DNA of 64,000 nt from an uncultured Poribacteria bacterium. Lineage in GTDB: Bacteria; Poribacteria; WGA-4E; WGA-3G. A program made the position numbers and the translations under genes. The DNA lies in assembly GCA_951812525.1 (NCBI GenBank), contig OX638316.1:4582506-4646505 (forward strand), given 5' to 3'. The notes beneath the pieces are model-generated. The model was not told the origin of the DNA. It saw nothing but the letters and a program-made list of their open reading frames with translations, and searched no databases. Of this stretch, positions 1 through 64,000 are shown piece after piece (the first letter of the stretch is position 1; each line of letters begins with the position of its first letter).

Positions 1-375
1 GCACAGCATGCAAACCTCGCAGACACCACATCTCAACGAGGTATCCTGGTGCTTCAGCAGCTTCTCGCCGCACTCATTCCCAAAGAAACGTCGCTGCTCG
101 CCAACTATCCGAATCCCTTCAATCCAGAAACATGGATACCCTATCAGCTCTCCGAACCTGCAGAGGTAACATTACACATCTATGCGGTAAACGGCAGATT
201 GATTCGGACTTTGGCATTAGAACACCAACTTGCAGGGATGTATCAGAGTAAAAGCCGTGCGGCGTATTGGGATGGAAGAAATGCGGTCGGCGAACCTGTA
301 GCAAGTGGTGTTTATTTCTATACGCTCACAGCGGGCGAGTTCACCGCAACACGGAAGATGCTCATTTTGAAATAG
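1..375 (+). CDS. C-terminal end of a surface protein with FlgD/T9SS-like tail (5' partial)
   Basis: The frame is open from base 1, so only the C-terminus of a longer gene is visible. It contains NPFNPETWIPYQL, then a beta-rich stretch with VTLHIYAVNGRLIRTL, GRNAVGEPVASGVYFYTL and a final RKMLILK. This is the FlgD Ig-like/type IX-sorting-like module that closes many secreted Poribacteria proteins, usually after LRR or WD-type repeats. The preceding residues (ILVLQQLLAALIPKETSLLANYPNPF) fit the usual linker. By family it would help anchor or export the protein; no membrane segment is visible. The upstream domain that carries the function lies outside the window. The family-level call is firm, the role of the tail is inferred. 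Confidence 0.75.
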   Translation, partial: AQHANLADTTSQRGILVLQQLLAALIPKETSLLANYPNPFNPETWIPYQLSEPAEVTLHIYAVNGRLIRTLALEHQLAGMYQSKSRAAYWDGRNAVGEPVASGVYFYTLTAGEFTATRKMLILK

Positions 376-685
376 TGCAAGTGTCGGTATGTTTGAAAAA
401 ATAATCGACTCTTCTGGATATTCTATAAGAATCAAGGAACAAAATATGAAACTATGGAAAGTATCTTTCTGCGAAACCTGCTACGACTTGGGGTGAACTC
501 AAGCGATGACAGAAAGGTGATTGTCAACACAAGTGACGGAAATGTGAACCTAAAGACTCACGGGTGTTATTCGCAAGGCACCCAGAACGATAATTCTTGG
601 ACTCGGAACGATTCGAGAGTAAGGAGTAAAGCTCATTGAAAGTTAATTTTTTTGTCTACCCTGAGAAGTATGAAGGAAATAATCG
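376..685. other. Intergenic stretch without a convincing gene
   Basis: About 310 bases. A 16-codon start-like frame with a Shine-Dalgarno-like AAGGAA sits near 434-495, and an open frame covers 454-639, but its product has no recognisable features. It may be the eroded 5' end of a former gene. No hairpin with a T-run was seen. Confidence 0.3.
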
Positions 686-931
686 GTGAAACTCCTTCTT
701 GGTAAAGTGCTAATAGAGACGGATCATATTGAGATCGTCGAAAAGATTGCGCCACATACGGTGAAGATTGTCTTTGTGTCTGGCAATACACTGGAAGTGC
801 ATTGTGGTATAAAATCATCTTCACCTGCCGTTTGGGATCAAGAGGCAGACAGGTTCATCCAAACGATCCAGAATGTCGATGGCGTGCTTGACGAACGAGT
901 TTGGCAGAGCGCATCACTGATCCGTGAGTAG
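686..931 (+). CDS. Small hypothetical protein, 81 aa
   Basis: GTG start with a good ribosome site (GAAGGAAAT ending about 5 bases upstream). The product has alternating hydrophobic strands (LLLGKVLIETDHIEIVEKI, TVKIVFVSGNTLEVHC) and an acidic C-terminal part (ADRFIQTIQNVDGVLDERVW). It has no signal peptide or membrane helix. I do not recognise a family. The regular beta-strand pattern and ribosome site argue that it is a real small cytoplasmic protein and not chance coding. It stands alone, 370 bases before the tandem PGEF genes. Confidence 0.45.
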   Translation: MKLLLGKVLIETDHIEIVEKIAPHTVKIVFVSGNTLEVHCGIKSSSPAVWDQEADRFIQTIQNVDGVLDERVWQSASLIRE

Positions 932-1301
932 GATATTGTTTGGGAGCGTCGCTGTCGCATGAATGCATACCATTGGGCAGCAGAAATAGCACCCCCTTTC
1001 AGTCAACTGCGTTTTGAGAAAAGCGATGTGATGAACTGGGTATAAATTTCGGACGCGAAATCATACGCAAACGAGAAGTTGATGAGCAATAAAGATTTTC
1101 TACTTGGAAAATAAACTCTCCTGTGGAAACCAGTGCAGATGACGTTACTAACCAAATGACACCGCTGTAATTCAATCTTTTTGTTTTGGAATATGAATTT
1201 AGTAGACTGATTATTTTGACAGGTTAACACATCTTGACAATGTGTAACAAAACACCGTCTGATGCCAACTTGGTCAACCCCCTTTAAGGAGTCTGAATCC
1301 A
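932..1301. other. Upstream region of the PGEF gene pair
   Basis: No convincing gene. A TTGACA hexamer at 1216-1221 could be a -35 box, but the hexamer 17 bases on (AATGTG) is a poor -10. GTTAACAC and GTGTAAC around 1223-1248 form an imperfect dyad. AAGGAG at 1286-1291 is the ribosome site of the next gene. A minus-strand open frame over 1003-1308 has no protein-like features. Confidence 0.3.
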
Positions 1302-1574
1302 GTGCCAAAAGACCTTTTTATCACTGATGGAAAATATACTTTCCAAGAGTCTTCAGATCTTCTCGCGCGTGCAATTGGATCAATCAATGATGAAGACGAG
1401 GACACAGCTTTCTCAATAACCGACATACTCTGTCTGCTCCGCAGTGTGAACGCGAATGTCCCAGGTGAGTTTGAAATTCAACGAACACATTCTCATCACT
1501 ATCAGATTGTTTACAAATCCGAAGACGAAGTAGTTGAGAGTTTCAAAAAAAGATGGGAGGGCTTTATTGAGTGA
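1302..1574 (+). CDS. PGEF-family small protein, copy 1 (90 aa)
   Basis: GTG start, with AAGGAG ten bases upstream. The product has an N-terminal helix (YTFQESSDLLARAI) and the core FSITDILCLLRSVNANVPGEFEI followed by HYQIVYKSEDE. The same core occurs in the next gene (FSVNDLIVLLNKICVHMAGEFEI) and in a minus-strand gene at 60.3-60.7 kb (VNQNVPGEFVLRQT...YRVRY). I therefore define a family: (S/T)xxDxxxLL, about 10 residues, PGEF or AGEF, T, then an aromatic-rich strand. No signal peptide or membrane helix is present. The function is unknown; the fold looks helix-helix-hairpin and could be a small adaptor or DNA-binding unit. The stop overlaps the next start by four bases (GTGA), so the two are translationally coupled. 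Confidence 0.6.
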   Translation: MPKDLFITDGKYTFQESSDLLARAIGSINDEDEDTAFSITDILCLLRSVNANVPGEFEIQRTHSHHYQIVYKSEDEVVESFKKRWEGFIE

Positions 1575-2200
1575 AAAACGAACTTTTTATAGAAGCTGGT
1601 AAGCAATTGACCTTGACAGAATACATCCCTATTGCTTCAAGGACAATGTCGCTAATCGGTGAAGCTGCAAAAGACGTCAAGGAGATAGACGCAACTTTCT
1701 CAGTAAACGATCTCATCGTGCTACTCAACAAGATATGTGTGCACATGGCAGGTGAGTTTGAAATTCACCAAACCCCTTCTCGCTACATTCAAATTGTTTA
1801 TACACCAAATGTTCTTGATGAAGTAGGATTTGACGAAGGGTACATGGTCAGTGACTTTGTAGACACGCAGGATCGCGAGCGGAATACCCTCTGGATTAGC
1901 GAAAAAGTCGTTATTGCCTTCATAAATCGAAATCTCTATGGTATAGCCTCCATGCTCTATTTTTACCTCGGATACCTTATGACGCAAGACGATGCTTTTG
2001 GGATTTCGCACAATATCTCCTTTAAACAAATCCTCAAGAGTTGTGACGAGTTTCCAGAAGGTAGGCGTGTGAAGCATCCGACGACCCTTATGCGTGCGCT
2101 TGCAGATCTTCAGGATGCCAAGCTCATTAGATGGAATGCAAAATCACACACTTTTGAATTACTTTACATAACACCGTATGATCCCAATGAAAAGGTGTAA
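1571..2200 (+). CDS. PGEF-family protein with C-terminal winged-helix-like extension (209 aa)
   Basis: GTG start overlapping the previous stop. Residues 1-80 repeat the PGEF module (LTEYIPIASRTMSLIGEA, FSVNDLIVLLNKI, AGEFEIHQT, YIQIVY). Residues 95-205 are new. A segment reading WISEKVVIAFINRNLYGIASMLYFYLGYLM is followed by FKQILKSCDEFPEGRRVKHPTTLMRALADLQDAKLIRWN and then a short strand (HTFELLYI). The last part has the spacing of a winged helix-turn-helix, with a helix, a recognition-like helix and a beta wing. I infer a regulator or adaptor, without database support. It is followed after 13 bases by a fragment of a sigma-54 activator ATPase, which may hint at a former regulatory unit. Confidence 0.55.
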   Translation: MKNELFIEAGKQLTLTEYIPIASRTMSLIGEAAKDVKEIDATFSVNDLIVLLNKICVHMAGEFEIHQTPSRYIQIVYTPNVLDEVGFDEGYMVSDFVDTQDRERNTLWISEKVVIAFINRNLYGIASMLYFYLGYLMTQDDAFGISHNISFKQILKSCDEFPEGRRVKHPTTLMRALADLQDAKLIRWNAKSHTFELLYITPYDPNEKV

Positions 2201-2582
2201 CAAAGAATCTATTATGCAACAACTTTTTATCACTGGTGAAACCGGGGTCGGCAAGGAAGGCGTGGCAAAGTACATTCATGAAAGTGGTCCGAGACGCGAC
2301 CAACCTTTTATCTCTATCAATTGTGGTAGATTCTCCACAGAACACCTGCAAAGTGAACTCTTTGGGCATGAACTAGGAGCGTTTACGAGCGCAATCTGTC
2401 AATGTCGGGGAACGTTTGAAATAGTAGACGGTGGCATCCTCTTTTTAACTGATGTAGCCCGGTATAATCAGTTAAAAAGGCAGAAAAGCCTGAAGAAATT
2501 ACTGCCTTCAGGCTTTTCTGTATTATATGTGTCAAAGTTTAAACAATGCGCTCCATTAAATGGATATTGTAAATATTTTTAA
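2178..2582 (+). pseudogene. Truncated sigma-54-activator-type AAA+ ATPase fragment
   Basis: The product (best start ATG 2214, alternative 2178) opens straight at a Walker A motif (FITGETGVGKEGVAKYIH), then gives FISINCGRF, ELFGHELGAFTSA and GTFEIVDGGILFL. This is the first third of the AAA+ domain of bacterial enhancer-binding proteins, which contact sigma-54 through GAFTGA. Here the loop reads GAFTSA, and Walker B (normally LFLDE) reads LFLTD, so both key motifs are altered. The regions after Walker B, the arginine fingers, the sensor domain and the Fis-type HTH are missing; similarity stops at about 2455, just before a strong hairpin. At about 120 aa against a usual 450 it cannot be a working activator. 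I read it as a relic; a small repurposed nucleotide-binding protein is less likely. Confidence 0.6.
2481..2520. terminator. Perfect 15-bp inverted repeat inside the ATPase fragment
   Basis: The arms CAGAAAAGCCTGAAG and CTTCAGGCTTTTCTG flank a 10-base loop. It is followed by TATTATATG and not by a T-run. It sits within the open frame at the point where ATPase similarity ends. It is probably a transcription terminator that ends the PGEF unit, or the edge of a lost insertion. Confidence 0.55.
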
Positions 2583-2902
2583 AGCGTAGCATCGAGCTAT
2601 TGAGAGTCCACTATCGATCCTAAGGTTCGATCCGTTGCATCTGCCAATCTTTTATTCACAACATCCGATGCTAATTTAAGCGGTCCGCTGGGGAACATGC
2701 TTTATCATTGTCGCTTTACGGGTTGTGCGGGCTTCAAAAACAACCTGCATTTACAACTCTGACTGCAGGTGTAGGATCGATCTCTGAATCGAGGTTTACA
2801 TTTCATGTTGTGTCACAGACGTAGAGACTTTCGCTATCGCCAATGCCTTTGAGAACTAAACAGGTTGCGAATTCGCAACCCCATAACAACAAGGAGAACC
2901 TT
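2583..2902. other. Intergenic region with a relic of the integrase gene
   Basis: No gene. The stretch 2812-2835 matches 7051-7074, inside the tyrosine recombinase gene, at 23 of 24 bases; 19 further bases to the left match at 14 positions. Read on the minus strand it encodes SESLYVCDTT, stop, NV against SESLDVCDATRNV in the integrase. This is therefore a small decayed recombinase fragment. AAGGAG at 2891-2896 serves the next gene. Confidence 0.5.
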
Positions 2903-4831
2903 ATGAAAAAGATACAATTCCTAACCTGTACACTACTATTAATTTCTGCCCTCATTTTACCGATCAGGGTAGCAACCGCTCAATCTTCCAACACCGACAG
3001 CATGGTGAGGTTAGTTTACTTCCTTCCTAACGACCGTCCCGCGCGACCTGACAGAGTGCGGGCACTCCGGCAGTTGATTAAAGATGCCCAAGAATTCTAC
3101 GCGAATGAAATGGAGCGACATGGGTACGACAGAAAAACTTTTGCTGTCGAAAGAAATAAAAATGGTCAACCAGTGGTACATCAGATTAAAGGGAAATTCA
3201 AAGAGGCGTATTACTACCAAACTTCAAGTCTTTGGAGGGTGTGGGATGAACTCCCTAAACATTTTGAGGTTGACGAATTTCAGCACATTTATTTTATTGC
3301 GATTGATCTCAGTTATGAAGACCTTGACGAAGGCGCGGCAGGCGGTCTATCTTCTCTCGTTTTCCTTCCACGAGGCGGTGGTCAGTTTAATCTTAGAGGT
3401 CCCGAAATAATAACACAGGGGGACGAAATATTTGGCGGTTTTGCCATAATTCCTGCGCACGGGCATAACTTTAGAAGTTTTGATGTGACACTCCACGAAC
3501 TCGGGCATGCTTTTGGATTAGAACATGATTTTCGGGAAGGAATTGACAGCCATTATGCTATGTCTTTTGGTCATTTTACCGATCAGATGCAGTTGTCCGA
3601 ATGTGCTGCCGAGTGGTTGTCTGTAAGTCGTTTTTTTAACAATAATCCAAAGTCCAATAACTCACCGGGGAAAATCCAACTTGTTTCTGAACCGACGTAT
3701 ACCTCTGACGGGATAAACATACGTTTTAAGGCGACAGATGCTGATGGACTTCATCAAGCGCAATTGTTAGTGCCGGAAATAATTGGACAAGATTCTTGGG
3801 GTGGTTACAAATTATTTGATTGCAAGCAATTAAAGGAAAAAACAAGGACAGTTGAATTTATCAGTCCAGCATTAGTAATAGAACCTGTTGATAGGATCGC
3901 ACTGCAAATAATTGATATAAATGGTAATATCACTTGGGCAACTTTTCTCACTGATATTGCATCTGTTCTGCCGCGCCCGAAGCGCATAACAATACGAGAT
4001 CCCAATTTAGCAGCGGCGATACGCACGCAATTAGGACTCGCACCAGACGCTCCTATCACAGACAGAGATATGAATAGACTGATGTGGCTGAATGCTGCAG
4101 ATCGCGGGATAACCAATATCAACGGCTTGAAATATGCGACGCAGTTAGCAGGCTTGGATCTTGGCGCGAATCGAATTAAGAATTACAATCAACTTGCGCA
4201 ACTACCAAAACTAAAAACATTATATCTCTGGGATAATAATATTAAGGACCTCAATGTACTGCCGCCATTACCGCAGTTAGAGTTTTTGGATCTGAATTGG
4301 AATCATGTTAGCGATGTCGGTCCACTTTCAGAATTCACAAATCTAAAGGAATTATCGCTACAGGGCAATGACCTTACCGATACATCTACACTCTTTGAAC
4401 TTCGCGGTGGTACATTTCCAGCCGATGAGAAGGTTATAGTAGTCAAAGAGCAAGACAACGCAGATAGGGCATACACACTTCTCAAATTCCGGTCATTAGG
4501 TTTGGAGGTCCGCATCAACCCAAATGTTATCGTCTACCGAAGTTTGAATGCCGTTGAGAATGCTCGAGAGCCCGTTGAGGGAACAACACCCGCAACAAAT
4601 GAAAACGATCAAAAGCCTCTTGAGGAAACTATTACACCCGCAACGGATAAGGAAACTGTTGAGGAAGAAATCCTTGAGGAAACAACATCCCCAGATGTCA
4701 ACAATGATGGTGTTGTGAACGTCTTGGATTTGGTGCTTGTTGCTAATGCTCTTGGCGCAGATGACCCCGATCTGAATGGTGATGGCGTTGTCAATGTCCT
4801 AGACTTAGTCATAGTTGCCAATGCGTTTTAG
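2903..4831 (+). CDS. Secreted metzincin-type metalloprotease with LRR and dockerin domains
   Basis: ATG 2903 is chosen because AAGGAG lies seven bases upstream and a signal peptide follows at once (MKKIQFLTCTLLLISALILP, cleavage near ATAQS). The catalytic domain carries HELGHAFGLEHD at about residues 198-209, the HExxHxxGxxHD zinc signature of metzincins. SHYAMSFGH about 14 residues later may be the Met-turn. A beta-rich domain follows, then leucine-rich repeats from about residue 400 (LAGLDLGANRIKN, LKTLYLWDNNIKD, LEFLDLNWNHVSD, LKELSLQGNDLTD). A Thr/Glu-rich linker leads to a C-terminal type I dockerin pair (DVNNDGVVNVLDL and DLNGDGVVNVLDL). It should act outside the cell on protein substrates, possibly attached to a cohesin partner. 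No cohesin is seen here. The length is 642 aa. Confidence 0.8.
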   Translation: MKKIQFLTCTLLLISALILPIRVATAQSSNTDSMVRLVYFLPNDRPARPDRVRALRQLIKDAQEFYANEMERHGYDRKTFAVERNKNGQPVVHQIKGKFKEAYYYQTSSLWRVWDELPKHFEVDEFQHIYFIAIDLSYEDLDEGAAGGLSSLVFLPRGGGQFNLRGPEIITQGDEIFGGFAIIPAHGHNFRSFDVTLHELGHAFGLEHDFREGIDSHYAMSFGHFTDQMQLSECAAEWLSVSRFFNNNPKSNNSPGKIQLVSEPTYTSDGINIRFKATDADGLHQAQLLVPEIIGQDSWGGYKLFDCKQLKEKTRTVEFISPALVIEPVDRIALQIIDINGNITWATFLTDIASVLPRPKRITIRDPNLAAAIRTQLGLAPDAPITDRDMNRLMWLNAADRGITNINGLKYATQLAGLDLGANRIKNYNQLAQLPKLKTLYLWDNNIKDLNVLPPLPQLEFLDLNWNHVSDVGPLSEFTNLKELSLQGNDLTDTSTLFELRGGTFPADEKVIVVKEQDNADRAYTLLKFRSLGLEVRINPNVIVYRSLNAVENAREPVEGTTPATNENDQKPLEETITPATDKETVEEEILEETTSPDVNNDGVVNVLDLVLVANALGADDPDLNGDGVVNVLDLVIVANAF

Positions 4832-5213
4832 TGCTTACACAATGATTATGATAGGGCACGAGGTTGTTGCCAACGCTTTTGAATAGGGATTTCCTTAACA
4901 ATCTCAATGCTTTAGCTGTGGGGGTGTCAAACCACTTCAGAACTACTGATTTCGCAAAGCGTATCCAAAGCAGAAAGGTGGTGATTCAGATACCTGTAGG
5001 ATGGAACGTTGTGTCCACATTCCGAATCACCGGTTGCATCACTTTGATCGATGCAATATTCACAGTGCCTGAGCAGAGGATTGACTACAAATTCGGGGCG
5101 ACGCTTCGCTGACATACTTCAAGATGTCATCAATCGTAATGTTGACGGCTATGTAGATATAGAGGAGATTGATGATAATGAATTGTATCCCGAACACGAA
5201 GAAGTGAGTTTCT
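4832..5213. other. Intergenic region, probably remnant sequence
   Basis: About 380 bases. Just after the protease stop, 4861-4885 can be read as EVVANAFE, stop, close to the dockerin end VIVANAF, stop; it may be a remnant of a duplicated dockerin tail. Open frames at 4864-5112 and 5051-5416 have no recognisable features and the second overlaps the signal peptide of the next gene in another frame. Confidence 0.3.
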
Positions 5214-6152
5214 ATGAAAAGGATTTTCAGTCTCTGTGTGGTTTTTCTACTGCTCAGCAGCGTTGCAGTTGCGGCTCAGCTGGATTGCCAGATAGATACA
5301 CCGGCAATTCAAACACGGATCGAGCATCGAGATTCCCCATCTGTTTTCATGGCATGGTCTATGATTCAGAATCTACCGATGACGATTACGCCGGATCAGC
5401 GGGTCGCATATCATGACTTGATGTGGGATGCGACATACGGTACGCAGGTTTTTTCAGCTGCCAATCAACTCATTGATCCTGAGAACAACTTTTATTGGGA
5501 AAAACTGAAAACCGATCAGATGCTGCGTGAGAATCCGAACTTGCTTTTCATCATAACCCTGCCTGTTGCTTTGATACACCCCGATACCTATCTGCACCAG
5601 AAGGTAATTCAGCGAAACGATTTTCCATGGCAACGCGACACCGATGGCAATAGAGTCCCCGATGGCTATGGGGCGTATTGGGTCGATTATACTTTACCGA
5701 TCGCACACAAGATGTTTGCCGAACAAGCGAAATCTCTCAAAGATTGCGGGTATGATGGTATTTTTATTGACCTCTGGCAAGAACATCACGATCCGGTCTA
5801 CCGTCAAGGACAGGTCGATGTATTAAAAGCGATACGGACAGCCGTCGGCGATGATTTCTTAATACTCATCAATGCTAACCATCTAATTAACGAGAGTTCT
5901 GCGCCTTACATCAATGGGCTGATGATGGAAACATATCGTGTGTTATCAGACGACTATTCGCATCGCGGGATGATGGAACTTGAAGACACATTGCTCTGGG
6001 CAGCTGAAAACTTACAAGACCCCGTCGTCAATTGTCTTGAAGGTGAGGGGATCGGTGGAGAATCACCGACGAGTCCGGCGAATTTGCGAGATATGCGGAT
6101 GCTTTGGTATAATGAAGTATCACACCTTCAACCCAAAGGGGTTCTCCAATGA
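5214..6152 (+). CDS. Secreted glycoside-hydrolase-like TIM-barrel protein, probably 3'-frameshifted
   Basis: ATG start with the signal peptide MKRIFSLCVVFLLLSSVAVA (cleavage after AVA). The mature part has the layout of the putative glycoside hydrolase families related to endo-alpha-1,4-polygalactosaminidase: WSMIQNL, a DLMWDATYG strand, LLFIITLPVALIHPDTYL, then YWVDYTLPIAHKMFAEQAKSLKDCGYDGIFIDLW (the barrel strand that carries the acidic residue in such enzymes), FLILINANHLI and NGLMMETYRVL. By family it would cleave or bind a polysaccharide outside the cell. It stops at 312 aa. The next frame gives SIVLLFCEIHDFFIIYETHL from 6152 onward, which fits the expected C-terminal continuation, so a frameshift near 6140 is likely. 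The family call is moderate. Confidence 0.6.
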   Translation: MKRIFSLCVVFLLLSSVAVAAQLDCQIDTPAIQTRIEHRDSPSVFMAWSMIQNLPMTITPDQRVAYHDLMWDATYGTQVFSAANQLIDPENNFYWEKLKTDQMLRENPNLLFIITLPVALIHPDTYLHQKVIQRNDFPWQRDTDGNRVPDGYGAYWVDYTLPIAHKMFAEQAKSLKDCGYDGIFIDLWQEHHDPVYRQGQVDVLKAIRTAVGDDFLILINANHLINESSAPYINGLMMETYRVLSDDYSHRGMMELEDTLLWAAENLQDPVVNCLEGEGIGGESPTSPANLRDMRMLWYNEVSHLQPKGVLQ

Positions 6153-6678
6153 GTATTGTATTACTTTTCTGCGAAATACACGACTTTTTTATCATCTATG
6201 AAACACATTTGGCAACACAGCACCTTCCAAGTAAGACGACATCTGAAAGACGCAGACATGGCGAAGTTTACACGCCAGCGAAGTGATGATGCTTCTCGTC
6301 GCCTCCCATCAAAGCAACTTTCGGACGTTGAAACACCTTTATGAAAAACATGTTTGCCTCTACTGGTGCTCGGAGTTCCCAAACCTCGTCAGCTACCCTC
6401 GGTTCGTGCAGCTTCAACAAGAAGTCTTCACCCTTTTGACTTCTAAAACTTTTTTAAAACTAACGTTATTCAAATCTTCAATTGCTGTTTTCATTGTCTT
6501 AATCAGGTGTCGTTCGAGAAAGGTTCGTTTTTCATTTATTGACTATAGTACCGTGCGTTCGATATAGGAAGCGTCTCAACCCACCACGCGTCATTAAATT
6601 TCTCGCCACATCCAGTCAAAATCGACCAGACTCCAAAGATAACCCAAAACATTCCTTGACAGCCTCCGTAAAAAATCC
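6153..6678. other. Region with shifted tail of the preceding gene, otherwise no gene
   Basis: The frame starting near 6149 runs to a stop at 6284-6286 and looks like the displaced C-terminus of the glycoside-hydrolase-like gene. From about 6290 to 6678 I see no gene. The open frames here are short and their products have no domain features. Confidence 0.35.
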
Positions 6679-7491
6679 TTACCTTGATTTCCTTGTCCTC
6701 TGATTATAGCGTCTTACCATTTTTGAATCGTGCGATTGCGCCGCGCTCGGCGAGTTCAGCTTTAGCGTAGTGTGCTGGTATCTGTGAGGATCCCACCTGC
6801 CTGCGACTTGCATGTCAACGACGGTTGTGCCGGCTTGTGCGAGTGAGACAGCAGATCCGACGCGTAAAGAATGCCCGGAGATGAAACCTTCTACGCCAGC
6901 ATCAGCTGCTCGTTTTTTGATAATGCGTCGAGCGGAGTGGAGGTGAAGTCGCGTCGGCTGGATGTTATCGCCGCGACGGATGTGTCGGAACAGGGCACCG
7001 CGGGTGATGTCGGCGCGTTGGCGGTACTGCGTTAGGACGTTGCGTGTAGCGTCACAGACGTCGAGACTTTCGCTTGCTCCTTCTTGGTCGGTTTTAGAAG
7101 TACGGACTATGAGTGTCCTTTCCTTGAGATCGCCGATGTTGACAGCGACAACCTCACTAATCCGCAACAGACAATCGCTCATCAGCCGGATCATTGCGGC
7201 ACCTCGTAGTCCTGCGAGTGTGTCTTGAGTTTCTGCGTAGATACAAACCCTTTCTACATCTTGCCAAATCAATCCATCTACCTGACCACGCCCTCTGTCT
7301 CTACCCTCTCTGCGGATCCCTGCTAAGGTTGCTTGCGTGATCGGGAAGTTGACGGTTTCCTGTGATTGATGTTTGAATTGCCACTTCACCGCGGCGACGG
7401 TTTGTCCGATGGTTGCTGGGGATTTGCCGTCCTCGTGTAAGATGGTAAGGTTCCAAAAGCAGATTGACTTAAATCGTTCTTTGGAATACAA
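6679..7491 (-). pseudogene. Tyrosine recombinase/integrase, truncated and frameshifted
   Basis: The open frame encodes a catalytic domain of the phage-integrase family. The first arginine is at residue 110 (DCLLRISEVVAVNIGDL). HSLR at residues 207-210 and GRW at 231-233 follow. After GRW the frame is lost. The reading frame that yields SSQIPAHYAKAELAERGAI and ARFKNGKTL, containing the expected nucleophile tyrosine (HYAK), lies one base out and stops at 6704-6706. A one-base deletion around 6790-6793 explains this. The start is also defective: TTG, with the N-terminal SAM-like core-binding domain reduced to about 20 residues before HEDGKSPATI. The gene is doubly broken and should be inactive. 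It once served a mobile element. Confidence 0.75.
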
Positions 7492-7515
7492 TCATTACTA
7501 AAAAAGGGAACTACA

Positions 7516-9141
7516 ATGAACACATCAGATCGCCCGAATATTCTTTGGATCTCTATAGAGGATACAACGCCCCGTTTCGGTTGTTACGGGGACCCGATCG
7601 CACGTACACCCAATATTGACCGACTCGCTGCTGGCGGATGTCGGTTTCCGAACGCGTTTTCGACTGCTGGGGTCTGTGCGCCGAGTCGTTCGGCTATTAT
7701 CACCGGTATGTATCAGACTTCCATCGGAACACATCACCATCGGACAACGCATACACACGAAAGTACACCTAACCTACCTACGCCGTATTCTGTTGTTCCG
7801 CCCCCTTATGTGAAAACATTCACCGAATACTTGAGAGGGGCAGGTTATTATTGCACCAACAATAGTAAAACAGACTATCAGTTCACACCACCTATCACAG
7901 CGTGGGATGACAATAGCAATCAAGGGCACTGGCGAAATCGTGCGGACGGGCAACCCTTCTTTTCCGTTTTTAACCCAATCGTTACACACGAAAGTGGTAT
8001 GTGGGAAAAGGAAGATCATCCACTGACCACGAATCCAGATGACGTGGAATTACCTCCTTATTTACCAGATACACCTAAAGCCCGCGCCGCATTGGCTCGA
8101 CAGTACGATAACCTCGCCACTGCCGATGCACGTGTCGGAGAGTTGTTAGATCAACTCGAAGAAGACGGACTCGCAGAGAATACCATTGTTTTTCTCTGGA
8201 GTGATCATGGTGAAGGACTCCCACGCGGTAAACGTTGGCCCTATGATGCGGGGATCCGAATTCCGTTGATTGTGCGTTGGCACGAAGAGCTTAATCCAGG
8301 GAGTGAAAGTGATCAATTGGTGAGTTTGATCGATCTCGGTCCCACTGTGCTTTCGTTATGTGGTGTTCAAGCACCACAGCACCTACAAGGACAACCCTTC
8401 CTTGGACCAGAAAAAGTAGAACGTGAATATATTTTTGCGACGCGCGACCGCCTTGATTTATCGTATCAGATGTTGCGTGCTGTACGTGATAAAAGGTATA
8501 AATACATCCGAAATTATTATCCCGAAAAGCCATATCTCCTCTGGGATCCTTACCGCAATGAACATCCCGTGATGCAGGAGATGTGGCGACTTCATACCGA
8601 AGGCAAATTAGAGGGTGATCAATTGGTCATGTTCCAATCACCGCGCCCCACTGAAGAACTCTACGATGTGGAAAATGACAAGTATGAACTCAACAATTTA
8701 GCAAAAAATGCAGCACACGCAAATGTACTTAAACGGATGCGAGAAACGTTGACAGCATGGCAATCGGAATTCGGGGATATGGGGAATATATCTGAAGAAG
8801 AAATGGTGGCGAAGTGGTATCCTAATGGCATACAACCACAAACGGCATCACCACTTTTCATTCCGATTAACGCGTCTAACCCCGGCACGGAGCCTGCTCA
8901 TGAAGATGGAGAATGGGACGCACCGCTGCTTCTGCAACTCTACTGTTCAACACAAGGTGCCTCAATTGCGTATACAACCGAACAAGGTGAAGATGTCCGA
9001 TGGCAGCTGTATACAGAACCTTTGCGTTTACCGAAAGGTGAAACCGTTATAAGAGCAAAAGCAATTCGGATCGGTTACAAAGAGAGCGATGAGAAATCTC
9101 TAAAATTCACAACTTTAGACAACTATGGTAGACTCTGTTAG
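7516..9141 (+). CDS. Sulfatase with C-terminal CHB_HEX-like domain
   Basis: ATG with a weak GGGAAC ribosome site. The N-terminal half is an alkaline-phosphatase-fold sulfatase: PNILWISIEDTTPRFGCYG (metal-binding acidic pair), and C54 in CAPSRSAIITG, the CxPSR signature converted to formylglycine. IVFLWSDHGEGLPRGKRWPYDAGIRIP supplies the second metal Asp/His and a Lys/Arg. The C-terminus (about 440-541; YCSTQGASIAYTTEQG, LRLPKGETVIRAKAIRIGYKESD) resembles the chitobiase/beta-hexosaminidase C-terminal domain often joined to such sulfatases. No signal peptide is present, so a cytoplasmic location is inferred. Substrates would be sulfated sugars or similar esters. No sulfatase-maturating enzyme is in the window. 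Confidence 0.85.
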   Translation: MNTSDRPNILWISIEDTTPRFGCYGDPIARTPNIDRLAAGGCRFPNAFSTAGVCAPSRSAIITGMYQTSIGTHHHRTTHTHESTPNLPTPYSVVPPPYVKTFTEYLRGAGYYCTNNSKTDYQFTPPITAWDDNSNQGHWRNRADGQPFFSVFNPIVTHESGMWEKEDHPLTTNPDDVELPPYLPDTPKARAALARQYDNLATADARVGELLDQLEEDGLAENTIVFLWSDHGEGLPRGKRWPYDAGIRIPLIVRWHEELNPGSESDQLVSLIDLGPTVLSLCGVQAPQHLQGQPFLGPEKVEREYIFATRDRLDLSYQMLRAVRDKRYKYIRNYYPEKPYLLWDPYRNEHPVMQEMWRLHTEGKLEGDQLVMFQSPRPTEELYDVENDKYELNNLAKNAAHANVLKRMRETLTAWQSEFGDMGNISEEEMVAKWYPNGIQPQTASPLFIPINASNPGTEPAHEDGEWDAPLLLQLYCSTQGASIAYTTEQGEDVRWQLYTEPLRLPKGETVIRAKAIRIGYKESDEKSLKFTTLDNYGRLC

Positions 9142-9854
9142 TCGTCGCAATCGGGCAGGTTACCGGCGGTGCTTGGTGTCCTATATCCCTTCGCGTCCAG
9201 TGAGATTTTTAGCGATCGAGTTTTTGGTGTTTTCGTCGGGATGGCTTTCTGGGATTTTTAGGCATCGCGAAATGACCGACGATTTTTGAAAACCTTACGA
9301 GTATTTCGACTCAAACACTCCGAATTGGAAACTGCCGGACAAAAGACTGTACAGAATCACCTACAACGCATTCTGAGACTGCTCCTATGTGTCACTGTGA
9401 ATCGTGAAAACAGACTGTCTTGACACAGCGATAAATTTGGCATCTGACGCGCCCATCGCTGTGTCCATATCGGCCCTATTTCGTGACTTGGACGTTTTCG
9501 ACGTTTCGTGAGCTTGACAAATCTCCAATACGGCACATTCAACCACTTCAAGGCGCAGAGGGTATTTCGTATTTCGTTTTTCTTTACGTATTTCGTGACA
9601 TCCGATGTCTTTCATTTTATACTTTTCCCTGATTTGTTTGATTTAGAACATCTGCAACTACATGACAATGACATTGTTGACATCTCACCGTTTGTGAGTC
9701 TGTGGAACCTACACCCATGCATCATTCGTGGCAACAACCCCACAGATTATCCCTGCTGTCGCACCTGCATCGCAAAGAGCCGGTTAAATCTATTGCATAG
9801 AGAGAGGTTTAACATACTCTGTTGCCACATACAGTGGCACATAGAGGTCTGCTT
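9142..9854. other. Intergenic region with LRR gene relic and an inverted repeat
   Basis: Most of the 713 bases carry no gene. On the plus strand 9640-9760 encodes DLEHLQLHDNDIVDISPFVSL and then WNLHPCIIRGNNP, the spacing of one and a half leucine-rich repeats, without the rest of an LRR gene. This is a relic. An 11-bp perfect inverted repeat (GACACAGCGAT, 9422-9432; ATCGCTGTGTC, 9455-9465) lies upstream and may be a leftover terminator or operator. Confidence 0.45.
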
Positions 9855-10271
9855 ATGAACGTGAACAATCTTTCGATTTTTAAGCGAGTGGTCTTTTTCG
9901 CACTTGTTCTCACGATTTTCGGATGTGCCAGTGATACCCAAGAACCGCCGGCACCATCCGCTGTATTCCAAGAAGCAATACCGAAAAATGAAGGGAACAT
10001 CCCAGCAAATGGCGCTATCCTTTTGGTGTTTAGCAAAAGACCCGTGAATTTTAGGACAGATTCACCTAACGGATTCGGCTATGCAGATGAGATTGAAAAG
10101 GATAAGGTACGGAATCTTGCGCTCAACAACCTTCGTTTTAGTATCCGCAAGAAAAGTGTAGTGATCTTAGGTCCTTTCAGCGCACCTGCTACTGTATTCA
10201 ATGTATACTGGGGCGATGCTAAGCCACAGCCGTCGATTACGCTCCGTTATATCGTTACGTCCCCTTTTTGA
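9855..10271 (+). CDS. Small lipoprotein with Ig-like fold (138 aa)
   Basis: ATG 9855 is preferred over an upstream in-frame ATG because the signal sequence starts there. MNVNNLSIFKRVVFFALVLT leads to the lipobox IFGC, so the cysteine at residue 24 should be lipidated. After a Pro-rich linker come ANGAILLVFSKRPVNF, VVILGPFSAPATVFNVYWG and ITLRYIVTSPF. This is the strand pattern of a family of short Poribacteria lipoproteins with one Ig-like domain (NIPANG..., GPFS..., TLRY). The role is unknown; surface attachment or ligand binding is a guess. It converges with the lipoprotein gene on the other strand. Confidence 0.65.
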   Translation: MNVNNLSIFKRVVFFALVLTIFGCASDTQEPPAPSAVFQEAIPKNEGNIPANGAILLVFSKRPVNFRTDSPNGFGYADEIEKDKVRNLALNNLRFSIRKKSVVILGPFSAPATVFNVYWGDAKPQPSITLRYIVTSPF

Positions 10272-10422
10272 TTTAATTACTACTCAACCTTTATCGATTC
10301 ACTGGGAGAAAGCCCAACGCCTTAGCTTTAGGAGGACGTCAAATTTGCTTTTGGGCTAGGGATTCGATTGCTTTCCACCTCAGAGGTGTATGAGGCAGTA
10401 GATAGGATGGTGTTAGGATCTG

Positions 10423-10452
10423 AACCTTACAGAAGCGAGGTACTGTAAGGTT
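10423..10452. terminator. Hairpin between convergent lipoprotein genes
   Basis: A perfect 10-bp inverted repeat, AACCTTACAG and CTGTAAGGTT, with a 10-base loop. It lies 150 bases past the plus-strand lipoprotein and just beyond the end of the minus-strand frame at 10488. The position suits a two-way terminator, though the T-runs are weak. Confidence 0.55.
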
Positions 10453-10487
10453 AGTTGTCATTCAAGTTTCTTTGTTGCTGTATAGTA

Positions 10488-10820
10488 TCAATTCGCTTCT
10501 GTGATTTTGCTTTCAGTTGGTGTTACATATTCCCCTGCTTTCGGATCTAAAAAACCATCCAGCACCACCCATGACCTTTGGTCTCGTTTCGGGGACGCGA
10601 ACGGTTTGGCGAAAACAATTGGGTTTGCGATATTGATGAGTATGGCGTAATTTGACTTATCCCATTTCTTTAATGTTTCGGCTAATAGTCCCGATTTATA
10701 AAACTCATCCCATTCCTCAGAGAAATGACGCATGCCAAATATCTGCTGACCATAATTCGCATAAATATCAAGGACTTCAACTGATGTTGTGATATTTAGG
10801 ATCTTTTCTTCATCTAAAGT
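10488..10820 (-). pseudogene. In-frame continuation of the lipoprotein gene beyond a TAG codon
   Basis: The frame that follows the TAG stop of the 10821-11483 gene stays open without interruption for 110 codons: TLDEEKILNITTSVEVLDIY, ANYGQQIFGMRHFSEEWDEF and so on to a stop at 10488. There is no ATG, GTG or TTG before the internal methionine at 10733. The simplest reading is that one longer lipoprotein of about 331 aa was split by a single nonsense mutation. A separate 81-aa gene starting at 10733 is possible, but no ribosome site was seen. The product has no recognised domain. Confidence 0.45.
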
Positions 10821-11483
10821 CTATCTTTTCCTATAGACGACCTTGCCGTTCCTTGTAGACGTGAGGATGTCCCCTTCCAACTCTAACGTCTGAATATCGA
10901 GGTCTAATCTGAAATCGTGCGGAGCTTCTTGCTTCGCTTCTGCTTTTAACTCTTTCCACTCTGCTTGCTGCTCCAATTCCTGCTTAAGTTTAGGATTTCC
11001 CGGAGTGTCTAAAGAAAGATCCAGCTTAATGTCTGAATCGTCGTTTGAATAAATAAATACAACCGTTGAAATCGAAACAGCATAACGTCCTTTTGTTGTA
11101 ATACCTAGAAGCGATCTGATATAGACAGGAGTCGGCGAGTCAATAATTAACACCCGGCTCGTAATCGATGTTTCCTGACGAAAGATACCATTGGAAGCAA
11201 AAAGAATTTTATTCGCCACTGCGAGTATTTCCGCTGCCTCGTCTTCTATATCCTGTTGAACGTATGCTTTTGGTGTTTTGCCATCAATAGTTTTAAGTTC
11301 CCACACTCCAACGATTTTTGCAGCTGTGTCCACTTCATCAGCTGTGTCCACTTCATCAGCTGTGTCCACTTCATCACCACCACACCCAAAAATACCCAGT
11401 AGAATCAAAAAAACGCATAAAATACAGCAATACCAGTAGTGTAGCAAAATACGACCGGTGTATGTTGAATAATTCATATTCAT
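10821..11483 (-). CDS. Lipoprotein with DEVDTA repeats (220 aa)
   Basis: ATG start. A hydrophobic signal (ILLHYWYCCILCVFLILLGIFGC) ends in the lipobox GIFGC at about residue 34, followed by GG and three copies of DEVDTA, an acidic linker. The mature domain opens with IVGVWELKTIDGKTP, typical of lipocalin-like or 'copper-resistance-NlpE-like' barrels, and continues through ILFASNGIFRQE, TTKGRYAVS and DIQTLELEGDILTSTRNGKVVYRKR. This strand series fits a small beta-barrel that would sit at the cell envelope. The gene stops at a TAG, but the same frame continues for 110 codons, so the protein may be shortened. The function is unknown. Confidence 0.6.
   Translation of the reverse strand: MNMNYSTYTGRILLHYWYCCILCVFLILLGIFGCGGDEVDTADEVDTADEVDTAAKIVGVWELKTIDGKTPKAYVQQDIEDEAAEILAVANKILFASNGIFRQETSITSRVLIIDSPTPVYIRSLLGITTKGRYAVSISTVVFIYSNDDSDIKLDLSLDTPGNPKLKQELEQQAEWKELKAEAKQEAPHDFRLDLDIQTLELEGDILTSTRNGKVVYRKR
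11321..11374. repeat. Three tandem 18-bp repeats coding for DEVDTA
   Basis: Three identical copies of CAGCTGTGTCCACTTCAT in direct tandem (11321-11338, 11339-11356, 11357-11374). They encode the acidic spacer just after the lipobox. Perfect identity suggests recent slippage and a length-variable linker. Confidence 0.9.
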
Positions 11484-11514
11484 ATATTTTCCTTCAAGTT
11501 ATCCAATCCTAACA

Positions 11515-11554
11515 ACCTCTCCAGTTGCCTCGTCATCGCGTAATCTGGAGAGGT
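11515..11554. terminator. Inverted repeat between minus-strand genes
   Basis: ACCTCTCCAG and CTGGAGAGGT are perfectly complementary with a 20-base loop. It lies 170 bases past the end of the 11724 gene and just before the lipoprotein start. It is a possible terminator for the upstream gene; there is no clear T-run. Confidence 0.35.
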
Positions 11555-11723
11555 AAAATTCCTGAGTGCAAGCTCCAAAAATAAGGTTACGTCTGCTTCA
11601 GTTTTGAGTGAACTGCCCAAAAGGGACAAATATGAAGTTAACGAATCTCCAAAATGTTACTTTCAACATCTTACCACATTTATATATTTACGCAACCTGT
11701 ACGATTTGGAGGAAGCCGGTGAG

Positions 11724-12266
11724 TTATCGGGTGCGCCAGTCGGCTTGGTTATATGCCTCGGTTTGTGCGACGATGGCGAAGTAGTATTTTGCGGCTGGAT
11801 CGGGTCGCCAGAAGTCCCATCGGAAGTCAACGGTGACGTGTCCTGAATCGGAGGAGCTCCCGCCTTGCCCTGTTGCGAAGTCGACGATAATGTCGTCGGT
11901 ACTTGACCTAAACTGTCGGAGCTGGACTTCGAGGGTTCGGCTTTCCTGTGCGCCATAGACGTTGATGTTGAAGTGCAGATCGATGTTGTAGAGTCCTTCG
12001 GGGAACTGTAGGATCTCGTTGCGGGTGCGCTGTGTGCGTATGGCTGTGATGATATCAGCGTCGGATGCGTCAACGATATTTGAGAATTCGATACCGATTT
12101 GATCTCCGCCGAACTCGTGTTCGTCGATTTGTCCTGAGAACCCAACGGTATAGGGTTGTCCAGCTGTAACGCAGGTTAGAGGGAACAATTCCGCTATGGG
12201 ACACACCCTTAATTGAGTAACACATCCGAAGGTTTGATAGGCTCCAGTACCGACATATAGCAACAT
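11724..12266 (-). CDS. Hypothetical beta-rich protein (180 aa)
   Basis: The frame is open from a GTG at 12275; ATG 12266 is the first methionine and no ribosome site is evident, so the 5' end is uncertain and may be truncated. The product has QPYTVGFSGQIDEHEFGGDQIGIEF, an alternating-strand part (LYNIDLHFNINVYGAQES, TLEVQLRQFRSSTDDIIVDFATG), a Ser/Gly loop (GQGGSSSDSGHVTVDF) and a C-terminus rich in aromatic residues (KYYFAIVAQTEAYNQADW). The pattern suits a secreted or surface beta-sandwich, yet only a short hydrophobic start and several cysteines are seen. I do not recognise a family. Confidence 0.45.
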   Translation of the reverse strand: MLLYVGTGAYQTFGCVTQLRVCPIAELFPLTCVTAGQPYTVGFSGQIDEHEFGGDQIGIEFSNIVDASDADIITAIRTQRTRNEILQFPEGLYNIDLHFNINVYGAQESRTLEVQLRQFRSSTDDIIVDFATGQGGSSSDSGHVTVDFRWDFWRPDPAAKYYFAIVAQTEAYNQADWRTR

Positions 12267-12275
12267 TACAACCAC

Positions 12276-12747
12276 AGATCCACGATACAGGACGGATTCG
12301 CTGCGAACCCGATAAATATTTTGTTAGTTGTATACTAACTGCAGCCCCTTAGAGGTGGATCCTTAGGTTTTGGTTTTTGACGAATCCCAACCTTTTCCGT
12401 AGTCAAGGAGCAGTCGGAAATCTCTTGCCTGTCGTTAACGTAGAATTTCGGCTTTCCACTCAGGTATTTGTCTACAATAATCGTACATATTCACTTTTTA
12501 ATATTTTCTTCATATTCCAACCCCTTCGGAACGTGCGATGAATCGCACTACTACAAACTATGTTCTGTTAACCACTACACACCTGAGGCGTTTTCAATTA
12601 AAAGTATCAACCCGTTTCTCTCACTACCCACTGATATTGTTAGGGGCGTTTTGTCATCTTCAAAAGCACTGACTTTGAAGAGAAAACGCCCTACACTATC
12701 GCGAAACTTTATTCATCATGATTTCACTATGAAATGTTCAATAATAG
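12276..12747. other. Intergenic region ending in a terminator hairpin
   Basis: No gene is supported between the beta-rich gene and the LamG pseudogene. An open plus-strand frame at 12468-12764 runs through the hairpin and into the antisense of the LamG gene, so it is not credible. A small dyad TTAGT/ACTAA lies near 12324. Confidence 0.4.
12642..12694. terminator. Hairpin after LamG pseudogene (copy A of a duplicated unit)
   Basis: TAGGGGCGTTTT pairs with AAAACGCCCTA around an inner stem TCTTCAAAAG/CTTTGAAGA. The same hairpin, slightly more perfect, lies at 13724-13778 behind the second LamG gene. On the minus strand it lies 53 bases after the coding end, as expected for a terminator. Confidence 0.65.
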
Positions 12748-13569
12748 TTACCGATCGGCTTTAATCCGCCCCCAAGTGACAGCGAGTTTACCTTCAGGCG
12801 CGACATCGGAGACACGGAGGTCCATTTCTGTTTGGATCTCCTTCCCTGATAAAGCCTCGCTATAGATGGTGAATTCATCCATAATACCGTTAGCACCCGA
12901 TGCAGCAACTCTGTAATTAAACTTGTTATTGCCACCGACCCTCGGCGGTCTATGAAATTCGGCGAACGGTCCGATTCCAACTTTTGTTGCGACCTCCTCG
13001 CCGTTAATGTAGAGGAAAGCTTCATCCTCGAAATTCCAAGTCACCGCTACGTGCATCCACACATCTTTCTTAACAAAGTCAGGAGCTGGAACAGTCATCA
13101 GAGCATCTATATCAAGAGCACTCTCTACCAAGAAAATGAACTCAGCTTCGCGTTGCCCTACCAAGGTGCCTTTCCCAATAGAGAAGGAGAGAGCAGCTGT
13201 GCTCGCATCAAATAACCGAAAGGTTCAGTCATCCGCCCCATCCCAATACGGTTTAAACCAGAATCCAAGTGTGCCGGGATTAGGCATCAAGTAATCGAAT
13301 TCAATAAACTGCTCCTTGTTATCACCAAACTCGATTCCCATTCCAAACACACCCTCTTTACTCGGTACCCGCTGTGCACCACCCATAATCACACCCTCGT
13401 TCCCATTACCACTTGCATCTTCAGCAACATTCGCGTCCTCCCCTTTAAAAGAAAACCAGACTTCGGGTTCTGCAGTATGTCCAATATAAGAAAGCATCAC
13501 TAGACCGACCACAAGTATCAAACTCAGTGTTAAGACCTTGTGGATAGATCGGATTGTTCGGTTAAACAT
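12748..13569 (-). pseudogene. LamG-domain protein interrupted by in-frame TGA
   Basis: The frame from ATG 13569 gives a signal peptide (VLTLSLILVVGLVMLSYIGHTA) and the front half of a LamG/concanavalin-like domain (PEVWFSFKGEDANVAEDASG, FDYLMPNPGTLGFWFKPYWDGADD). It then meets TGA at 13225-13227. The same frame continues as TFRLFDAS, FSIGKGTLVGQREAEF, WMHVAVTWNFEDEAFLYING and DEFTIYSEALSGKEIQ to 12748. The intact paralogue next door reads GGTFRLFDA at this point, so a GGA-to-TGA change explains the break. Without readthrough a 114-aa half domain results. Upstream of 13569 there is a ribosome site (AAGAGGAAC). Confidence 0.75.
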
Positions 13570-13723
13570 AGCGTTCCTCTTTTAATAATCAAAGCTAACA
13601 TTTGAAGTAGAGCAATTCATTGCCTGTCCTTATAACTTATTTAATTCCAATGCCCTCCGTAGTAAGAAAATTTCCCAGCATAATCCTGAAATCAACAAAT
13701 ATATCCATCTCCTATAATATTGT

Positions 13724-13778
13724 TAGGGGCGTTTTGGTCATCTTCAAAAGCACTGACTTTGAAGAGAAAACGCCCCTA
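13724..13778. terminator. Hairpin after intact LamG gene (copy B of a duplicated unit)
   Basis: TAGGGGCGTTTT and AAAACGCCCCTA form a 12-bp outer stem, with an inner stem CTTCAAAAG/CTTTGAAG. It is placed 54 bases after the minus-strand gene. The high similarity of this block to 12642-12694 shows that the duplication included gene and terminator. Confidence 0.7.
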
Positions 13779-13831
13779 CACTATCGCGAAACTTTATTCA
13801 TCGTGATTCACTATGAAATGTTCAATAATAG

Positions 13832-14650
13832 TTACCGATTGGCTTTAATCCGCCCCCAGGTGACAGCGAGTTTACCTTCGGGTTCGACATCAGAGACGAG
13901 TACGTCCATATCTCTCTGGATGTCCTTTTGGGATAACGCTTCGCTGTAGATAGCGAATTCATCAATGACACCGTGAGCACCTGACGTAGTGGCTCTGTAC
14001 TTAAATTTGTTATTTCCGCCGATTCTTGGGGATTCATGAAATGCAGGAAATCCGGCGAACCCTTTCGCTGTAGCGACTTCCTCACCGTCAATGTAGAAGT
14101 AAGCAGAGCCTCCGAAATCCCAAGTTGCTGCTAAGTGCATCCACTGATCTTTTTTAACAACGTCAGCCGCCTGAGCGGCGAGATAATAGTCTGTATCCGG
14201 TGCGTCCTCTACTGCGAAGTGGAACTCATTTTCCCGTTCTCCGATCACGGCACCTTTTCCCATAGAGAAGAAGACGACCGCATTGTTGGCATCGAATAAC
14301 CTAAAGGTCCCGCCTTCATCACCGTTCCAGTAAGGCTTAAACCAGAACTCAACGGTGCCGGGATCGGTCATTAAGTAATCGAATTCAATGTACTGATCCA
14401 AGTCTTTGCTGAGTTCTATACCCATCCCGTACGGACCTTCTTTACTTTTGACACGCTTTGCGCCACCGACAATCCTGCCGTCATTTCCGTTTCCGCTAGC
14501 ATCTTCAACGACATTCCCTTTTCCCTTGAAAGAAAACCAAACTTCGGGGTCCGCGGCATCCCCAATATGAGAAAGCAGCATCAAACCAAATATGAGCCCT
14601 AAACCAAGTGTTAATGGTTTATATATAGACTGGTTTCTACGATTAAACAT
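13832..14650 (-). CDS. Secreted LamG/concanavalin-like domain protein (272 aa)
   Basis: ATG 14650 is preferred to an in-frame ATG 33 codons upstream because AAGGAGGA precedes it and the signal peptide (LTLGLGLIFGLMLLSHIGDAA) follows. The mature protein is a single LamG_3/jellyroll domain: PEVWFSFKGKGNVVEDASGNGNDG, GMGIELSKDLDQYIEFDYLM, FWFKPYWNGDEGGTFRLFDA, WMHLAATWDFGGSAYFYIDGEEV, IDEFAIYSEALSQKDIQRDM, with a short C-terminal tail LAVTWGRIKANR. Such domains bind glycans or matrix proteins outside the cell. The gene is the intact copy of a tandem duplication. A nearly identical 3' segment and terminator follow both copies. Confidence 0.7.
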   Translation of the reverse strand: MFNRRNQSIYKPLTLGLGLIFGLMLLSHIGDAADPEVWFSFKGKGNVVEDASGNGNDGRIVGGAKRVKSKEGPYGMGIELSKDLDQYIEFDYLMTDPGTVEFWFKPYWNGDEGGTFRLFDANNAVVFFSMGKGAVIGERENEFHFAVEDAPDTDYYLAAQAADVVKKDQWMHLAATWDFGGSAYFYIDGEEVATAKGFAGFPAFHESPRIGGNNKFKYRATTSGAHGVIDEFAIYSEALSQKDIQRDMDVLVSDVEPEGKLAVTWGRIKANR

Positions 14651-14878
14651 GGGGTCCTCCTTTTTAACGTAGATATGTCTGACATTATCGTTAAACATTC
14701 TAATACAATCATGGAAGATTGTTTCGGAGTACTTGACAGTCTCATCCAAATCGGAAGGTAGATGAGACGGGGTGATGAGATAAGCCCTTCCTACAAAGAT
14801 TGTAAATTACCTTGAATTTAAAAGCAATACTTTATATCATGTTTGGAAAGAAAAATATAACTGTATCTCGCTTGAGGG

Positions 14879-15682
14879 ATGAAAATGACACCGAAACAGA
14901 AATATCTTTTTGATCTACGTGGCTATCTGCATTTAGAGAACGTCCTAACACCACAAGAACTTGGCAACGCACAGGCAGCCATTGAACAACTCGTGAAAGC
15001 ATCTCCAGATAAATTGCCAGCTGGGATTAGCCGCGGTGGCGAGGGATTTTCAAACGGGTTCTCAGCCGATAAATCGCTTGAGGCACTAACGTTACATCCT
15101 GCCACATGGCCCATCATTAAAGAACTGACTTGGAATAAACCTCGCTTTAATCGCGGTTCACTTGTTGTGAATACTCACGAACGGCAGGAAATGACACCAC
15201 TTCATTGTGCCCGTGAAGGTTTCCGCTGGACTCGACGATATGGCGTTAAAAATAGTCAGATCTTTACGAATGACATTGTTTGTTTCTTCTACTTCACGGA
15301 TGTCTATCCGGGTGACGGTGGTTTGATAGTTCTACCGGGTTCCCATAAAAGCGAGTTTGAGCGTCCGGAGAATCTGTTTTTCCCTGAACCCGACAATCCA
15401 GATGCGCCGCTGCATCCTGCTATCGTCAATGTAACACCAAAAGCGGGAGATGTTGTGATTATTACCGAATTGTTGACCCACGGCGTGCTGGTGTGGAAAC
15501 CCGAAGATCGGGATCGGCGATTCCTAATCCTGAGATATAAAACACAGTTTTTTCAAGACGAGCGCGGTCTCCGCGAATCCTTCCCACCAGAAGTGATGGA
15601 TCGCCTCTCTCCAGAGACGAAAGCGTTGGCGGCTTATGGCTCAGAATGGGAAATAAAGGACCTCGTCAAACAGGAAATGTGA
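14879..15682 (+). CDS. PhyH-family non-heme iron protein with HxA motif (267 aa)
   Basis: ATG, with GAGGGAT upstream as a weak ribosome site. It shows the PhyH layout: FDLRGYLHLENVLTPQEL at the N-terminus, the core strand VCFFYFTDVYPGDGGLIVLPGSHKSEFERP, and the distal LTHGVLVW (H201) with RFLILRY. The usual first iron motif HxD is not found; at the expected site the sequence is TPLHCAREGF (H109-C110-A111). In PhyH-superfamily halogenases the Asp is replaced by Ala or Gly, which frees a site for halide. The protein may therefore be a halogenase, a protein with another ligand set, or inactive. The neighbour is a nucleoside phosphorylase-like gene 35 bases on, likely the same operon. Confidence 0.8.
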   Translation: MKMTPKQKYLFDLRGYLHLENVLTPQELGNAQAAIEQLVKASPDKLPAGISRGGEGFSNGFSADKSLEALTLHPATWPIIKELTWNKPRFNRGSLVVNTHERQEMTPLHCAREGFRWTRRYGVKNSQIFTNDIVCFFYFTDVYPGDGGLIVLPGSHKSEFERPENLFFPEPDNPDAPLHPAIVNVTPKAGDVVIITELLTHGVLVWKPEDRDRRFLILRYKTQFFQDERGLRESFPPEVMDRLSPETKALAAYGSEWEIKDLVKQEM

Positions 15683-15717
15683 CACTGAACCTACAGACAA
15701 ATCCTCAAGAATAGAAA

Positions 15718-16479
15718 ATGCTCAAAGAATTAACAAAAAGTGAATGGCTGTCCCTCTTAAATATCCCTGAGAACAGGGTGCCAACAGTTTTAGTGCTTCG
15801 AGGCACACGCAATCTGAAAGTTAATTACGCCAAGCACAGCACTTTTTTCACGAACGTTTTTGAAGTTGGATCACCGAACGGTATTTTTGAGGACGTGCTG
15901 ATTGGAACATATAAAAACATAGATGTTGGTTATGCTTCCGTGTACGGAGATGCAATGGCATCCGAAGTCACCCATCTTTTCGGTGTATTGGGGACATCTT
16001 TGGTCATTCAGACGGGTTGTTGTGGGGCATTAACCGATAGTATTCAGTCAGGCGACCTTGTTTGTGTAACGTCGGCGTATTGCGGTGAAGGTGCAGCGCA
16101 GTATTACTTACCACACACCCAAGAAATTAATGCTTCACTTGAACTTGTTGAAGAGACTCTTTCTTCAGCCACTGTTGCTTTACACAAGGGTCGGATCTGG
16201 ACGACATCGGCACTGCTTGCTGAGGGAAAAGCAGAGATACAGGAGTGGTCAGATAGGGGTTATGTTGCTGTGGATATGGAAACAGCGAGCACTTTTGCTG
16301 TTGCGGAATATTTTGGGATGCAACGGCTGTCGTTGTTGTTTGTTTTTGATAATCCGAATCAAGGTGAACATATTCTCTTGAGTGATGTTGAAAAGCAAAA
16401 ACGGAGAGCACTCGGCGAACAAGCCGTTATTGATACGGTCTTCGCTATCATAGAAAACTACGACAATGGAAATCGTTAG
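15718..16479 (+). CDS. Nucleoside phosphorylase superfamily protein (253 aa)
   Basis: ATG start. The fold signature of PNP/UDP phosphorylases is present: TVLVLRGTRNL, FEVGSPNGIFEDVLIGTYKNIDVGYASVYGDAMASEVTHLFGVLGTSLVIQTGCCGAL (the phosphate and ribose-binding glycine segment), DLVCVTSAYCGEGAAQYYLP, then VAVDMETASTFAVAEYFGM (the usual base/ribose-binding DMExA motif) and LLFVFDNPN. By family it would split nucleosides with phosphate. The substrate cannot be told. The end overlaps the next gene by 14 bases, so the pair is coupled. Confidence 0.75.
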   Translation: MLKELTKSEWLSLLNIPENRVPTVLVLRGTRNLKVNYAKHSTFFTNVFEVGSPNGIFEDVLIGTYKNIDVGYASVYGDAMASEVTHLFGVLGTSLVIQTGCCGALTDSIQSGDLVCVTSAYCGEGAAQYYLPHTQEINASLELVEETLSSATVALHKGRIWTTSALLAEGKAEIQEWSDRGYVAVDMETASTFAVAEYFGMQRLSLLFVFDNPNQGEHILLSDVEKQKRRALGEQAVIDTVFAIIENYDNGNR

Positions 16480-16873
16480 AGCAGAACCCACTGATGCCGA
16501 AACACTCGCTGAATTGAATAAGCGACTCATTGAGGACGAACAACACCCTGATCCGATGGATATAGTCCAACTCACCGAACGGATGCGAGAATGGTTAGCA
16601 ACTGATTATATCTGCTATGTGGCAAAGGAAAACGGACATGTTGTAGCGTATTGTTTATATAGAGATGACGGTAGACACTACTATATGCGGCAGTTATACG
16701 TAGACAGAGCACACCGACGAAAAGGTATCGCTACACGATTGCTTGATTGGTTGTACGAAAACGTATGGACGGATAAGAAGGTTAGATTGGATGTCCTTGC
16801 CCACAACGAAGATGCCGTTGCTTTTTACAAGAGATATGGTTTTAAAGTTGGTGTCTTTAGAATGGAAAAATAA
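16466..16873 (+). CDS. GNAT-family N-acetyltransferase (135 aa)
   Basis: ATG overlapping the phosphorylase gene end. The product is one GNAT domain: VRAEPTDAETLAELNKRLIEDE, ICYVAKENGHVVAYCLYRDDG, then motif A YMRQLYVDRAHRRKGIATRLLDWL (acetyl-CoA pyrophosphate loop R/Q-x-x-G-x-A) and motif B VRLDVLAHNEDAVAFYKRYGFKVG. The length is usual for the family. It would transfer acetyl from acetyl-CoA to an amine. The substrate is unknown; coupling with a nucleoside phosphorylase may hint at salvage metabolism, but this is weak. Confidence 0.8.
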   Translation: MEIVRAEPTDAETLAELNKRLIEDEQHPDPMDIVQLTERMREWLATDYICYVAKENGHVVAYCLYRDDGRHYYMRQLYVDRAHRRKGIATRLLDWLYENVWTDKKVRLDVLAHNEDAVAFYKRYGFKVGVFRMEK

Positions 16874-16887
16874 CCCATACTGTCCAT

Positions 16888-16917
16888 TTGACACAACAGA
16901 TTTATTAATGTTATCAT
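16888..16917 (+). promoter_or_regulatory. Sigma-70-type promoter of the XRE-ImmA operon
   Basis: TTGACA (16888-16893) and TATCAT (16912-16917) with an 18-base spacer. It lies 85 bases before the ATG at 17002, right after the GNAT stop. Confidence 0.6.
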
Positions 16918-17001
16918 ACATAAACATAGTTCCGTTTCGTCAAGAAGCAGTGCCATCCAGTTGTCGCCCGAGAAAATTGCTTAACTATTGAGGCTACCCC
17001 T

Positions 17002-18162
17002 ATGGCTGAATACATTAATGGGATCAATCCGGATATAGTCAAATGGGCGCGCGAACGTTCCGGTTATACCACACAAGGGATTGCCACCGCCCTCGGAAAA
17101 GATGTTTCAATTGTCAATGGTTGGGAGTCTGGAGAACGCTCGCTGACCTATGTTCAGCTTGAAACATTAGCTGACAAGTACAAACGCCCCATCGCCATTT
17201 TCTTCTTCCCGGAACCTCCCGAAGAACCGGATATTGCTGAGAACCTTGCCTTACGAAGTTCTGATAGCGAACCATTGGAACCACGTATCCATATTCTGTT
17301 GCGTCAGGCTTACGCAAGGCAACTTTCCTTGGTAGAACTGAATTTCGGTGCAAACCCATCGAAGCAGAAGATTTTTCGTGATCTGGACGCGCGATCTGCG
17401 GATTCAGCTACAGCGTTAGCACAAGAAACTCGCACCTATCTGGGCATAAGTGTTGGCACGCAGACAGGTTGGAACACCGCCACAGAAACACTCGAAAATT
17501 GGCGGTATAGCATCGAGGAAGCAGGTATTTTCGTATTTAAGGAAGCGTTTCAAGATAATTCTATTGATGCTTTTTGCCTTGTCCATGATGAGTTTCCAGT
17601 AATCTATTTAAACAATAGTAGACCCGCTGTGAGACAGATTTTTTCACTCTTTCATGAGTTAGCACATCTTTTACTTGGGGAAAATGACGTCACTCGTAGG
17701 ATCAACCAAGGAAATGGAGGAATAGAGAATTTTTGCGACCAATTTGCCGCAGAATTTCTGGTGCCATCTGATGATCTGGAAACTCGTCTCACTTTCTCTG
17801 TTTATAACGATGAGGTAATAGAGGAACTGGCAAATTACTACAACGTAAGCCGTCCGGTTATCTTGATTAAACTCGTTAACAGAGGAATTTACACACAGAA
17901 TAACTATTGGCAAAAGATAAACCAATGGACGAAAGAACACGAACGCCGTATGGAAAAAAGGGAAGATGGTAATACGCCACCAAGTGGCGGGAGTTATTAC
18001 AACACTCTCGCGACATACTTAGGTTACAGATTTATGGAACTAGCATTTGGAAAATATCGTCAAGGACACTGCTCCATTGAACAACTTGCCGAACATTTAA
18101 ATGTGAAGGTTAGACATTTACCTCAGTTAGAAGATCGCCTATTGAGAAAGGCACTTCGTTAA
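17002..18162 (+). CDS. XRE-HTH/ImmA-IrrE metallopeptidase (antitoxin-like)
   Basis: The N-terminal 65 residues are an XRE helix-turn-helix (VKWARERSGYTTQGIATALG, VNGWESGERSLTYVQLETLADKY) followed by KRPIAIFFFPEPPEEP, the usual link in HigA/ImmA proteins. The middle holds an ImmA/IrrE domain with the zinc site FSLFHELAHLLLGE (HExxH) and FCDQFAAEFLVP (the third ligand region). The C-terminal 120 residues are helical (YNVSRPVILIKLVNRG...). It ends in TAATG, with a one-base overlap with the next gene, a DUF4411 PIN-like protein. This pair is a known toxin-antitoxin-like arrangement in which the XRE-ImmA protein acts as repressor and antitoxin. A promoter precedes the pair. Confidence 0.85.
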   Translation: MAEYINGINPDIVKWARERSGYTTQGIATALGKDVSIVNGWESGERSLTYVQLETLADKYKRPIAIFFFPEPPEEPDIAENLALRSSDSEPLEPRIHILLRQAYARQLSLVELNFGANPSKQKIFRDLDARSADSATALAQETRTYLGISVGTQTGWNTATETLENWRYSIEEAGIFVFKEAFQDNSIDAFCLVHDEFPVIYLNNSRPAVRQIFSLFHELAHLLLGENDVTRRINQGNGGIENFCDQFAAEFLVPSDDLETRLTFSVYNDEVIEELANYYNVSRPVILIKLVNRGIYTQNNYWQKINQWTKEHERRMEKREDGNTPPSGGSYYNTLATYLGYRFMELAFGKYRQGHCSIEQLAEHLNVKVRHLPQLEDRLLRKALR

Positions 18163-18608
18163 TGACTTATGTATTTGATACGAGTAGTTTCATAGTGATA
18201 GGTCATTACTATCCAGAACAATTTCCAAGTTTTTGGGATAAATTCAATCAGTCCGTAGAAGTTGGCGAGATACTCTCAGTAAGGGAAGTCTTCAGAGAAC
18301 TAGATCACGATGCGAGCGTCCCTCACTTATCTGATTGGATAAGACATCACAGAAATATTTTTATGACACCGAATGCAGCAGCAACACAGTTCGTTAGCAC
18401 GATTTTTTCCGTGCCACACTTTCAAGCATTAGTGTCTGAGAGAAATCGCTTAGCGGGTCGTCCTAACGCAGATCCATTTATCATTGCCATGGCAAAAGTC
18501 ATAAACGCTTGCGTCGTCACAGAAGAAAAAGAAAGACCAATGCCCCGAAAATACCCAACGTCTGTCGACATTTTGGGGTTGACTGCACGAACCTTCAAGG
18601 ATTTATGA
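18162..18608 (+). CDS. DUF4411 PIN-like toxin candidate (148 aa)
   Basis: ATG overlapping the upstream stop by one base. DTSSFIVIG at the start supplies the first acidic residue of a PIN-like ribonuclease; LSVREVFRELDHD gives the Glu, and NADPFIIAMAKVINACVVTEE gives the third and fourth acidic residues. KYPTSVDILGL is the usual DUF4411 ending. By family it is an Mg-dependent RNase toxin, held in check by the XRE-ImmA partner. No truncation is seen, so the pair may be active. Confidence 0.8.
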   Translation: MTYVFDTSSFIVIGHYYPEQFPSFWDKFNQSVEVGEILSVREVFRELDHDASVPHLSDWIRHHRNIFMTPNAAATQFVSTIFSVPHFQALVSERNRLAGRPNADPFIIAMAKVINACVVTEEKERPMPRKYPTSVDILGLTARTFKDL

Positions 18609-18661
18609 CAAGAGAAGGCTGGAGTTTCTAACACTAACTCAGGAAACTAAGGAAACTAACA

Positions 18662-19576
18662 ATGAAATACGATGCAATAAATCGTACTTTTGATTGTGAA
18701 CCGACACTTACCGATACACAGGTGCTGCAGTATTGTAGAGACGGCTACCTTCAACTTCAAGGGGTTGTCCCAGATGAGATTAACCAGCGGACGTGTGATT
18801 ATCTGAACGGTGATTTGCCGATCAATCCGTGCTTTCTCCCAGAAGGCATAACGCACGCCGATTTAGAGCGAATGCGAGACACTCATGAACCGAGCTCAAT
18901 TTTGTTGGAAGACTGGTATATTGAGCATGTGCTGCTGAATCGTGAACTCGGTGGAGCATTGCGGTCGCTACTCGGTAAGAACGTCGGGCTACCGGTGTTG
19001 GTAAGCAACCATCGTGTTGAGTGTCCGATGCCGGCACAAGGGTGGCATCACGATGCGGATCACGTCTTTGGACCAGAAACCAATTTCGTTGAGGTGTTCT
19101 ACTTCCCACAGGATACACCATTGGAAATGGGACCGACGGAACTCCTACCGGGTTCGCATATCCGCTCCACAAGTCGAGATATAGCCGAGAAAGGTATGTC
19201 AAGCAACGGTCCCGCAGGCTCTTTCGTTATCCATTCGCAAAGCATTCTCCACCGTCGCGGCGAATCCTCTGCAGAAGGGTTGCGTCACATGCTGAAATAC
19301 AGTTATTGGCGGACAGTGCCACCGACACGGGATTGGAAGGAAGAACCCAATTTCGATTTCCAAATGGCGGAGTATGGTGGACACGGTGTTGCTCGATATG
19401 TGGCGCACATGTTCTATTGGCTATGCGGTAAAGGCGATGCGTTCCGTCTGATCGGTGGGCAAGCGTGGCCCTGGTCGAGCGTGAATCAAATTGGACCTTC
19501 TTACGGGTTTGGACACGCCGAGGGGTATCTTCCTAACTGGCGGAAGGACAATCCGGACGATTATGCTGTGCCGTAG
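18662..19576 (+). CDS. PhyH-family dioxygenase (304 aa)
   Basis: ATG start. PhyH layout: VLQYCRDGYLQLQGVV at the N-terminus, then the iron motif GWHHDADHVF (HxD), VEVFYFPQDTPLEMGPTELLPGSHI, and the distal SILHRRGE with GLRHMLKYSYWRT (2-oxoglutarate Arg). All three iron ligands are present. By family it hydroxylates a small molecule using Fe(II) and 2-oxoglutarate. The substrate is unknown. The gene follows the toxin-antitoxin pair after 53 bases and converges with the small gene on the minus strand. Confidence 0.85.
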   Translation: MKYDAINRTFDCEPTLTDTQVLQYCRDGYLQLQGVVPDEINQRTCDYLNGDLPINPCFLPEGITHADLERMRDTHEPSSILLEDWYIEHVLLNRELGGALRSLLGKNVGLPVLVSNHRVECPMPAQGWHHDADHVFGPETNFVEVFYFPQDTPLEMGPTELLPGSHIRSTSRDIAEKGMSSNGPAGSFVIHSQSILHRRGESSAEGLRHMLKYSYWRTVPPTRDWKEEPNFDFQMAEYGGHGVARYVAHMFYWLCGKGDAFRLIGGQAWPWSSVNQIGPSYGFGHAEGYLPNWRKDNPDDYAVP

Positions 19577-19620
19577 GTAAAACCGTCTTTTATAAACTCT
19601 CCGATACCTGTGTTTTACCT
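19575..19620. terminator. Inverted repeat across convergent gene ends
   Basis: AGGTAAAAC (19575-19583) and GTTTTACCT (19612-19620) are perfectly complementary, with a 28-base loop. The repeat starts in the stop of the PhyH gene and ends in the 3' end of the minus-strand gene. It is a probable two-way terminator. Confidence 0.5.
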
Positions 19621-19932
19621 GATTATCTCAACTTCACTTTCATGGTCGTAGGTGTGGCTGTGCTGCACGCTATTGACATCCTTTCGCGTATACGCCCATG
19701 TCTCGGTAATGAATTCCCACTCCGGCGGGATCAGCCAGCCGTGTCGTGTTTCGACGCTGACTTCAACGGTATCCGAGGGAATCGGAAACTCTGGATCGGT
19801 GAAGATGTATTCAATCTTTTTGAGGTGCCACTGCTGGCGATCAGCGTCCCATTCCTCGTAGATACGTTTGATAACGGTGCGGAGGAGGTCGTTTTCGTCT
19901 TGGTAGAGGGCGCGGATTTCGCTGAGGACCAT
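19615..19932 (-). CDS. Small protein sharing its N-terminus with the upstream nuclease (105 aa)
   Basis: ATG 19932, one base after the TGA of the nuclease gene, so translation is probably coupled. The start MVLSEIRALYQDENDLLRTVIKRIYEEWD matches the first 29 residues of the upstream nuclease (MVISEIRSLYQDENNLSMKVIKRISEQWN), with about 37 of 44 bases identical at the start of each gene. The rest (KKIEYIFTDPEFPIPSDTVEV, GWLIPPEWEFITETWAY) is beta-rich and ends in a His/Glu tail. There is no signal peptide, so it is cytoplasmic. I do not recognise the family. An upstream in-frame start would overlap the dockerin tail and is less likely. Confidence 0.5.
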   Translation of the reverse strand: MVLSEIRALYQDENDLLRTVIKRIYEEWDADRQQWHLKKIEYIFTDPEFPIPSDTVEVSVETRHGWLIPPEWEFITETWAYTRKDVNSVQHSHTYDHESEVEIIR

Positions 19933-19933
19933 T

Positions 19934-21214
19934 TCAGTTTCCAAGTTCTCCTGCGACAACCACAAGATCAAGTATGCTGACAATACCATCACCATTGATG
20001 TCGGGTTCGGTTTTGCCGAATCCATTGGCAACCGCGACTAAATCCAGAATATTGATGACACCATCAGCATTGACATCGTGTATGTCCGCAGATTCAGATG
20101 TTTGCCCTAACATGGAAGGACTTCCGTCTTCATCGCTACCGTCGTCATCCCGGTCTATGCTAAACACAGCCCAGACTGGACGGTGATCACTCACAGCAAG
20201 ATTCGCAGCTTTATCGTCATTTCCAAAATCCGTTTCATCGAACCTGTCAATTCCCGATCTATTGAGGTATTCTTTGACATGATTCTTCTGGAAAAAGATG
20301 TTGTCGTAAAGACTAGAGTCTCTAATATGTGATTTCTGTGGGAGCTCGAACAAACGAATCATCGAAGGGATTGCCATGATTTGACTGTAGGATTCGGCAT
20401 CATTCGGGTTTCGGTTGAAGTCACCCACCAGAAGAACATCCTCCTCAGCTCCGTTCACTTCCTGGACATACCTATAAACATCTGCCAACGCGCTCACTTC
20501 AGCTTTCCTTGGTCCGACCGTATCACCCCAAATGACATGGACAGCAATCACTGAGAAATCAAACGCACCTGCACGGAAGGTTGCCCAGTACGGATCTCGA
20601 CTGAAATCATCTTTGCCATCAGCTGCATCCGGATACAATTCACCTCGACTAATAACACGAACAAGGTCTTCCTTGTAGAGGAAAGCATACCGCTCTTTGA
20701 CCCCGCGCCCGACCGCAGGACTCAGCTGATACTGATACGCCTTCCCCATCTGCATGAGGATTTTCTGCGTCCGCTTTAAAACGACTTCATCGCGCAACTC
20801 GACAATCGCGATGAAATCATAATCAGCAAGGATACGTGCGATCACTTGCAATTCGGCGTCCGTTCGGCTATTGTTGCTCATAATACGGATGTTCCAAGCC
20901 GCTAACTTCAACTCAGAATGTTTGGCATCGCTTGTGATGGTATTCTGACTTACTACCTGATCCGTATCACTTTCAGCTGCTTGCGTACCTTCTTTATCAT
21001 GCTTGTGATATTCACCTGTCGTGCGATTGTAATGCCCACCATTTGCGTCTGTTCTGCCAGGATGAGCATACCCAAGATTATGGACTAAAACGGAAAAGAT
21101 CAACAAGAATAGTGCTAATTTTGAAACATTCCATTGCTCAGAGATTCGCTTGATGACCTTCATAGATAGATTGTTTTCGTCTTGGTAAAGCGATCGGATT
21201 TCACTGATGACCAT
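19934..21214 (-). CDS. EEP-superfamily nuclease with YHYH-like motif and dockerin tail
   Basis: ATG 21214 has a good ribosome site (AGGAGA) made from the end of the preceding gene. The first 31 residues copy the start of the downstream small gene; the signal-like helix follows only after that (KLALFLLIFSVLVHNLGYA). A Met at residue 18 would give a more normal signal peptide, but has no ribosome site. Then come HPGRTDANGGHYNRTTGEYHKH, as seen next to thermonucleases, and an endonuclease/exonuclease/phosphatase domain: LKLAAWNIRIMSNN, FIAIVELRDE, SVIAVHVIWGD, LLVGDFNRNPND, SDHRPVWAVF. The C-terminus is a dockerin pair (DVNADGVINILDL, DINGDGIVSILDL). It should cut DNA outside the cell. Confidence 0.75.
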   Translation of the reverse strand: MVISEIRSLYQDENNLSMKVIKRISEQWNVSKLALFLLIFSVLVHNLGYAHPGRTDANGGHYNRTTGEYHKHDKEGTQAAESDTDQVVSQNTITSDAKHSELKLAAWNIRIMSNNSRTDAELQVIARILADYDFIAIVELRDEVVLKRTQKILMQMGKAYQYQLSPAVGRGVKERYAFLYKEDLVRVISRGELYPDAADGKDDFSRDPYWATFRAGAFDFSVIAVHVIWGDTVGPRKAEVSALADVYRYVQEVNGAEEDVLLVGDFNRNPNDAESYSQIMAIPSMIRLFELPQKSHIRDSSLYDNIFFQKNHVKEYLNRSGIDRFDETDFGNDDKAANLAVSDHRPVWAVFSIDRDDDGSDEDGSPSMLGQTSESADIHDVNADGVINILDLVAVANGFGKTEPDINGDGIVSILDLVVVAGELGN

Positions 21215-21222
21215 TTATTCTC

Positions 21223-22029
21223 CTACCGCGGCGGGTTGCACCGACCACAAGGACCATATTTCTCCTTTGCCTCTGTCAACGAGATCGGGATCTTGGTCCG
21301 GCTCAATGACCTACACCCCTCGCGATGGTATTTCGTGCCGGTACGCGTGACATAGACTTTGCCAGCCGCTTCGGACCCCACTGCTGGTGAAACCTCGGTT
21401 TGAAAGGATTCCGCGCCAACATTCGCTTGGGGTGTACCATATAATCCTTTCCCTGCCGTTCGGGCACGGTTCCCATAATATCGGAACAATTCAATATGTT
21501 TAAACGGGAAACGGGTATAAGCATGCCCATACCCCTGCCGGACAATCTCCAAATTCACAAAAAGCCCATCTGGAGCGCGGTAAAGATACGCCAAGAGCCT
21601 ATTATATTTATCCGTCCGTTCAGCATCAAACCGCAGATAGACGGATTCACCGTGGAGCAAGTTTTTCGTGAAATCCGACGCCTCTTTTCCGTAAGCCTCA
21701 ACAGGTTTGTTGGGGTGAACGGTTTCCGGTGTATCCACACCAATGAGCCGAACGTTTATTTCTGAGCCTTGGTAGTCAATCTTGACCGTATCTCCGTCAA
21801 TCACCCGTATAACCTTATAGGTAGTATCGGCAGTGAAATCCTCCACCGGATAGGGTGTCGGCATCACCGGATCGGTATCGGCTACGGCGACACCGACTTC
21901 AGACGGTGGTATTTCAGGATGTATTGCAATGGTTGAGACATCGGACGGCACACTGAAAAGCGCGAATAGGTAATAGAGCCCAAACAGACCCACTAGCAGA
22001 AATGTCCCTGTCGTTAAAACTTTCCGCAT
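21223..22029 (-). CDS. Secreted thermonuclease (SNase) with C-terminal Cys motif
   Basis: ATG start with a single N-terminal membrane/signal helix (LTTGTFLLVGLFGLYYLFALF). The SNase domain spans about residues 70-200: YKVIRVIDGDTVKIDYQGSEINVRLIGVDTPE (Asp and Arg of the site), EAYGKEASDF, YLRFDAERTDKYNRLLAYLY and GHAYTRFPF. The last 45 residues (VYVTRTGTKYHREGCRSL...GPCGRCNPP) carry one Cys, then CxxC with a nearby His, a likely small zinc-binding module seen on bacterial SNase-like proteins. The TAG overlaps the ribosome site of the dockerin-tailed nuclease nine bases on, so the two form an operon for extracellular DNA degradation. Confidence 0.85.
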   Translation of the reverse strand: MRKVLTTGTFLLVGLFGLYYLFALFSVPSDVSTIAIHPEIPPSEVGVAVADTDPVMPTPYPVEDFTADTTYKVIRVIDGDTVKIDYQGSEINVRLIGVDTPETVHPNKPVEAYGKEASDFTKNLLHGESVYLRFDAERTDKYNRLLAYLYRAPDGLFVNLEIVRQGYGHAYTRFPFKHIELFRYYGNRARTAGKGLYGTPQANVGAESFQTEVSPAVGSEAAGKVYVTRTGTKYHREGCRSLSRTKIPISLTEAKEKYGPCGRCNPPR

Positions 22030-22226
22030 ATATAAATTCTCGTTGAATAATGAATGGTTTGTGATTTATGCTAATTCATTTTTAGTCTAATTATATCATA
22101 AAATCAACAAATTATGTAGCTTCATCATATTAAGACAGTAAAAACAGTATATAAAATCCACATTTTATGAATTTACATATTATATTGGCAAGAATGCAAA
22201 ACAATTAGTGCTAAGGGAATTTGGGT

Positions 22227-22254
22227 GGTTAGCGATTGGCGGTTAGTAGTTGGT
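22227..22254. repeat. Heptamer repeat array (4 units)
   Basis: GGTTAGC, GATTGGC, GGTTAGT and AGTTGGT follow in 7-base register. It lies at the 3' side of the FG-GAP gene. It is one of six such arrays in the window. Confidence 0.6.
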
Positions 22255-22281
22255 AATAGTGGGTGGATTGTGGTGGATAGG

Positions 22282-23943
22282 CTAATTTTCTGAGATAATA
22301 AGCATCTGATTGGTTTCAAGGTCTCGTAGGGTTTGGACTTTGCCGCAGAGCCATCGAATTGTTAGTGTATCAACTGATTTGGCAGCATCCAATCCGAAAT
22401 GTAGACGAAGATCGTTTTGACTAAGGTAGCCTGAACCGCTTTTGACTTCACGGATCTGTGTCAAGCCCCCAGAAACAACCGTTACTCGCGCCCCAATGGC
22501 ATCTCGGTTGCAATGCGTGCCGATTAACTTGATCCCTAACCATCGCTCGGTGTTGCCTCCATCGTTCCGCAAAACTGTGGGGGAATCTTTTAGGTTAGAG
22601 ACAACGATATCGATGTCGCCGTCGTTATCAATGTCGCCGAACGCTGTGCCTCGACTGACTTTCTGCACCGCTATCGCCTTATTAGCGATTTCCGAGAAAC
22701 TGATACCTCGGTTATTCAGAAAGAGTTGATTCGGTTGTGCATAGGTGCCGATCGGGTCAATCTCTGCGATATTGTCGTCGAGGTGACCATTGGCAATAAA
22801 CAGATCCAGCCAACCGTCGTTATTGAAATCGACGAAATCGACACCCCACGCTAAATAGGGGAGACTCTTCTCACCTATACCCTTGGCGAAACTCACTTCG
22901 TTGAAAAAACCGCTCTGTGCGTTGTGGTAGAGACTATTCGTTTGGTCCTGAAAATTCGTGATTACAATATCGAGATAGCCGTCGTTGTCGAAATCGCCGA
23001 GATTCGTGCCCATTCCACTATAAGCACGCCCCTCCTCGCTCAGGGCGACACCTGAAAAAAGGGCATCTTCCGTCATCTGGGCACCCTCTTGGTCATTGCG
23101 GTAGAGGAGATTCGGCGTTGTATCATTGGCGACAAAGATATCAACATCCCCGTCATTATCCACATCACCGCAGACGACTCCCAATCCTTTGCCAGTCACT
23201 TCGCTTATACCGACTCCCTCTGACACATCGGTGAAAGTGCCGTTCCCGTTGTTAAGGTAGAGCACGTCTGCAGCTCCAAGCAGTGCTTCTGGCGTGCAGT
23301 AGGTCCGAATCCCCTGCCGAGTGCATTCCGGATTCGTCTCTGGATCAAACTGCACATAGTTGACGACATAGAGATCGAGATCGCCATCTATATCTATATC
23401 TACAAAAGCACAACCGGTACTGAATTGATTGCTATTTACTCCGGCATGCTCAGTAACATCGGTAAAAGTGCCGTTCCCATTGTTGTGATAAAGCACATTC
23501 GCGCCGTAGTTGGTTACGTAGAGATCCGTGAAACCGTCGTTGTTATAATCGCCGACACAGCACCCCAATCCATAGCCGGTGTTGCCGATAGCTGCCTCCG
23601 TTGTTACATCGGTGAAAGTAGCACCGTCGTTTCGGTAGAGGCGGTTGGTCGGTTGGATTGGAGAAACCGTTCCCGGTAAGTCGCCGCCATTGACGAAGTA
23701 GAGATCCAAATCGTTGTCATTATCATAATCGAAAAGAGCGACACCACTGCCGATCGGTTCGATAAAGTATTTTTGTCCACTCTCACCGTTTGTATGACGA
23801 AATTCGATACCGAGTTCCACTGTTATATCGGTGAAACGGATCCCGCCCGTTTGTGAAAATGTAGGTTGTACGAGTAGCGCATGAAGGATAAAAACAGCCA
23901 GTTGTAGTCCCAGTGTTGGTATCGTCAATTTTTTGTAACGCAT
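22282..23943 (-). CDS. FG-GAP/VCBS repeat protein with ASPIC/UnbV domain (CRTAC1-like)
   Basis: ATG start and a signal peptide (LQLAVFILHALLVQPTFSQ). The body consists of about seven VCBS/FG-GAP blades, each with a D-x-D-x-D-G-x-x-D-L calcium loop: FDYDNDNDLDLYFVNGG, GDYNNDGFTDLYVTNYG, VDIDIDGDLDLYVVNYV, GDVDNDGDVDIFVANDT, GDFDNDGYLDIVITNFQ, VDFNNDGWLDLFIANGH, GDIDNDGDIDIVVSNLK. The C-terminus is an ASPIC/UnbV domain (GTHCNRDAIGARVTVVSGG, GSGYLSQNDLRLHFGL). Such beta-propellers are secreted and are thought to bind ligands or matrix, as in eukaryotic CRTAC1. The length and domain order are standard. Confidence 0.85.
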   Translation of the reverse strand: MRYKKLTIPTLGLQLAVFILHALLVQPTFSQTGGIRFTDITVELGIEFRHTNGESGQKYFIEPIGSGVALFDYDNDNDLDLYFVNGGDLPGTVSPIQPTNRLYRNDGATFTDVTTEAAIGNTGYGLGCCVGDYNNDGFTDLYVTNYGANVLYHNNGNGTFTDVTEHAGVNSNQFSTGCAFVDIDIDGDLDLYVVNYVQFDPETNPECTRQGIRTYCTPEALLGAADVLYLNNGNGTFTDVSEGVGISEVTGKGLGVVCGDVDNDGDVDIFVANDTTPNLLYRNDQEGAQMTEDALFSGVALSEEGRAYSGMGTNLGDFDNDGYLDIVITNFQDQTNSLYHNAQSGFFNEVSFAKGIGEKSLPYLAWGVDFVDFNNDGWLDLFIANGHLDDNIAEIDPIGTYAQPNQLFLNNRGISFSEIANKAIAVQKVSRGTAFGDIDNDGDIDIVVSNLKDSPTVLRNDGGNTERWLGIKLIGTHCNRDAIGARVTVVSGGLTQIREVKSGSGYLSQNDLRLHFGLDAAKSVDTLTIRWLCGKVQTLRDLETNQMLIISEN

Positions 23944-23970
23944 AGTCGGTGTATGTGCTATAATGTCTAT

Positions 23971-23998
23971 CAGTTTTCAGTTCTCAGTTTTCAGTTAA
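23971..23998. repeat. Heptamer repeat array (4 units)
   Basis: CAGTTTT, CAGTTCT, CAGTTTT and CAGTTAA in 7-base register, in the divergent space between the FG-GAP gene and the Gfo/Idh gene. Confidence 0.65.
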
Positions 23999-24108
23999 AG
24001 GCATTCCTGCAACACAATATCTTCTTCACCGTCTCCAAGTCCAGACGGACTGTTCCAAAATGTGAATCCTTCAACTAATTGCTGACAACTATCAAAGGAG
24101 AATTTCTA

Positions 24109-25080
24109 ATGGCTAATAATCTACGTTTTGGCGTTGTCGGTTTAGGTATGGGTATGAACCGCTCCAATATGATTCATGAGACAGAAGGTGCCGAACTCGT
24201 CGCTGTGGCAGACCTCGTCGAAGAACGGCGTAAGACGGCTGAAGAACGGTTCGGGTGCGAGAGCCATGACGATGCGCTTGAGATGTTCGACCGCGATGAT
24301 ATAGACGTGGCAATGATTATGACTCCGAGTGGGCTGCACGGAAGATTCGGAGAGGAAGCAGCACGTCGCGGCAAAAACGTCATCACCACAAAACCGATGG
24401 ACGTCAGCGTTGAAAATTGCAACTCCCTTATCAAAACCTGCGAAGACAACAATGTCAAACTGATGGTTGACTTCGGCGAACGATACGGTCAACATAATCG
24501 CCAAATCCAACACGTACTCGAAACAGGTGGTCTCGGCAGACCGTTGCTGTGTGAACTCCGTATGAAGTGGAAACGCCCTGATAGCTACTACGTCGGTTGG
24601 CACGGCACGTGGGAACTCGACGGCGGTGGTTCTATCATGAACCAAGGTGTGCATTATGTTGATTTAATGCTCTGGTTCATGGGTCCCGTCAAACGGGTCA
24701 TCGGCGCGCACTTCGATGTCTACGATCACGAAAACTGTGAAACCGAGGATATGACTTCGGCGATTCTCGAATTTGAAAATGGTGCGCTCGGTCACGTCCT
24801 GACAACAACCACATACCCTGGTGGGAACGTCTCAATGATTCACGTCCACGGCGAAAAAGGGATCATCGGGCTGGGACCGGATATATGGCAGTTCGTCGAT
24901 GATGACGAACCGAATGTTGAACTCCCACCCTATCCGAATAACGTGATTGAGGATGCGATTAGAGTTGTCCATGATGGTGCATCACCTGCGGTTGACGGCT
25001 ATGAAGGTAGACGTTCTGTTGCGCTAAATATGGCTATCTACGAATGTGCACGCACCGGTAAAGCAGTTGATTTGTCATAA
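24109..25080 (+). CDS. Gfo/Idh/MocA-family oxidoreductase (323 aa)
   Basis: ATG 24109 is used because AAAGGAGAA lies upstream; an in-frame ATG at 24079 has none. The N-terminal Rossmann part has LRFGVVGLGMGMNRSNMI (GxGxxG-like), LVAVADLVEERRKTAEERFG, VAMIMTPSGLHGRFGEEAARRGKNVITTKPMDVS (the EKP-like KP motif). The C-terminal substrate domain has GWHGTWELDGGGSIMNQGVHYVDLMLWFMGPV, where the Gly-Gly and HxxD form the active site. By family it oxidises or reduces a sugar or inositol with NAD(P). The length fits. A terminator follows 15 bases after the stop. Confidence 0.85.
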   Translation: MANNLRFGVVGLGMGMNRSNMIHETEGAELVAVADLVEERRKTAEERFGCESHDDALEMFDRDDIDVAMIMTPSGLHGRFGEEAARRGKNVITTKPMDVSVENCNSLIKTCEDNNVKLMVDFGERYGQHNRQIQHVLETGGLGRPLLCELRMKWKRPDSYYVGWHGTWELDGGGSIMNQGVHYVDLMLWFMGPVKRVIGAHFDVYDHENCETEDMTSAILEFENGALGHVLTTTTYPGGNVSMIHVHGEKGIIGLGPDIWQFVDDDEPNVELPPYPNNVIEDAIRVVHDGASPAVDGYEGRRSVALNMAIYECARTGKAVDLS

Positions 25081-25095
25081 ATACATTTCTCATTG

Positions 25096-25124
25096 AGGCG
25101 GGTTTTGTGCCCGCCTATTTTTTT
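25096..25124 (+). terminator. Rho-independent terminator
   Basis: AGGCGGG, a seven-base loop TTTTGTG, CCCGCCT, then ATTTTTTT. This is a classic hairpin with a T-run, just after the Gfo/Idh gene. Confidence 0.9.
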
Positions 25125-25269
25125 GCCTTGCTTCAATTTCAGAGAAAAATGTTGGGTTTCACTCGGTATCTTTGTAATATGACGCATAGACCAAACATCA
25201 ATTGTTCTTGAATTGATAAGGTCGCGGTAGCATCCGTTCAACCCAACCTACGCTGAAGTCCTATCTCAT

Positions 25270-25298
25270 TTGCAATCTGGATAAAAACTCGGTATAAT
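25270..25298 (+). promoter_or_regulatory. Promoter of mtaB giving a near-leaderless mRNA
   Basis: TTGCAA (25270-25275), 17-base spacer, TATAAT (25293-25298). The ATG begins at 25306, only seven bases after the -10 box, where transcription should begin. Confidence 0.7.
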
Positions 25299-25305
25299 AT
25301 TTATC

Positions 25306-26661
25306 ATGAGAACCGCAAAACTGATTACGATGGGCTGTAAGGTCAACCAATACGATACGCAATCTATGCGTGAGACGCTTCGACACAACGGATATACTGT
25401 CCTTGATGACGAGGCATCGCGTCAACAAGCTGATCTGTATCTCATCAACACATGTACTGTAACGAATACCGCCGATCAGAAGGCACGGCAAGTTATTCGG
25501 AGAGCGATCCGACAGCATCCGAATGCCAAGGTACTTGTTACCGGGTGCTATGCTGAAAGCGACCGCGAAACGATTGAAGAGATACCGGGTGTAACGTTTG
25601 TTTTCGGTAACCGAGAAAAAGCCGATTTTCAGAACTATCTTGACCTATTGCACGCTAAAACGCCATCTCCAACTGCAGAGACGGATGCTACATCTAACCC
25701 ACTTCTCTCCATAGAACCGGTACAACACGATGCTATTCGCGAACACGCACGTTTTAGTCAAGGTGTGAGCGATGCCGGTAAACGGACGCGCGCGCTTATC
25801 AAGGTGCAAGACGGTTGTAGTGCCTTCTGCACCTATTGCATCATCCCTTACGTGCGCGGTAGGATGACGAGCCGTCCACTTGACAACATTGCTGATGAAG
25901 CACATCGTATCGCCGACAGCGGCATTAAAGAGGTCGTCATCACCGGTGTGCATCTGGGTGCCTACGGCATGGATACCGATAGGGACAGAGATATTGCCAA
26001 CATTTTAGAGCATATCCATGACATTGACGGCATCGAACGGATCCGTTTTAGCTCGATCGAACCGATGTATTTTCCAGATACCCTCGGTGAACGGATGGCA
26101 GCACTCCCGAAGTGCATGCCACATTTCCACCTTCCACTCCAAGCGGGTTCAGATGAGATTTTGCGACAGATGCGTAGGCGTTATACGACATCAAATTTTG
26201 CCCATCTCGTTGAGAACTTACGACGCGTTTTTGGCGACGATGTCGGGATTACGACCGATATTATGGTTGGGTTTCCCGGTGAAACAGACACACACTTTGA
26301 GGAATCGTGTCGATTCGTTGAAGAGATCGGATTCAGCCAACTCCACGTGTTCCGTTATTCCCCGCGTAAAGGCACACCTGCAGCGACCTATCCCGATCAG
26401 GTATCACCACACGTCTCTGCTGCACGGAGCCAAGCGATGATTGCACTCGGCGAACGCCTCAACAGAGCATTCAGAGAGCGGATGCTTGGGAAACAGAAAG
26501 AGGTGCTCATTGAAGCGAGTAGAGAAGGAAAAGACAACCGTCTCGCCGGTTTTACCGACAATTATCTACGAGTCCTTGTGGATGCGCCAGAGAGTGCGAT
26601 TAACCAGATTCAAAGCGTCACGCTGGGTGCATTAGAAGGGGACTGCATCGCTGCTGCGTAA
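25306..26661 (+). CDS. mtaB: tRNA methylthiotransferase MtaB
   Basis: The start MRTAKLITMGCKVNQYDTQSM is typical of MtaB, the radical-SAM enzyme that converts t6A37 to ms2t6A37 in tRNA. N-terminal UPF0004 cysteines occur in GCKVNQY, NTCTVTN and VTGCYAE, binding the auxiliary 4Fe-4S cluster. The radical-SAM motif is CSAFCTYCIIPYVRGR (CxxxCxxC) at about residues 167-182. HLPLQAGSDEILRQMRRRY and GVTTDIMVGFPGE-like DVGITTDIMVGFPGETD follow, then a C-terminal TRAM-like tail. The length (451 aa) is standard. A strong promoter lies so close that the mRNA should have almost no leader. It faces mutS, with three bases between the stops. Confidence 0.92.
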   Translation: MRTAKLITMGCKVNQYDTQSMRETLRHNGYTVLDDEASRQQADLYLINTCTVTNTADQKARQVIRRAIRQHPNAKVLVTGCYAESDRETIEEIPGVTFVFGNREKADFQNYLDLLHAKTPSPTAETDATSNPLLSIEPVQHDAIREHARFSQGVSDAGKRTRALIKVQDGCSAFCTYCIIPYVRGRMTSRPLDNIADEAHRIADSGIKEVVITGVHLGAYGMDTDRDRDIANILEHIHDIDGIERIRFSSIEPMYFPDTLGERMAALPKCMPHFHLPLQAGSDEILRQMRRRYTTSNFAHLVENLRRVFGDDVGITTDIMVGFPGETDTHFEESCRFVEEIGFSQLHVFRYSPRKGTPAATYPDQVSPHVSAARSQAMIALGERLNRAFRERMLGKQKEVLIEASREGKDNRLAGFTDNYLRVLVDAPESAINQIQSVTLGALEGDCIAAA

Positions 26662-26664
26662 CCC

Positions 26665-29352
26665 TCAAGACTCCTCCGCTTTTGCCTTTAAATCATAGAG
26701 AATATTCACTGCATCCAAGGGTGTTATCTGCGTGAGTTCCAGTTGTCGGATCTCTTCGACGAGCGGATGCGTCTTGGGTGTGAAGAGTGCCATCTGAAGC
26801 GAATCGCTTTGCATCGTTTTTCGTGAAACGCGGCGTCGCGGTTTCGGCATCGTCGGATGCGCTTTCGGTGGTTGCGCGGTCGCGCCATCTGCTTCAACGC
26901 TAAGATTGTGCTGCTCGAGCACCTCAAGTATCTGCTGTGCGCGTGTGATCACAACTTGGGGTAACCCAGCGAGCCGTGCGACGTGGATCCCGTAACTCTG
27001 GTCTGCCCCACCCGGAACGACTTTTCTAAGAAATGTTACTTTTTGTCCGTCTTCGTGGACAGCGACATTGTAGTTCTTGGCACGTTTATACTTGCTGGCG
27101 AGTTCTACCAATTCGTGATAGTGCGTCGCAAAAAGGGTTTTCGCTCCCATCCGCTTCTCATCTAAGAGATACTCCGAAACTGCCCATGCGATGCTGAGTC
27201 CGTCAAACGTGCTGGTGCCGCGCCCGACTTCGTCGAAGATGACGAGACTGTTACGCGTGGCATTGTTGAGGATATTCGCTGTCTCGTTCATCTCAACGAG
27301 GAAGGTGCTCTGCCCCATCACGAGGTTGTCTGAAGCACCGACCCGTGTGAAAATCCGGTCTACAAGTCCAATTTTTGCGGCGGCGGCAGGGACGAAACAC
27401 CCGATTTGCGCCATCAACACGATGAGTGCTGTTTGACGGAGATAGGTGCTCTTGCCACTCATGTTCGGTCCTGTGATGATATGCAACTGTTCGTCATCGC
27501 AGTTGAGTACCGTATCATTGGGTACAAAACCTTCTCGGATGAAGAGCTGCTCAACCACAGGATGCCTGCCATCACGGATAACGATCTCATCTACTGCTGC
27601 GACGGTTGGTTTCGTATAGTTGTATTTCGATGCGATATAGGCGAAATTAGCAAGGACATCCGTCATTGCGAGTGCCGCTGCGATTTTCTGGATGGCTTCT
27701 GTGAATTTCGACACCTCATCGCGAATCTGACAGAAGAGTTCATACTCCAAGGTCTGTATCCGATCTTCTGCGTTCAGTACCTTTGCCTCCTGCTCCTTGA
27801 GTTCGGGTGTGATGAACCGCTCGGAGTTTCGAAGCGTCTGTTTGCGGATATAGTGTTCAGGCACCATGTGGAGGTTCGGCTTTGTTACATCGATGTAATA
27901 ACCGAAGACCTGATTGAATCCGATCTTTAGGGATTGGATACCGCTGCGTTTACGCTCCTCTTCTTGCATTGCGGCGATCCACTCTTTTCCTTGCCCTACA
28001 ATCTGCCGAAGTTCATCAAGCTCCTCGCTATACCCGTCACATATTACGCCGCCCTCACGAATCGTTGCGGGTGGGTTCGGGTGTATACCGTGTTCAATTA
28101 ACTCGACTAACTCTGGAAGTGGGTTCAAGGTGTCATTGAGGGATACCAACAATTCGCTACTGCAGTTTTGGAGCTGCGTCTTGACATCAGGGACCAACTG
28201 GAGAGAGTCCTTAAGCGCATGTAGGTCGCGTCCATTCACAGAACCGAGACTGATACGTGAAATGAGACGTTCGACATCGTACATCTGCCCGAGTGCTTCA
28301 CGCAATTCCTCTTGTAGACTAATCTGTATTTTGAGTTCATCGACTGCGCTGAGGCGTTCTTCAATCTCTTTTTCATTGAGCAGGGGTTGTAAGAGGCACT
28401 GCCGCATTTTTCTACCGCCCATTGCTGTCACTGTCTCATCAATGACTTCAAGGAGCGTGCCTTTTGTGGAGCCGTCCCGAATAGAGGCTGTTAGTTCAAG
28501 GTTGCGCTGTGTATCTGCATCCAGCACCATGAAGTCCGAAAGCGTGTAGGTCTGGAGGGAGACGATGTGTTCGACTTCCTGTTTCTGCGTTTCGTTTAGG
28601 TAATAGATGAGCGCACCCGCTGCGGCGATTGCGGTGTGTAGGTGTTCGCATCCGAATCCGTCAAGCGAAATGGTTTGGAAATGTTCAAGGAGTTCAGTGC
28701 GGGCGGTATCTAATTCAAAACGCCAGTCTGGTAAATTATTGAGCGTCGCTTTGAGTTCGGATTTGAGACGGTCGAACATTGCCTCGTCCTCGAAAGTTTC
28801 AGAGAAAAGGCATTCTTTCGGGGAGAAGCGGTGGATTTCTGCCCAGAGGCGTGAGGGATCTGTTAGTTCGGTCACGAGAAACTCGCCTGTGGAGAGGTCA
28901 GCGACAGCAACGCCGTAGGTGTCTTTATTGAGATAGATGGATACGATATAGTTGTTTAGCTTATGTTCAAGGACTTTCGGATCGGTCACGGTGCCGGGGG
29001 TAACAATCCGAACGACGTCGCGTTTTACGAGTCGGTTTTCGTCTCTTGCGGTTTTTGCGTCTTCGGTCTGTTCCAGAATAGCGACTTTATGTCCTGCTTT
29101 GACGAGTTTGTAGAGATAGGAGTCGAGTGCGTGGTGCGGGATGCCCGCCATCGGGGGAGGTGGATTTTTCTGGTTTTTATGGCTTCTTGCTGTTAAGGCG
29201 ATCTCAAGGAGGCGGGCAATGAGTTCTGCGTCTTCAAAAAAGGCTTCGTAGAAATCGCCGACTCGGCAGAGTAGGATGGCATCTCCGTGTTGTTTTTTTA
29301 CCTGTTTATAGAGTTCCATTAACGACAGATCGGACTGTCTTGAACGTGCCAT
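26665..29352 (-). CDS. mutS: DNA mismatch repair protein MutS
   Basis: Full-length MutS (895 aa). Domain I has GDFYEAFFEDAELIARLL with the Phe-x-Glu mismatch-reading motif. The connector and lever/clamp regions follow, and then the ATPase: HIITGPNMSGKSTYLRQTALI (Walker A), SLVIFDEVGRGTSTFDGLSIAWAV (Walker B and signature), TLFATHYHELVEL (His switch). The C-terminus ends ITPLDAVNILYDLKAKAEES, the usual close. It detects base mismatches and small loops in DNA and recruits MutL, which is not in this window. The start agrees with the family (MARSRQSDLSLMELYKQVKKQHGDAILLCRVGDFYE, slightly diverged from MMxQY). A heptamer array and a structured repeat lie upstream. Confidence 0.95.
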   Translation of the reverse strand: MARSRQSDLSLMELYKQVKKQHGDAILLCRVGDFYEAFFEDAELIARLLEIALTARSHKNQKNPPPPMAGIPHHALDSYLYKLVKAGHKVAILEQTEDAKTARDENRLVKRDVVRIVTPGTVTDPKVLEHKLNNYIVSIYLNKDTYGVAVADLSTGEFLVTELTDPSRLWAEIHRFSPKECLFSETFEDEAMFDRLKSELKATLNNLPDWRFELDTARTELLEHFQTISLDGFGCEHLHTAIAAAGALIYYLNETQKQEVEHIVSLQTYTLSDFMVLDADTQRNLELTASIRDGSTKGTLLEVIDETVTAMGGRKMRQCLLQPLLNEKEIEERLSAVDELKIQISLQEELREALGQMYDVERLISRISLGSVNGRDLHALKDSLQLVPDVKTQLQNCSSELLVSLNDTLNPLPELVELIEHGIHPNPPATIREGGVICDGYSEELDELRQIVGQGKEWIAAMQEEERKRSGIQSLKIGFNQVFGYYIDVTKPNLHMVPEHYIRKQTLRNSERFITPELKEQEAKVLNAEDRIQTLEYELFCQIRDEVSKFTEAIQKIAAALAMTDVLANFAYIASKYNYTKPTVAAVDEIVIRDGRHPVVEQLFIREGFVPNDTVLNCDDEQLHIITGPNMSGKSTYLRQTALIVLMAQIGCFVPAAAAKIGLVDRIFTRVGASDNLVMGQSTFLVEMNETANILNNATRNSLVIFDEVGRGTSTFDGLSIAWAVSEYLLDEKRMGAKTLFATHYHELVELASKYKRAKNYNVAVHEDGQKVTFLRKVVPGGADQSYGIHVARLAGLPQVVITRAQQILEVLEQHNLSVEADGATAQPPKAHPTMPKPRRRVSRKTMQSDSLQMALFTPKTHPLVEEIRQLELTQITPLDAVNILYDLKAKAEES

Positions 29353-29450
29353 GTAGTTTTCCTTGGTACGGTGTGTGGTTGTCTGTTATACGAAGGGTTA
29401 ATTCTTAATACGATAGCAGATTCTCGATTTTATGTCAAAGGGTTTTTGGT

Positions 29451-29478
29451 GGTCGGCGATTGGCAATTGGCGGTTGGT
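29451..29478. repeat. Heptamer repeat array (4 units)
   Basis: GGTCGGC, GATTGGC, AATTGGC and GGTTGGT follow in register, upstream of mutS. It is similar to the array at 22227. Confidence 0.6.
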
Positions 29479-29571
29479 GGGCGAGTTTTGTAGTTATGCT
29501 TTTTTTGTCTGAATGCCCGTCGCATGAATCAACACGGGATTTAGTCTGGAAATAGTCTATAGTAAAACCTA

Positions 29572-29685
29572 CAAATAAATGGACATCTTTGTAGCATAAA
29601 CTGTTAGTTTGTGCCAGTGTGAATGCTCATTAGTGGCATTCACACTGTTTAAGAATGTCGAATTAATTCTAATATCTACCATAAA
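29572..29685. repeat. Dispersed structured element, single-core copy (114 bp)
   Basis: The sequence from CAAATAAATGGACATC to CTACCATAAA recurs at 55767-56022. Predicted pairing: outer GGACAT with ATGTC(C/G); hairpin 1 GCATAAAC/GTTTGTGC; hairpin 2 GTGTGAATGC/GCATTCACAC, a perfect 10-bp stem. Together this gives a three-way junction. The other locus has the central 71 bases three times. Confidence 0.75.
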
Positions 29686-29762
29686 CCCATTCCTTGTATT
29701 ACATTTGCGCGTGTTGCCTTGCAGTGAGAGTTGTCAGGGTCAAGTACGCCGCAAATCGCGGA

Positions 29763-29978
29763 TTACACGGATTTTTTAAGAGGTTTCGGAATAGGTTCGC
29801 CGTCCTCTTGATAACATTCTTTCATCAATTCCCATGCTGTTATTAATTCACCCAACGCCTCGACAGGGGTCGCACCGAAAGCTGAAACATTGGGAAGCTC
29901 TACAAGGTCCGCGAGATAATCGCCATCTTCATCGAAAAATATATTGACTGTGAAACCGTCAAATATATCTTTATTCAT
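29763..29978 (-). CDS. HicB-like antitoxin-domain protein, solitary (71 aa)
   Basis: ATG 29978 is chosen; an upstream extension of the frame has no family likeness. FDGFTVNIFFDEDGDYLADLVELPNVSAFGATPVEALGELITAWELMKE is the HicB/UPF0150 partial-RNase-H-like fold, with the usual order strand, EDGDYxA, LPxVSAFGxTxxEAL, helix. After it comes the short tail DGEPIPKPL. No DNA-binding domain and no HicA toxin gene are next to it. In a complete system HicB masks the mRNA-cutting toxin HicA. Here it is an orphan, as often seen. Confidence 0.75.
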   Translation of the reverse strand: MNKDIFDGFTVNIFFDEDGDYLADLVELPNVSAFGATPVEALGELITAWELMKECYQEDGEPIPKPLKKSV

Positions 29979-30156
29979 TGTATAAATCCTAGTGGCAAGG
30001 AACACCTGTCGCTCCGCTGGAGCTAAAGAGAGGTGGTATATATCGTTTTCTATACACCTGTCACCCACTGGCGTTGAAATACCAAACCGGCGATAATATA
30101 CAGTGAGAAATTCATGGATTCTGTAAAAAGCCTATAATTACCGATACAATATTGGT

Positions 30157-30216
30157 GGCGAGGAATGTAAAGCTAAGACAAATTATGCTTTCGTAGCATA
30201 ATTTGGAAACCTCGCC
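30157..30216. repeat. Palindromic dispersed element (60 bp)
   Basis: Outer arms GGCGAGG/CCTCGCC and inner arms CAAATTATGCT/AGCATAATTTG (11 bp, loop TTCGT). Between them stands ATGTAAAGCTAAGACAAAT, shared with repeats at 31012-31117 and 40982-41066. It lies behind the NIPSNAP gene. Confidence 0.7.
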
Positions 30217-30238
30217 TACCGTTACGTTCAAAGTCAAA

Positions 30239-30859
30239 TTACTGCATCGGTGAAAAAGGCGCAGGGAGTAGGAGTTTGCTCTCTTGGGTGATGGGTCTGA
30301 CGGAGCCTTTGGGGGGCCAGACGCCTTTCTCCCGTGTCTCTGCTCGGACGCGTGCGCGTTCTTCAAAACTTTTGTATGCCCATACATGGATAAAATTGTT
30401 TGTGCCACCGTATTCTGAGTACCAACAGCCTGCGAGTGGTGAGAATTCCAAGCGATCAGGGATAGCTGCGCTCCACGCCTCTAAAACCTGTGGCATGCCT
30501 TCGGGCGGATATGTGTATATGCGCATCTCATATATGGGTCCGATGTCTCGGTCGCCTAAAGGTTCCATAAAAGGAGCCGGTAGAAAAATTTCGGATACCA
30601 TCGAGACGATGAGATCGCTTGTGTCAGGGGGCCATATTGGGTTGGGTCCGGCTTCTGCGGCGCGTCGGATCTCTGCCCGTTGTTCGAGGCTTTCATAGGG
30701 CCAGACAGCGACCATCTGATTCAAGGGTCCGACTTCGGTGTACCAGTGCGCACCAAGTTTTGATAATTCTTGGCGTGCGGGTAGTTTTTCGCTGAAGCGA
30801 TCCCAGTATTCGTTGAGCTGACCGAGTTTCAAGTTGTAGGTTCTTATTTCGTGGATCAT
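30239..30859 (-). CDS. NIPSNAP-family protein with two domains (206 aa)
   Basis: ATG start. Two ferredoxin-like NIPSNAP repeats: MIHEIRTYNLKLGQLNEYWDRF...GAHWYTEVGPLNQMVAVWPYESLEQRAEIRR and YEMRIYTYPPEGMPQVLEAW...GCWYSEYGGTNNFIHVWAYKSFEERARVR. Each has the typical E(I/M)R(T/I)Y opening and the W-Y-S/E-L-E-x-R close. The spacing between them is the usual 100 residues. NIPSNAP proteins are dimeric alpha/beta barrels of ill-defined catabolic or detoxifying roles. It stands alone on the minus strand; the plus-strand catabolic genes begin 360 bases away. Confidence 0.8.
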   Translation of the reverse strand: MIHEIRTYNLKLGQLNEYWDRFSEKLPARQELSKLGAHWYTEVGPLNQMVAVWPYESLEQRAEIRRAAEAGPNPIWPPDTSDLIVSMVSEIFLPAPFMEPLGDRDIGPIYEMRIYTYPPEGMPQVLEAWSAAIPDRLEFSPLAGCWYSEYGGTNNFIHVWAYKSFEERARVRAETREKGVWPPKGSVRPITQESKLLLPAPFSPMQ

Positions 30860-30959
30860 GTTGTCTCTCCCGCGTTCGTCAGTCGAGTTATTGGAACAAT
30901 GTGGTTAATTTCTGTGAATGATACCTTAAAGTATGATCGGGGTCAAGTGGATTTATGTT

Positions 30960-31006
30960 AGTTAGCAGTAATCAGTAGTCAGAAAGAATGGCGGTCAGCG
31001 GTCAGT
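30960..31006. repeat. Heptamer repeat array
   Basis: AGTTAGC, AGTAATC, AGTAGTC, then after a short gap GGTCAGC and GGTCAGT, in 7-base steps. It is less regular than the other arrays. Confidence 0.5.
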
Positions 31007-31011
31007 ATGAG

Positions 31012-31117
31012 TCGCGAAATGTAAAGCTAAGACAAATTTGGTTTCCGCGTAAATCATTCTCACTGCGAAGCAAGAATGCGCGGGTGGCATTCTGCGGGGC
31101 ACAATTTGGAGATCGCT
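31012..31117. repeat. Dispersed element with ATGTAAAGCTAAGACAAAT core (106 bp)
   Basis: It begins TCGCGAAATG and ends CACAATTTGGAGATCGC; the ends can pair. Inside, CATTCT/AGAATG gives a hairpin around the loop CACTGCGAAGCA. Shares ATGTAAAGCTAAGACAAAT with 30164-30182 and, with two changes, with 40985-41003. Confidence 0.6.
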
Positions 31118-31156
31118 CATACAGAGGATTAACGTTTTGTACACGTGATTATTTTC

Positions 31157-31184
31157 TTGACGATGGCTTGTATGTGTGTATAAT
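31157..31184 (+). promoter_or_regulatory. Promoter of the sulfatase gene
   Basis: TTGACG (31157-31162), 16-base spacer, TATAAT (31179-31184), 38 bases before the ATG. Confidence 0.65.
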
Positions 31185-31222
31185 GGAGGGAAAATTTGGT
31201 GAGATTTTTGGAAGGAATTTAG

Positions 31223-32680
31223 ATGTCGAATTCAGGTCCCAATCTGCTATATATTCATTCTGACCAGCATGACCCATACGTGACCGGATGCTACGGTGAT
31301 CCGTTGGTGCAGACACCTCATCTTGATCAACTTGCTGCTGAAGGGGTAGTACTTGAAAATGTCTATTGTCCATCCCCGATCTGTGTGCCGTCCCGTATGT
31401 CAATGCTGAGTGGACGATACCCTCACGAGAACGCTGTGTGGACGAATAGCCATATCCTTGATTCTGGGATTCCCACTTTTGCACATGCGATGGGTGCGGC
31501 TGGGTACCAGCCTGTATTGATTGGACGGATGCACGCGTTGGGACCCGATCAATTGCACGGGTATGCTGAACGGCTCGTTGGAGATCACGGTCCGAACTAT
31601 CATGGTGGAGGCGGTGTCGATCACGGTGAACTTTCTGGAACTGCGGGACCGGCACGCGTGAGTCTCGAAAAATCGGGAGCGGGTCAAAGTGCGTATCAGG
31701 TCCACGATGAGGATGTAACTGCAGCGACGGTTGATTATCTCAATCGACTCGGTGTACAGAAACGGGCGGGGCTTTTGGATACACCCTTTTCGATTTCTGT
31801 CGGGTTCATGTTGCCACATCAACCTTTCGTGGCACGCCAGGAGGACTACCGACTTTATGACGGACGGATGACGATGCCCGAAAATCCTGCACCCTTCTCA
31901 GAGGCGTTGCATCCGCATTTCCGACAGTGGCGTGAACAATGTGGGATTGTTGAGGTTTCCGATGCGGAGATTATTCGCGCACGCACGGCGTATTGGGCGT
32001 TAGTAACGCGGATGGACTTGATGATTGGGCAGATCCTGACTACGCTCCGAGAAAATGGGCTGGACGAGAACACCCTGATCCTCTATAGCTCAGACCATGG
32101 AGAACAGGTCGGTGAACACGGGCTTTGGTGGAAACAGACGTTCTACGAACATTCGGTGAAAGTCCCAGCAATCTTATCGTGGCGCGGGACTTTACCTGAA
32201 GACGTGCGGTGTGACCGCGTCGTTAGTTCGCTGGACTTGAATGCGACGATGCTCGATGCCCTAGATGCACCAGCTTTGCCGCACTCCCGTGGACGAAGTA
32301 TCTTGCCACTTCTTCGCAACGAAGATCCAGAATGGGAAGACATTGCTTTCTCTGAATACTGCACCGACGATGGCTGTTACCATCGAATGGTTCGAGATGG
32401 CGATTGGAAACTGAATTACTATCACGGACAACCGTCACAACTTTTCAACCTGAAGGAAGACCCAAACGAGTTGCACGATCGGGCAGACGACACATCCTGT
32501 CGAGACATCTTGGAGCAATTAACACAGAAGGTTTTGGAGGGTTGGGATCCAGATTGGGTCGCAGCGCAGATAGCAGCGAAGCGTGCGGATACGCAACTTC
32601 TCGGTAGGTGGGGACGGAATACACAACCGGCAGACCAATATCGTTGGAATTTGCTACCAGAGATGGATTATTTGGATTGA
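31223..32680 (+). CDS. Sulfatase (485 aa)
   Basis: ATG with a GAAGGAAT ribosome site. PNLLYIHSDQHDPYVTGCYGDP starts the fold, with an Asp (and Gln instead of a second Asp) for the metal. C54 in ICVPSRMSMLSGRYPHEN is the formylglycine cysteine (CxPSR). TLILYSSDHGEQVGEHGLWWKQTFYEHSVKVP supplies the second metal Asp-His and Lys. The C-terminus (WDPDWVAAQIAAKRAD) is that of choline-sulfatase/arylsulfatase-A-like enzymes. There is no signal peptide. Its neighbours (PhyH, amidase, SMP-30, Gfo/Idh) suggest a catabolic unit for an oxidised, sulfated small molecule, though the substrate is unknown. Confidence 0.87.
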   Translation: MSNSGPNLLYIHSDQHDPYVTGCYGDPLVQTPHLDQLAAEGVVLENVYCPSPICVPSRMSMLSGRYPHENAVWTNSHILDSGIPTFAHAMGAAGYQPVLIGRMHALGPDQLHGYAERLVGDHGPNYHGGGGVDHGELSGTAGPARVSLEKSGAGQSAYQVHDEDVTAATVDYLNRLGVQKRAGLLDTPFSISVGFMLPHQPFVARQEDYRLYDGRMTMPENPAPFSEALHPHFRQWREQCGIVEVSDAEIIRARTAYWALVTRMDLMIGQILTTLRENGLDENTLILYSSDHGEQVGEHGLWWKQTFYEHSVKVPAILSWRGTLPEDVRCDRVVSSLDLNATMLDALDAPALPHSRGRSILPLLRNEDPEWEDIAFSEYCTDDGCYHRMVRDGDWKLNYYHGQPSQLFNLKEDPNELHDRADDTSCRDILEQLTQKVLEGWDPDWVAAQIAAKRADTQLLGRWGRNTQPADQYRWNLLPEMDYLD

Positions 32681-32729
32681 ACTAACAGCGACATAACTTT
32701 GGACAGCTTTTACGTAAGAGGAGGACAAC

Positions 32730-33593
32730 ATGGCAAACAGTCCGATACTCAAGGGTGAACCTTTTAGTAAAGAAAAGACAGCAGAGATTGCCGAACAATT
32801 CTTCCGTGATGGTTTCGTTTATATTCCCGGCGTGCTGACCGACGGAGAGGTTAACGCGCTACGAGAGAAAACCGATGAATTTTTCGCGGATCCGCAACTT
32901 GCAGAGCAGACGAATCCTCACCTTGCCGATGTCAGATACATCCAGATGGGAGCACATGCTGATTCTAAAGATCCGATGCCCTTCATTTTACGAAACACGA
33001 TTGAACTTGATCCGATCTTCCGGGATATGCTTCTCCGAGAGCCGATTCTGAGTTTGGCAGAGGCGATCGTCGGCGAAAACTGTAAGTTTTGTGGTCAGAA
33101 CGTTTTACGGAATCTCCCTGGACTTTCGATTGATCGGTGGCATGTAGACGGTTCGGTACACTTCCCTGTTACCGAAGAGATGCCGCGCCACGATCCGCGT
33201 TTACGGATGCCTGTGATGTGGTTTACTGTCCAGATGGCGTTGAACGATATTGATACAATCGAGGAAGGACCGACGCAATATGTGCGCGGGAGTCATTATT
33301 CTGGTCGGCACCCGAACAATCAGGAAAATCCTGAATTTGAGGGGAACAAGCCGGTCTCTATTCTCTGCAAGGCTGGCGACATCTACTTGCAGGATCCACA
33401 GTGTTGGCACCGCGGTGCACCGAACCTTTCTAATAAAACGCGTTACATTATACAATCGCAGTATGCGGCGTATTGGGCGTATTGGCGGTTTAACCTTTGT
33501 AATGAGGTGCCTGTTCCTGAAGATGCGCTTGAAGGTGCGAGTGATCGGTTGTTGAGTCTTTTAGGTCGTCCACGTCCAAGTGAGATGAATTGA
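32730..33593 (+). CDS. PhyH-family dioxygenase (287 aa)
   Basis: ATG with AGAGGAGG upstream, a strong ribosome site. The layout is AEQFFRDGFVYIPGVLTDGEVNALREK at the start, the iron motif DRWHVDGSVHF (HxD), MALNDIDTIEEGPTQYVRGSHY in the core, and CWHRGAPNLSNKTRYIIQSQYA with the distal His and the 2-oxoglutarate Arg. All ligands are present. By family it is an Fe(II)/2-oxoglutarate hydroxylase with an unknown small substrate. It is 49 bases after the sulfatase and 24 before the amidase, so the three are likely one operon. Confidence 0.87.
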   Translation: MANSPILKGEPFSKEKTAEIAEQFFRDGFVYIPGVLTDGEVNALREKTDEFFADPQLAEQTNPHLADVRYIQMGAHADSKDPMPFILRNTIELDPIFRDMLLREPILSLAEAIVGENCKFCGQNVLRNLPGLSIDRWHVDGSVHFPVTEEMPRHDPRLRMPVMWFTVQMALNDIDTIEEGPTQYVRGSHYSGRHPNNQENPEFEGNKPVSILCKAGDIYLQDPQCWHRGAPNLSNKTRYIIQSQYAAYWAYWRFNLCNEVPVPEDALEGASDRLLSLLGRPRPSEMN

Positions 33594-33617
33594 AAATCCG
33601 AGAAAAAGGAAAAGAAT

Positions 33618-35018
33618 ATGTCTGAAACACCATTGCACTTCAGAACTATAACTGCGATTGCGGAAGGGATTGCTTCCAAGGAGTTATCGCCTGTAGATGT
33701 TACGACTGCCATGTTGGATCGCATAGCGCAGCTTGACGGTCAATTGAAGAGTTATGCCACAGTAATGGCAGAACATGCGATGGCTGCTGCGCAGGAAGCA
33801 GAACGTGAGATTAATGCGGGAACGTATCGCGGTCGGCTTCACGGCATTCCCATTGCGGTGAAGGATCTCTGTTTCACGAAGGGTGTCCGTACGATGGGAG
33901 CGGCGAAAGTGATGGCGGATCATGTGCCTACGTATGATGGCACAGTCATTGCGAAACTTGAATCAGCAGGTGCGGTCCTACTCGGCAAACTCAATCTGAC
34001 CGAAGGGGCGATGGGGGGCTATAATCCTGAATTTGATATTCCCAAGAATCCGTGGAACCCAGACCGATGGACAGGATCGTCATCAAGCGGTTCCGGTGTA
34101 GCCACAGCAGCAGGATTGTGTTTCGGTTCACTCGGTAGCGATACTGGTGGTTCAATTCGTTTTCCATCGGCATCGTGTGGTATCGTCGGAATTAAGCCGA
34201 CATGGGGTCGGGTGAGTCGTTATGGCGTGCTTGCGCTTGCCGAATCGATGGATCATGTCGGTCCGATGACGCGTAGTGTCGCTGATGCTGGGATTATGCT
34301 GGAGGCGATCGCTGGTTTTGATCCGAACGATCCAACTTCTCTGCCAAATCCTGTTCCGAACATGCTTGAGAGCGTTGGACAGGATCTCCAAGGTGTCCGT
34401 ATCGGGTTCGATGTAAACTATGCCACGAATGATATTGACGTTGAACTTGCTGATGCGGTGCGCGTTGGTGTCGGAATCCTCGCGAATCAAGGTGCTGAAA
34501 TTGTCGAAGTGGAGTTGCTGGATATGGATGACTACGCCTCGGTATGGCCCACGCTGTGCTCGGCAGAGGCGGTGTTAGCGCACGCTGCGACCTATCCGTC
34601 GCAACGTGACGACTACGGTCCTTGGTTCCAGGGATGGCTTGATATGGGAGCGAAGGTGACAGGTGCTGACTATGCGAAAGCGAACAATTTGAGAGCCGCC
34701 TGTACAGGACATCTTAGAACGGTATTCAAAGAGATTGACGTGTTGGTATGTCCGTCGATGTCCGCGCCACCGCATAGAGTCTCGCCAAAGATGTTGTATG
34801 GCGCGTACGGTGCCAGAGATCCAAAGTTTCAGCGGTTTACTGTACCGTTTGACTACAACGGTGCACCGACGCTATCCGTACCCTGCGGCATGAATAGCGA
34901 AGGGCTACCGTTGAGTATTCAGTTTGTTGGGAAACACTTGACAGAGCCGTTGCTGTGTCGGGTTGGACACGCTTATGAGCGCGCAACGTCGTGGAGTGAT
35001 CTCCATCCAGATGTTTAA
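33618..35018 (+). CDS. Amidase-signature enzyme (466 aa)
   Basis: ATG with AAAAAGGAAAAG upstream. It carries the amidase-signature elements: GIPIAVKDLCFTKGV (catalytic Lys), the Ser-rich segment WTGSSSSGSGVATAAGL and GSDTGGSIRFPSASCGIVGIKPTWGRVSRYGVLALAESMDHVGPMTRSVAD (cis-Ser and nucleophile Ser region). The C-terminal part ends LSVPCGMNSEGLPLSIQFVGKHLTE. It resembles GatA, but no gatB or gatC are close and the sequence lacks typical GatA tail features, so I call it a general amidase acting on a small amide. Operon position after PhyH fits a catabolic role. It converges with the SMP-30 gene. Confidence 0.85.
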   Translation: MSETPLHFRTITAIAEGIASKELSPVDVTTAMLDRIAQLDGQLKSYATVMAEHAMAAAQEAEREINAGTYRGRLHGIPIAVKDLCFTKGVRTMGAAKVMADHVPTYDGTVIAKLESAGAVLLGKLNLTEGAMGGYNPEFDIPKNPWNPDRWTGSSSSGSGVATAAGLCFGSLGSDTGGSIRFPSASCGIVGIKPTWGRVSRYGVLALAESMDHVGPMTRSVADAGIMLEAIAGFDPNDPTSLPNPVPNMLESVGQDLQGVRIGFDVNYATNDIDVELADAVRVGVGILANQGAEIVEVELLDMDDYASVWPTLCSAEAVLAHAATYPSQRDDYGPWFQGWLDMGAKVTGADYAKANNLRAACTGHLRTVFKEIDVLVCPSMSAPPHRVSPKMLYGAYGARDPKFQRFTVPFDYNGAPTLSVPCGMNSEGLPLSIQFVGKHLTEPLLCRVGHAYERATSWSDLHPDV

Positions 35019-35021
35019 GTG

Positions 35022-36050
35022 CTATTTCTGCGGTAGGTGATAGCCCTCTTTCATCGTTTGGATGCTGTAGAGGCAATTTTCTGCCGTTATATAGAGCGTC
35101 TTGCTCGTTTTGCCACGTCCGAATGCGACGTTGGTGGGCTTATCCGGTGTCTTGATGTACGCCAGTTCCTCACCGTCAGGTGTGTAGACGTGGACGCCTT
35201 GTTGTGCCTCGTCGCGTACCGCTGCCCAGAGATTCCCTTCAGTATCAACAACCATACCGTCCGGTCCGTCTTGTGGTGCGAAATCAACGACGGTTTTTCG
35301 GAAAGTCGCAGTGCCTTCTGGTGAAAGATCGTAGGCGAGTAATGCCATATTGCCATTACGGAGTGGGACATCATCAGGGAAACTATCCATTGCGCCGTTG
35401 TCATGACTGATGACATAAAGGGTTTGCTGATCTGGGGAAACAGCGACACCGTTCGGTTTGCCCGCGTCCGTGACAACGAGATGCACAGAACCATCTGGAT
35501 CAATTCGATACACACCAAAGATAGGTTGTTCAACGGGTTCATGACCGGCGTACCGAGGGTCGGTAAAATAGATGCGTCCCTGCTCATCAATCGTCAGATC
35601 GTTGGGTGAGTTGAAGGGTTTCCCGTTATACACACCGGCAATAATTTCGCTTTTACCCATCTTCATATCTGTCCGAGTAATCCTGCGTCCTCCAAAATCT
35701 GCCCCCTCTGCGACGACCAAGCGACCTTGTGCGTCAAACTTCGTGCCGTTGGACATGCCACTGGGAGAACGAAAAATGGTTGTTTCTCCAGTCTCTGGAT
35801 TGTGTTTCCAGATATTACCAGCCTTCATATCTGTCTGATCTGTGAAGGTGATGTCGCTGAAATAAACCGTCCCGTCTGGCGCGACGGAGACACCTTCCGT
35901 GAAATGCGCACCGTTGAAGAGTTCTTTAAGTTCGGCACCTGGGGCTAAGATTGCATCGTGGCTTGCAGTATTCCCAATCAATACAGGTGCTAACGCGAAA
36001 CCCGCAGCAACGGCACACGCGAGGGTTTGTGACATATTTAGATTTGGCAT
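35022..36050 (-). CDS. Secreted SMP-30/gluconolactonase-like protein (342 aa)
   Basis: ATG start with AAGGAGCAGAAT upstream. A signal peptide (LACAVAAGFALAPVLIGNTAS) precedes a six-bladed beta-propeller: FTEGVSVAPDGTVYFSDI (the metal Glu), GMSNGTKFDAQGRLVVAEG, FNSPNDLTIDEQGRIYFTDP (the NSPNDL motif with metal Asn), KPNGVAVSPDQQTLYVISHDNG, GPDGMVVDTEGNLWAAV, PTNVAFG. By family it hydrolyses a sugar lactone, using a divalent metal, in the periplasm or outside. It faces the amidase gene, with three bases between the ends, and belongs to the same neighbourhood of catabolic genes. Confidence 0.82.
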   Translation of the reverse strand: MPNLNMSQTLACAVAAGFALAPVLIGNTASHDAILAPGAELKELFNGAHFTEGVSVAPDGTVYFSDITFTDQTDMKAGNIWKHNPETGETTIFRSPSGMSNGTKFDAQGRLVVAEGADFGGRRITRTDMKMGKSEIIAGVYNGKPFNSPNDLTIDEQGRIYFTDPRYAGHEPVEQPIFGVYRIDPDGSVHLVVTDAGKPNGVAVSPDQQTLYVISHDNGAMDSFPDDVPLRNGNMALLAYDLSPEGTATFRKTVVDFAPQDGPDGMVVDTEGNLWAAVRDEAQQGVHVYTPDGEELAYIKTPDKPTNVAFGRGKTSKTLYITAENCLYSIQTMKEGYHLPQK

Positions 36051-36111
36051 ATTCTGCTCCTTCCATTCCGTTTCTTGATGCGAAAAATTTTAGCAGACAT
36101 CGTGAACGTTG

Positions 36112-37128
36112 TCAACCCATCGGGTGTGGACCGTGGGTTGTTACGCCTTGACGGGCATGGACGTAGACGGCATCTTGAATCTCAAGGATACGCACTGCAT
36201 CAATGACTGTCGGTTCAAAGGTGCCCCCATCTCGAATGGCATCAAACGCACTTCCCATTATCCCTTGTATCCGCGCACCATGTGAAATATCTTCACTAAA
36301 CTGGACACCTTCGGTTGTGTGGACTTCAATCAGCGGTTCACCGTTGCGTCCGTACTGCTCAAATACCGACGCTTTCGTTCCGATAAACCGGAAGAAATGA
36401 TCGCCACCGCGCGTACCAGATGGATACGTATAACCAGATTCAACAATACCAGTGATACCGTCCTCCGTTCGTAGGACACCGACGCCGCTATCTTCAACAC
36501 GCCGGCTGTACATGGCGTTGGACATAACGGCACCGACGACCATGATTTGACGATCCCCTACAAATTGGAGGAATGTATCAATACCGTGCGCAGCCTCAAC
36601 CGCCCAGCATCCGCCGCCGGATATACTCGGATCGTTGTGCCAAGCGGACGGCGTCGGATCGTAGCGAGATGGAGGACCATTATTCAGTCTGCTGCTATAC
36701 AATACAAGGTCTCCCAAACTGCCATCGGCGACCATTTCTTTTACAACACTGACGATTCGGCTCGCACGATTTGGTAGTGTAAGTGCGCTGAACACACCGT
36801 GCTTTTCGGATGCCTCGGCAGCAGGACGCAACCGATCGGCTGAGTCAGCGAACGGTTTATCTAAGAGATATGGAATGCGCCGATCCACGCACGCTTGGAC
36901 GTGTGCTGGCATTTCAATGTGTTTTCCGGCGACGAGTGCTGCATCGGGTTTACTCGCATCGAGGCATTCCGCTGCTGTTCCAAATCCTGGGCACTGAAAA
37001 TCATCCATTAGCTGCTGTCGGGGTGTAGGATCAGCGTCCATAACTCCGACGATCTCGTGTCCGAGTCCGTGTGCGGTGCGCGCCATACTTCGTCCGTGAT
37101 GGCTGTAGGAAAGGACTACTACTTTCAT
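36112..37128 (-). CDS. Gfo/Idh/MocA-family oxidoreductase (338 aa)
   Basis: ATG with AAGGAGATGAAGT upstream. N-terminal Rossmann fold: VVVLSYSHHGRSMARTAHGLGHEIVGVMDADPTPRQQL, in which the usual GxGxxG is replaced by SHHGRS, so the binding of NAD(P) is uncertain. DAALVAGKHIEMPAHVQACVDRRIPYLLDKPFADS has the KP motif. The C-terminal part has SGGGCWAVEAAHGIDTFLQFVG, the GG and HGxD residues of the site. By family it works on a sugar derivative. The altered glycine motif sets it apart from the copy at 24.1 kb. Confidence 0.75.
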   Translation of the reverse strand: MKVVVLSYSHHGRSMARTAHGLGHEIVGVMDADPTPRQQLMDDFQCPGFGTAAECLDASKPDAALVAGKHIEMPAHVQACVDRRIPYLLDKPFADSADRLRPAAEASEKHGVFSALTLPNRASRIVSVVKEMVADGSLGDLVLYSSRLNNGPPSRYDPTPSAWHNDPSISGGGCWAVEAAHGIDTFLQFVGDRQIMVVGAVMSNAMYSRRVEDSGVGVLRTEDGITGIVESGYTYPSGTRGGDHFFRFIGTKASVFEQYGRNGEPLIEVHTTEGVQFSEDISHGARIQGIMGSAFDAIRDGGTFEPTVIDAVRILEIQDAVYVHARQGVTTHGPHPMG

Positions 37129-37292
37129 ACTTCATCTCCTTTTGCACTTGTAAATGTTGCATGTCTGAATCAGGATTTACAGGATTACTGAGTATTTTCT
37201 TACACTTCACGAAATCTATAGCACTGGGTTTCGCTGGTTCTACGGAGAAGTAAAACAGAATGAAAACACAAGGCTTTTTGGGAAGTTTGTTC

Positions 37293-39221
37293 TTACCTAT
37301 AAAACGAATACATCGGCATATCCGTGACGAGGCGAATCAGCACCCATACACCACCTATCATGAATTCGCCGAGGATTAGCCCGAGGAAGAGAGGGTAAGC
37401 CTTGCGATATAGGCGAATCCCGCCTATTTTCAGCAATATTGTTTTGATACTCCAACTAAGAAAAATCGAAAACCAGAGCCTACCGATTGTCGATTTTTCG
37501 CCTGCCACCATGTAACCCGCAGGATGAAAGGGCCAGAACGGAAATATGGTACGTAACCACCAGAAAAATCCAGTCATAAGCGCGCCGACACCAATAAAAA
37601 TTACAGCAGGAACGTCGGTGTCAACTGGGTGATAGATCCAACTTTGCAGCAGATTGTATCCACCTGTTCCTAGGTCGCTGACGACTCCGATTTTGTATCC
37701 GACGAGGAGGTATGCCCAAAACGCTGCGAGAATCCCTACCACCGCAGCGAACAGCATTGCCACAATTAGCTTACCTGATCGCATCCCTGCCTCTTCAGCG
37801 ATTTTAAAGCCTTCAAGTGTGTGTGGCATCGGATGGGCGCGAGACCCTCGATTGAAGGTGAGGTAGAGGCGCATCATCGTTAAACTGTTGGGCGAAATCA
37901 GTCGGGTTCCGAAAATATCGGTGAGAATATCGTGAGGCGTTGCGTAAGTTCGGATTGTCGGCGGTCCAACTTCCGCACGGATACGCGTCAGGCTCATTGC
38001 CAAAAGATAGTAAATCAAAAAGTAGAGAAAGATTACCCAGAGATCCATCCCTCCCTGCCGTGAGAAGGCGAATAAAAAGAAGATACCACAGATTAACCCA
38101 ATCCCTGCCCATCGGTAGCGGATTGGTTCTCTACTGTCGTCTATTCTGTCACCCGGTGAGTGGTAACCGCGAAAGACATGTTTGAAAACAGCGAAAAAAT
38201 AGCGTCGTCCACCCCAAAGCGCAAGGCAGGCGAGCACGAGATAACCGCCCATCACCTGTTGCCAATCATACGGAAAGCCGGGCATAACATCGAGTCCAAG
38301 CGCACTGCCCAATACCCGTTGCGCTTTCCAGAACCAGTAGAAGAACCAAATAGAAAACGACATTTCCAAGGGCATCAGAAAAGCAAGACCCACGGCAAAC
38401 GAGCGGATATAAACCGGTGTCCAACCGATTGAACTCCACGGCTTTTGGGTGAAGTATTGTCCCAGTTCGGCATGTCTCACCGGGATTTCCGGGATTTCTG
38501 GAAAAAGCACATGGAAACCGTTGATTAGATTGATACCCCCGGCGATGGCGAATCCAAGCCACATCATTCTTGATCGGAACAGTCGTCCGTCGAGCCTTGT
38601 CATTTCCAGCGGTAATTGCACGATCGGATACGTTAAACGTTCCCGTTCGATCCATTGCCTGCGGAGGAAAACGTTGAGGCAGATCATCACCCAGATAAGG
38701 ACGGTTAGGAAGATTGTCCACCAGAGAATTGGGCGCAACCATCCTTTTAGATTCTCCATTCTGTAAATCGTATTCTCTCCGTCATAGAACCCCGTCAGGC
38801 TCGTCTCGTCGTTGAAAGTGAGCCACGGTGGGAGATGCCTCCAGAAAAGCTGCCGCCATTCATTTTCAGGTGTTGCGAACCAGTAAGCGTCTGTTATGGT
38901 CGGAATGACCGTTTGCATCATGTCGTGTCCAGCGATTGCGGAGGAGAGTGAGAGCATCACAAAGACGGTTAATAGTTCGCCTTGTCTGAGCGCGAATCGG
39001 GGCAAAAATCGGTTTAGCAGGAGATTAAACGGGATAAGCACCATCAACGTAATAATTACGTTGTAGATGAGCGACATCGTCGTCGGTAGGGTGCTCCAAA
39101 ACTTGAGGTGGTTTGCCATGATAAAGTAAGTATTCACTGGGATCAGTAGCAAACCGAGTATGACGGCACGAAGCGTTACACCGGGATGAGAATTTTGGTT
39201 TTTTAGGGTGGGATTCGCCAT
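37293..39221 (-). CDS. Large multi-pass membrane protein, DUF6785/6784-like (642 aa)
   Basis: At least ten hydrophobic segments are visible: ILGLLLIPVNTYFIM, YNVIITLMVLIPFNLLL, LLTVFVMLSLSSAIAG, ILWWTIFLTVLIWVMICLNVFL, FAVGLAFLMPLEMSFSIWFFYWF, MGGYLVLACLALWGG, GIGLICGIFFLFAF, LWVIFLYFLIYYLLAMSLT, LIVAMLFAAVVGILAAFWAYLLVG, VIFIGVGALMTGFFWWL, and more. Conserved-looking charged loops (RIRAEVGPPTIRTYATPHDILTDIFGTR) lie between them. The general plan matches a family of uncharacterised membrane proteins of Poribacteria and Planctomycetes, some related to oligopeptide transporters. It may move a solute across the membrane. There is no partner gene beside it. Confidence 0.65.
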   Translation of the reverse strand: MANPTLKNQNSHPGVTLRAVILGLLLIPVNTYFIMANHLKFWSTLPTTMSLIYNVIITLMVLIPFNLLLNRFLPRFALRQGELLTVFVMLSLSSAIAGHDMMQTVIPTITDAYWFATPENEWRQLFWRHLPPWLTFNDETSLTGFYDGENTIYRMENLKGWLRPILWWTIFLTVLIWVMICLNVFLRRQWIERERLTYPIVQLPLEMTRLDGRLFRSRMMWLGFAIAGGINLINGFHVLFPEIPEIPVRHAELGQYFTQKPWSSIGWTPVYIRSFAVGLAFLMPLEMSFSIWFFYWFWKAQRVLGSALGLDVMPGFPYDWQQVMGGYLVLACLALWGGRRYFFAVFKHVFRGYHSPGDRIDDSREPIRYRWAGIGLICGIFFLFAFSRQGGMDLWVIFLYFLIYYLLAMSLTRIRAEVGPPTIRTYATPHDILTDIFGTRLISPNSLTMMRLYLTFNRGSRAHPMPHTLEGFKIAEEAGMRSGKLIVAMLFAAVVGILAAFWAYLLVGYKIGVVSDLGTGGYNLLQSWIYHPVDTDVPAVIFIGVGALMTGFFWWLRTIFPFWPFHPAGYMVAGEKSTIGRLWFSIFLSWSIKTILLKIGGIRLYRKAYPLFLGLILGEFMIGGVWVLIRLVTDMPMYSFYR

Positions 39222-39422
39222 AGATATCCTTCTCTGCTGTTATCGGAGATGATACCTTAAAAATGGGGTTGGTGTCAATTATTTTTCTGTTGCCTGAATA
39301 TCGGATTTTCACGGATAGTGTGATTTCTTTACGAGGAGCTTGGGGATTGTCTCGGCTCCTTCCCAGTAACGGGTGGGACTCCGGTTGAAAATCGCACCTA
39401 TCAGTCGAAGGGGAAGAACACT

Positions 39423-39445
39423 AGGTGCGGTTGGAAACCGCACCT
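39423..39445. repeat. Perfect inverted repeat
   Basis: AGGTGCGGTT and AACCGCACCT around GGA. Related partial copies (GCGGTT/CGCACCT-type) stand at 39365-39405. It is a dispersed palindromic type of intergenic sequence, possibly a terminator. Confidence 0.5.
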
Positions 39446-39511
39446 ACCAGATTAAGAAGGGAAATATTCGGTGGAGTCGGAAACGCAGCTAACATGGTTG
39501 GGAAAATGCAG

Positions 39512-39649
39512 CTACCTCTCGCCCTGTTGGCGAATTGTAACTAACTCTTCCAAAATACGTCTGTGAAGACGATGTAATTCAAGACCGATGCCGATGCCGA
39601 TAGCAACTAATACACCCCCACCCAGAATAAGTTTTGTTTTTAAGGACAT
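39512..39649 (-). CDS. Tiny single-helix membrane protein (45 aa)
   Basis: ATG 39649 has AAGGAACTGCT directly upstream; a longer frame from 39703 overlaps icd and lacks a site. The product is SLKTKLILGGGVLVAIGIGIGLEL, one membrane helix, then a charged helix HRLHRRILEELVTIRQQGER facing the cytoplasm. It stands 37 bases after icd on the same strand and is probably co-transcribed. The function is unknown. The good ribosome site and amphipathic C-terminus support a real gene. Confidence 0.55.
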   Translation of the reverse strand: MSLKTKLILGGGVLVAIGIGIGLELHRLHRRILEELVTIRQQGER

Positions 39650-39686
39650 AGCAGTTCCTTTATTATGCAAGGTAAAGGTGTTTTGG

Positions 39687-40931
39687 TTAAAAGTTTTCGA
39701 CAATCGCTGCGCCGAATTCGGAGGTGCGGACTTTTGTTGCGCCTTCCATGAGACGTTCCAGATCGTATGTTACGCGCCTTTGGAGGATGGTTTTCTCAAG
39801 CCCAGCGATAATCAGGTCAGCGGATTCCTGCCAACCGAGATGCTCTAACATCATTACCGCAGAGAGAATAAGCGAGCCTGGATTGACGACATCTTGGTCG
39901 GTATATTTCGGTGCGGTGCCGTGGGTTGCCTCAAAAAGTGCGACTTCATCGCTGAGGTTGCCACCGGGTGCCATGCCGATACCGCCAACCTGCGCTGCCG
40001 CTGCGTCTGAAAGGTAATCACCGTTAAGGTTCGGGGTAACAATCACATCGTATTCATCGGTTCGGGTTAAAATCTGCTGCAACATGCTGTCCGCGATTCG
40101 GTCGTTAACAACAATTTTACCTTCCGGGCACTCACCACCGTAGTTGTCATAGAGTTCGTCTTCCGTGATCGTCTGTTCGGCAAATTCTTCTTTGGCAAGC
40201 TCATAACCCCAAGCACAAAACGCACCCTCGGTGAACTTCATGATGTTGCCCTTGTGCACAAAGGTGACGGTACTTCTGCCGTGGTCGATTGCGTATTGAA
40301 TCGCCATTCGTGCTAAGCGTTTGGTGCCGAAAATACTAATCGGTTTTACACCGACACCAGAGTCTTCGCGAATGTCTACGCCCATTTCAGTGCGCATGAG
40401 TTCGATAAATCTCTTCGCTTCCGCTGTGCCTTGCTCCCACTCAATACCGGCATAAACATCTTCAGTGTTCTCACGGAAAATCACGACATCCATCTTCTCA
40501 GGATGCGTGACAGGGGCAGGTACGCCTTGGAAATAGCGAACAGGACGGACGCATGCGTAGAGTTCAAGAACCTGACGCAGCGTCACGTTTAGACTACGAA
40601 ACCCACCGCCGACGGGGGTTGTTAGCGGTCCCTTGAGAGCAACCCGGAAGTATTCGATTGCGTCGAAGGTATCCTGCGGCATCCACTCGTTGTATTTCGC
40701 CATAGCGTTTTCGCCGGCGTAGATATCAAACCAGACAATCTGTTTTTCACCATTGAAGGCAGTCTGAACAGCTGCGTCAACAACGCGTCGGGTAACCTTC
40801 ATGATGTCGCGTCCGATACCGTCACCTTCGATGACGGGAATAATAGGGTTATTCGGGACGACGAGACGACCGTCAGAAAGTCCAATCCTTTCACCCGCTG
40901 TTGGAACTGTTATTTGCTCGAATTCAATCAC
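39687..40931 (-). CDS. icd: Isocitrate dehydrogenase (NADP-type)
   Basis: The product (414 aa) carries [16 protein letters not shown], the substrate segment [61 protein letters not shown] (catalytic Tyr replaced in spacing by YAID region), [17 protein letters not shown] (catalytic Lys), [29 protein letters not shown] (metal Asp) and [23 protein letters not shown]. It oxidises isocitrate to 2-oxoglutarate in the TCA cycle, the co-substrate of the PhyH enzymes. The citrate synthase-like gene lies upstream on the same strand, 148 bases away. Confidence 0.92.
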
Positions 40932-40981
40932 TCGTTATTCCTCTCTAATTCGTTACAGTCGTCTTCTTTTAGACCAGTATA

Positions 40982-41066
40982 GAATATAAAGTTAAGACAA
41001 ATCGCGCCTTATGGCACAATTTCCAACCACACTTATCCCGGTCCGACATTCAGTGCAGTTGGAAAC
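40982..41066. repeat. Dispersed element of the AAGACAAAT family
   Basis: AATATAAAGTTAAGACAAAT at its start matches ATGTAAAGCTAAGACAAAT elsewhere; it ends in AGTTGGAAACCTCGCC, like the 30157 copy. It lies between citrate synthase-like gene and icd. Confidence 0.5.
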
Positions 41067-41079
41067 CTCGCCAGTGGGG

Positions 41080-42636
41080 CTATCCGCTGAAGACATCCTC
41101 GCTTAGCATCCGATTGTGCAATGCAACCACTTCATCAGGGATCGTCATATCGTCGGTCGGTTTTGGAATAACACCGGGATCCGGTGGGATAACGGGCCGG
41201 ATAATTTTCATTTCGAGCTGTTCGCGTGCGTCCATCATCCAACCGAAGCCCCGGAAGATGTATGTCAACAGTGTTCTATCGGTTTCGTGGATGTCCAGTC
41301 CTTCTTGGACAGACCACCCACCAAAGTCGGTGTTCGGTGTTAGACGAAGCGGAGGCTGGTCTTCACGTCCGGGTCGGATAAACCCTTCTACGAAAGCGAG
41401 TTGATAAATTCGCTGTGCGATACTTAACCGCTTCCTCTGCGCATCGTTGAGTTGAATATCGCCGTTATCAACAGCCTCTAAGAAAGGATTGAAATAGATG
41501 GCAGGCCTTGGATCTTGCTGGATTTCATCGGAACGTCCAGCAGCGGCGATTTCTGGATGTCCAAAGGTTGGGAGCGCAGTCAACATCCGTTCTTGAATTG
41601 CGGCTTCAAGGGCATCGTCATCCAGTGATTCAATTTGGTTAATAAACGCTGTCATATCGTGAATTGCGCCGAAATGCCGATTCCCATCTAAAGTCATCTG
41701 CGAGGCGACAAAAAAGTCGGAGACAGCACCGGTGTGCATAGTTGCAAGATAACGTGCGACGACGTTGGAACCCGCGGAACCGTGGTGTGTCTGTATGATA
41801 CCCATCCGTTCGAGGATATACGCCTCAGTAGGAGTTGCCTCTCGTCCCAAGAGCAGGCTATATGAAGTTTGGAAGGCAGTCTTTCCGCTTTTCTCGTGTT
41901 CAGTGATGAGGTCGTTCGCTCGCATTGCGAGGACTTGCGGATGTAGTGCGTTGTTATCTCTGAGTTGATGCCGCATGTAAGTAGAGACGGTTCCTACGGC
42001 GACATTCTCCATGTGTGTTTCTATAAGTTCGGAGAGAAGCTCACCGGGATCTCTTGTGCCGGTAATTCCCTTTTGATCTGGATTACTGAGTTTACGGAGT
42101 GTTGAAAAGTGTTGAATGACAGCTTCGGGACCGGCATCTGGGAAGGCTTTAACAAATTCTGCGACCTGATTGATGAGGCGCTGATTCCCTGCGAGACTTT
42201 CTCTGCGCGCTGTCGTGATCTCATAAAATTTTCTATCTATTAGTTCTGTTAGCGCGGCTTCTTCATCGTTTCCATCTGTACCTGTCTCAGGTCTTCTACC
42301 GAAAAGCCCTACGAAGATGACATAGGCAGGACTCAGCTGGTCTGTGATAATTTCACTCTCAGTCACAATACCGCGAATGGCAAAACTACGGATGTTCAAT
42401 GTCATCTGAGTGCCAGCGCAGTCAACTGCGGTTTTGTGCAGTGCCGGATTCGCGAAAACAGTTGTAGATTGGGGCATTGAACTGAAACTGTTGAGGACTG
42501 CTACAATGTTATCCTCGCCTAATTCAGCTGCTCTGTTTAAGGCATCCGTTACTGGGGCATACACTGAGGCTTCAGGCATCTCAGACAGGATTTTTTGAAC
42601 CGCTGCTACCTGCTTCGCCTCCAAATTCTTATTCAA
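41080..42636 (-). CDS. Divergent citrate synthase-like protein (518 aa)
   Basis: TTG start with GAAGGAG eight bases upstream and no better start. The first 170 residues are specific to it. From about 210 the citrate synthase order appears: the segment GIIQTHHGSAGSNVVARYLA (His 285 region), HFGAIHDMTAFINQIESL (usually GGANE region), PTFGHPEI with DPRP (His 360; usual FGHxVY and DPR), and TPNTDFGGWSVQEGL (Asp 437, usually NVDFYSG). The catalytic His-His-Asp triad therefore seems kept, while surrounding residues are far from canonical. It would join acetyl-CoA and oxaloacetate or a related 2-oxo acid. The neighbour icd supports a TCA role. The extra N-terminus is unusual. Confidence 0.65.
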   Translation of the reverse strand: MNKNLEAKQVAAVQKILSEMPEASVYAPVTDALNRAAELGEDNIVAVLNSFSSMPQSTTVFANPALHKTAVDCAGTQMTLNIRSFAIRGIVTESEIITDQLSPAYVIFVGLFGRRPETGTDGNDEEAALTELIDRKFYEITTARRESLAGNQRLINQVAEFVKAFPDAGPEAVIQHFSTLRKLSNPDQKGITGTRDPGELLSELIETHMENVAVGTVSTYMRHQLRDNNALHPQVLAMRANDLITEHEKSGKTAFQTSYSLLLGREATPTEAYILERMGIIQTHHGSAGSNVVARYLATMHTGAVSDFFVASQMTLDGNRHFGAIHDMTAFINQIESLDDDALEAAIQERMLTALPTFGHPEIAAAGRSDEIQQDPRPAIYFNPFLEAVDNGDIQLNDAQRKRLSIAQRIYQLAFVEGFIRPGREDQPPLRLTPNTDFGGWSVQEGLDIHETDRTLLTYIFRGFGWMMDAREQLEMKIIRPVIPPDPGVIPKPTDDMTIPDEVVALHNRMLSEDVFSG

Positions 42637-42806
42637 AATGAGTTCTCCTTCGTTGACTTTTTATCTTTACCAGTAAGTTTATCTTGCAAACTTCGCTAAA
42701 ATTCTAAAGCGTCTGGATCCGCACAACACCTTTTACAATGGGGCGGGTGAAGCGATTCAGATTCTGTTGAAAAAGTTTCGGGCTGGCTATTTTAAAACCT
42801 TAAAAT

Positions 42807-42835
42807 ATTTTAGCAAAATTATTTTTAAAAGTCAA
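42807..42835 (-). promoter_or_regulatory. Promoter of the citrate synthase-like gene
   Basis: Read on the minus strand: TTGACT (42835-42830), a 17-base A/T-rich spacer, TAAAAT (42812-42807). About 170 bases precede the TTG start. Confidence 0.65.
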
Positions 42836-42931
42836 GATAAAAGTTTGATTAGTTTTCAGTTCTGAGTATATCAGCGGTCAGCTCTACGCATTGTCTGAAT
42901 CAGAATTTTCAGGATTAGAGGATTTAATGCC

Positions 42932-43161
42932 TGAAAAATTTGACTTGCAGTGTGATCGTAGGTTGGATAGAGCCGCAAATGACCAAAACCCCACAGTTTA
43001 TCAGAAAAATCTGAAACTTCAATGACACGTTTAGGAAAATAGACGCAGCGAAACCCAACAACAAAACGAGGCACACCTGAGAATCTATCAGGTTTACAAC
43101 ATACACGCTTATGTCGAACTCACGTTAAATAACGTTAATCCATGAAAAATTTGACTTGCAG
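42932..43161 (+). repeat. 19-bp direct repeat carrying a -35 box
   Basis: TGAAAAATTTGACTTGCAG stands at 42932-42950 and again at 43143-43161, 211 bases apart. Both contain TTGACT; the second heads the BMC promoter, the first is followed by TGGATA 18 bases on and could be a second promoter. Confidence 0.6.
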
Positions 43162-43181
43162 AAATGCGGATTTTGTAGTAT
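43151..43181 (+). promoter_or_regulatory. Promoter of the BMC locus
   Basis: TTGACT (43151-43156), 19-base spacer, TAGTAT (43176-43181). The leader to the shell gene is about 130 bases and includes a small coding frame. Confidence 0.55.
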
Positions 43182-43199
43182 CATAATTAAGGAGCGTAT

Positions 43200-43217
43200 A
43201 TGATTAAGAGGACTTAG
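43200..43217 (+). other. Five-codon leader reading frame (MIKRT)
   Basis: ATG ATT AAG AGG ACT TAG, with AAGGAG six bases upstream. It lies in the mRNA leader of the BMC shell gene. It could act in translation or attenuation control, but no paired hairpins were shown. Confidence 0.3.
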
Positions 43218-43314
43218 CGCGTACCGACCCTCTGGCAGAATTACAAACAGACATCAGTGGTACGCTGCACGGTGCCTCGCATTCTATTTTTTTACAGATA
43301 AGGAGCTTAGCTAC

Positions 43315-43608
43315 ATGAGCAACGAAGCATTAGGAATGGTTGAAACACGCGGACTTGTTGGCGCGGTTGAAGCTGCCGACACTATGGTGAAAGCAGCGAA
43401 CGTCAAGTTGATTGGAAAAGAGACGGTCGGTGGCGGTTTTGTCACTGTTATGGTTCGCGGAGATGTCGGTGCGGTACAAGCTGCGACAGATGCTGGCGCA
43501 GAAGCGGCAAAAGCAGTCGGCGAATTAGTGTCGGTGCATGTCATTCCTCGCCCACATTCAGATGTGGAAGCCATTCTCGACGGGAATCCGAGCAAAAGCA
43601 GCAAATAA
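43315..43608 (+). CDS. BMC-H shell protein (PduA/EutM-like)
   Basis: ATG with AAGGAG twelve bases upstream. The product is one BMC domain: [84 protein letters not shown]. This matches hexamer-forming shell proteins through MVETxGLVGAIEAADxMVKAANV and VRGDVGAV. The pore loop region is TVGGGF... Shell hexamers form the facets of a protein organelle. Only one shell gene is found here and no BMC-P vertex protein, so other shell genes must be elsewhere. The aldehyde dehydrogenase follows on the same strand. Confidence 0.93.
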
Positions 43609-43769
43609 AAAGGCATTGTAGGGTGACGGATGGCTCTCGTGCCTCAGCCCTACACCGCTTAGCAGAGAACATATTCACATCACCACGGGGTTTATAGTAT
43701 GGACCTGTGGGTGGTTTCAGCATGTGTTCCCGCTCGCGCGCCCTGCGCGATGAGGTACTGGAGGGCTGA

Positions 43770-45197
43770 ATGGCACAAATTGACGAAAAACAGATTGAAG
43801 AAATTGTTTCTCAAGTCTTGAGAACTTTGCAACAGAATGGACCCGTAACAGCACAACCGGCAGTATCTACGGGTGCGAATTCTTCTCGTGCGGGTGTTTT
43901 TGGCACAACCGCAGAAGCGATTGCTGCTGCGAAAACGGCACAGGCAGCACTCGTCAAACTCGGATTCGCCAAAAGACGGGAGATTATCGAAGCGATTAAA
44001 GAGACCTCTCTTGCTAACGCTAAACGCCTCGCTGATCTCGCCGTACAAGATACAAACATGGGTAATGCCGCACACAAGGTAATGAAAAATGAGGGTGCCG
44101 TGACACTCTCACCCGGTGTAGATGACCTACTGTCAGAGGCAGTCTCAGGGGATACTGGGACACTTCTCATTGAATACGTCCCCTACGGCGTTATCAACTC
44201 AATTACTCCTACCACCAATCCGACTTCGACGGTGATTAACCACGCGATTATAATGGTATCGGCAGGAAATGCCGTTGTGTTTAGTCCGCATCCAAATGCC
44301 CGCGACTGCACCGAAGAGACGATGCATGTTATTAACGAAGCGATTGTAAAGGCGGGCGGTCCGGCGAATCTGCTTACCTCTGTTGCGAACGCGAGCTTGC
44401 GGACAGCCAAAGAAATTATGGAACACCCCGATATCGCGATGCTCGTCGCCACCGGCGGTGCTTCGGTCGTGAGAGCTGCGTTATCAAGTGGGAAAAAGAC
44501 GGTTGCCGCTGGTCCTGGAAATCCACCAGCGATTATCGACGAAACCGCTGAGATCCAAGAAGCAGCAAAACACGTTATCGCGGGTACCAGCTTCGACAAT
44601 AACCTACTCTGTATCGGCGAAAAAGCACTATTTGTTATTGACACCGTGGCGAATGAAACAGTTCGGGAACTCACGCAGAACGGTGGACATCTGCTGAATG
44701 CAAGCCAACGCGAGGCATTAGAAGCGGTCGTTACGGAAAAAGGAGAGTCGAATAAAGAATATATCGGCAAAGATGCGACGACTATTTTAAATGCTGCGGG
44801 TATCACGGCACCAGCAGGGACGGTTGTGATTGTCGTAGAAGTCCCAGCAGACCACGGATTTGTCATCAACGAATACCTGATGCCGATCCTTCCGGTCGTT
44901 CGCTGCCGAGATTTCGATGAGGCATTGACAGGCGCAGTCAGAGCAGAAGGTGGACGCGGACACACAGCAGTACTCCACACAAACAATACCAAGCGTATCA
45001 CACAATTCACGAAAGCGATGGATTGCTCTGTTACGGTTATCAACGCTCCATCTTACGCATCTTGTGGACTAGAAGGCGAAGGCTACTTAGCAATGACTAT
45101 CGCCGGTCCGACAGGCGAAGGATTCACCCGCCCACGCACCTTTACACGTCAGAGACGGTTAACACTCGCAAACAATTTATCAGCACATACCCTGTGA
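43770..45197 (+). CDS. CoA-acylating aldehyde dehydrogenase, BMC cargo (EutE/PduP-like)
   Basis: ATG start. The first 18 residues form an amphipathic helix (EKQIEEIVSQVLRTLQQ), then a Thr/Pro/Ala linker: this is the kind of encapsulation peptide that targets cargo into a BMC. The catalytic part runs from AIAAAKTAQAALVKLGFAKRREII and has VPYGVINSITPTTNPTSTVINHAI, VVFSPHPNARDCTEETM, LVATGGASVVRAALSSGKKTVAAGPGNPPAI, and FDNNLLCIGEKALFVID with the nucleophile Cys. This order is typical of EutE/PduP, which make acyl-CoA from aldehydes with NAD and CoA. It is paired with the shell gene. An enzyme that makes the aldehyde is not in the window. Confidence 0.92.
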   Translation: MAQIDEKQIEEIVSQVLRTLQQNGPVTAQPAVSTGANSSRAGVFGTTAEAIAAAKTAQAALVKLGFAKRREIIEAIKETSLANAKRLADLAVQDTNMGNAAHKVMKNEGAVTLSPGVDDLLSEAVSGDTGTLLIEYVPYGVINSITPTTNPTSTVINHAIIMVSAGNAVVFSPHPNARDCTEETMHVINEAIVKAGGPANLLTSVANASLRTAKEIMEHPDIAMLVATGGASVVRAALSSGKKTVAAGPGNPPAIIDETAEIQEAAKHVIAGTSFDNNLLCIGEKALFVIDTVANETVRELTQNGGHLLNASQREALEAVVTEKGESNKEYIGKDATTILNAAGITAPAGTVVIVVEVPADHGFVINEYLMPILPVVRCRDFDEALTGAVRAEGGRGHTAVLHTNNTKRITQFTKAMDCSVTVINAPSYASCGLEGEGYLAMTIAGPTGEGFTRPRTFTRQRRLTLANNLSAHTL

Positions 45198-45213
45198 CGC
45201 AAATAGTTTGACC

Positions 45214-45240
45214 TGCGGCAGGTCGTGCCGCATATTCTTT
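45214..45240 (+). terminator. Terminator of the BMC locus
   Basis: TGCGGCA, loop GGTCG, TGCCGCA, then TATTCTTTT. An overlapping GACCTGC/GCAGGTC dyad at 45210-45224 offers a competing fold. Confidence 0.75.
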
Positions 45241-45243
45241 TAG

Positions 45244-47277
<2,034 letters not shown>

Positions 47278-47295
47278 CTGCTCGACGATTTGCAG

Positions 47296-47988
47296 CTACC
47301 CGCTCATCTGTTCCTCGGACGCTTTGTAATAAGCACATGATGTCCGTAAACGGCACTCTTGACAGTTCGGCGTTCTCTTATGACATACTCTTGCACCGTG
47401 TCCAACAATCAACGCATGATATTCGTTGAAGAGATCGACATCGTGAGGGAGATTATCCATAAATAGGGCGCGGAGTTTGGCATAATCGTAGTTCCCCTCA
47501 ACCCACCCTAATCGCGAGAAAAGTCTATAGGTATACGAATCAACGACGAAACTCGGTTTTCCAGCGGCGTAGAGGATAATTGTATCCGCTGTTTCGGGAC
47601 CGACGCCGTAGATGGAGAGCAGTTCTTCACGTAATTCGGGGACATCTTGTGTAAACATGAGGGGCATGGGACGTGCTTTGATATGTTCCACAAATGCGCG
47701 CACCTTCTGCGCCTTCATTCGGAAATAACGCGACGGTCGGAGGAGGCGTTCCAAAGCAGATTGGCTGACAGAATCTATCTCTTCTGGTGTAAAAGCACCC
47801 GCAGCTCTGAGATTGTCCAACGCTTTTTCTACATTGCGCCAAGATGTGGCTTGGGTTAGAATTGCACCGAGTGCCACTTCAAACGGTGTATCGGCGGGCC
47901 ACCACTTACGGTGTCCGTGTTGTGCGAGAAGTTGATTATAGAGTGAAAATAACTTATCAGTAAGATTGCCTTTAGTCAGAATTTGCAT
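47296..47988 (-). CDS. Endonuclease III-related HhH-GPD glycosylase with 4Fe-4S cluster
   Basis: The 230-aa product has ALGAILTQATSWRNVEKALDNL near the start, the HhH motif LLSIYGVGPETADTIILYAAGKPSFVVDSYTYRLFSRLGW with the catalytic Asp in VVDSYT and no Lys in the usual GKT slot (reads GPETAD), and a C-terminal cluster motif CHKRTPNCQECRLRTSC (C-x6-C-x2-C-x5-C). The absence of the catalytic Lys suggests a monofunctional glycosylase of the EndoIII-related (MBD4/MIG-like) branch. It would remove damaged or mispaired bases. Convergent with ligA, 18 bases apart. The divergent gene starts only about 40 bases away. Confidence 0.82.
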   Translation of the reverse strand: MQILTKGNLTDKLFSLYNQLLAQHGHRKWWPADTPFEVALGAILTQATSWRNVEKALDNLRAAGAFTPEEIDSVSQSALERLLRPSRYFRMKAQKVRAFVEHIKARPMPLMFTQDVPELREELLSIYGVGPETADTIILYAAGKPSFVVDSYTYRLFSRLGWVEGNYDYAKLRALFMDNLPHDVDLFNEYHALIVGHGARVCHKRTPNCQECRLRTSCAYYKASEEQMSG

Positions 47989-48024
47989 TCGAGCGAGTCC
48001 TCAACGCAGGAAAAAAGGAAAATT

Positions 48025-48903
48025 ATGGATTTAAGTTTCAGCACAAGCACCGGCAACGGCGGATGGAACCTTGCCGAATGCGCAGCGTGGGCGAAAGCCA
48101 ACGGGTTTGACGCAATCCGTCCGAACGCCACTGGCGTTTTTGAACCGAGTTCGATTATACAATCCGGGGCAGAAGAAGTCAAGGAAATTTTGAGTACCAA
48201 TGACATCTATCTCGCTGCCGTAACATCCCACTGTAACCTGCTTGACGACGACGAAGAGACACGCGAAAACGCACGCGATGCACTCATGCAAGCGATTGAA
48301 GCGACACACATCCTCGGTGCCCCTGTATTGGTAACCTATGCTGGTAGTGCCGTCGGATGGCACTTTTATGGACAGTTCTCTTCAGAGCCCGGTAACCCTG
48401 GCGATAGGTCAGTTGAACTCGTTGGGCGATTCAAGGAGATGTGGACACCTGTTATCCGTTTTGCCGAGGAGAAAAACGTCCAAGTCGCATTAGACTGTGC
48501 CGTGCGGATGGGCAATATCGCTTGTAATCCTGAAATGTGGGAGCGTATTCTTGATGCGATTCCATCGGATTCGCTGGGGTTGTCCTGCGATCCGTCCCAT
48601 TGGCTATGGATGGGCATTTTACCGGCTGAAGATGCTATCCGTATGTTCAACGGCAAATGGTATTACGCAGACGTGAAAGATTGCGAAATTAGCCCGCAGA
48701 TGAAGTTTCGGCAAGGCATTATCGGGAACTGGTGGTGGCAATACCGTGTGCCCGGACGCGGTCAATTGAATTGGGGAACTATCACTGGGGCATTGCAGGA
48801 ATCCGGCTACGATTACGTACTTTGTGTTGAAAACGAGGATCGCGGTGCACCTGGGTTAGACGGTTTTGCGCTTGGTGGTAGGTATCTTCGGCAATTTCTG
48901 TAG
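48025..48903 (+). CDS. Sugar phosphate isomerase/epimerase-family TIM-barrel protein (292 aa)
   Basis: ATG 48025 has AAAAAGGAAAATT upstream; a longer frame from 47983 overlaps the divergent gene. Xylose-isomerase-like barrel: LSFSTSTGNGGWNLAECAAWAKANGFDAIRP, DIYLAAVTSHCNLLDDDEE, APVLVTYAGSAVGWHFYG, NVQVALDCAVRMGNIACNPEMWERILDAI, LGLSCDPSHWLWMGI (metal Asp/His), WYYADVKDCEI (His replaced by Asp/Lys) and YDYVLCVENEDRG (metal Glu). By family it isomerises a sugar or inositol derivative using a divalent metal. The divergent start with the endonuclease III gene leaves little space for promoters. Confidence 0.8.
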   Translation: MDLSFSTSTGNGGWNLAECAAWAKANGFDAIRPNATGVFEPSSIIQSGAEEVKEILSTNDIYLAAVTSHCNLLDDDEETRENARDALMQAIEATHILGAPVLVTYAGSAVGWHFYGQFSSEPGNPGDRSVELVGRFKEMWTPVIRFAEEKNVQVALDCAVRMGNIACNPEMWERILDAIPSDSLGLSCDPSHWLWMGILPAEDAIRMFNGKWYYADVKDCEISPQMKFRQGIIGNWWWQYRVPGRGQLNWGTITGALQESGYDYVLCVENEDRGAPGLDGFALGGRYLRQFL

Positions 48904-48936
48904 TTGGCAGTCAGCGGTCAGCAGTCAGCGGTCAGC
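48902..48936. repeat. Heptamer repeat array (5 units)
   Basis: AGTTGGC, AGTCAGC, GGTCAGC, AGTCAGC and GGTCAGC in exact 7-base register, directly after the isomerase stop. It is followed by GCGATTGGGAAATCGC, a short hairpin. Confidence 0.75.
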
Positions 48937-49065
48937 AAGAGTCGCGATTGGGAAATCGCCCCTACAGAATAATTCAGTCTTCTATACACCTACTTCTTGA
49001 AATTGATTATAATATATGCTAACCTACAATTACATCCTGAAACTGCACGAAACGGTGGATAACAA

Positions 49066-50127
49066 ATGGTAAAGCAACTACAACCGAAATCACATCGAAT
49101 TGCGATTCTTGCCGAAGGCTCCTTCGGTATACTTGAATCGAAAACTGCCACAGTTCTCGTGCGTTATCTCCCTGACAACGTGGTTGCAGTCATTGATAGC
49201 GATAACGTAGGGCGAGATGTTAGTGAAGTGATTGAGATTGGCAAAGGCATCCCAGTTGTCCGTGATCTCGCCGAGGCGATGCGGTTTAACCCGACGATGC
49301 TTGCTCTCGGTATAGCACCACCCGGTGGGGAACTACCACCTGCATGGCACTCAATCCTTCACGAAGCGATACAGAACGGTCTTCACATCATGAGCGGACT
49401 TCACAAATTTCTGAGTGAAGATGTGGAACTGTCCGAAATGGCTGAAGCAAACGATGTTCTTCTATGGGATGCGCGAAAACCGCCTGCTAATCTGCCGGTC
49501 GCGACGTGTAAAGCCGCTGATGTCGATGCGACTGTTATCCTGACTGTGGGTTCAGACTGCCGCGTCGGTAAAATGCTATCTGGTATAGAGGTCACACGTG
49601 CTGCACAAGCGCGAGGGGTTAACATAGAGTTCTGTCCGACAGGGCAAAACGGGATCATGGTATGGGGTTGGGGCATTGCGATAGACGCTGTCGTCTCAGA
49701 TTTCACTGCGGGTGCAGCAGAAGAGATTGTGCTTGAAGGTGCCAAAAACCATGAGCTGCTGATCGTTGAAGGGCAGGGGTCGTTGGTACATCCGGGGTAT
49801 TCGGGAGTAACGTTAAGCCTGCTCCACGGGAGTCTACCGGACGCGATGATCTTCTGTCATCAGCCTTCACGGGATACGGTCGCTCGGTACACGGTTCCGT
49901 TACCGTCGGTGCCTGAGATGATAGCACAGTATGAAGCGATGGCTGCACCGATAAAACCCTCCAAAGTGGTCGGACTAGCGTTGAATTGTTTTGATTTGTC
50001 TGATGCCGAGGCACGTGAAGCGGTTCGTCAAGCAGAGGAAGAGACCGGACTCCCTGCGACGGATGTCGTGAGGTTCGGTGCCGATAAACTGGTTGATGTT
50101 GTTCAGAAGGTGCACGCAGAAAAATAG
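49066..50127 (+). CDS. DUF1611-family protein with P-loop (353 aa)
   Basis: ATG start. N-terminal Rossmann-like part: HRIAILAEGSFGILESKTATVLVRYLPDNVVAVIDSDNVGRDV, LALGIAPPGGELPPAWHSILHEAIQNGLHIMSGLHKFL. The C-terminal part has a P-loop TVGSDCRVGKMLSGIEVTRAAQARG and FCPTGQNGIMVWGWGIAIDAVVSDFTAGAAE, then HELLIVEGQGSLVHPGYSGVTLSLLHGSLPDAMIF. This is the complete DUF1611 layout; family members such as DgcN act on D-glutamate (N-acetylation) in D-amino-acid catabolism. I cannot decide the substrate here. It lies 41 bases before a PhyH gene and may share its mRNA. Confidence 0.82.
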   Translation: MVKQLQPKSHRIAILAEGSFGILESKTATVLVRYLPDNVVAVIDSDNVGRDVSEVIEIGKGIPVVRDLAEAMRFNPTMLALGIAPPGGELPPAWHSILHEAIQNGLHIMSGLHKFLSEDVELSEMAEANDVLLWDARKPPANLPVATCKAADVDATVILTVGSDCRVGKMLSGIEVTRAAQARGVNIEFCPTGQNGIMVWGWGIAIDAVVSDFTAGAAEEIVLEGAKNHELLIVEGQGSLVHPGYSGVTLSLLHGSLPDAMIFCHQPSRDTVARYTVPLPSVPEMIAQYEAMAAPIKPSKVVGLALNCFDLSDAEAREAVRQAEEETGLPATDVVRFGADKLVDVVQKVHAEK

Positions 50128-50168
50128 CAAGGAACCAATGTGATAGCATTATAGGAGATGCGAAACCC

Positions 50169-50969
50169 ATGACTGATGAAGAAAAATTTCGATTTGACTT
50201 ATCTGGATTCCTTGTCCGTCCGGCGATCCTCGAACGCGATGAAGTAGAGGCAATCGTTGAACAGATTAAACAGATACACCACAATCCAGAGTCTTTGCCG
50301 CCGGAACACCGCGCCGTGCCGGGCGGTCCTGCGAGTGTCCTAATTGACCATCCCAAAGTACTTGATGTCTTGCACGAGATCATCGGACCGGAGGTCCGGA
50401 TGGAGAACTGCTTTTCTGTCTGGCGCGAAAAAGGGCAGGAACACGGTGGACTCCACGGTGGTGGACCGCAACAGGCGGATCCGATTTTCGGATATCGCGT
50501 CAATAACGGCAGGATCCATGCCGGAATGGTGCGTGTCGTCTTTGAACTAACGGACATTTCCAAGAAGGACGGAGCAACCCACTTCATAGCGGGGAGTCAC
50601 AAATCTAACTTCCCCATGCATCCCGATCACATGTCATTAGAAGAAGGCAAACGGAGTCCGTTCCTGATGAACTACGAATGCCCTGCAGGGAGTGCAATTT
50701 TCTTCACAGAAAACCTGTGTCATGCTGGTCCAGTATGGCAGCGGGATACACCGCGCGTTGCGGTGCTAAATGCTTACGCGCATCTGGCGACGCACTGGCA
50801 TCGTTTGCGAATTCCGCCCGAAGTACTTTTAGGCTTACCTCGCGAAAAGCAGGTGTACTTCCGCGAACCGTGGATTGCTGATTTCCGCACGCGTCCGGCA
50901 ACAATTAACACGATTGATCGGTTTCTGAACAACGACGAACCGCCTGTTAATACCGATACTAAGCCGTGA
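50169..50969 (+). CDS. PhyH-family non-heme iron protein with HxG motif (266 aa)
   Basis: ATG start. FRFDLSGFLVRPAILERDEVEAIV at the N-terminus and RMENCFSVWREKGQEHGGLHGGG in the middle: at the usual HxD site it reads H96-G97-G98, so the carboxylate ligand is missing. The core VRVVFELTDISKKDGATHFIAGSHKSNFP and the distal LCHAGPVWQRDTPRVAVLNAYAH (H185, R196) are kept. As with the gene at 14879, loss of the Asp next to the first His is the hallmark of halide-binding Fe/2-oxoglutarate halogenases, but a catalytically dead or differently ligated protein is possible. A palindrome and a terminator follow. Confidence 0.8.
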   Translation: MTDEEKFRFDLSGFLVRPAILERDEVEAIVEQIKQIHHNPESLPPEHRAVPGGPASVLIDHPKVLDVLHEIIGPEVRMENCFSVWREKGQEHGGLHGGGPQQADPIFGYRVNNGRIHAGMVRVVFELTDISKKDGATHFIAGSHKSNFPMHPDHMSLEEGKRSPFLMNYECPAGSAIFFTENLCHAGPVWQRDTPRVAVLNAYAHLATHWHRLRIPPEVLLGLPREKQVYFREPWIADFRTRPATINTIDRFLNNDEPPVNTDTKP

Positions 50970-51005
50970 TGAGATAGTTATCTGATATGCCTTTAAATAA
51001 ATAGA

Positions 51006-51074
51006 GGCGAGGTTTGTAAACCTCGCCAGCAATTATAGAAACGTTGCGTAAGGGCGGAGTTTGTCTCCGCCCTT
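51006..51074 (+). terminator. Palindrome and terminator after the PhyH gene
   Basis: First GGCGAGGTTT/AAACCTCGCC (51006-51027) around GT, then AAGGGCGGAG/CTCCGCCCTT (51050-51074) around TTTGT, followed by GTTGAATTTTTG. The second looks like a terminator for the DUF1611-PhyH pair; the first resembles the dispersed GGCGAGG elements. Confidence 0.7.
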
Positions 51075-51113
51075 GTTGAATTTTTGAGAACTGGAATGCA
51101 GCGGAATTCAGTA

Positions 51114-52148
51114 TTACGGCACCACCGGTACAGTAATCTCACCGGCAATGATGGCTGCCTTTAGTGCTTCAACTTTTTCGAGGAGGTCATCGGAGAGGAG
51201 ATCTTTGTTTCCTTCGGCGAGCATATAGCCAACATTGTCTTCAGCAAGACCGAGGGAATGAACACCCGCCATAAGATGCCCAGCTGCGAACGCTTGGATA
51301 ACGTTGTAGGCTGACTCGTCGATGCCTACACGCAGTCCTGATAAAATAATACCTGGTGCCATATCGGTGATATCGATGTAGTTCCATATCACATACCGAC
51401 CTTCAGCAAGTTTCGCGGCTTCAACAGCACCAAACCCGGATTGGTCTGCCATGGCGTAAATCACGTCAACACCGAGTCCATACTGGGTTAGAGCGATTGT
51501 CCCACCAACCTCGGGTTGGTAAAACCCTTGTTGATCGTCCGCAACATAACCCTTGATAATTTCTGCGTCTGGATTAACGGCTTTGACACCAGCGACATAA
51601 CCGGCTTCAAATTCGTGTAATAATGGCACATTCGCCCCACCAAGGTACCCGACTTTTCCAGTCTCTGTTTTTAACCCAGCGATTGCGCCAAGCAGAAAAG
51701 TGCCTTCGTTTACTCTGTGTGTGAAGGAAACGACATTTGGAAGATCCACGGCAGCATCAAATATAACAAACATTACCTCTGGAAACTCTGGTGCGACGCG
51801 TGAAACTGGTTCACCCATTTGGTAGCCAGAAGTGATAACGAGATCTGAATCTCCAGCAGCGGCACCCAACTGCATGTCCCATGTCTCGAAGTTGCTCTCC
51901 ATTTCGGTTACTTCAACTCCGGGGTTCATTTTAGCTTTCTGCGCGCCGTTATAAAGCACGTCACAATAGGAAAAATCTCCAAGACATTCGCCCGGATAGA
52001 CGAAACTTACCCGAACTGGAGTAGTCTCCATCATTTCAGGTTGATCGGGCGGCATCATGGTCTGGATCTTCTCACAGCCACAGATCGAGATTAGCATCAT
52101 TAATACGCCCAAAAAGGTTAGGTTTTTCAACGCGTTCAAATATTTCAT
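51114..52148 (-). CDS. BMP/PnrA-family substrate-binding lipoprotein (344 aa)
   Basis: ATG start. Signal LTFLGVLMMLISICGC gives a lipobox (ISIC-GC) with the lipidated Cys near residue 23. The mature domain is a PnrA/Med-type periplasmic binding protein: VRVSFVYPGECLGDFSYCDVLYNGAQKA, SDLVITSGYQMGEPVSRVAPEFPEVMFVIFDAAV, VVSFTHRVNEGTFLLGAIAGLKTETGKVGYLGGANVPLLHEFEAGYVAGVKAVNPDA, ALTQYGLGVDVIYAMADQSGFGAVEAA and VIWNYIDITDMAPGIILSGLRVG. Such proteins feed nucleosides or similar compounds to ABC transporters. No ABC permease or ATPase is close by in the window, so it is an isolated binding protein. Confidence 0.85.
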   Translation of the reverse strand: MKYLNALKNLTFLGVLMMLISICGCEKIQTMMPPDQPEMMETTPVRVSFVYPGECLGDFSYCDVLYNGAQKAKMNPGVEVTEMESNFETWDMQLGAAAGDSDLVITSGYQMGEPVSRVAPEFPEVMFVIFDAAVDLPNVVSFTHRVNEGTFLLGAIAGLKTETGKVGYLGGANVPLLHEFEAGYVAGVKAVNPDAEIIKGYVADDQQGFYQPEVGGTIALTQYGLGVDVIYAMADQSGFGAVEAAKLAEGRYVIWNYIDITDMAPGIILSGLRVGIDESAYNVIQAFAAGHLMAGVHSLGLAEDNVGYMLAEGNKDLLSDDLLEKVEALKAAIIAGEITVPVVP

Positions 52149-52263
52149 TTTTCTCCTTGGTTAAGTTTAAAATAGGTTGTATTGTCCTAAATAAGGGACG
52201 CCAAACGACTGAGAATCCACAGAACGTGTCTATTACACGACTTCAGTTTCTCTTAAAAACGTA

Positions 52264-52332
52264 TTGATTTTTCGCATCAAATATGGTATAATGACGCTGG
52301 TAAATTCATAGTGAAATTCACCATACCAGCGT
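52264..52332 (+). promoter_or_regulatory. Promoter and operator-like dyad of the helicase gene
   Basis: TTGATT (52264-52269), 17-base spacer, TATAAT (52287-52292). A 9-bp dyad ACGCTGGTA/TACCAGCGT (52294-52302 and 52324-52332) covers the start of transcription and the early leader. It may be a repressor site or an mRNA hairpin. Confidence 0.6.
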
Positions 52333-52416
52333 TATGAACCTTGACCTGAGCACCATATTACACAAAATACAGAACTGACGCGAATATCTCCGAAAGCATG
52401 CATGGGAGGAAACCCG

Positions 52417-55400
52417 ATGAACATCCTTCATGAATTAAACGCAAAACAGAGAGAAGCGGTAACACACAAAAATGGTCCTCTTCTTGTCATCGCAGGTCCC
52501 GGCACAGGAAAGACAAAAGTCATTACACACCGTATCGAGTACCTGATTCGCGAACACGGTATCAAGTCGGAGAACATTCTAGCACTCACGTTCACCAATA
52601 AAGCCGCGGAAGAGATGCAGAAACGCATCAACGACGAAATAGGAGAACCACACGGATCCAGCATTCAGGCTTGCACGTTCCATACATTTTGTGTCAAAGT
52701 GCTCCGAAAACACGCACAGCAGATCGGATTGAGCGAAAACTTCACTATCTTCGACCAAGAGTTTCAAGATGAGATTTTAACGGAGAATGTTCGCGAGTTG
52801 AACTTGGAACCCGATGAGTATCCACTGTGGTCGCTAAGAAATGCGATCAGTGATGCCAAATGCAAACTGCAGAATCCTGTTGATGCAGTAGACACAACGG
52901 ATATTTATGAAACAGGAACTGTCGAAAACCTCCGAAGTGTGCTGCAGGCGTATCAGGAGAAACTTGAGCGATATGATGCTCTCGATTTCGACGACCTTCT
53001 CGTGAAAACCATCGAATTGCTTGAGGAGGTAGAAGACGTCAAAGCAGCCTATCGCAAGGTGATCTCCTATGTCCTCGTCGACGAATATCACGATGTAAAC
53101 AGTGCACAGTATCGCCTACTCGAACTTCTCTGTCCGTCCCCCGACGGGAATCTGATGGTAGTTGCTGATGGAGATCAAGCTATCTATAGTTGGCGTGGAT
53201 CCAATCCAGAATATATTGACAATTTTAAAGCGGATTACAACCCGAGCGAACTTGAACTGGACGACCACTACAGATGTAGCGGGAAAATCTTGCGTGCTGC
53301 AGAGGAAGTCATCTCCCAAAACCCAAAGCGACAGAAACAGCACACCCTCAGACCTCATAAAGATGTCGGACGGGACATCTTCCACTATACCTTTGACACA
53401 CCCGTAGCGGAAGCGCGCGGTATCATTAAGATCATCAAGAGTCTAGTAGCACAACGTAACTACTCTTACCGTGATATAGCGATCTTTTACCGAACCCACA
53501 GACTCGCAGACGTTATGGCTGAGCAGTTGCTACGTGCAAACATCAAATTCCAGCGGGTTCAACCGACGAACTCCTTTGGAGAAGGGAATAGTAAGAGCAT
53601 TTTCGCCTACCTTCGACTCATCCAGTGGCGACTTCCACAAGATTTGGAGCGTGCGATCAATTTCCCTGAGACTTACATTGACGGTCTGACATGGGTGCGC
53701 CTTAAGTGGCTTGCGCAACGCGAAAATATTGAGTTTATAGAACTTCTAAAAAACATTGACGCATACCCACAGGATGTCGGTCCCTTGACCCGTCGTAATA
53801 TACGCCAATTTTGGACACAACTTGAGGGTTTATCATCCGAAATTGAAGATGAGAAGATTGACAAAATAATTTCGATACTCTTTGACACATTGGAACGCTC
53901 CCGTTCCCCGTATCGCACCGAAGAATTGGAGGTAATAGAAAAACAATCTGAACTGTCGAATATTGCAACTGTCCAGGACATTCTCTACAGTGCCCTCGAC
54001 CTCGATGCGCCGATCAAGATTACCGCAAGCCATGGAATAGATGAATATTGTGCAGCACACATTATTCATCAGACGCTTGAAACCTATCTGGATTACACCC
54101 CTCAACTCCAACTCCTATCTCCCGATGAAAACAGTGCGATGCAGTTGGAAAGCGGAGTCCATTTACTCATTGGCGATTTTGCAGAAATTGAGGAACATGG
54201 TCGGGACACGCGGACGATTCTCATCGGCACAGCCGAAACGATAAATACAGACGCCATCCAGCTCGGATCCGAAAGTGTTCGGAGCATTGCGGCACTCAAG
54301 CTTTGCCAACGGCTTATCAATCGCTTTGAAAGTCCAAATATGGCGGATATGATTGTCTATGACCTGGAAACGACGGGTATCAATCCAAAAACAGCAGAAA
54401 TTGTTGAGATCGCTGCACATCGACTCAGTGCGATAGGTAGCACGGTTGACGAGTACCGTAGCTACGTAAAACCGCCCGGTGGATACATTCCGCGGTCAGC
54501 CACGCGCATTCACGGCATTACGGAGGAGGATGTCAAGAACGCACCCAGCATTGAAATAGTGCTGCCTGAAATACTCGGATTCATCCAAGATCGGATTTTG
54601 ATTGGACACAACGTAGCAGAATACGATAATCGCATCCTCACACGGGACCTGAGAAGGTATTTGGATAGAAGTTTATCAGCACCGCATTACGACACACTTG
54701 CCACGGCTCGCCGGCTTTTTCCACGACAACGGTGCAGTATGGGTGCGCTTGCCGAAAAATTTGGAATCAAACACGGTGATTTACACAGAGCCGTGGAGGA
54801 TGTTGAGGTCAACCGAGAAATCTTTAAAGAACTCATCAAAATTGATGCTAACAAACGAGAAATAAAATCTCTGACCGAACTTCTACCACTTGTTGGCGTT
54901 GGTATCCTCGCTAAAACTGAGGCATCCGAATCAAAAGACGCTTCTAAAGAGGACACCGTAACCGAGACTGAGGCATTCCTCAACGCTGCGAAACGCTTCA
55001 TCCAGACGCACAATGTAGGACTACCGGATCGTTTCCCACTGGAAGCATCAGGGGCAACAACATACATGGAAGAATTACAGGATGCCGTCATTCCAGAGTT
55101 CCCAGAAGACATCGAGTGGCGACAACGTCGTATCCAGTTTATGAACGCTGCGTTCCATTTTGAATCGATGGGTTTTGGACACAAACTTACCGACTTCTTG
55201 GATTATCAGAAATTGCTCACGAATGTTGATGAACTTGACGATACGACCGAGCAGTTGACACTAATGACGATGCATGCGGCGAAGGGAACAGAATTTCCGG
55301 TCGTTATTATCATTGGTATGGAGGAAGGGAGTTTTCCGATGTGGCGGCAGAATCTCACGGAGGAAGCACTTGAAGAGGAGCGTCGTCTTTTCTATGTTGG

Positions 55401-55539
55401 TATGACGCGAGCGCAGTCACAGCTTTATCTGAGTTCTGTTACATATCGTTTTGGGGACAGAGATCGTGCGGCGTCAATATTTGTGCAAGAGATTCCGTCT
55501 GATTATGTCGTCAAATGGAGTCCACGGCACCGGATGTAG
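52417..55539 (+). CDS. SF1A helicase (UvrD/PcrA-like) with embedded DEDDh exonuclease
   Basis: ATG 52417 is used because GGAGGAAACCC precedes it. Helicase motifs: Q-motif LNAKQREAVTHKNGPLLVIAGPGTGKTKVI (Walker A), LALTFTNKAAEEMQKRI (Ia), CTFHTFCVKVLR, YVLVDEYHDVNSAQYRLLELL (II), NLMVVADGDQAIYSWRGSNPEYI (III), LDDHYRCSGKILRAAEE (IV), LTLMTMHAAKGTEFPVVIIIGMEEGSFPM (V) and EEERRLFYVGMTRAQSQLYLSS (VI). Between IV and V, at about residues 645-815, lies a DnaQ-type 3'-5' exonuclease: MIVYDLETTGINPKTAEIVEIAAHRLS, HGITEEDV, ILIGHNVAEYDNRIL, HRAVEDVEVNREIF, with all DEDDh residues. The protein (1040 aa) should unwind and trim DNA, a probable repair factor. Confidence 0.85.
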   Translation: MNILHELNAKQREAVTHKNGPLLVIAGPGTGKTKVITHRIEYLIREHGIKSENILALTFTNKAAEEMQKRINDEIGEPHGSSIQACTFHTFCVKVLRKHAQQIGLSENFTIFDQEFQDEILTENVRELNLEPDEYPLWSLRNAISDAKCKLQNPVDAVDTTDIYETGTVENLRSVLQAYQEKLERYDALDFDDLLVKTIELLEEVEDVKAAYRKVISYVLVDEYHDVNSAQYRLLELLCPSPDGNLMVVADGDQAIYSWRGSNPEYIDNFKADYNPSELELDDHYRCSGKILRAAEEVISQNPKRQKQHTLRPHKDVGRDIFHYTFDTPVAEARGIIKIIKSLVAQRNYSYRDIAIFYRTHRLADVMAEQLLRANIKFQRVQPTNSFGEGNSKSIFAYLRLIQWRLPQDLERAINFPETYIDGLTWVRLKWLAQRENIEFIELLKNIDAYPQDVGPLTRRNIRQFWTQLEGLSSEIEDEKIDKIISILFDTLERSRSPYRTEELEVIEKQSELSNIATVQDILYSALDLDAPIKITASHGIDEYCAAHIIHQTLETYLDYTPQLQLLSPDENSAMQLESGVHLLIGDFAEIEEHGRDTRTILIGTAETINTDAIQLGSESVRSIAALKLCQRLINRFESPNMADMIVYDLETTGINPKTAEIVEIAAHRLSAIGSTVDEYRSYVKPPGGYIPRSATRIHGITEEDVKNAPSIEIVLPEILGFIQDRILIGHNVAEYDNRILTRDLRRYLDRSLSAPHYDTLATARRLFPRQRCSMGALAEKFGIKHGDLHRAVEDVEVNREIFKELIKIDANKREIKSLTELLPLVGVGILAKTEASESKDASKEDTVTETEAFLNAAKRFIQTHNVGLPDRFPLEASGATTYMEELQDAVIPEFPEDIEWRQRRIQFMNAAFHFESMGFGHKLTDFLDYQKLLTNVDELDDTTEQLTLMTMHAAKGTEFPVVIIIGMEEGSFPMWRQNLTEEALEEERRLFYVGMTRAQSQLYLSSVTYRFGDRDRAASIFVQEIPSDYVVKWSPRHRM

Positions 55540-56115
55540 TAAACTATCAACAAGGGCTTGCAATTCGCCCCTACACCTACGCCTGAGCATTTGGAGATCA
55601 AATACGGGGCGGGATATATCCAGCATCGTAACATATCCGTTCAATTTTCGGTATCGTATGTGGGTTCGCAAGATGTGCAAAGTTCCATGTCGCCAAATAG
55701 TAACACAAACTGTTTTGAAACGCAAGATGGTTCCGAGGGAACCACGGTCATTTATGGTTATACCCCCAAATAAATGGACATCTTTGTAGCATAAACTGTT
55801 AGTTTGTGCCCGTGTGAATACTCAGTAGCGCAATTCACACTCTTATGGACATCTTTGTAGCATAAACTGTTAGTTTGTGCCTGTGTGAATACTCAGTAGC
55901 GCAATTCACACTCTTATGGACATCTTTGTAGCATAAACTGTTAGTTTGTGCCTGTGTGAATGCTCAGTAGTGCAATTCACACTCTTTAAGAATGTCCAAT
56001 TAATTCTATTATCTACCATAAATAACCCTACCGCCTGAAAAAGACACCTTGAAAAAAAAGGTTAGACATGGCATACTAAAATACACACGAAAATAAGACC
56101 TCTTCGATTAGAAAA
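55540..56115. other. Repeat-bearing intergenic region
   Basis: No gene between the helicase and the amidohydrolase. The first 230 bases hold only short meaningless frames. 55767-56022 is a structured repeat. TTGAAA near 56051 with TACTAA 19 bases on may be a promoter of the next gene. Confidence 0.5.
55767..56022. repeat. Dispersed structured element with core triplicated (256 bp)
   Basis: Same ends as the copy at 29572-29685, but the central 71-bp unit occurs three times in tandem (starting at 55774, 55845 and 55916). Each unit has hairpin 1 GCATAAAC/GTTTGTGC and hairpin 2 GTGTGAAT/ATTCACAC. The outer GGACAT pairs with the ATGTCC at 55992-55997. 256 equals 114 plus two times 71. Confidence 0.85.
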
Positions 56116-57087
56116 ATGCGAATTGACTGTCAGAGTCACATATTTCCAAACGCCTATACCGAAATCCTGGCGCAGAATCCACACCCTCCCCAAGTCATTC
56201 GTCGCGGCAGTGAGGCTGTCGTTACGTACGGCGATGTCCAGACCTTTCGCTTACAGGACGATGCCTACGACCCGAAACGCAAACTCCAGGATATGGACGC
56301 AGCAGGGGTCGATATGGCACTGCTCAGTACCAATATACCCCCACCATGTATGCTCGCACCCGAATTAGGAAATAAAGGTGCGCAAGCGATCAACGATGCC
56401 ATTGCTGAACTTGTGGACGCATATCCAGATCGTTTCGCAGGATTGGCATGCCTGCCGTGGCAAAATCCAGACGAAGCAATCATAGAAATGGATCGGGTGA
56501 AACGAATCGGGTTCCGCGGGATTATGCTGTATTCCCACATCGGCGGGAAGCCAGTCGACGCGCCACACTTTGAACCTGTCTACACACATGCTGAAACATT
56601 GCAGATGCCGATTGTGATGCATCCTACTGTTCCGGCGTGGGGTGAGGCAATCAAGGACCATTGGATGATCGGTATGATGGGATTACAGGTAGACAATAGC
56701 TTCGCGCTGCTGCGGTTGATTCTAAGCGGGATTCTCGAACGACACCCACGCTTACAAATCGTGATGCCACACGTTGGCGGTATTTTGCCCTATATGAGTG
56801 GTAGGATTGACCATCAGACTGAGGTGCTCGGCAGAGCCAGAGAAAATATAACACAACCACCAAGCGCGTATCTGCAACGTATCTATTTGGATACTGTGTC
56901 GCCGTCGGTGCAGTCACTGCAGTACGCATACGAGTATTCTGGTTCAGATCGGCTGCTGTTCGGGACAGACCATCCCTGGGTGGATATGCCACGATTTGTC
57001 CGCTTGATTGAGGAAATGCCCATTCCTGAAGCAGATAAAGCACAAATTTTTAGTAAAAACGCCATAAAATTATTCGATTTAAGGTAA
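56116..57087 (+). CDS. Amidohydrolase family 2 (ACMSD-like) protein (323 aa)
   Basis: ATG start. TIM-barrel metal-dependent hydrolase of the aminocarboxymuconate-semialdehyde decarboxylase type: IDCQSHIFPNAYTEIL (in place of DxHxH it reads DCQSH), KRKLQDMDAAGVDMALLST, FAGLACLPWQNPDEAIIEMDRVKRIGFRGIMLYSHIGG, MPIVMHPTVPAWGE (metal His), RLQIVMPHVGGILPYMSGRID (His), LLFGTDHPWVDM (metal Asp). The first metal His is replaced by Gln (DCQSH), which may alter metal binding. By family it decarboxylates or hydrolyses an aromatic or 2-oxo acid. Its neighbours are three PhyH genes. Confidence 0.82.
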   Translation: MRIDCQSHIFPNAYTEILAQNPHPPQVIRRGSEAVVTYGDVQTFRLQDDAYDPKRKLQDMDAAGVDMALLSTNIPPPCMLAPELGNKGAQAINDAIAELVDAYPDRFAGLACLPWQNPDEAIIEMDRVKRIGFRGIMLYSHIGGKPVDAPHFEPVYTHAETLQMPIVMHPTVPAWGEAIKDHWMIGMMGLQVDNSFALLRLILSGILERHPRLQIVMPHVGGILPYMSGRIDHQTEVLGRARENITQPPSAYLQRIYLDTVSPSVQSLQYAYEYSGSDRLLFGTDHPWVDMPRFVRLIEEMPIPEADKAQIFSKNAIKLFDLR

Positions 57088-57150
57088 AATCCGAGAAACT
57101 GAAAAGCGAGATCTGTTAAAACCTCACCAGCGAACAAGAGGATTTATTGT

Positions 57151-57954
57151 ATGTCACACGAATTAACTGATGCCCAACGGTTTTTCTTTGAAAATAATGG
57201 ATACCTCGTCTTAGAAGATTTTTTTACGCCTTCACACGTTGAAACGCTCAGGAGTGCTCTCGCTGAAGTTATGGAGATGCGGCGAGAACATGAGGAACAG
57301 GGGTTAACCGAAACTGGGATGACACACATCCACGGCGAGAAAAGCACCCGTATCTTCTATATCCTCGGCGATCACCCAGCGTTTTTGGAACTTCTGGATT
57401 GGCAACCGATTCTGCCGTATGTTACGGGGTTGCTCAATAAGATGCCCCACCACCACGCCTCGGATGCCATTGTTGAACACGCTACGGATTTAAAGGAACG
57501 TCGGATGGGATGGCACATTGATGGACACGACGAAGGCTATCGCAACCTACGTCCAATTCCGTTTTTGCAACTCAAGATCGGCTATTATCTGACGGATATG
57601 ACAGAAGGTGGGCAGGGCAACCTGTGGCTCATACCGGGCAGCCACACGGCTATGTATGACCCGAACCATGAAGATCTGCGGGAGCCTTACGAATATCCGG
57701 GTGCGCTTGAGATCTGTGCGCCACCGGGCAGTGCAATTCTGTTCCATAATGCCGTCTGGCATTCAGCAGGTATTTTTACCAAGCCAGAGGGTTGCCGAGA
57801 AATGCTCTATTATGCTTATGAACATCCATGGATGATCGCCTCGCAAGAACATTGGGGGTATTCCAAAGAATTCTATAACAAACTGCTCTCGCCGGAACAA
57901 CGGAAATTTTTTCACGGGTTTGTCTTTGATCCACCAGAACAACGATGGGGATAG
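57151..57954 (+). CDS. PhyH-family dioxygenase (267 aa)
   Basis: ATG start. The layout is DAQRFFFENNGYLVLEDFFTPSHVETLRSAL, HATDLKERRMGWHIDGHDEGYRNL (HxD), LKIGYYLTDMTEGGQGNLWLIPGSHTAMYDP and AILFHNAVWHSAGIFTKPEGCREMLYYAYEHPW (distal His, Arg). All iron ligands are present. The family uses Fe(II) and 2-oxoglutarate to hydroxylate small molecules; this subtype resembles poribacterial paralogues and not classical phytanoyl-CoA hydroxylase. It is one of a tandem pair with the next gene (55 bases apart) after the amidohydrolase, so the three may be co-expressed. Confidence 0.86.
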   Translation: MSHELTDAQRFFFENNGYLVLEDFFTPSHVETLRSALAEVMEMRREHEEQGLTETGMTHIHGEKSTRIFYILGDHPAFLELLDWQPILPYVTGLLNKMPHHHASDAIVEHATDLKERRMGWHIDGHDEGYRNLRPIPFLQLKIGYYLTDMTEGGQGNLWLIPGSHTAMYDPNHEDLREPYEYPGALEICAPPGSAILFHNAVWHSAGIFTKPEGCREMLYYAYEHPWMIASQEHWGYSKEFYNKLLSPEQRKFFHGFVFDPPEQRWG

Positions 57955-58009
57955 CACAATATAGGTGCACAAGTTATGCCCTATAACACAAGGCAAGGAG
58001 GACGCAATT

Positions 58010-58891
58010 ATGCGTTTGACCGAATCTCAAGTTTCTTTTTTCCACGACAATGGATATTTACTGCTTGAAGATGCGCTTGATGAAAATGATCTGGGTCCCG
58101 TTATTGCTGAATACGAAGGAATTATCGCAGAACGTGCTGAGAAATTGCACGCCGAAGAGAAAGTTAGCGATACGCATGCCGACAAACCGTTTACAGAGCG
58201 GTTGCTTCACCTCGCAAACGAGGCACAAGAGGTAACAGCATTTTTGGATATTATGCAGGCACGCGGGGAAGCGACGTTTAACTTCCTCAAGAATCCCAAA
58301 ATCCTCGACATTGCTGAATCCCTTGTCGGTTCCGAGATTCTCTGCAATCCGATCCAACATATCCGTGCCGTCTTGCCAGTAAAGCGTTCACAGCGCGGAC
58401 CTACACCTTGGCATCAGGATGCAGGTGTATGCTGGCCCGACACGGATCCCTACTTTATGCTAACCGTCTGGGTGCCAATTGTGGACGCGACGTTAGAAAA
58501 CGGATGTCTACAGGTGATGCCGGGTAGTCATAAAATGGGACTCCGCACGCACGACTGGACATCGGGTGGATTGGCGGTACTACCGGAAAATCAGCCACCT
58601 GACCTCACACCGAAACCGTTGCCGATTCGGGCGGGTGGTGTTATTCTGTTCCACAATTATACACTCCACAGTGCGAAACCCAATGAATCGGAGAGCATCC
58701 GCTGGAGTTTCGATCTGCGTTACCATGATGTCTATCAACCGACGGGTCGACCATACTTCCCTGCGTTTCTGATGCGGAGTCGTTTGCGTCCTGAAGCCGG
58801 TAATACGAAGTATGAGACGTGGTGTCAACGGTGGGAATTTGCGTTAGAGAACTCTAAGGGCGCACAAGCGTATCGGTGGCCCCGGGAGTGA
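58010..58891 (+). CDS. PhyH-family dioxygenase (293 aa)
   Basis: ATG 58010 has AAGGAGGACGC upstream; an earlier in-frame ATG at 57965 has none. LTESQVSFFHDNGYLLLEDALDENDL starts the protein; GPTPWHQDAGVCWPDTDPYFMLTVWVPIVDATLENGCLQVMPGSHKMGL has HxD, and VILFHNYTLHSAKPNESESIRWSFDLRY has the distal His and the Arg. All ligands are present. This is the ectoine-hydroxylase/PhyH-like subtype. The role is a hydroxylation of unknown substrate. A DUF420 gene follows 12 bases on. Confidence 0.87.
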   Translation: MRLTESQVSFFHDNGYLLLEDALDENDLGPVIAEYEGIIAERAEKLHAEEKVSDTHADKPFTERLLHLANEAQEVTAFLDIMQARGEATFNFLKNPKILDIAESLVGSEILCNPIQHIRAVLPVKRSQRGPTPWHQDAGVCWPDTDPYFMLTVWVPIVDATLENGCLQVMPGSHKMGLRTHDWTSGGLAVLPENQPPDLTPKPLPIRAGGVILFHNYTLHSAKPNESESIRWSFDLRYHDVYQPTGRPYFPAFLMRSRLRPEAGNTKYETWCQRWEFALENSKGAQAYRWPRE

Positions 58892-58903
58892 AAGGAGAAT
58901 AGA

Positions 58904-59320
58904 TTGCTCGAGATTTCAGATCTGCCGACGGTTAATGCGACTTTAAACACAATAAGCGGTATTCTGCTGACGATCGGGTATGTACAAATCCGGCAGCGGA
59001 AGATTGCGGCACATAAAAACTGCATGCTGGCGGCTTTTGGCGTGTCTGTGCTTTTTCTGGTCAGCTACGTTATCTATCACTATAACGCTGGATCAAAGCC
59101 GTTTACAAAAGAAGGATGGATCCGTCCTGTCTACTTCACCATCCTGATTTCACATATTCTTTTGGCGTTCGTGATAGTGCCGCTGGCATTGCGTACCCTT
59201 TATCTGGCGTGGCGGGAACGATTTGAGTCACACCGTCGCATCGCGAAGATTACCTTTCCGATTTGGCTGTATGTATCAGTGACAGGTGTGCTCATCTATC
59301 TGATGCTGTATCAGTTGTAG
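58904..59320 (+). CDS. DUF420 membrane protein (CtaM-like)
   Basis: TTG start with AAGGAG six bases upstream. Four membrane segments: LNTISGILLTIGYVQI, CMLAAFGVSVLFLVSYVIYHY, YFTILISHILLAFVIVPLALRTLYLAW, FPIWLYVSVTGVLIYLMLYQL, with the conserved-looking IAAHKNCM, YNAGSKPFTKEGWIRPVYF and SHRRIAKITFPIW. This is the DUF420 plan; the best-known member, CtaM, helps assemble heme-copper oxidases. The His residues between helices may bind heme or copper. No oxidase genes are in the window. A clear terminator follows. Confidence 0.8.
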   Translation: MLEISDLPTVNATLNTISGILLTIGYVQIRQRKIAAHKNCMLAAFGVSVLFLVSYVIYHYNAGSKPFTKEGWIRPVYFTILISHILLAFVIVPLALRTLYLAWRERFESHRRIAKITFPIWLYVSVTGVLIYLMLYQL

Positions 59321-59350
59321 GGCAGAGGTGTATCTGCCCATTTTATTTTC
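59320..59350 (+). terminator. Rho-independent terminator
   Basis: GGGCAGA, loop GGTGTA, TCTGCCC, then ATTTTATTTT. It lies between the DUF420 gene and the convergent PhyH gene. Confidence 0.88.
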
Positions 59351-59358
59351 TGTCGCTA

Positions 59359-60255
59359 TCATGCAGCAAAAGGACGGAACCCGCGTAACATCAAGCCGCG
59401 GTCACTATTAGATTTCTTCGCTTCTTCAGCTGCGACTGCCCGCTTCTCTGCCTCTGCGCGGTTTGCTGTTGTTGTCCCACCGATGATCACAAAGTCGTCT
59501 GTTCGGCGGTAACGGTTGATGAAAATCGGACGCGGTTTATCCGACATATTCTGTTTGGAACCGTGCACGGTCTTGACGTTAAAGAAGATCGAATCACCCG
59601 CTTTACCAGAAACGGGGAGCGCACTCTCCCAAGGCCACTCATCCTCCGCCAAACCGAGGTGCGAGAACGTATCAATATGCTTGAGTTGTCCAAGTTGGTG
59701 TGAACCCGGCACAACGTGTAACGCCCCATTTACCAAGTCCGTATCTACAACATAACTCAGAATGCCGACGGGTCCCTGATAGCGGTGTTCAAAGTAGGCA
59801 GAATCCTGATGTAAGTGCTTCGGATGTCCACCCACCGGCTCCTTATAGAGGCACTGCCCGTTACCAAAGATTTCCACATTCGGTCCCAAGATCGCCTCTA
59901 CGATATCGGCTGTAGTATCATCAAAAGCGGATTGGAAGAATGCTGCGCTCGACTGATAATTCACTGCTAACACCATGATCTGTTTGTCGCGTTCGTAGCC
60001 ATCTGGTGCTGGAAGGAATAGTGTGCCGTTCGGTGTTCGCCATCCCTCAACAATCCGTTCTGCTTTATCAAGCAATGATATAGATTCCGCCGCTGCAGCC
60101 TCGATATCCTGATGAATTGCTTTAATATAGGGTTTCATTAGACCACGGACGACAAGACATCCGTGTTCTTCAAAGATGTCTGCGGCTTTTTTGACATCCA
60201 ATGCGTCCATGGACATCTCAATGTCTTTAACTGTTACCTTGGGTTCATGGCTCAC
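59359..60255 (-). CDS. PhyH-family dioxygenase (298 aa)
   Basis: GTG 60255 is preferred, with AAGGAGAATATTTC upstream, over a far upstream ATG at 60327 that extends the frame with non-family residues. AADIFEEHGCLVVRGLMKPYIKAIHQDI opens the domain; HPKHLHQDSAYFEHRYQGPVGILSYVVDTDLVNGALHVVPGSHQLG gives HxD, and DSIFFNVKTVHGSKQNMSDKPRPIFINRYRR gives distal His and Arg. All iron ligands are present. It is convergent with the DUF420 gene, and separate from the PGEF-XdhC operon upstream by about 50 bases. Confidence 0.86.
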   Translation of the reverse strand: MSHEPKVTVKDIEMSMDALDVKKAADIFEEHGCLVVRGLMKPYIKAIHQDIEAAAAESISLLDKAERIVEGWRTPNGTLFLPAPDGYERDKQIMVLAVNYQSSAAFFQSAFDDTTADIVEAILGPNVEIFGNGQCLYKEPVGGHPKHLHQDSAYFEHRYQGPVGILSYVVDTDLVNGALHVVPGSHQLGQLKHIDTFSHLGLAEDEWPWESALPVSGKAGDSIFFNVKTVHGSKQNMSDKPRPIFINRYRRTDDFVIIGGTTTANRAEAEKRAVAAEEAKKSNSDRGLMLRGFRPFAA

Positions 60256-60308
60256 GAAATATTCTCCTTGTTTCACAAACAGTGTAGCATTATAGTTCAG
60301 ATTCGTAG

Positions 60309-60659
60309 CTACTCTTTGTCCCCCCAAGAGGGTTTTCTGCCTGTTAATTCTTCCAAATAACGTGCTGTGCGGTTTACCTCTGCTTTGAGTTTCCTACTCG
60401 ATTTCTGTTTCGCTTTGTCTTCAGCCATGTATCTGACCCGATAAGTGCCTTTTTTGGTTTGTCTTAGCACAAATTCACCAGGGACATTCTGATTCACATA
60501 TCGGAGCATGTCGTGCAACAACCAATAAACATCCGTGGAGGAATAGCGAAGTGCGTTGTGTTTAGACTGCTCACTGACAAGGTCAAGTGTTTTCTGCACA
60601 GCACTAATGACTTCAGAGAATGTATAAAATTTGTCTTCCGGCACATGAACGTCACTCAT
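60309..60659 (-). CDS. PGEF-family protein, third copy (116 aa)
   Basis: ATG, three bases after the XdhC stop, so co-transcribed. The protein reads FYTFSEVISAVQKTLDLVSEQ, SSTDVYWLLHDMLRYVNQNVPGEFVLRQT, TYRVRYMAED, then a lysine-rich C-terminal helix (KAKQKSSRKLKAEVNRTARYLEELTG). The central part matches the tandem genes at 1302-2200 over about 60 residues. The C-terminal basic helix is specific to this member. There is no signal or membrane helix. The function is unknown; the operon with XdhC and a dehydrogenase-like protein suggests some link with metabolism. Confidence 0.65.
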   Translation of the reverse strand: MSDVHVPEDKFYTFSEVISAVQKTLDLVSEQSKHNALRYSSTDVYWLLHDMLRYVNQNVPGEFVLRQTKKGTYRVRYMAEDKAKQKSSRKLKAEVNRTARYLEELTGRKPSWGDKE

Positions 60660-60661
60660 TT

Positions 60662-61771
60662 TTATGCTCCTGCCACCTTAATTGTAGGCATTCGCTCAGG
60701 CTGCGCGTCGAAAGTGCCAATACTTTCAGCAGCGTTGCGGATCTGGATCAGCTGCGATGCGATGCTTACAGCGATTTCCGGCACAGTCTTCGAGTTAATA
60801 TTTAGCCCAACGGGTGCATAAACCCGCTGGAGTCTCTCCTTGGGAATTCCAATCTCGAGTAAATCGTCAAATATCAGCTTAATCTTGCGGCGGCTGCCTA
60901 TTAAACCGATATAACGGGCATCCGATTCAACAACGGCGTGGAGTGCGGATTCGTCGTGTTGATGCCCACGGGTGACAATCACGACATAAGTGAGCGGGGT
61001 AATCGGGTAATTTCGGAGTTCCGTTTCGATGTCGCCGACGATAATTTTGTCTGCTTCTGGTAACCGTTCAGCAGAGGCAAAGTCCGCACGGTCATCAACA
61101 ATGACAATGTCAAAATCTAACCAGCTCCCAAGATGACATAGCGCCTGACCGACATGACCTGCTCCTGCGACAAGCAGTGTCGGACGCGGTTGCAACGGTT
61201 CTAAGAAGACTCCAGCTGTTTCGTTCTCTTGGAACAGGACAGCGCGGTTGTCTTCAAGAACTTCGGGGGTCTTTTCTTCGACCGCTGTTTCCAGAGCCGA
61301 GTCGCCCAATGTTCCGATGCGTTCACCATTGGTAGCGAAAATCATTTTCATGCCAACCTCGACACCTTCTTTTTCACTGGATACAACAGTAGCACAGACG
61401 AGCGGAACTTGTTCTTCATTCAATGATTGGAGACGTTCAAACATCTCGGCTTCGGTACCCGTTTTGGGTAGATCAATGAAGATTTTCATGTTTCCGCCGC
61501 AGATCAGTCCATCATCCCAACCGTAATCGCTATCCAATTGAAACTCAAGCAGTCGTGGGACTCCACCCTGCATCAATCCAATCGCTTGTCGGCGTGCCTC
61601 CGCTTCGACGCATCCACCGCCGAGAGTGCCGACATTCCGCAAGTCCGGGAGAATCAATAGTTTTGAGCCAGGCTTTTGCGGTGTTGAACCCTTTGTTTCC
61701 ACAACGGTACAATATGCCCCGACTTGCGAGGATTCAATTAACTTTGGAATCTTTTGATATATTTCTCTCAT
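60662..61771 (-). CDS. XdhC/CoxF-family protein (369 aa)
   Basis: ATG start. XdhC_CoxI domain: YCTVVETKGSTPQKPGSKLLI, GTLGGGCVEAEARRQAIGLMQ, DDGLICGGNMKIFIDLP. XdhC C-terminal Rossmann domain: LLVAGAGHVGQALCHLGSWLDFDIVIVDDRADFASAERLPEAD, TYVVIVTRGHQHDESALHAVVESDARYIGLIGSRRKIKLIFDDLL and YAPVGLNINSKTVPEIAVSIASQLIQIRN. Family members insert and sulfurate the molybdenum cofactor in xanthine dehydrogenases and CO dehydrogenases. No such molybdo-enzyme is next to it here; the upstream gene is an Mdh-like protein. Confidence 0.88.
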   Translation of the reverse strand: MREIYQKIPKLIESSQVGAYCTVVETKGSTPQKPGSKLLILPDLRNVGTLGGGCVEAEARRQAIGLMQGGVPRLLEFQLDSDYGWDDGLICGGNMKIFIDLPKTGTEAEMFERLQSLNEEQVPLVCATVVSSEKEGVEVGMKMIFATNGERIGTLGDSALETAVEEKTPEVLEDNRAVLFQENETAGVFLEPLQPRPTLLVAGAGHVGQALCHLGSWLDFDIVIVDDRADFASAERLPEADKIIVGDIETELRNYPITPLTYVVIVTRGHQHDESALHAVVESDARYIGLIGSRRKIKLIFDDLLEIGIPKERLQRVYAPVGLNINSKTVPEIAVSIASQLIQIRNAAESIGTFDAQPERMPTIKVAGA

Positions 61772-61807
61772 CTTGTAATTTCCACCGATCGGGCGACCAA
61801 AGTTCTA

Positions 61808-62716
61808 TTAGGACTGGTCTGCAGCACTCTGGGCGACTAATTTTTTAAATTGCTCGCGTTGTTGATCAGTCAGTGCGAGTGGAACGATGTCGGTAACGCC
61901 ATCAGATCCGATCTTCGCTGGAACATTGAGATAAACCGAGGTTGATCCCGCTGAGACACGGGTCCCAACACTCATCACCCGATTTCTATCATGGGCAATG
62001 GTCGAAACCACCTGCAAAATATGACTTATCAGTGTGTAGCCGCCGTCAGTTGTATACGGACAACGCTGCTTAACTGCTTCACAGAGGTGTTCGATGTCAG
62101 TTTCAGACATTAGTTGTGCGATCGGAATACCGTTGACCCGACAGTATTGTGGGAGGGGGTACGTCTCCTGATCACTCCCGATGGTCAAAGCCATTATGTC
62201 CTCTACCGAAACATTAACACGATTCGCAATTTCAGTGGTTAAATGTGCGGTCGCAGCACCGTTTCCGAGTCCGATAATCTGTGCTGTACCGAGCGACTGA
62301 TGCATCCACGCAGCGACGTAATTCGCGGGTGAGGCTGCTACCAAAATCTTGGCGTCCGAAGCGTATTGTTGGATTCCGGAAACAAAACCTCTCGCGAGTG
62401 CGATGCTTGTGGTTTTAGATGCCTGAGGCGATCGGAAACCGGATTGTCCCATCGGGGGTAGCAGCACAATCACATCTGCACCCGATAATCCTTCCACTGC
62501 ATCGTAAGTAGTAACGTTTGTATCACTTGCACTTAAGGCATTCGCTTCCACAAGATCTCGGAGATCTGTGGGTCCGGCTGCTTTTGGATGCACAAACCTA
62601 TTTTTCTTCGATGTCGCACCCGACAGAAAGGCAACTTCACTCACCGACTCTAATTGGCACAAGCCCCAAGCAACCGAGACGGCAAACTGATTGTTGCCTA
62701 ACAAAACTATTTTCAT
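61808..62716 (-). CDS. Malate/lactate dehydrogenase-like protein without catalytic residues (302 aa)
   Basis: ATG start. The overall fold is Ldh/Mdh: MKIVLLGNNQFAVSVAWGL (usual GAGxVG glycines changed), VIVLLPPMGQSGF, LVAASPANYVAAWMHQSL (usual NPVD, here SPAN), QIIGLGNGAATAHLTTEIANRVNVSVEDIMALTIG, then SDQETYPLPQYCRVNGIPI, where the catalytic His of GxHGD is replaced (D182). The Asp-Ser-Ala-Arg helix motif (LDSAR) reads GAATA. The Arg that binds the substrate is also not in its usual place. It is therefore very unlikely to be a normal dehydrogenase. A structural or regulatory role, or a new reaction, is possible. Confidence 0.7.
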   Translation of the reverse strand: MKIVLLGNNQFAVSVAWGLCQLESVSEVAFLSGATSKKNRFVHPKAAGPTDLRDLVEANALSASDTNVTTYDAVEGLSGADVIVLLPPMGQSGFRSPQASKTTSIALARGFVSGIQQYASDAKILVAASPANYVAAWMHQSLGTAQIIGLGNGAATAHLTTEIANRVNVSVEDIMALTIGSDQETYPLPQYCRVNGIPIAQLMSETDIEHLCEAVKQRCPYTTDGGYTLISHILQVVSTIAHDRNRVMSVGTRVSAGSTSVYLNVPAKIGSDGVTDIVPLALTDQQREQFKKLVAQSAADQS

Positions 62717-62856
62717 CTATCCCCTTGTAGCTGCTATACACATTTCGCCCCACTGGGGCTGTTGTTTGATGCACACAAATCCATTTTTATAGAGTGCGTC
62801 TCTTAAAAAACAAAATTCTAGCATATTACACAAGTCTGCCAGTCAGATTCGGAAAA

Positions 62857-64000
62857 TTACACCAAAAGGGTTTCAACAATCGCTTGGAACTGTTCCTCAA
62901 GATATTGGCGATGATTATCAAGTTCTGAATCTGCTGCCAGTTTCCTAGCGATTAGTTCATCGTAACGTTCAACATACTCCATCAAGGTTTCGACCTCTTT
63001 TTCGTAGCAAATTGCCGATGCGAGAACTTTCTCCTTAAGCAAAAGCGGGAGTTCATCCTCTGTAATCTGAGTTAGCTCCCATCGCCAGACCTTTTCGGAT
63101 ATATAAGACACGAACTGATTGAGCGACTCACCCGTATAGTCATCGCTTTGAAGCTCTTTTACCTCTTGGATAAGTTCTAATACGTGGTTGAAGAGTTTAT
63201 CTGGAAATTGCTGTCGCAATTCCATCAGTAGTCTACCGGTTGTGGATATGGGAAGTTGGTTCTGTAAGAGGAACATCCTCAGATTCGGATAATCTTTAAC
63301 ACTCTTACTTTCGCTAAGCCATGTTTCACCTATCGCCGGCAGATCACTGACATCGAAACTGAGTACTTGTTGCTTCCGGATCTCCTCAAGGTTGGCAGCA
63401 ACTGGATCGAGTCCAGCCGTAGCTAAAGTGCCGATAACCTCTTCCTGCCGATAAGGCCTCAGGAAAGTCATGAGTTCTTCGACCTTCCCCCGTTCAGCCT
63501 CAACAGCCTTAATATCTCTTGCACTACCGTTCCGCGCCTGCTGTTGTTTCCGCTTTCTCCCTTTTTGGGGGGTATGCGTGAGCCGGTTTGCGCGTTTCGA
63601 CAAAGTGCCGTGATAGCCTAACAATTCCTCATAGAGGATTGCGAGTAGCGTATCGCCATGTATAGCAAGCATAGCGGGTGTAGTGACATTTGCCAATTCG
63701 CGCCCGGTTTTCGAGATAATCGCTCGATTCAAGTTGCGTTCTATCAACTTCCGGTCTTTTTCGGCTTGGATAATCAGTGTACTCCCCAACATGAGGTTGA
63801 TTAACCTTTTTGTCTGGTCTGGTACACTGAGATTAATATCACAGGTAGGTTGGATGTCGGCGAGAAGCCGCTCACGCAATTTACCATCAAGGAGCAACGT
63901 CCACAAGGTAGCGTAATGTTGTTGCTGGTCTACTTTCGGAGGCGGATTTTCCAACCACTGTTTTATCGTTGGCAAATGCAGTTTCACATGGTTAAGGAGC
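62857..64000 (-). CDS. Hypothetical helical protein, 5' end beyond the window
   Basis: The frame is still open at 64000; GTG 63987 is the first possible start inside the window, with LLNH before it. About 380 residues are visible, nearly all helical: HYATLWTLLLDGKLRERLLADI, RLINLMLGSTLIIQAEKDRKLI, a basic linker (KRANRLTHTPQKGRKRKQQQAR), then coiled-coil-like segments (RDIKAVEAERGKVEELMTFLRPY, FNHVLELIQEVKELQ) and SDDYTGESLNQFVSYISEKVWRWELTQITEDELPLLLKEKV. There is no signal peptide, membrane helix or catalytic motif that I can name. I do not recognise the family. Confidence 0.6.
   Translation of the reverse strand, partial: LLNHVKLHLPTIKQWLENPPPKVDQQQHYATLWTLLLDGKLRERLLADIQPTCDINLSVPDQTKRLINLMLGSTLIIQAEKDRKLIERNLNRAIISKTGRELANVTTPAMLAIHGDTLLAILYEELLGYHGTLSKRANRLTHTPQKGRKRKQQQARNGSARDIKAVEAERGKVEELMTFLRPYRQEEVIGTLATAGLDPVAANLEEIRKQQVLSFDVSDLPAIGETWLSESKSVKDYPNLRMFLLQNQLPISTTGRLLMELRQQFPDKLFNHVLELIQEVKELQSDDYTGESLNQFVSYISEKVWRWELTQITEDELPLLLKEKVLASAICYEKEVETLMEYVERYDELIARKLAADSELDNHRQYLEEQFQAIVETLLV

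Follow-up and report, generated by a model that had tools for sequence, protein, structure and literature searches.

A UvrD/PcrA-type helicase of Poribacteria with a RecJ-like DHH domain and a DEDDh exonuclease inserted in subdomain 2B

In Escherichia coli, strand excision is performed by UvrD together with separate ExoI, ExoX or RecJ, and in the AddA/RecB helicase-nucleases the nuclease is a C-terminal PD-(D/E)XK domain. The 2B subdomain of PcrA/UvrD faces the duplex. In searches of openly available literature, we found no description of a UvrD-DnaQ or UvrD-DHH-DnaQ fusion. Bacterial helicase-exonuclease fusions are presented as little studied in PMC12345164, in which the DEDDh-helicase SaDinG of Staphylococcus aureus provides a functional precedent in crosslink repair.

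The gene described here lies in a window of 64 kb (the whole stretch of DNA that was analysed, 64,000 nucleotides) from the 5.06-Mb MAG of a sponge-associated member of Candidatus Poribacteria. It occupies positions 52417-55539 of the plus strand, from an ATG at 52417, which matches the conserved MNxL start of its relatives, to a stop codon at 55537-55539; it encodes 1040 amino acids and is preceded by the ribosome-binding site GGAGG (52405-52409, plus strand). Residue numbers given below start at codon 2 (window position 52420), so that full-length numbers are higher by one. Pfam detected UvrD-helicase at residues 6-273 (8.5e-83), an interrupted UvrD_C at 280-1007 and RNase_T at 645-802 (1.5e-29). 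All segments being on the plus strand, subdomains 1A and 1B and the first parts of 2A and 2B (to residue ~497) are encoded at 52417-53910 and contain the motifs GPGTGKT (Walker A), DEYHDVN and GDQAIYSWRG; a degenerate RecJ/Cdc45-like DHH domain that has lost its catalytic signature (residues ~498-640; hereafter pseudo-DHH) is encoded at 53911-54339; the DEDDh (DnaQ/RNase_T) exonuclease at 54340-54885; a variable linker returning to 2B (residues 823-895), with the lowest identity and the highest omega among the segments, at 54886-55104; and the remaining 2B and 2A parts at 55105-55536, with motif V (MTMHAAKGTEFP, 949-960) and motif VI (YVGMTRA, 992-998). With its Walker A, DExx, Q/R, V and VI motifs and its split 2B, the protein belongs to the UvrD/PcrA/Rep helicases of superfamily 1A. 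The insert was placed in 2B because residues 489 and 552 of the PcrA from the same genome align with residues 447 and 906 of the fusion. The initial annotation, made from the DNA letters, had proposed a UvrD/PcrA-like helicase with a complete exonuclease in the 2B region of a single 1040-residue chain, and this is borne out by the domain scans and by the conservation and selection analyses. Its description of the insert as a DnaQ-type exonuclease was accurate for the second domain and too narrow for the whole, as the insert comprises ~395 residues and two domains, the DHH-like one standing first.

The relationship of residues 498-640 to RecJ was detected by profile-profile comparison with the RecJ of the phylum (probability 93.2, E 3e-7), the confidently aligned part being limited to the first half of the domain. 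The hhalign score of 40.8 exceeds those of 40 column shuffles (at most 25.4) and of the reversed profile (14.9). Cdc45, RecJ and GAN lead the PDB profile matches, seven of 12 being Cdc45, RecJ, GAN or DHH proteins; taken singly none is significant (E 0.24-1.9), though they are consistent. Pfam DHH matched none of 31 members, and NCBIfam recJ matched three of the 31 (best E 0.0082). The AlphaFold models are of low confidence, both for the full-length fusion (22 sequences, pLDDT 44.8) and for the pseudo-DHH (17 sequences, pLDDT 50.6), the latter with a strand and helix order compatible with DHH; among the Foldseek and VIA-align matches listed for this uninformative pseudo-DHH model no RecJ or Cdc45 was found. 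Judged by the profile comparisons, residues 498-640 are homologous to the RecJ/Cdc45-like DHH domain. Neither a DHH nor a DYD string occurs in any of 71 pseudo-DHH domains, and D.DG is present only in L081; the domain is thus to be regarded as a degenerate relative, not as an active RecJ.

The motor residues K31, D221, E222, Q253 and R285 are kept in all 71 non-fragment rows of the alignment. The exonuclease motifs are YDLETTG (647-653), HNVAEYDN (730-737) and HRAVEDVEVN (789-798), and assignment to the DEDDh exonucleases follows from an RNase_T score of 104.1 bits (cut-off 24) and the presence of D648, E650, D736, H789 and D794. All five residues are found in 70 of 74 fusion rows; catalytic residues have been lost in L077, L078, L079 and the fragment L183, the first three of which still have intact motor motifs. 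Such loss with an intact motor has occurred at least two separate times, and exonuclease activity would not be required everywhere. Over 9-10 pairs, the exonuclease had a median omega of 0.050 and the pseudo-DHH one of 0.108, with 0.092 and 0.048 in the motor segments. Both predicted active sites are thus intact and under purifying selection, and of the two inserted nuclease-type domains the DHH-like one is apparently dead and the exonuclease alive. The protein scores below the equivalog cut-offs of PcrA (NCBIfam TIGR01073, 509.7 bits in two stretches, against 911.2) and of the DnaQ epsilon subunit (dnaQ_proteo, 94.6 bits against 222.7).

A survey of homologues with the same insertion had been suggested in the initial annotation. 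With E<=1e-100 as the threshold for presence, the fusion was detected in 73 of 84 Poribacteria genomes, mostly in single copy; it is lacking in three of 55 high-quality genomes, and some genomes yielded neither the fusion nor an RNase_T match. By coordinates, 76 of the 78 RNase_T/DnaQ-type domains in the 84 genomes lie inside the fusion, and in its own genome the fusion exonuclease is the only RNase_T domain. Since it is nearly the sole DnaQ-type enzyme of these genomes, one protein may both unwind and trim DNA. Across the phylum it is kept alongside a separate RecJ and a separate, ordinary PcrA, and such a PcrA is encoded in its own genome too. Other exonucleases do exist: 82 of the 84 genomes have ExoVII, and all 25 of 25 have RecJ-type DHH proteins. 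MutL is encoded by 78 of the 84 genomes; in eight genomes of a sister genus it lies close to the fusion in divergent orientation, and in the source genome it is far away (1.14 Mb versus 4.63 Mb). A scan of genome contigs with narrow peptide patterns yielded 23 loci from Poribacteria and a single weak Colwellia helicase match, patterns of this kind giving no basis for calling the architecture absent from other phyla. Relatives occur at 41 loci on viral contigs, none of which looks fused as judged by listed coordinates alone: helicases there span ~1.8-2.0 kb, and the other loci cover exonuclease or helicase pieces only.

The promoter proposed ahead of the gene was confirmed as a sigma70-type sequence, TTGATT-17-TATAAT with TG before the -10 element (52264-52292, plus strand; 10 of 12 matches). 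Of 57 upstream regions, that of the window included, 31 carry TTGNTT-17-TATAAT at a distance of 105-127 bases from the ATG, and all 31 are from the same genus. An inverted repeat, ACGCTGGTA (52294-52302) and TACCAGCGT (52324-52332), spans 52294-52332; it is an exact 9+9 repeat and lies, as previously annotated, across the expected transcription start, a position that would suit the operator of a regulator, possibly of the damage response. The initial annotation had named absence of the dyad from other sites as grounds for giving up this idea, and by pattern and similarity searches no second copy was found in the 5.06-Mb genome. Nor do 28 other promoters of the fusion gene from the same genus keep the dyad; there the longest perfect arm averages 4.96 (shuffled, ~4.75) and the -35 and -10 elements are conserved; neither repetition nor conservation at orthologous promoters, as would characterise the operator of a shared regulon, was observed. 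Dyads of similar size are not rare, as the window holds 43 nested 9-mer pairs (merged by eye into ~20 separate dyads) against 4-12 in five shuffles. We consider an operator very unlikely and the dyad probably incidental. The dyad region folds as RNA (z -3.2). A 5' mRNA hairpin of changing sequence, which seemed possible by eye, is not claimed (mean z over 36 regions only -0.70), and no Rfam match at the gathering threshold was present in 52150-56100.

Other roles can be envisaged for the protein itself. A UvrD-like helicase with a nuclease might degrade invading DNA as an anti-phage effector similar to GajB or the DRT helicases, and the best PADLOC scores are indeed to GajB (342 bits) and RTasHel (303 bits). 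PcrA models score higher (510 bits), so that the defence matches are best read as generic UvrD matches. The presence of mostly one copy in 73 of 84 genomes is the distribution of a core gene, no GajA-like gene as expected for Gabija occurs among the flanking genes scanned (DUF1611, PhyH, Bmp, Amidohydro_2 and PhyH, a metabolic neighbourhood), and searches of 72,556 plasmid and 50,697 phage records gave no fusion with 80% query coverage; a defence function is therefore quite improbable. That the fusion carries nearly the only RNase_T domain of the phylum could also mean that, for want of a free DnaQ epsilon, a helicase-borne exonuclease corrects errors at the fork. However, the PHP domain of DnaE aligns end to end with that of the Taq/T. 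thermophilus Pol III alpha and has a complete-looking proofreading site with the expected His/Asp/Glu/Cys pattern, a type of site with demonstrated proofreading activity in M. tuberculosis (PMC5636811). Replication need not rely on the fusion exonuclease, and with some genomes having neither the fusion nor an RNase_T match we give a proofreading role little credence. It is also unlikely, in our view, that only the helicase works and that the exonuclease persists as a remnant with a structural or DNA-binding part to play: the losses in L077, L078, L079 and L183 and the degeneration of the adjoining DHH domain would fit such a remnant, but 70 of 74 rows retain all five residues and the exonuclease omega is as low as that of the motor.

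On balance, we consider it probable that the fusion serves DNA repair as an accessory helicase-nuclease of superfamily 1A (3'-5') and has been inherited throughout the Poribacteria. As judged from sequence, strand excision is its most likely activity, possibly in mismatch or 3'-end processing, and conservation of both active sites makes coupled unwinding and 3'-5' trimming plausible. Expressed from the gene's own conserved sigma70-type promoter, the motor would load onto 3'-ended single-stranded DNA and move 3'-5'. In the predicted two-domain cassette in 2B, the catalytically dead RecJ-type DHH domain may hold or guide the single strand at the fork and leave it uncut, as has been proposed for Cdc45 with MCM, and the DEDDh 3'-5' exonuclease would take nucleotides off the exposed 3' end. 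A single enzyme could in this way unwind and destroy a stretch of strand, the likeliest jobs being excision of an error-bearing strand or 3'-end clean-up. A bolder reading, which we regard as rather doubtful, is that of a phylum-wide one-chain strand-excision machine, in which helicase II, an inactive RecJ clamp resembling Cdc45 and the phylum's main DnaQ-type 3'-5' exonuclease do the work of the separate UvrD, RecJ and ExoI/ExoX of E. coli mismatch repair. If so, the conversion of RecJ to a pseudonuclease tied to a helicase would have arisen in bacteria independently of Cdc45.

What sets the architecture apart is the placement of an exonuclease within the duplex-touching 2B, not at a chain end, and next to a dead RecJ-like domain. 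It allows testing how a motor gates a nuclease carried on the mobile 2B arm, and whether helicases acquired inactive RecJ domains more than once; the Poribacteria allow testing how a phylum copes when proofreading is by PHP and a free epsilon is lacking.

Among described systems, the fusion shares all helicase motifs and the 1A/1B/2A/2B order with the superfamily 1A helicases PcrA, UvrD and Rep (PDB 1pjr, 9dci), its best PDB match being PcrA 1pjr (E 1.4e-104), and differs from them by the insert of ~395 residues inside 2B. In PcrA, 2B includes KRGIGAST with the GIG motif, and this stretch reads ETYIDGLT in the fusion. AddA/RecB likewise join a superfamily 1A motor and a nuclease in one chain, whereas here the nuclease is a DEDDh domain inside 2B and the protein scores far under the AddA/RecB cut-offs. 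S. aureus SaDinG also combines a helicase and a 3'-5' exonuclease in one chain; unlike the fusion, it is a superfamily 2 5'-3' helicase with an N-terminal exonuclease and without a DHH domain (PMC12345164). In Gram-positive PolC, a DnaQ-type exonuclease interrupts the PHP domain (PMC5636811; fusion exonuclease match 2p1j, E 2.3e-29), but PolC is a polymerase, not a helicase. The insert resembles the DHH domains of RecJ, archaeal GAN and Cdc45 in sequence, and Cdc45 further in its loss of catalytic residues and its association with a helicase (PMC5484177); in contrast to all three, the fusion shows the DHH part only, covalently inside a superfamily 1A helicase and followed by a DEDDh exonuclease.

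The gene encoding the UvrD/PcrA-type helicase with an inserted DEDDh exonuclease (hereafter, the fusion) belongs to a Candidatus Poribacteria genome represented by a single contig of 5.06 Mb. It extends from an ATG at 52417, preceded by GGAGG, to a stop codon at 55537-55539, and encodes 1040 amino acids; residues are numbered here from codon 2, so that the full-length number is higher by one. Pfam places the UvrD-helicase domain at residues 6-273, RNase_T at 645-802 and UvrD_C, which is interrupted, at 280-1007. The alignment with PcrA (1pjr) consists of two stretches, 2-482 and 905-1030, and in the alignment with the normal PcrA that the same genome encodes in addition to the fusion, PcrA residues 489 and 552 correspond to fusion residues 447 and 906. 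The two alignments thus define an insert of about 395 residues within subdomain 2B, both halves of which are retained, in agreement with the initial annotation, which had placed a complete exonuclease between motifs IV and V in 2B. The completeness of the exonuclease was also confirmed, as D648, E650, D736, H789 and D794 are all present.

All five DEDDh residues are retained in 70 of the 74 distinct fusion proteins aligned. Duplicates, rows containing unknown residues and four proteins in broken pieces (L055, L055b, L057 and L084) were omitted from the 74; three fragments (L182, L183 and L184) are included. Four proteins lack the full set of residues: L077 (genome G040), L078 (G037), L079 (G052) and L183 (G055), the last being a fragment. 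The helicase motifs are still present in L077-L079, and these three proteins represent natural separation-of-function variants with a decayed exonuclease active site and an intact helicase. The median omega values (Nei-Gojobori, 9-10 close pairs of fusion sequences) were 0.050 for the exonuclease segment, 0.108 for the domain preceding it, 0.170 for the linker, and 0.092 and 0.048 for the motor segments.

The domain preceding the exonuclease (residues ~498-640) appears to be a second inserted domain, a degenerate DHH domain, although the Pfam DHH model matched none of 31 members. In a profile-profile comparison, it aligned to the DHH domain of poribacterial RecJ with a probability of 93.2 (E 3e-7), and an independent profile alignment scored 40.8, as compared to at most 25.4 for 40 column-shuffled controls and 14.9 for the reversed control. 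When 25 RecJ proteins were searched by blastp, each of the 71 domains gave at least one match at E<=10, and the lowest E in this small database was 1.8e-6; NCBIfam recJ was matched by 3 of the 31 members (best E 0.0082). A search of all PDB sequences with the profile gave 12 matches at E<=10, with Cdc45 first. Seven of them, namely Cdc45, three entries for RecJ, two for archaeal RecJ-like proteins and one for a DHH protein (5x4h, 5x4i and 7bhi being among the seven), cover the DHH motif I region, none being significant singly (E 0.24-1.9); as a base rate, the active RecJ DHH domain of the same genome retrieves only 8 RecJ/DHH sequences from PDB. The putative DHH fold is assigned from sequence comparison. 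RecJ GDYDxDG aligns to ASHGIDEYC in the window protein, neither DHH nor DYD occurs in any of the 71 domains, and the only near-invariant residue is D541 (70/71). The catalytic signature is therefore lost, as has been described for Cdc45 (PMC5484177).

The fusion was detected in 73 of 84 poribacterial genomes and in 52 of the 55 best ones (E<=1e-100); G055 and G059 gave weaker matches to fusion pieces on short contigs. Two genomes of one genus in another family, G036 (L072) and G039 (L070, L071), carry two copies each, in tandem in G036, and the second copy is ~45% identical to the window protein. Within the window's own genus, L074 (G028) and L184 (G022) are only ~53% identical to the window protein, most others being 74-82% identical; this divergence could stem either from a transfer that replaced the gene or from an ancient paralogue.

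Of 57 upstream regions, 31 contain a TTGNTT-17-TATAAT promoter 105-127 bases ahead of the ATG, and all 31 come from the window's own genus. Near it, a 9+9 inverted repeat (52294-52302 and 52324-52332) had been proposed as an operator. This proposal is unsupported: the dyad occurs only in the window, with no second copy in its own genome, and is not kept in 28 other same-genus promoters, whose longest arms (4-7, mean 4.96) are near those of shuffled sequences (~4.75). Just downstream of the gene, at 55774-55986, a 71-base unit that carries a GTGTGAAT/ATTCACAC dyad is present in three tandem copies, and the repeat was also noted at 29594-29613. A genome search with one unit gave 45 matches, of which 19 are close to full length, so that the unit represents a dispersed intergenic repeat family.

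By coordinates, 76 of the 78 RNase_T matches (in 74 of 84 genomes) lie inside the fusion, the remaining two being small free-standing frames (G049:C701 and G060:C2); the window's own genome has one match. The phylum thus seems to be almost without free DnaQ, ExoI, ExoX or oligoribonuclease of the RNase_T family. ExoVII was found in 82 of 84 genomes, and RecJ-size DHH proteins in all 25 genomes examined. The RecJ open frames (L092-L116) are long, spanning ~716-800 aa within the retrieved loci and reaching 936 aa among the search matches, E. coli RecJ being shorter (~570 aa). Poribacterial DnaE has an N-terminal PHP domain, which can be aligned over its full length with Taq/T. thermophilus alpha and has the motifs HLHNHSEYSMLDG, TDHGN, GCEVY, YHLTLL, TGC and TNDCH. 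These motifs agree with M. tuberculosis DnaE1, in which the active PHP site consists of five His, one Cys and three Asp/Glu residues (PMC5636811). Proofreading in Poribacteria can therefore be PHP-based, as judged from this predicted site.

In the window, the fusion is flanked by DUF1611, PhyH, a divergent Bmp binding protein, an amidohydrolase and another PhyH, in part common to relatives and with no repair operon among them. In eight genomes of a sister genus (G066, G067, G068, G074, G077, G078, G079 and G081), the fusion lies near a same-direction TruD-type gene and a divergent MutL gene, with further open frames intervening in G074 and G081. Among these loci (L185-L192), Pfam identified both TruD and MutL in L185 and TruD in L192, the others being assigned by eye from matching starts. 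The arrangement is absent in three other examined genomes of that genus (G069, G070 and G080). MutL is present in 78 of 84 genomes, distant from the fusion in the window's own genome, and its proximity in the sister genus counts only as a hint.

In the fusion, both the SF1A motor and the DEDDh site are intact and the DHH domain is degenerate; the protein shows common inheritance and purifying selection. SF1A motors move 3'-5', with the 2B subdomain facing the duplex. Digestion by DEDDh enzymes starts from 3' ends, and RecJ acts on 5'-ended single strands. The inserted cassette would be placed where the strands part, where the dead DHH domain could hold single-stranded DNA while the exonuclease digests the exposed 3' end, and unwinding would be coupled to the destruction of one strand. 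Repair excision, perhaps with MutS/MutL, would fit best as its role. Our searches covered Poribacteria, plasmid and phage records and the literature, with narrow patterns only beyond the phylum; no plasmid or phage record had this architecture at 80% coverage, and no published account of a pseudo-DHH domain and a DEDDh exonuclease within 2B was found in the literature searches. Helicase-nuclease fusions are already known as a kind. In SaDinG, both helicase and exonuclease activities are required for crosslink repair, a precedent indicating that such a union can work (PMC12345164).
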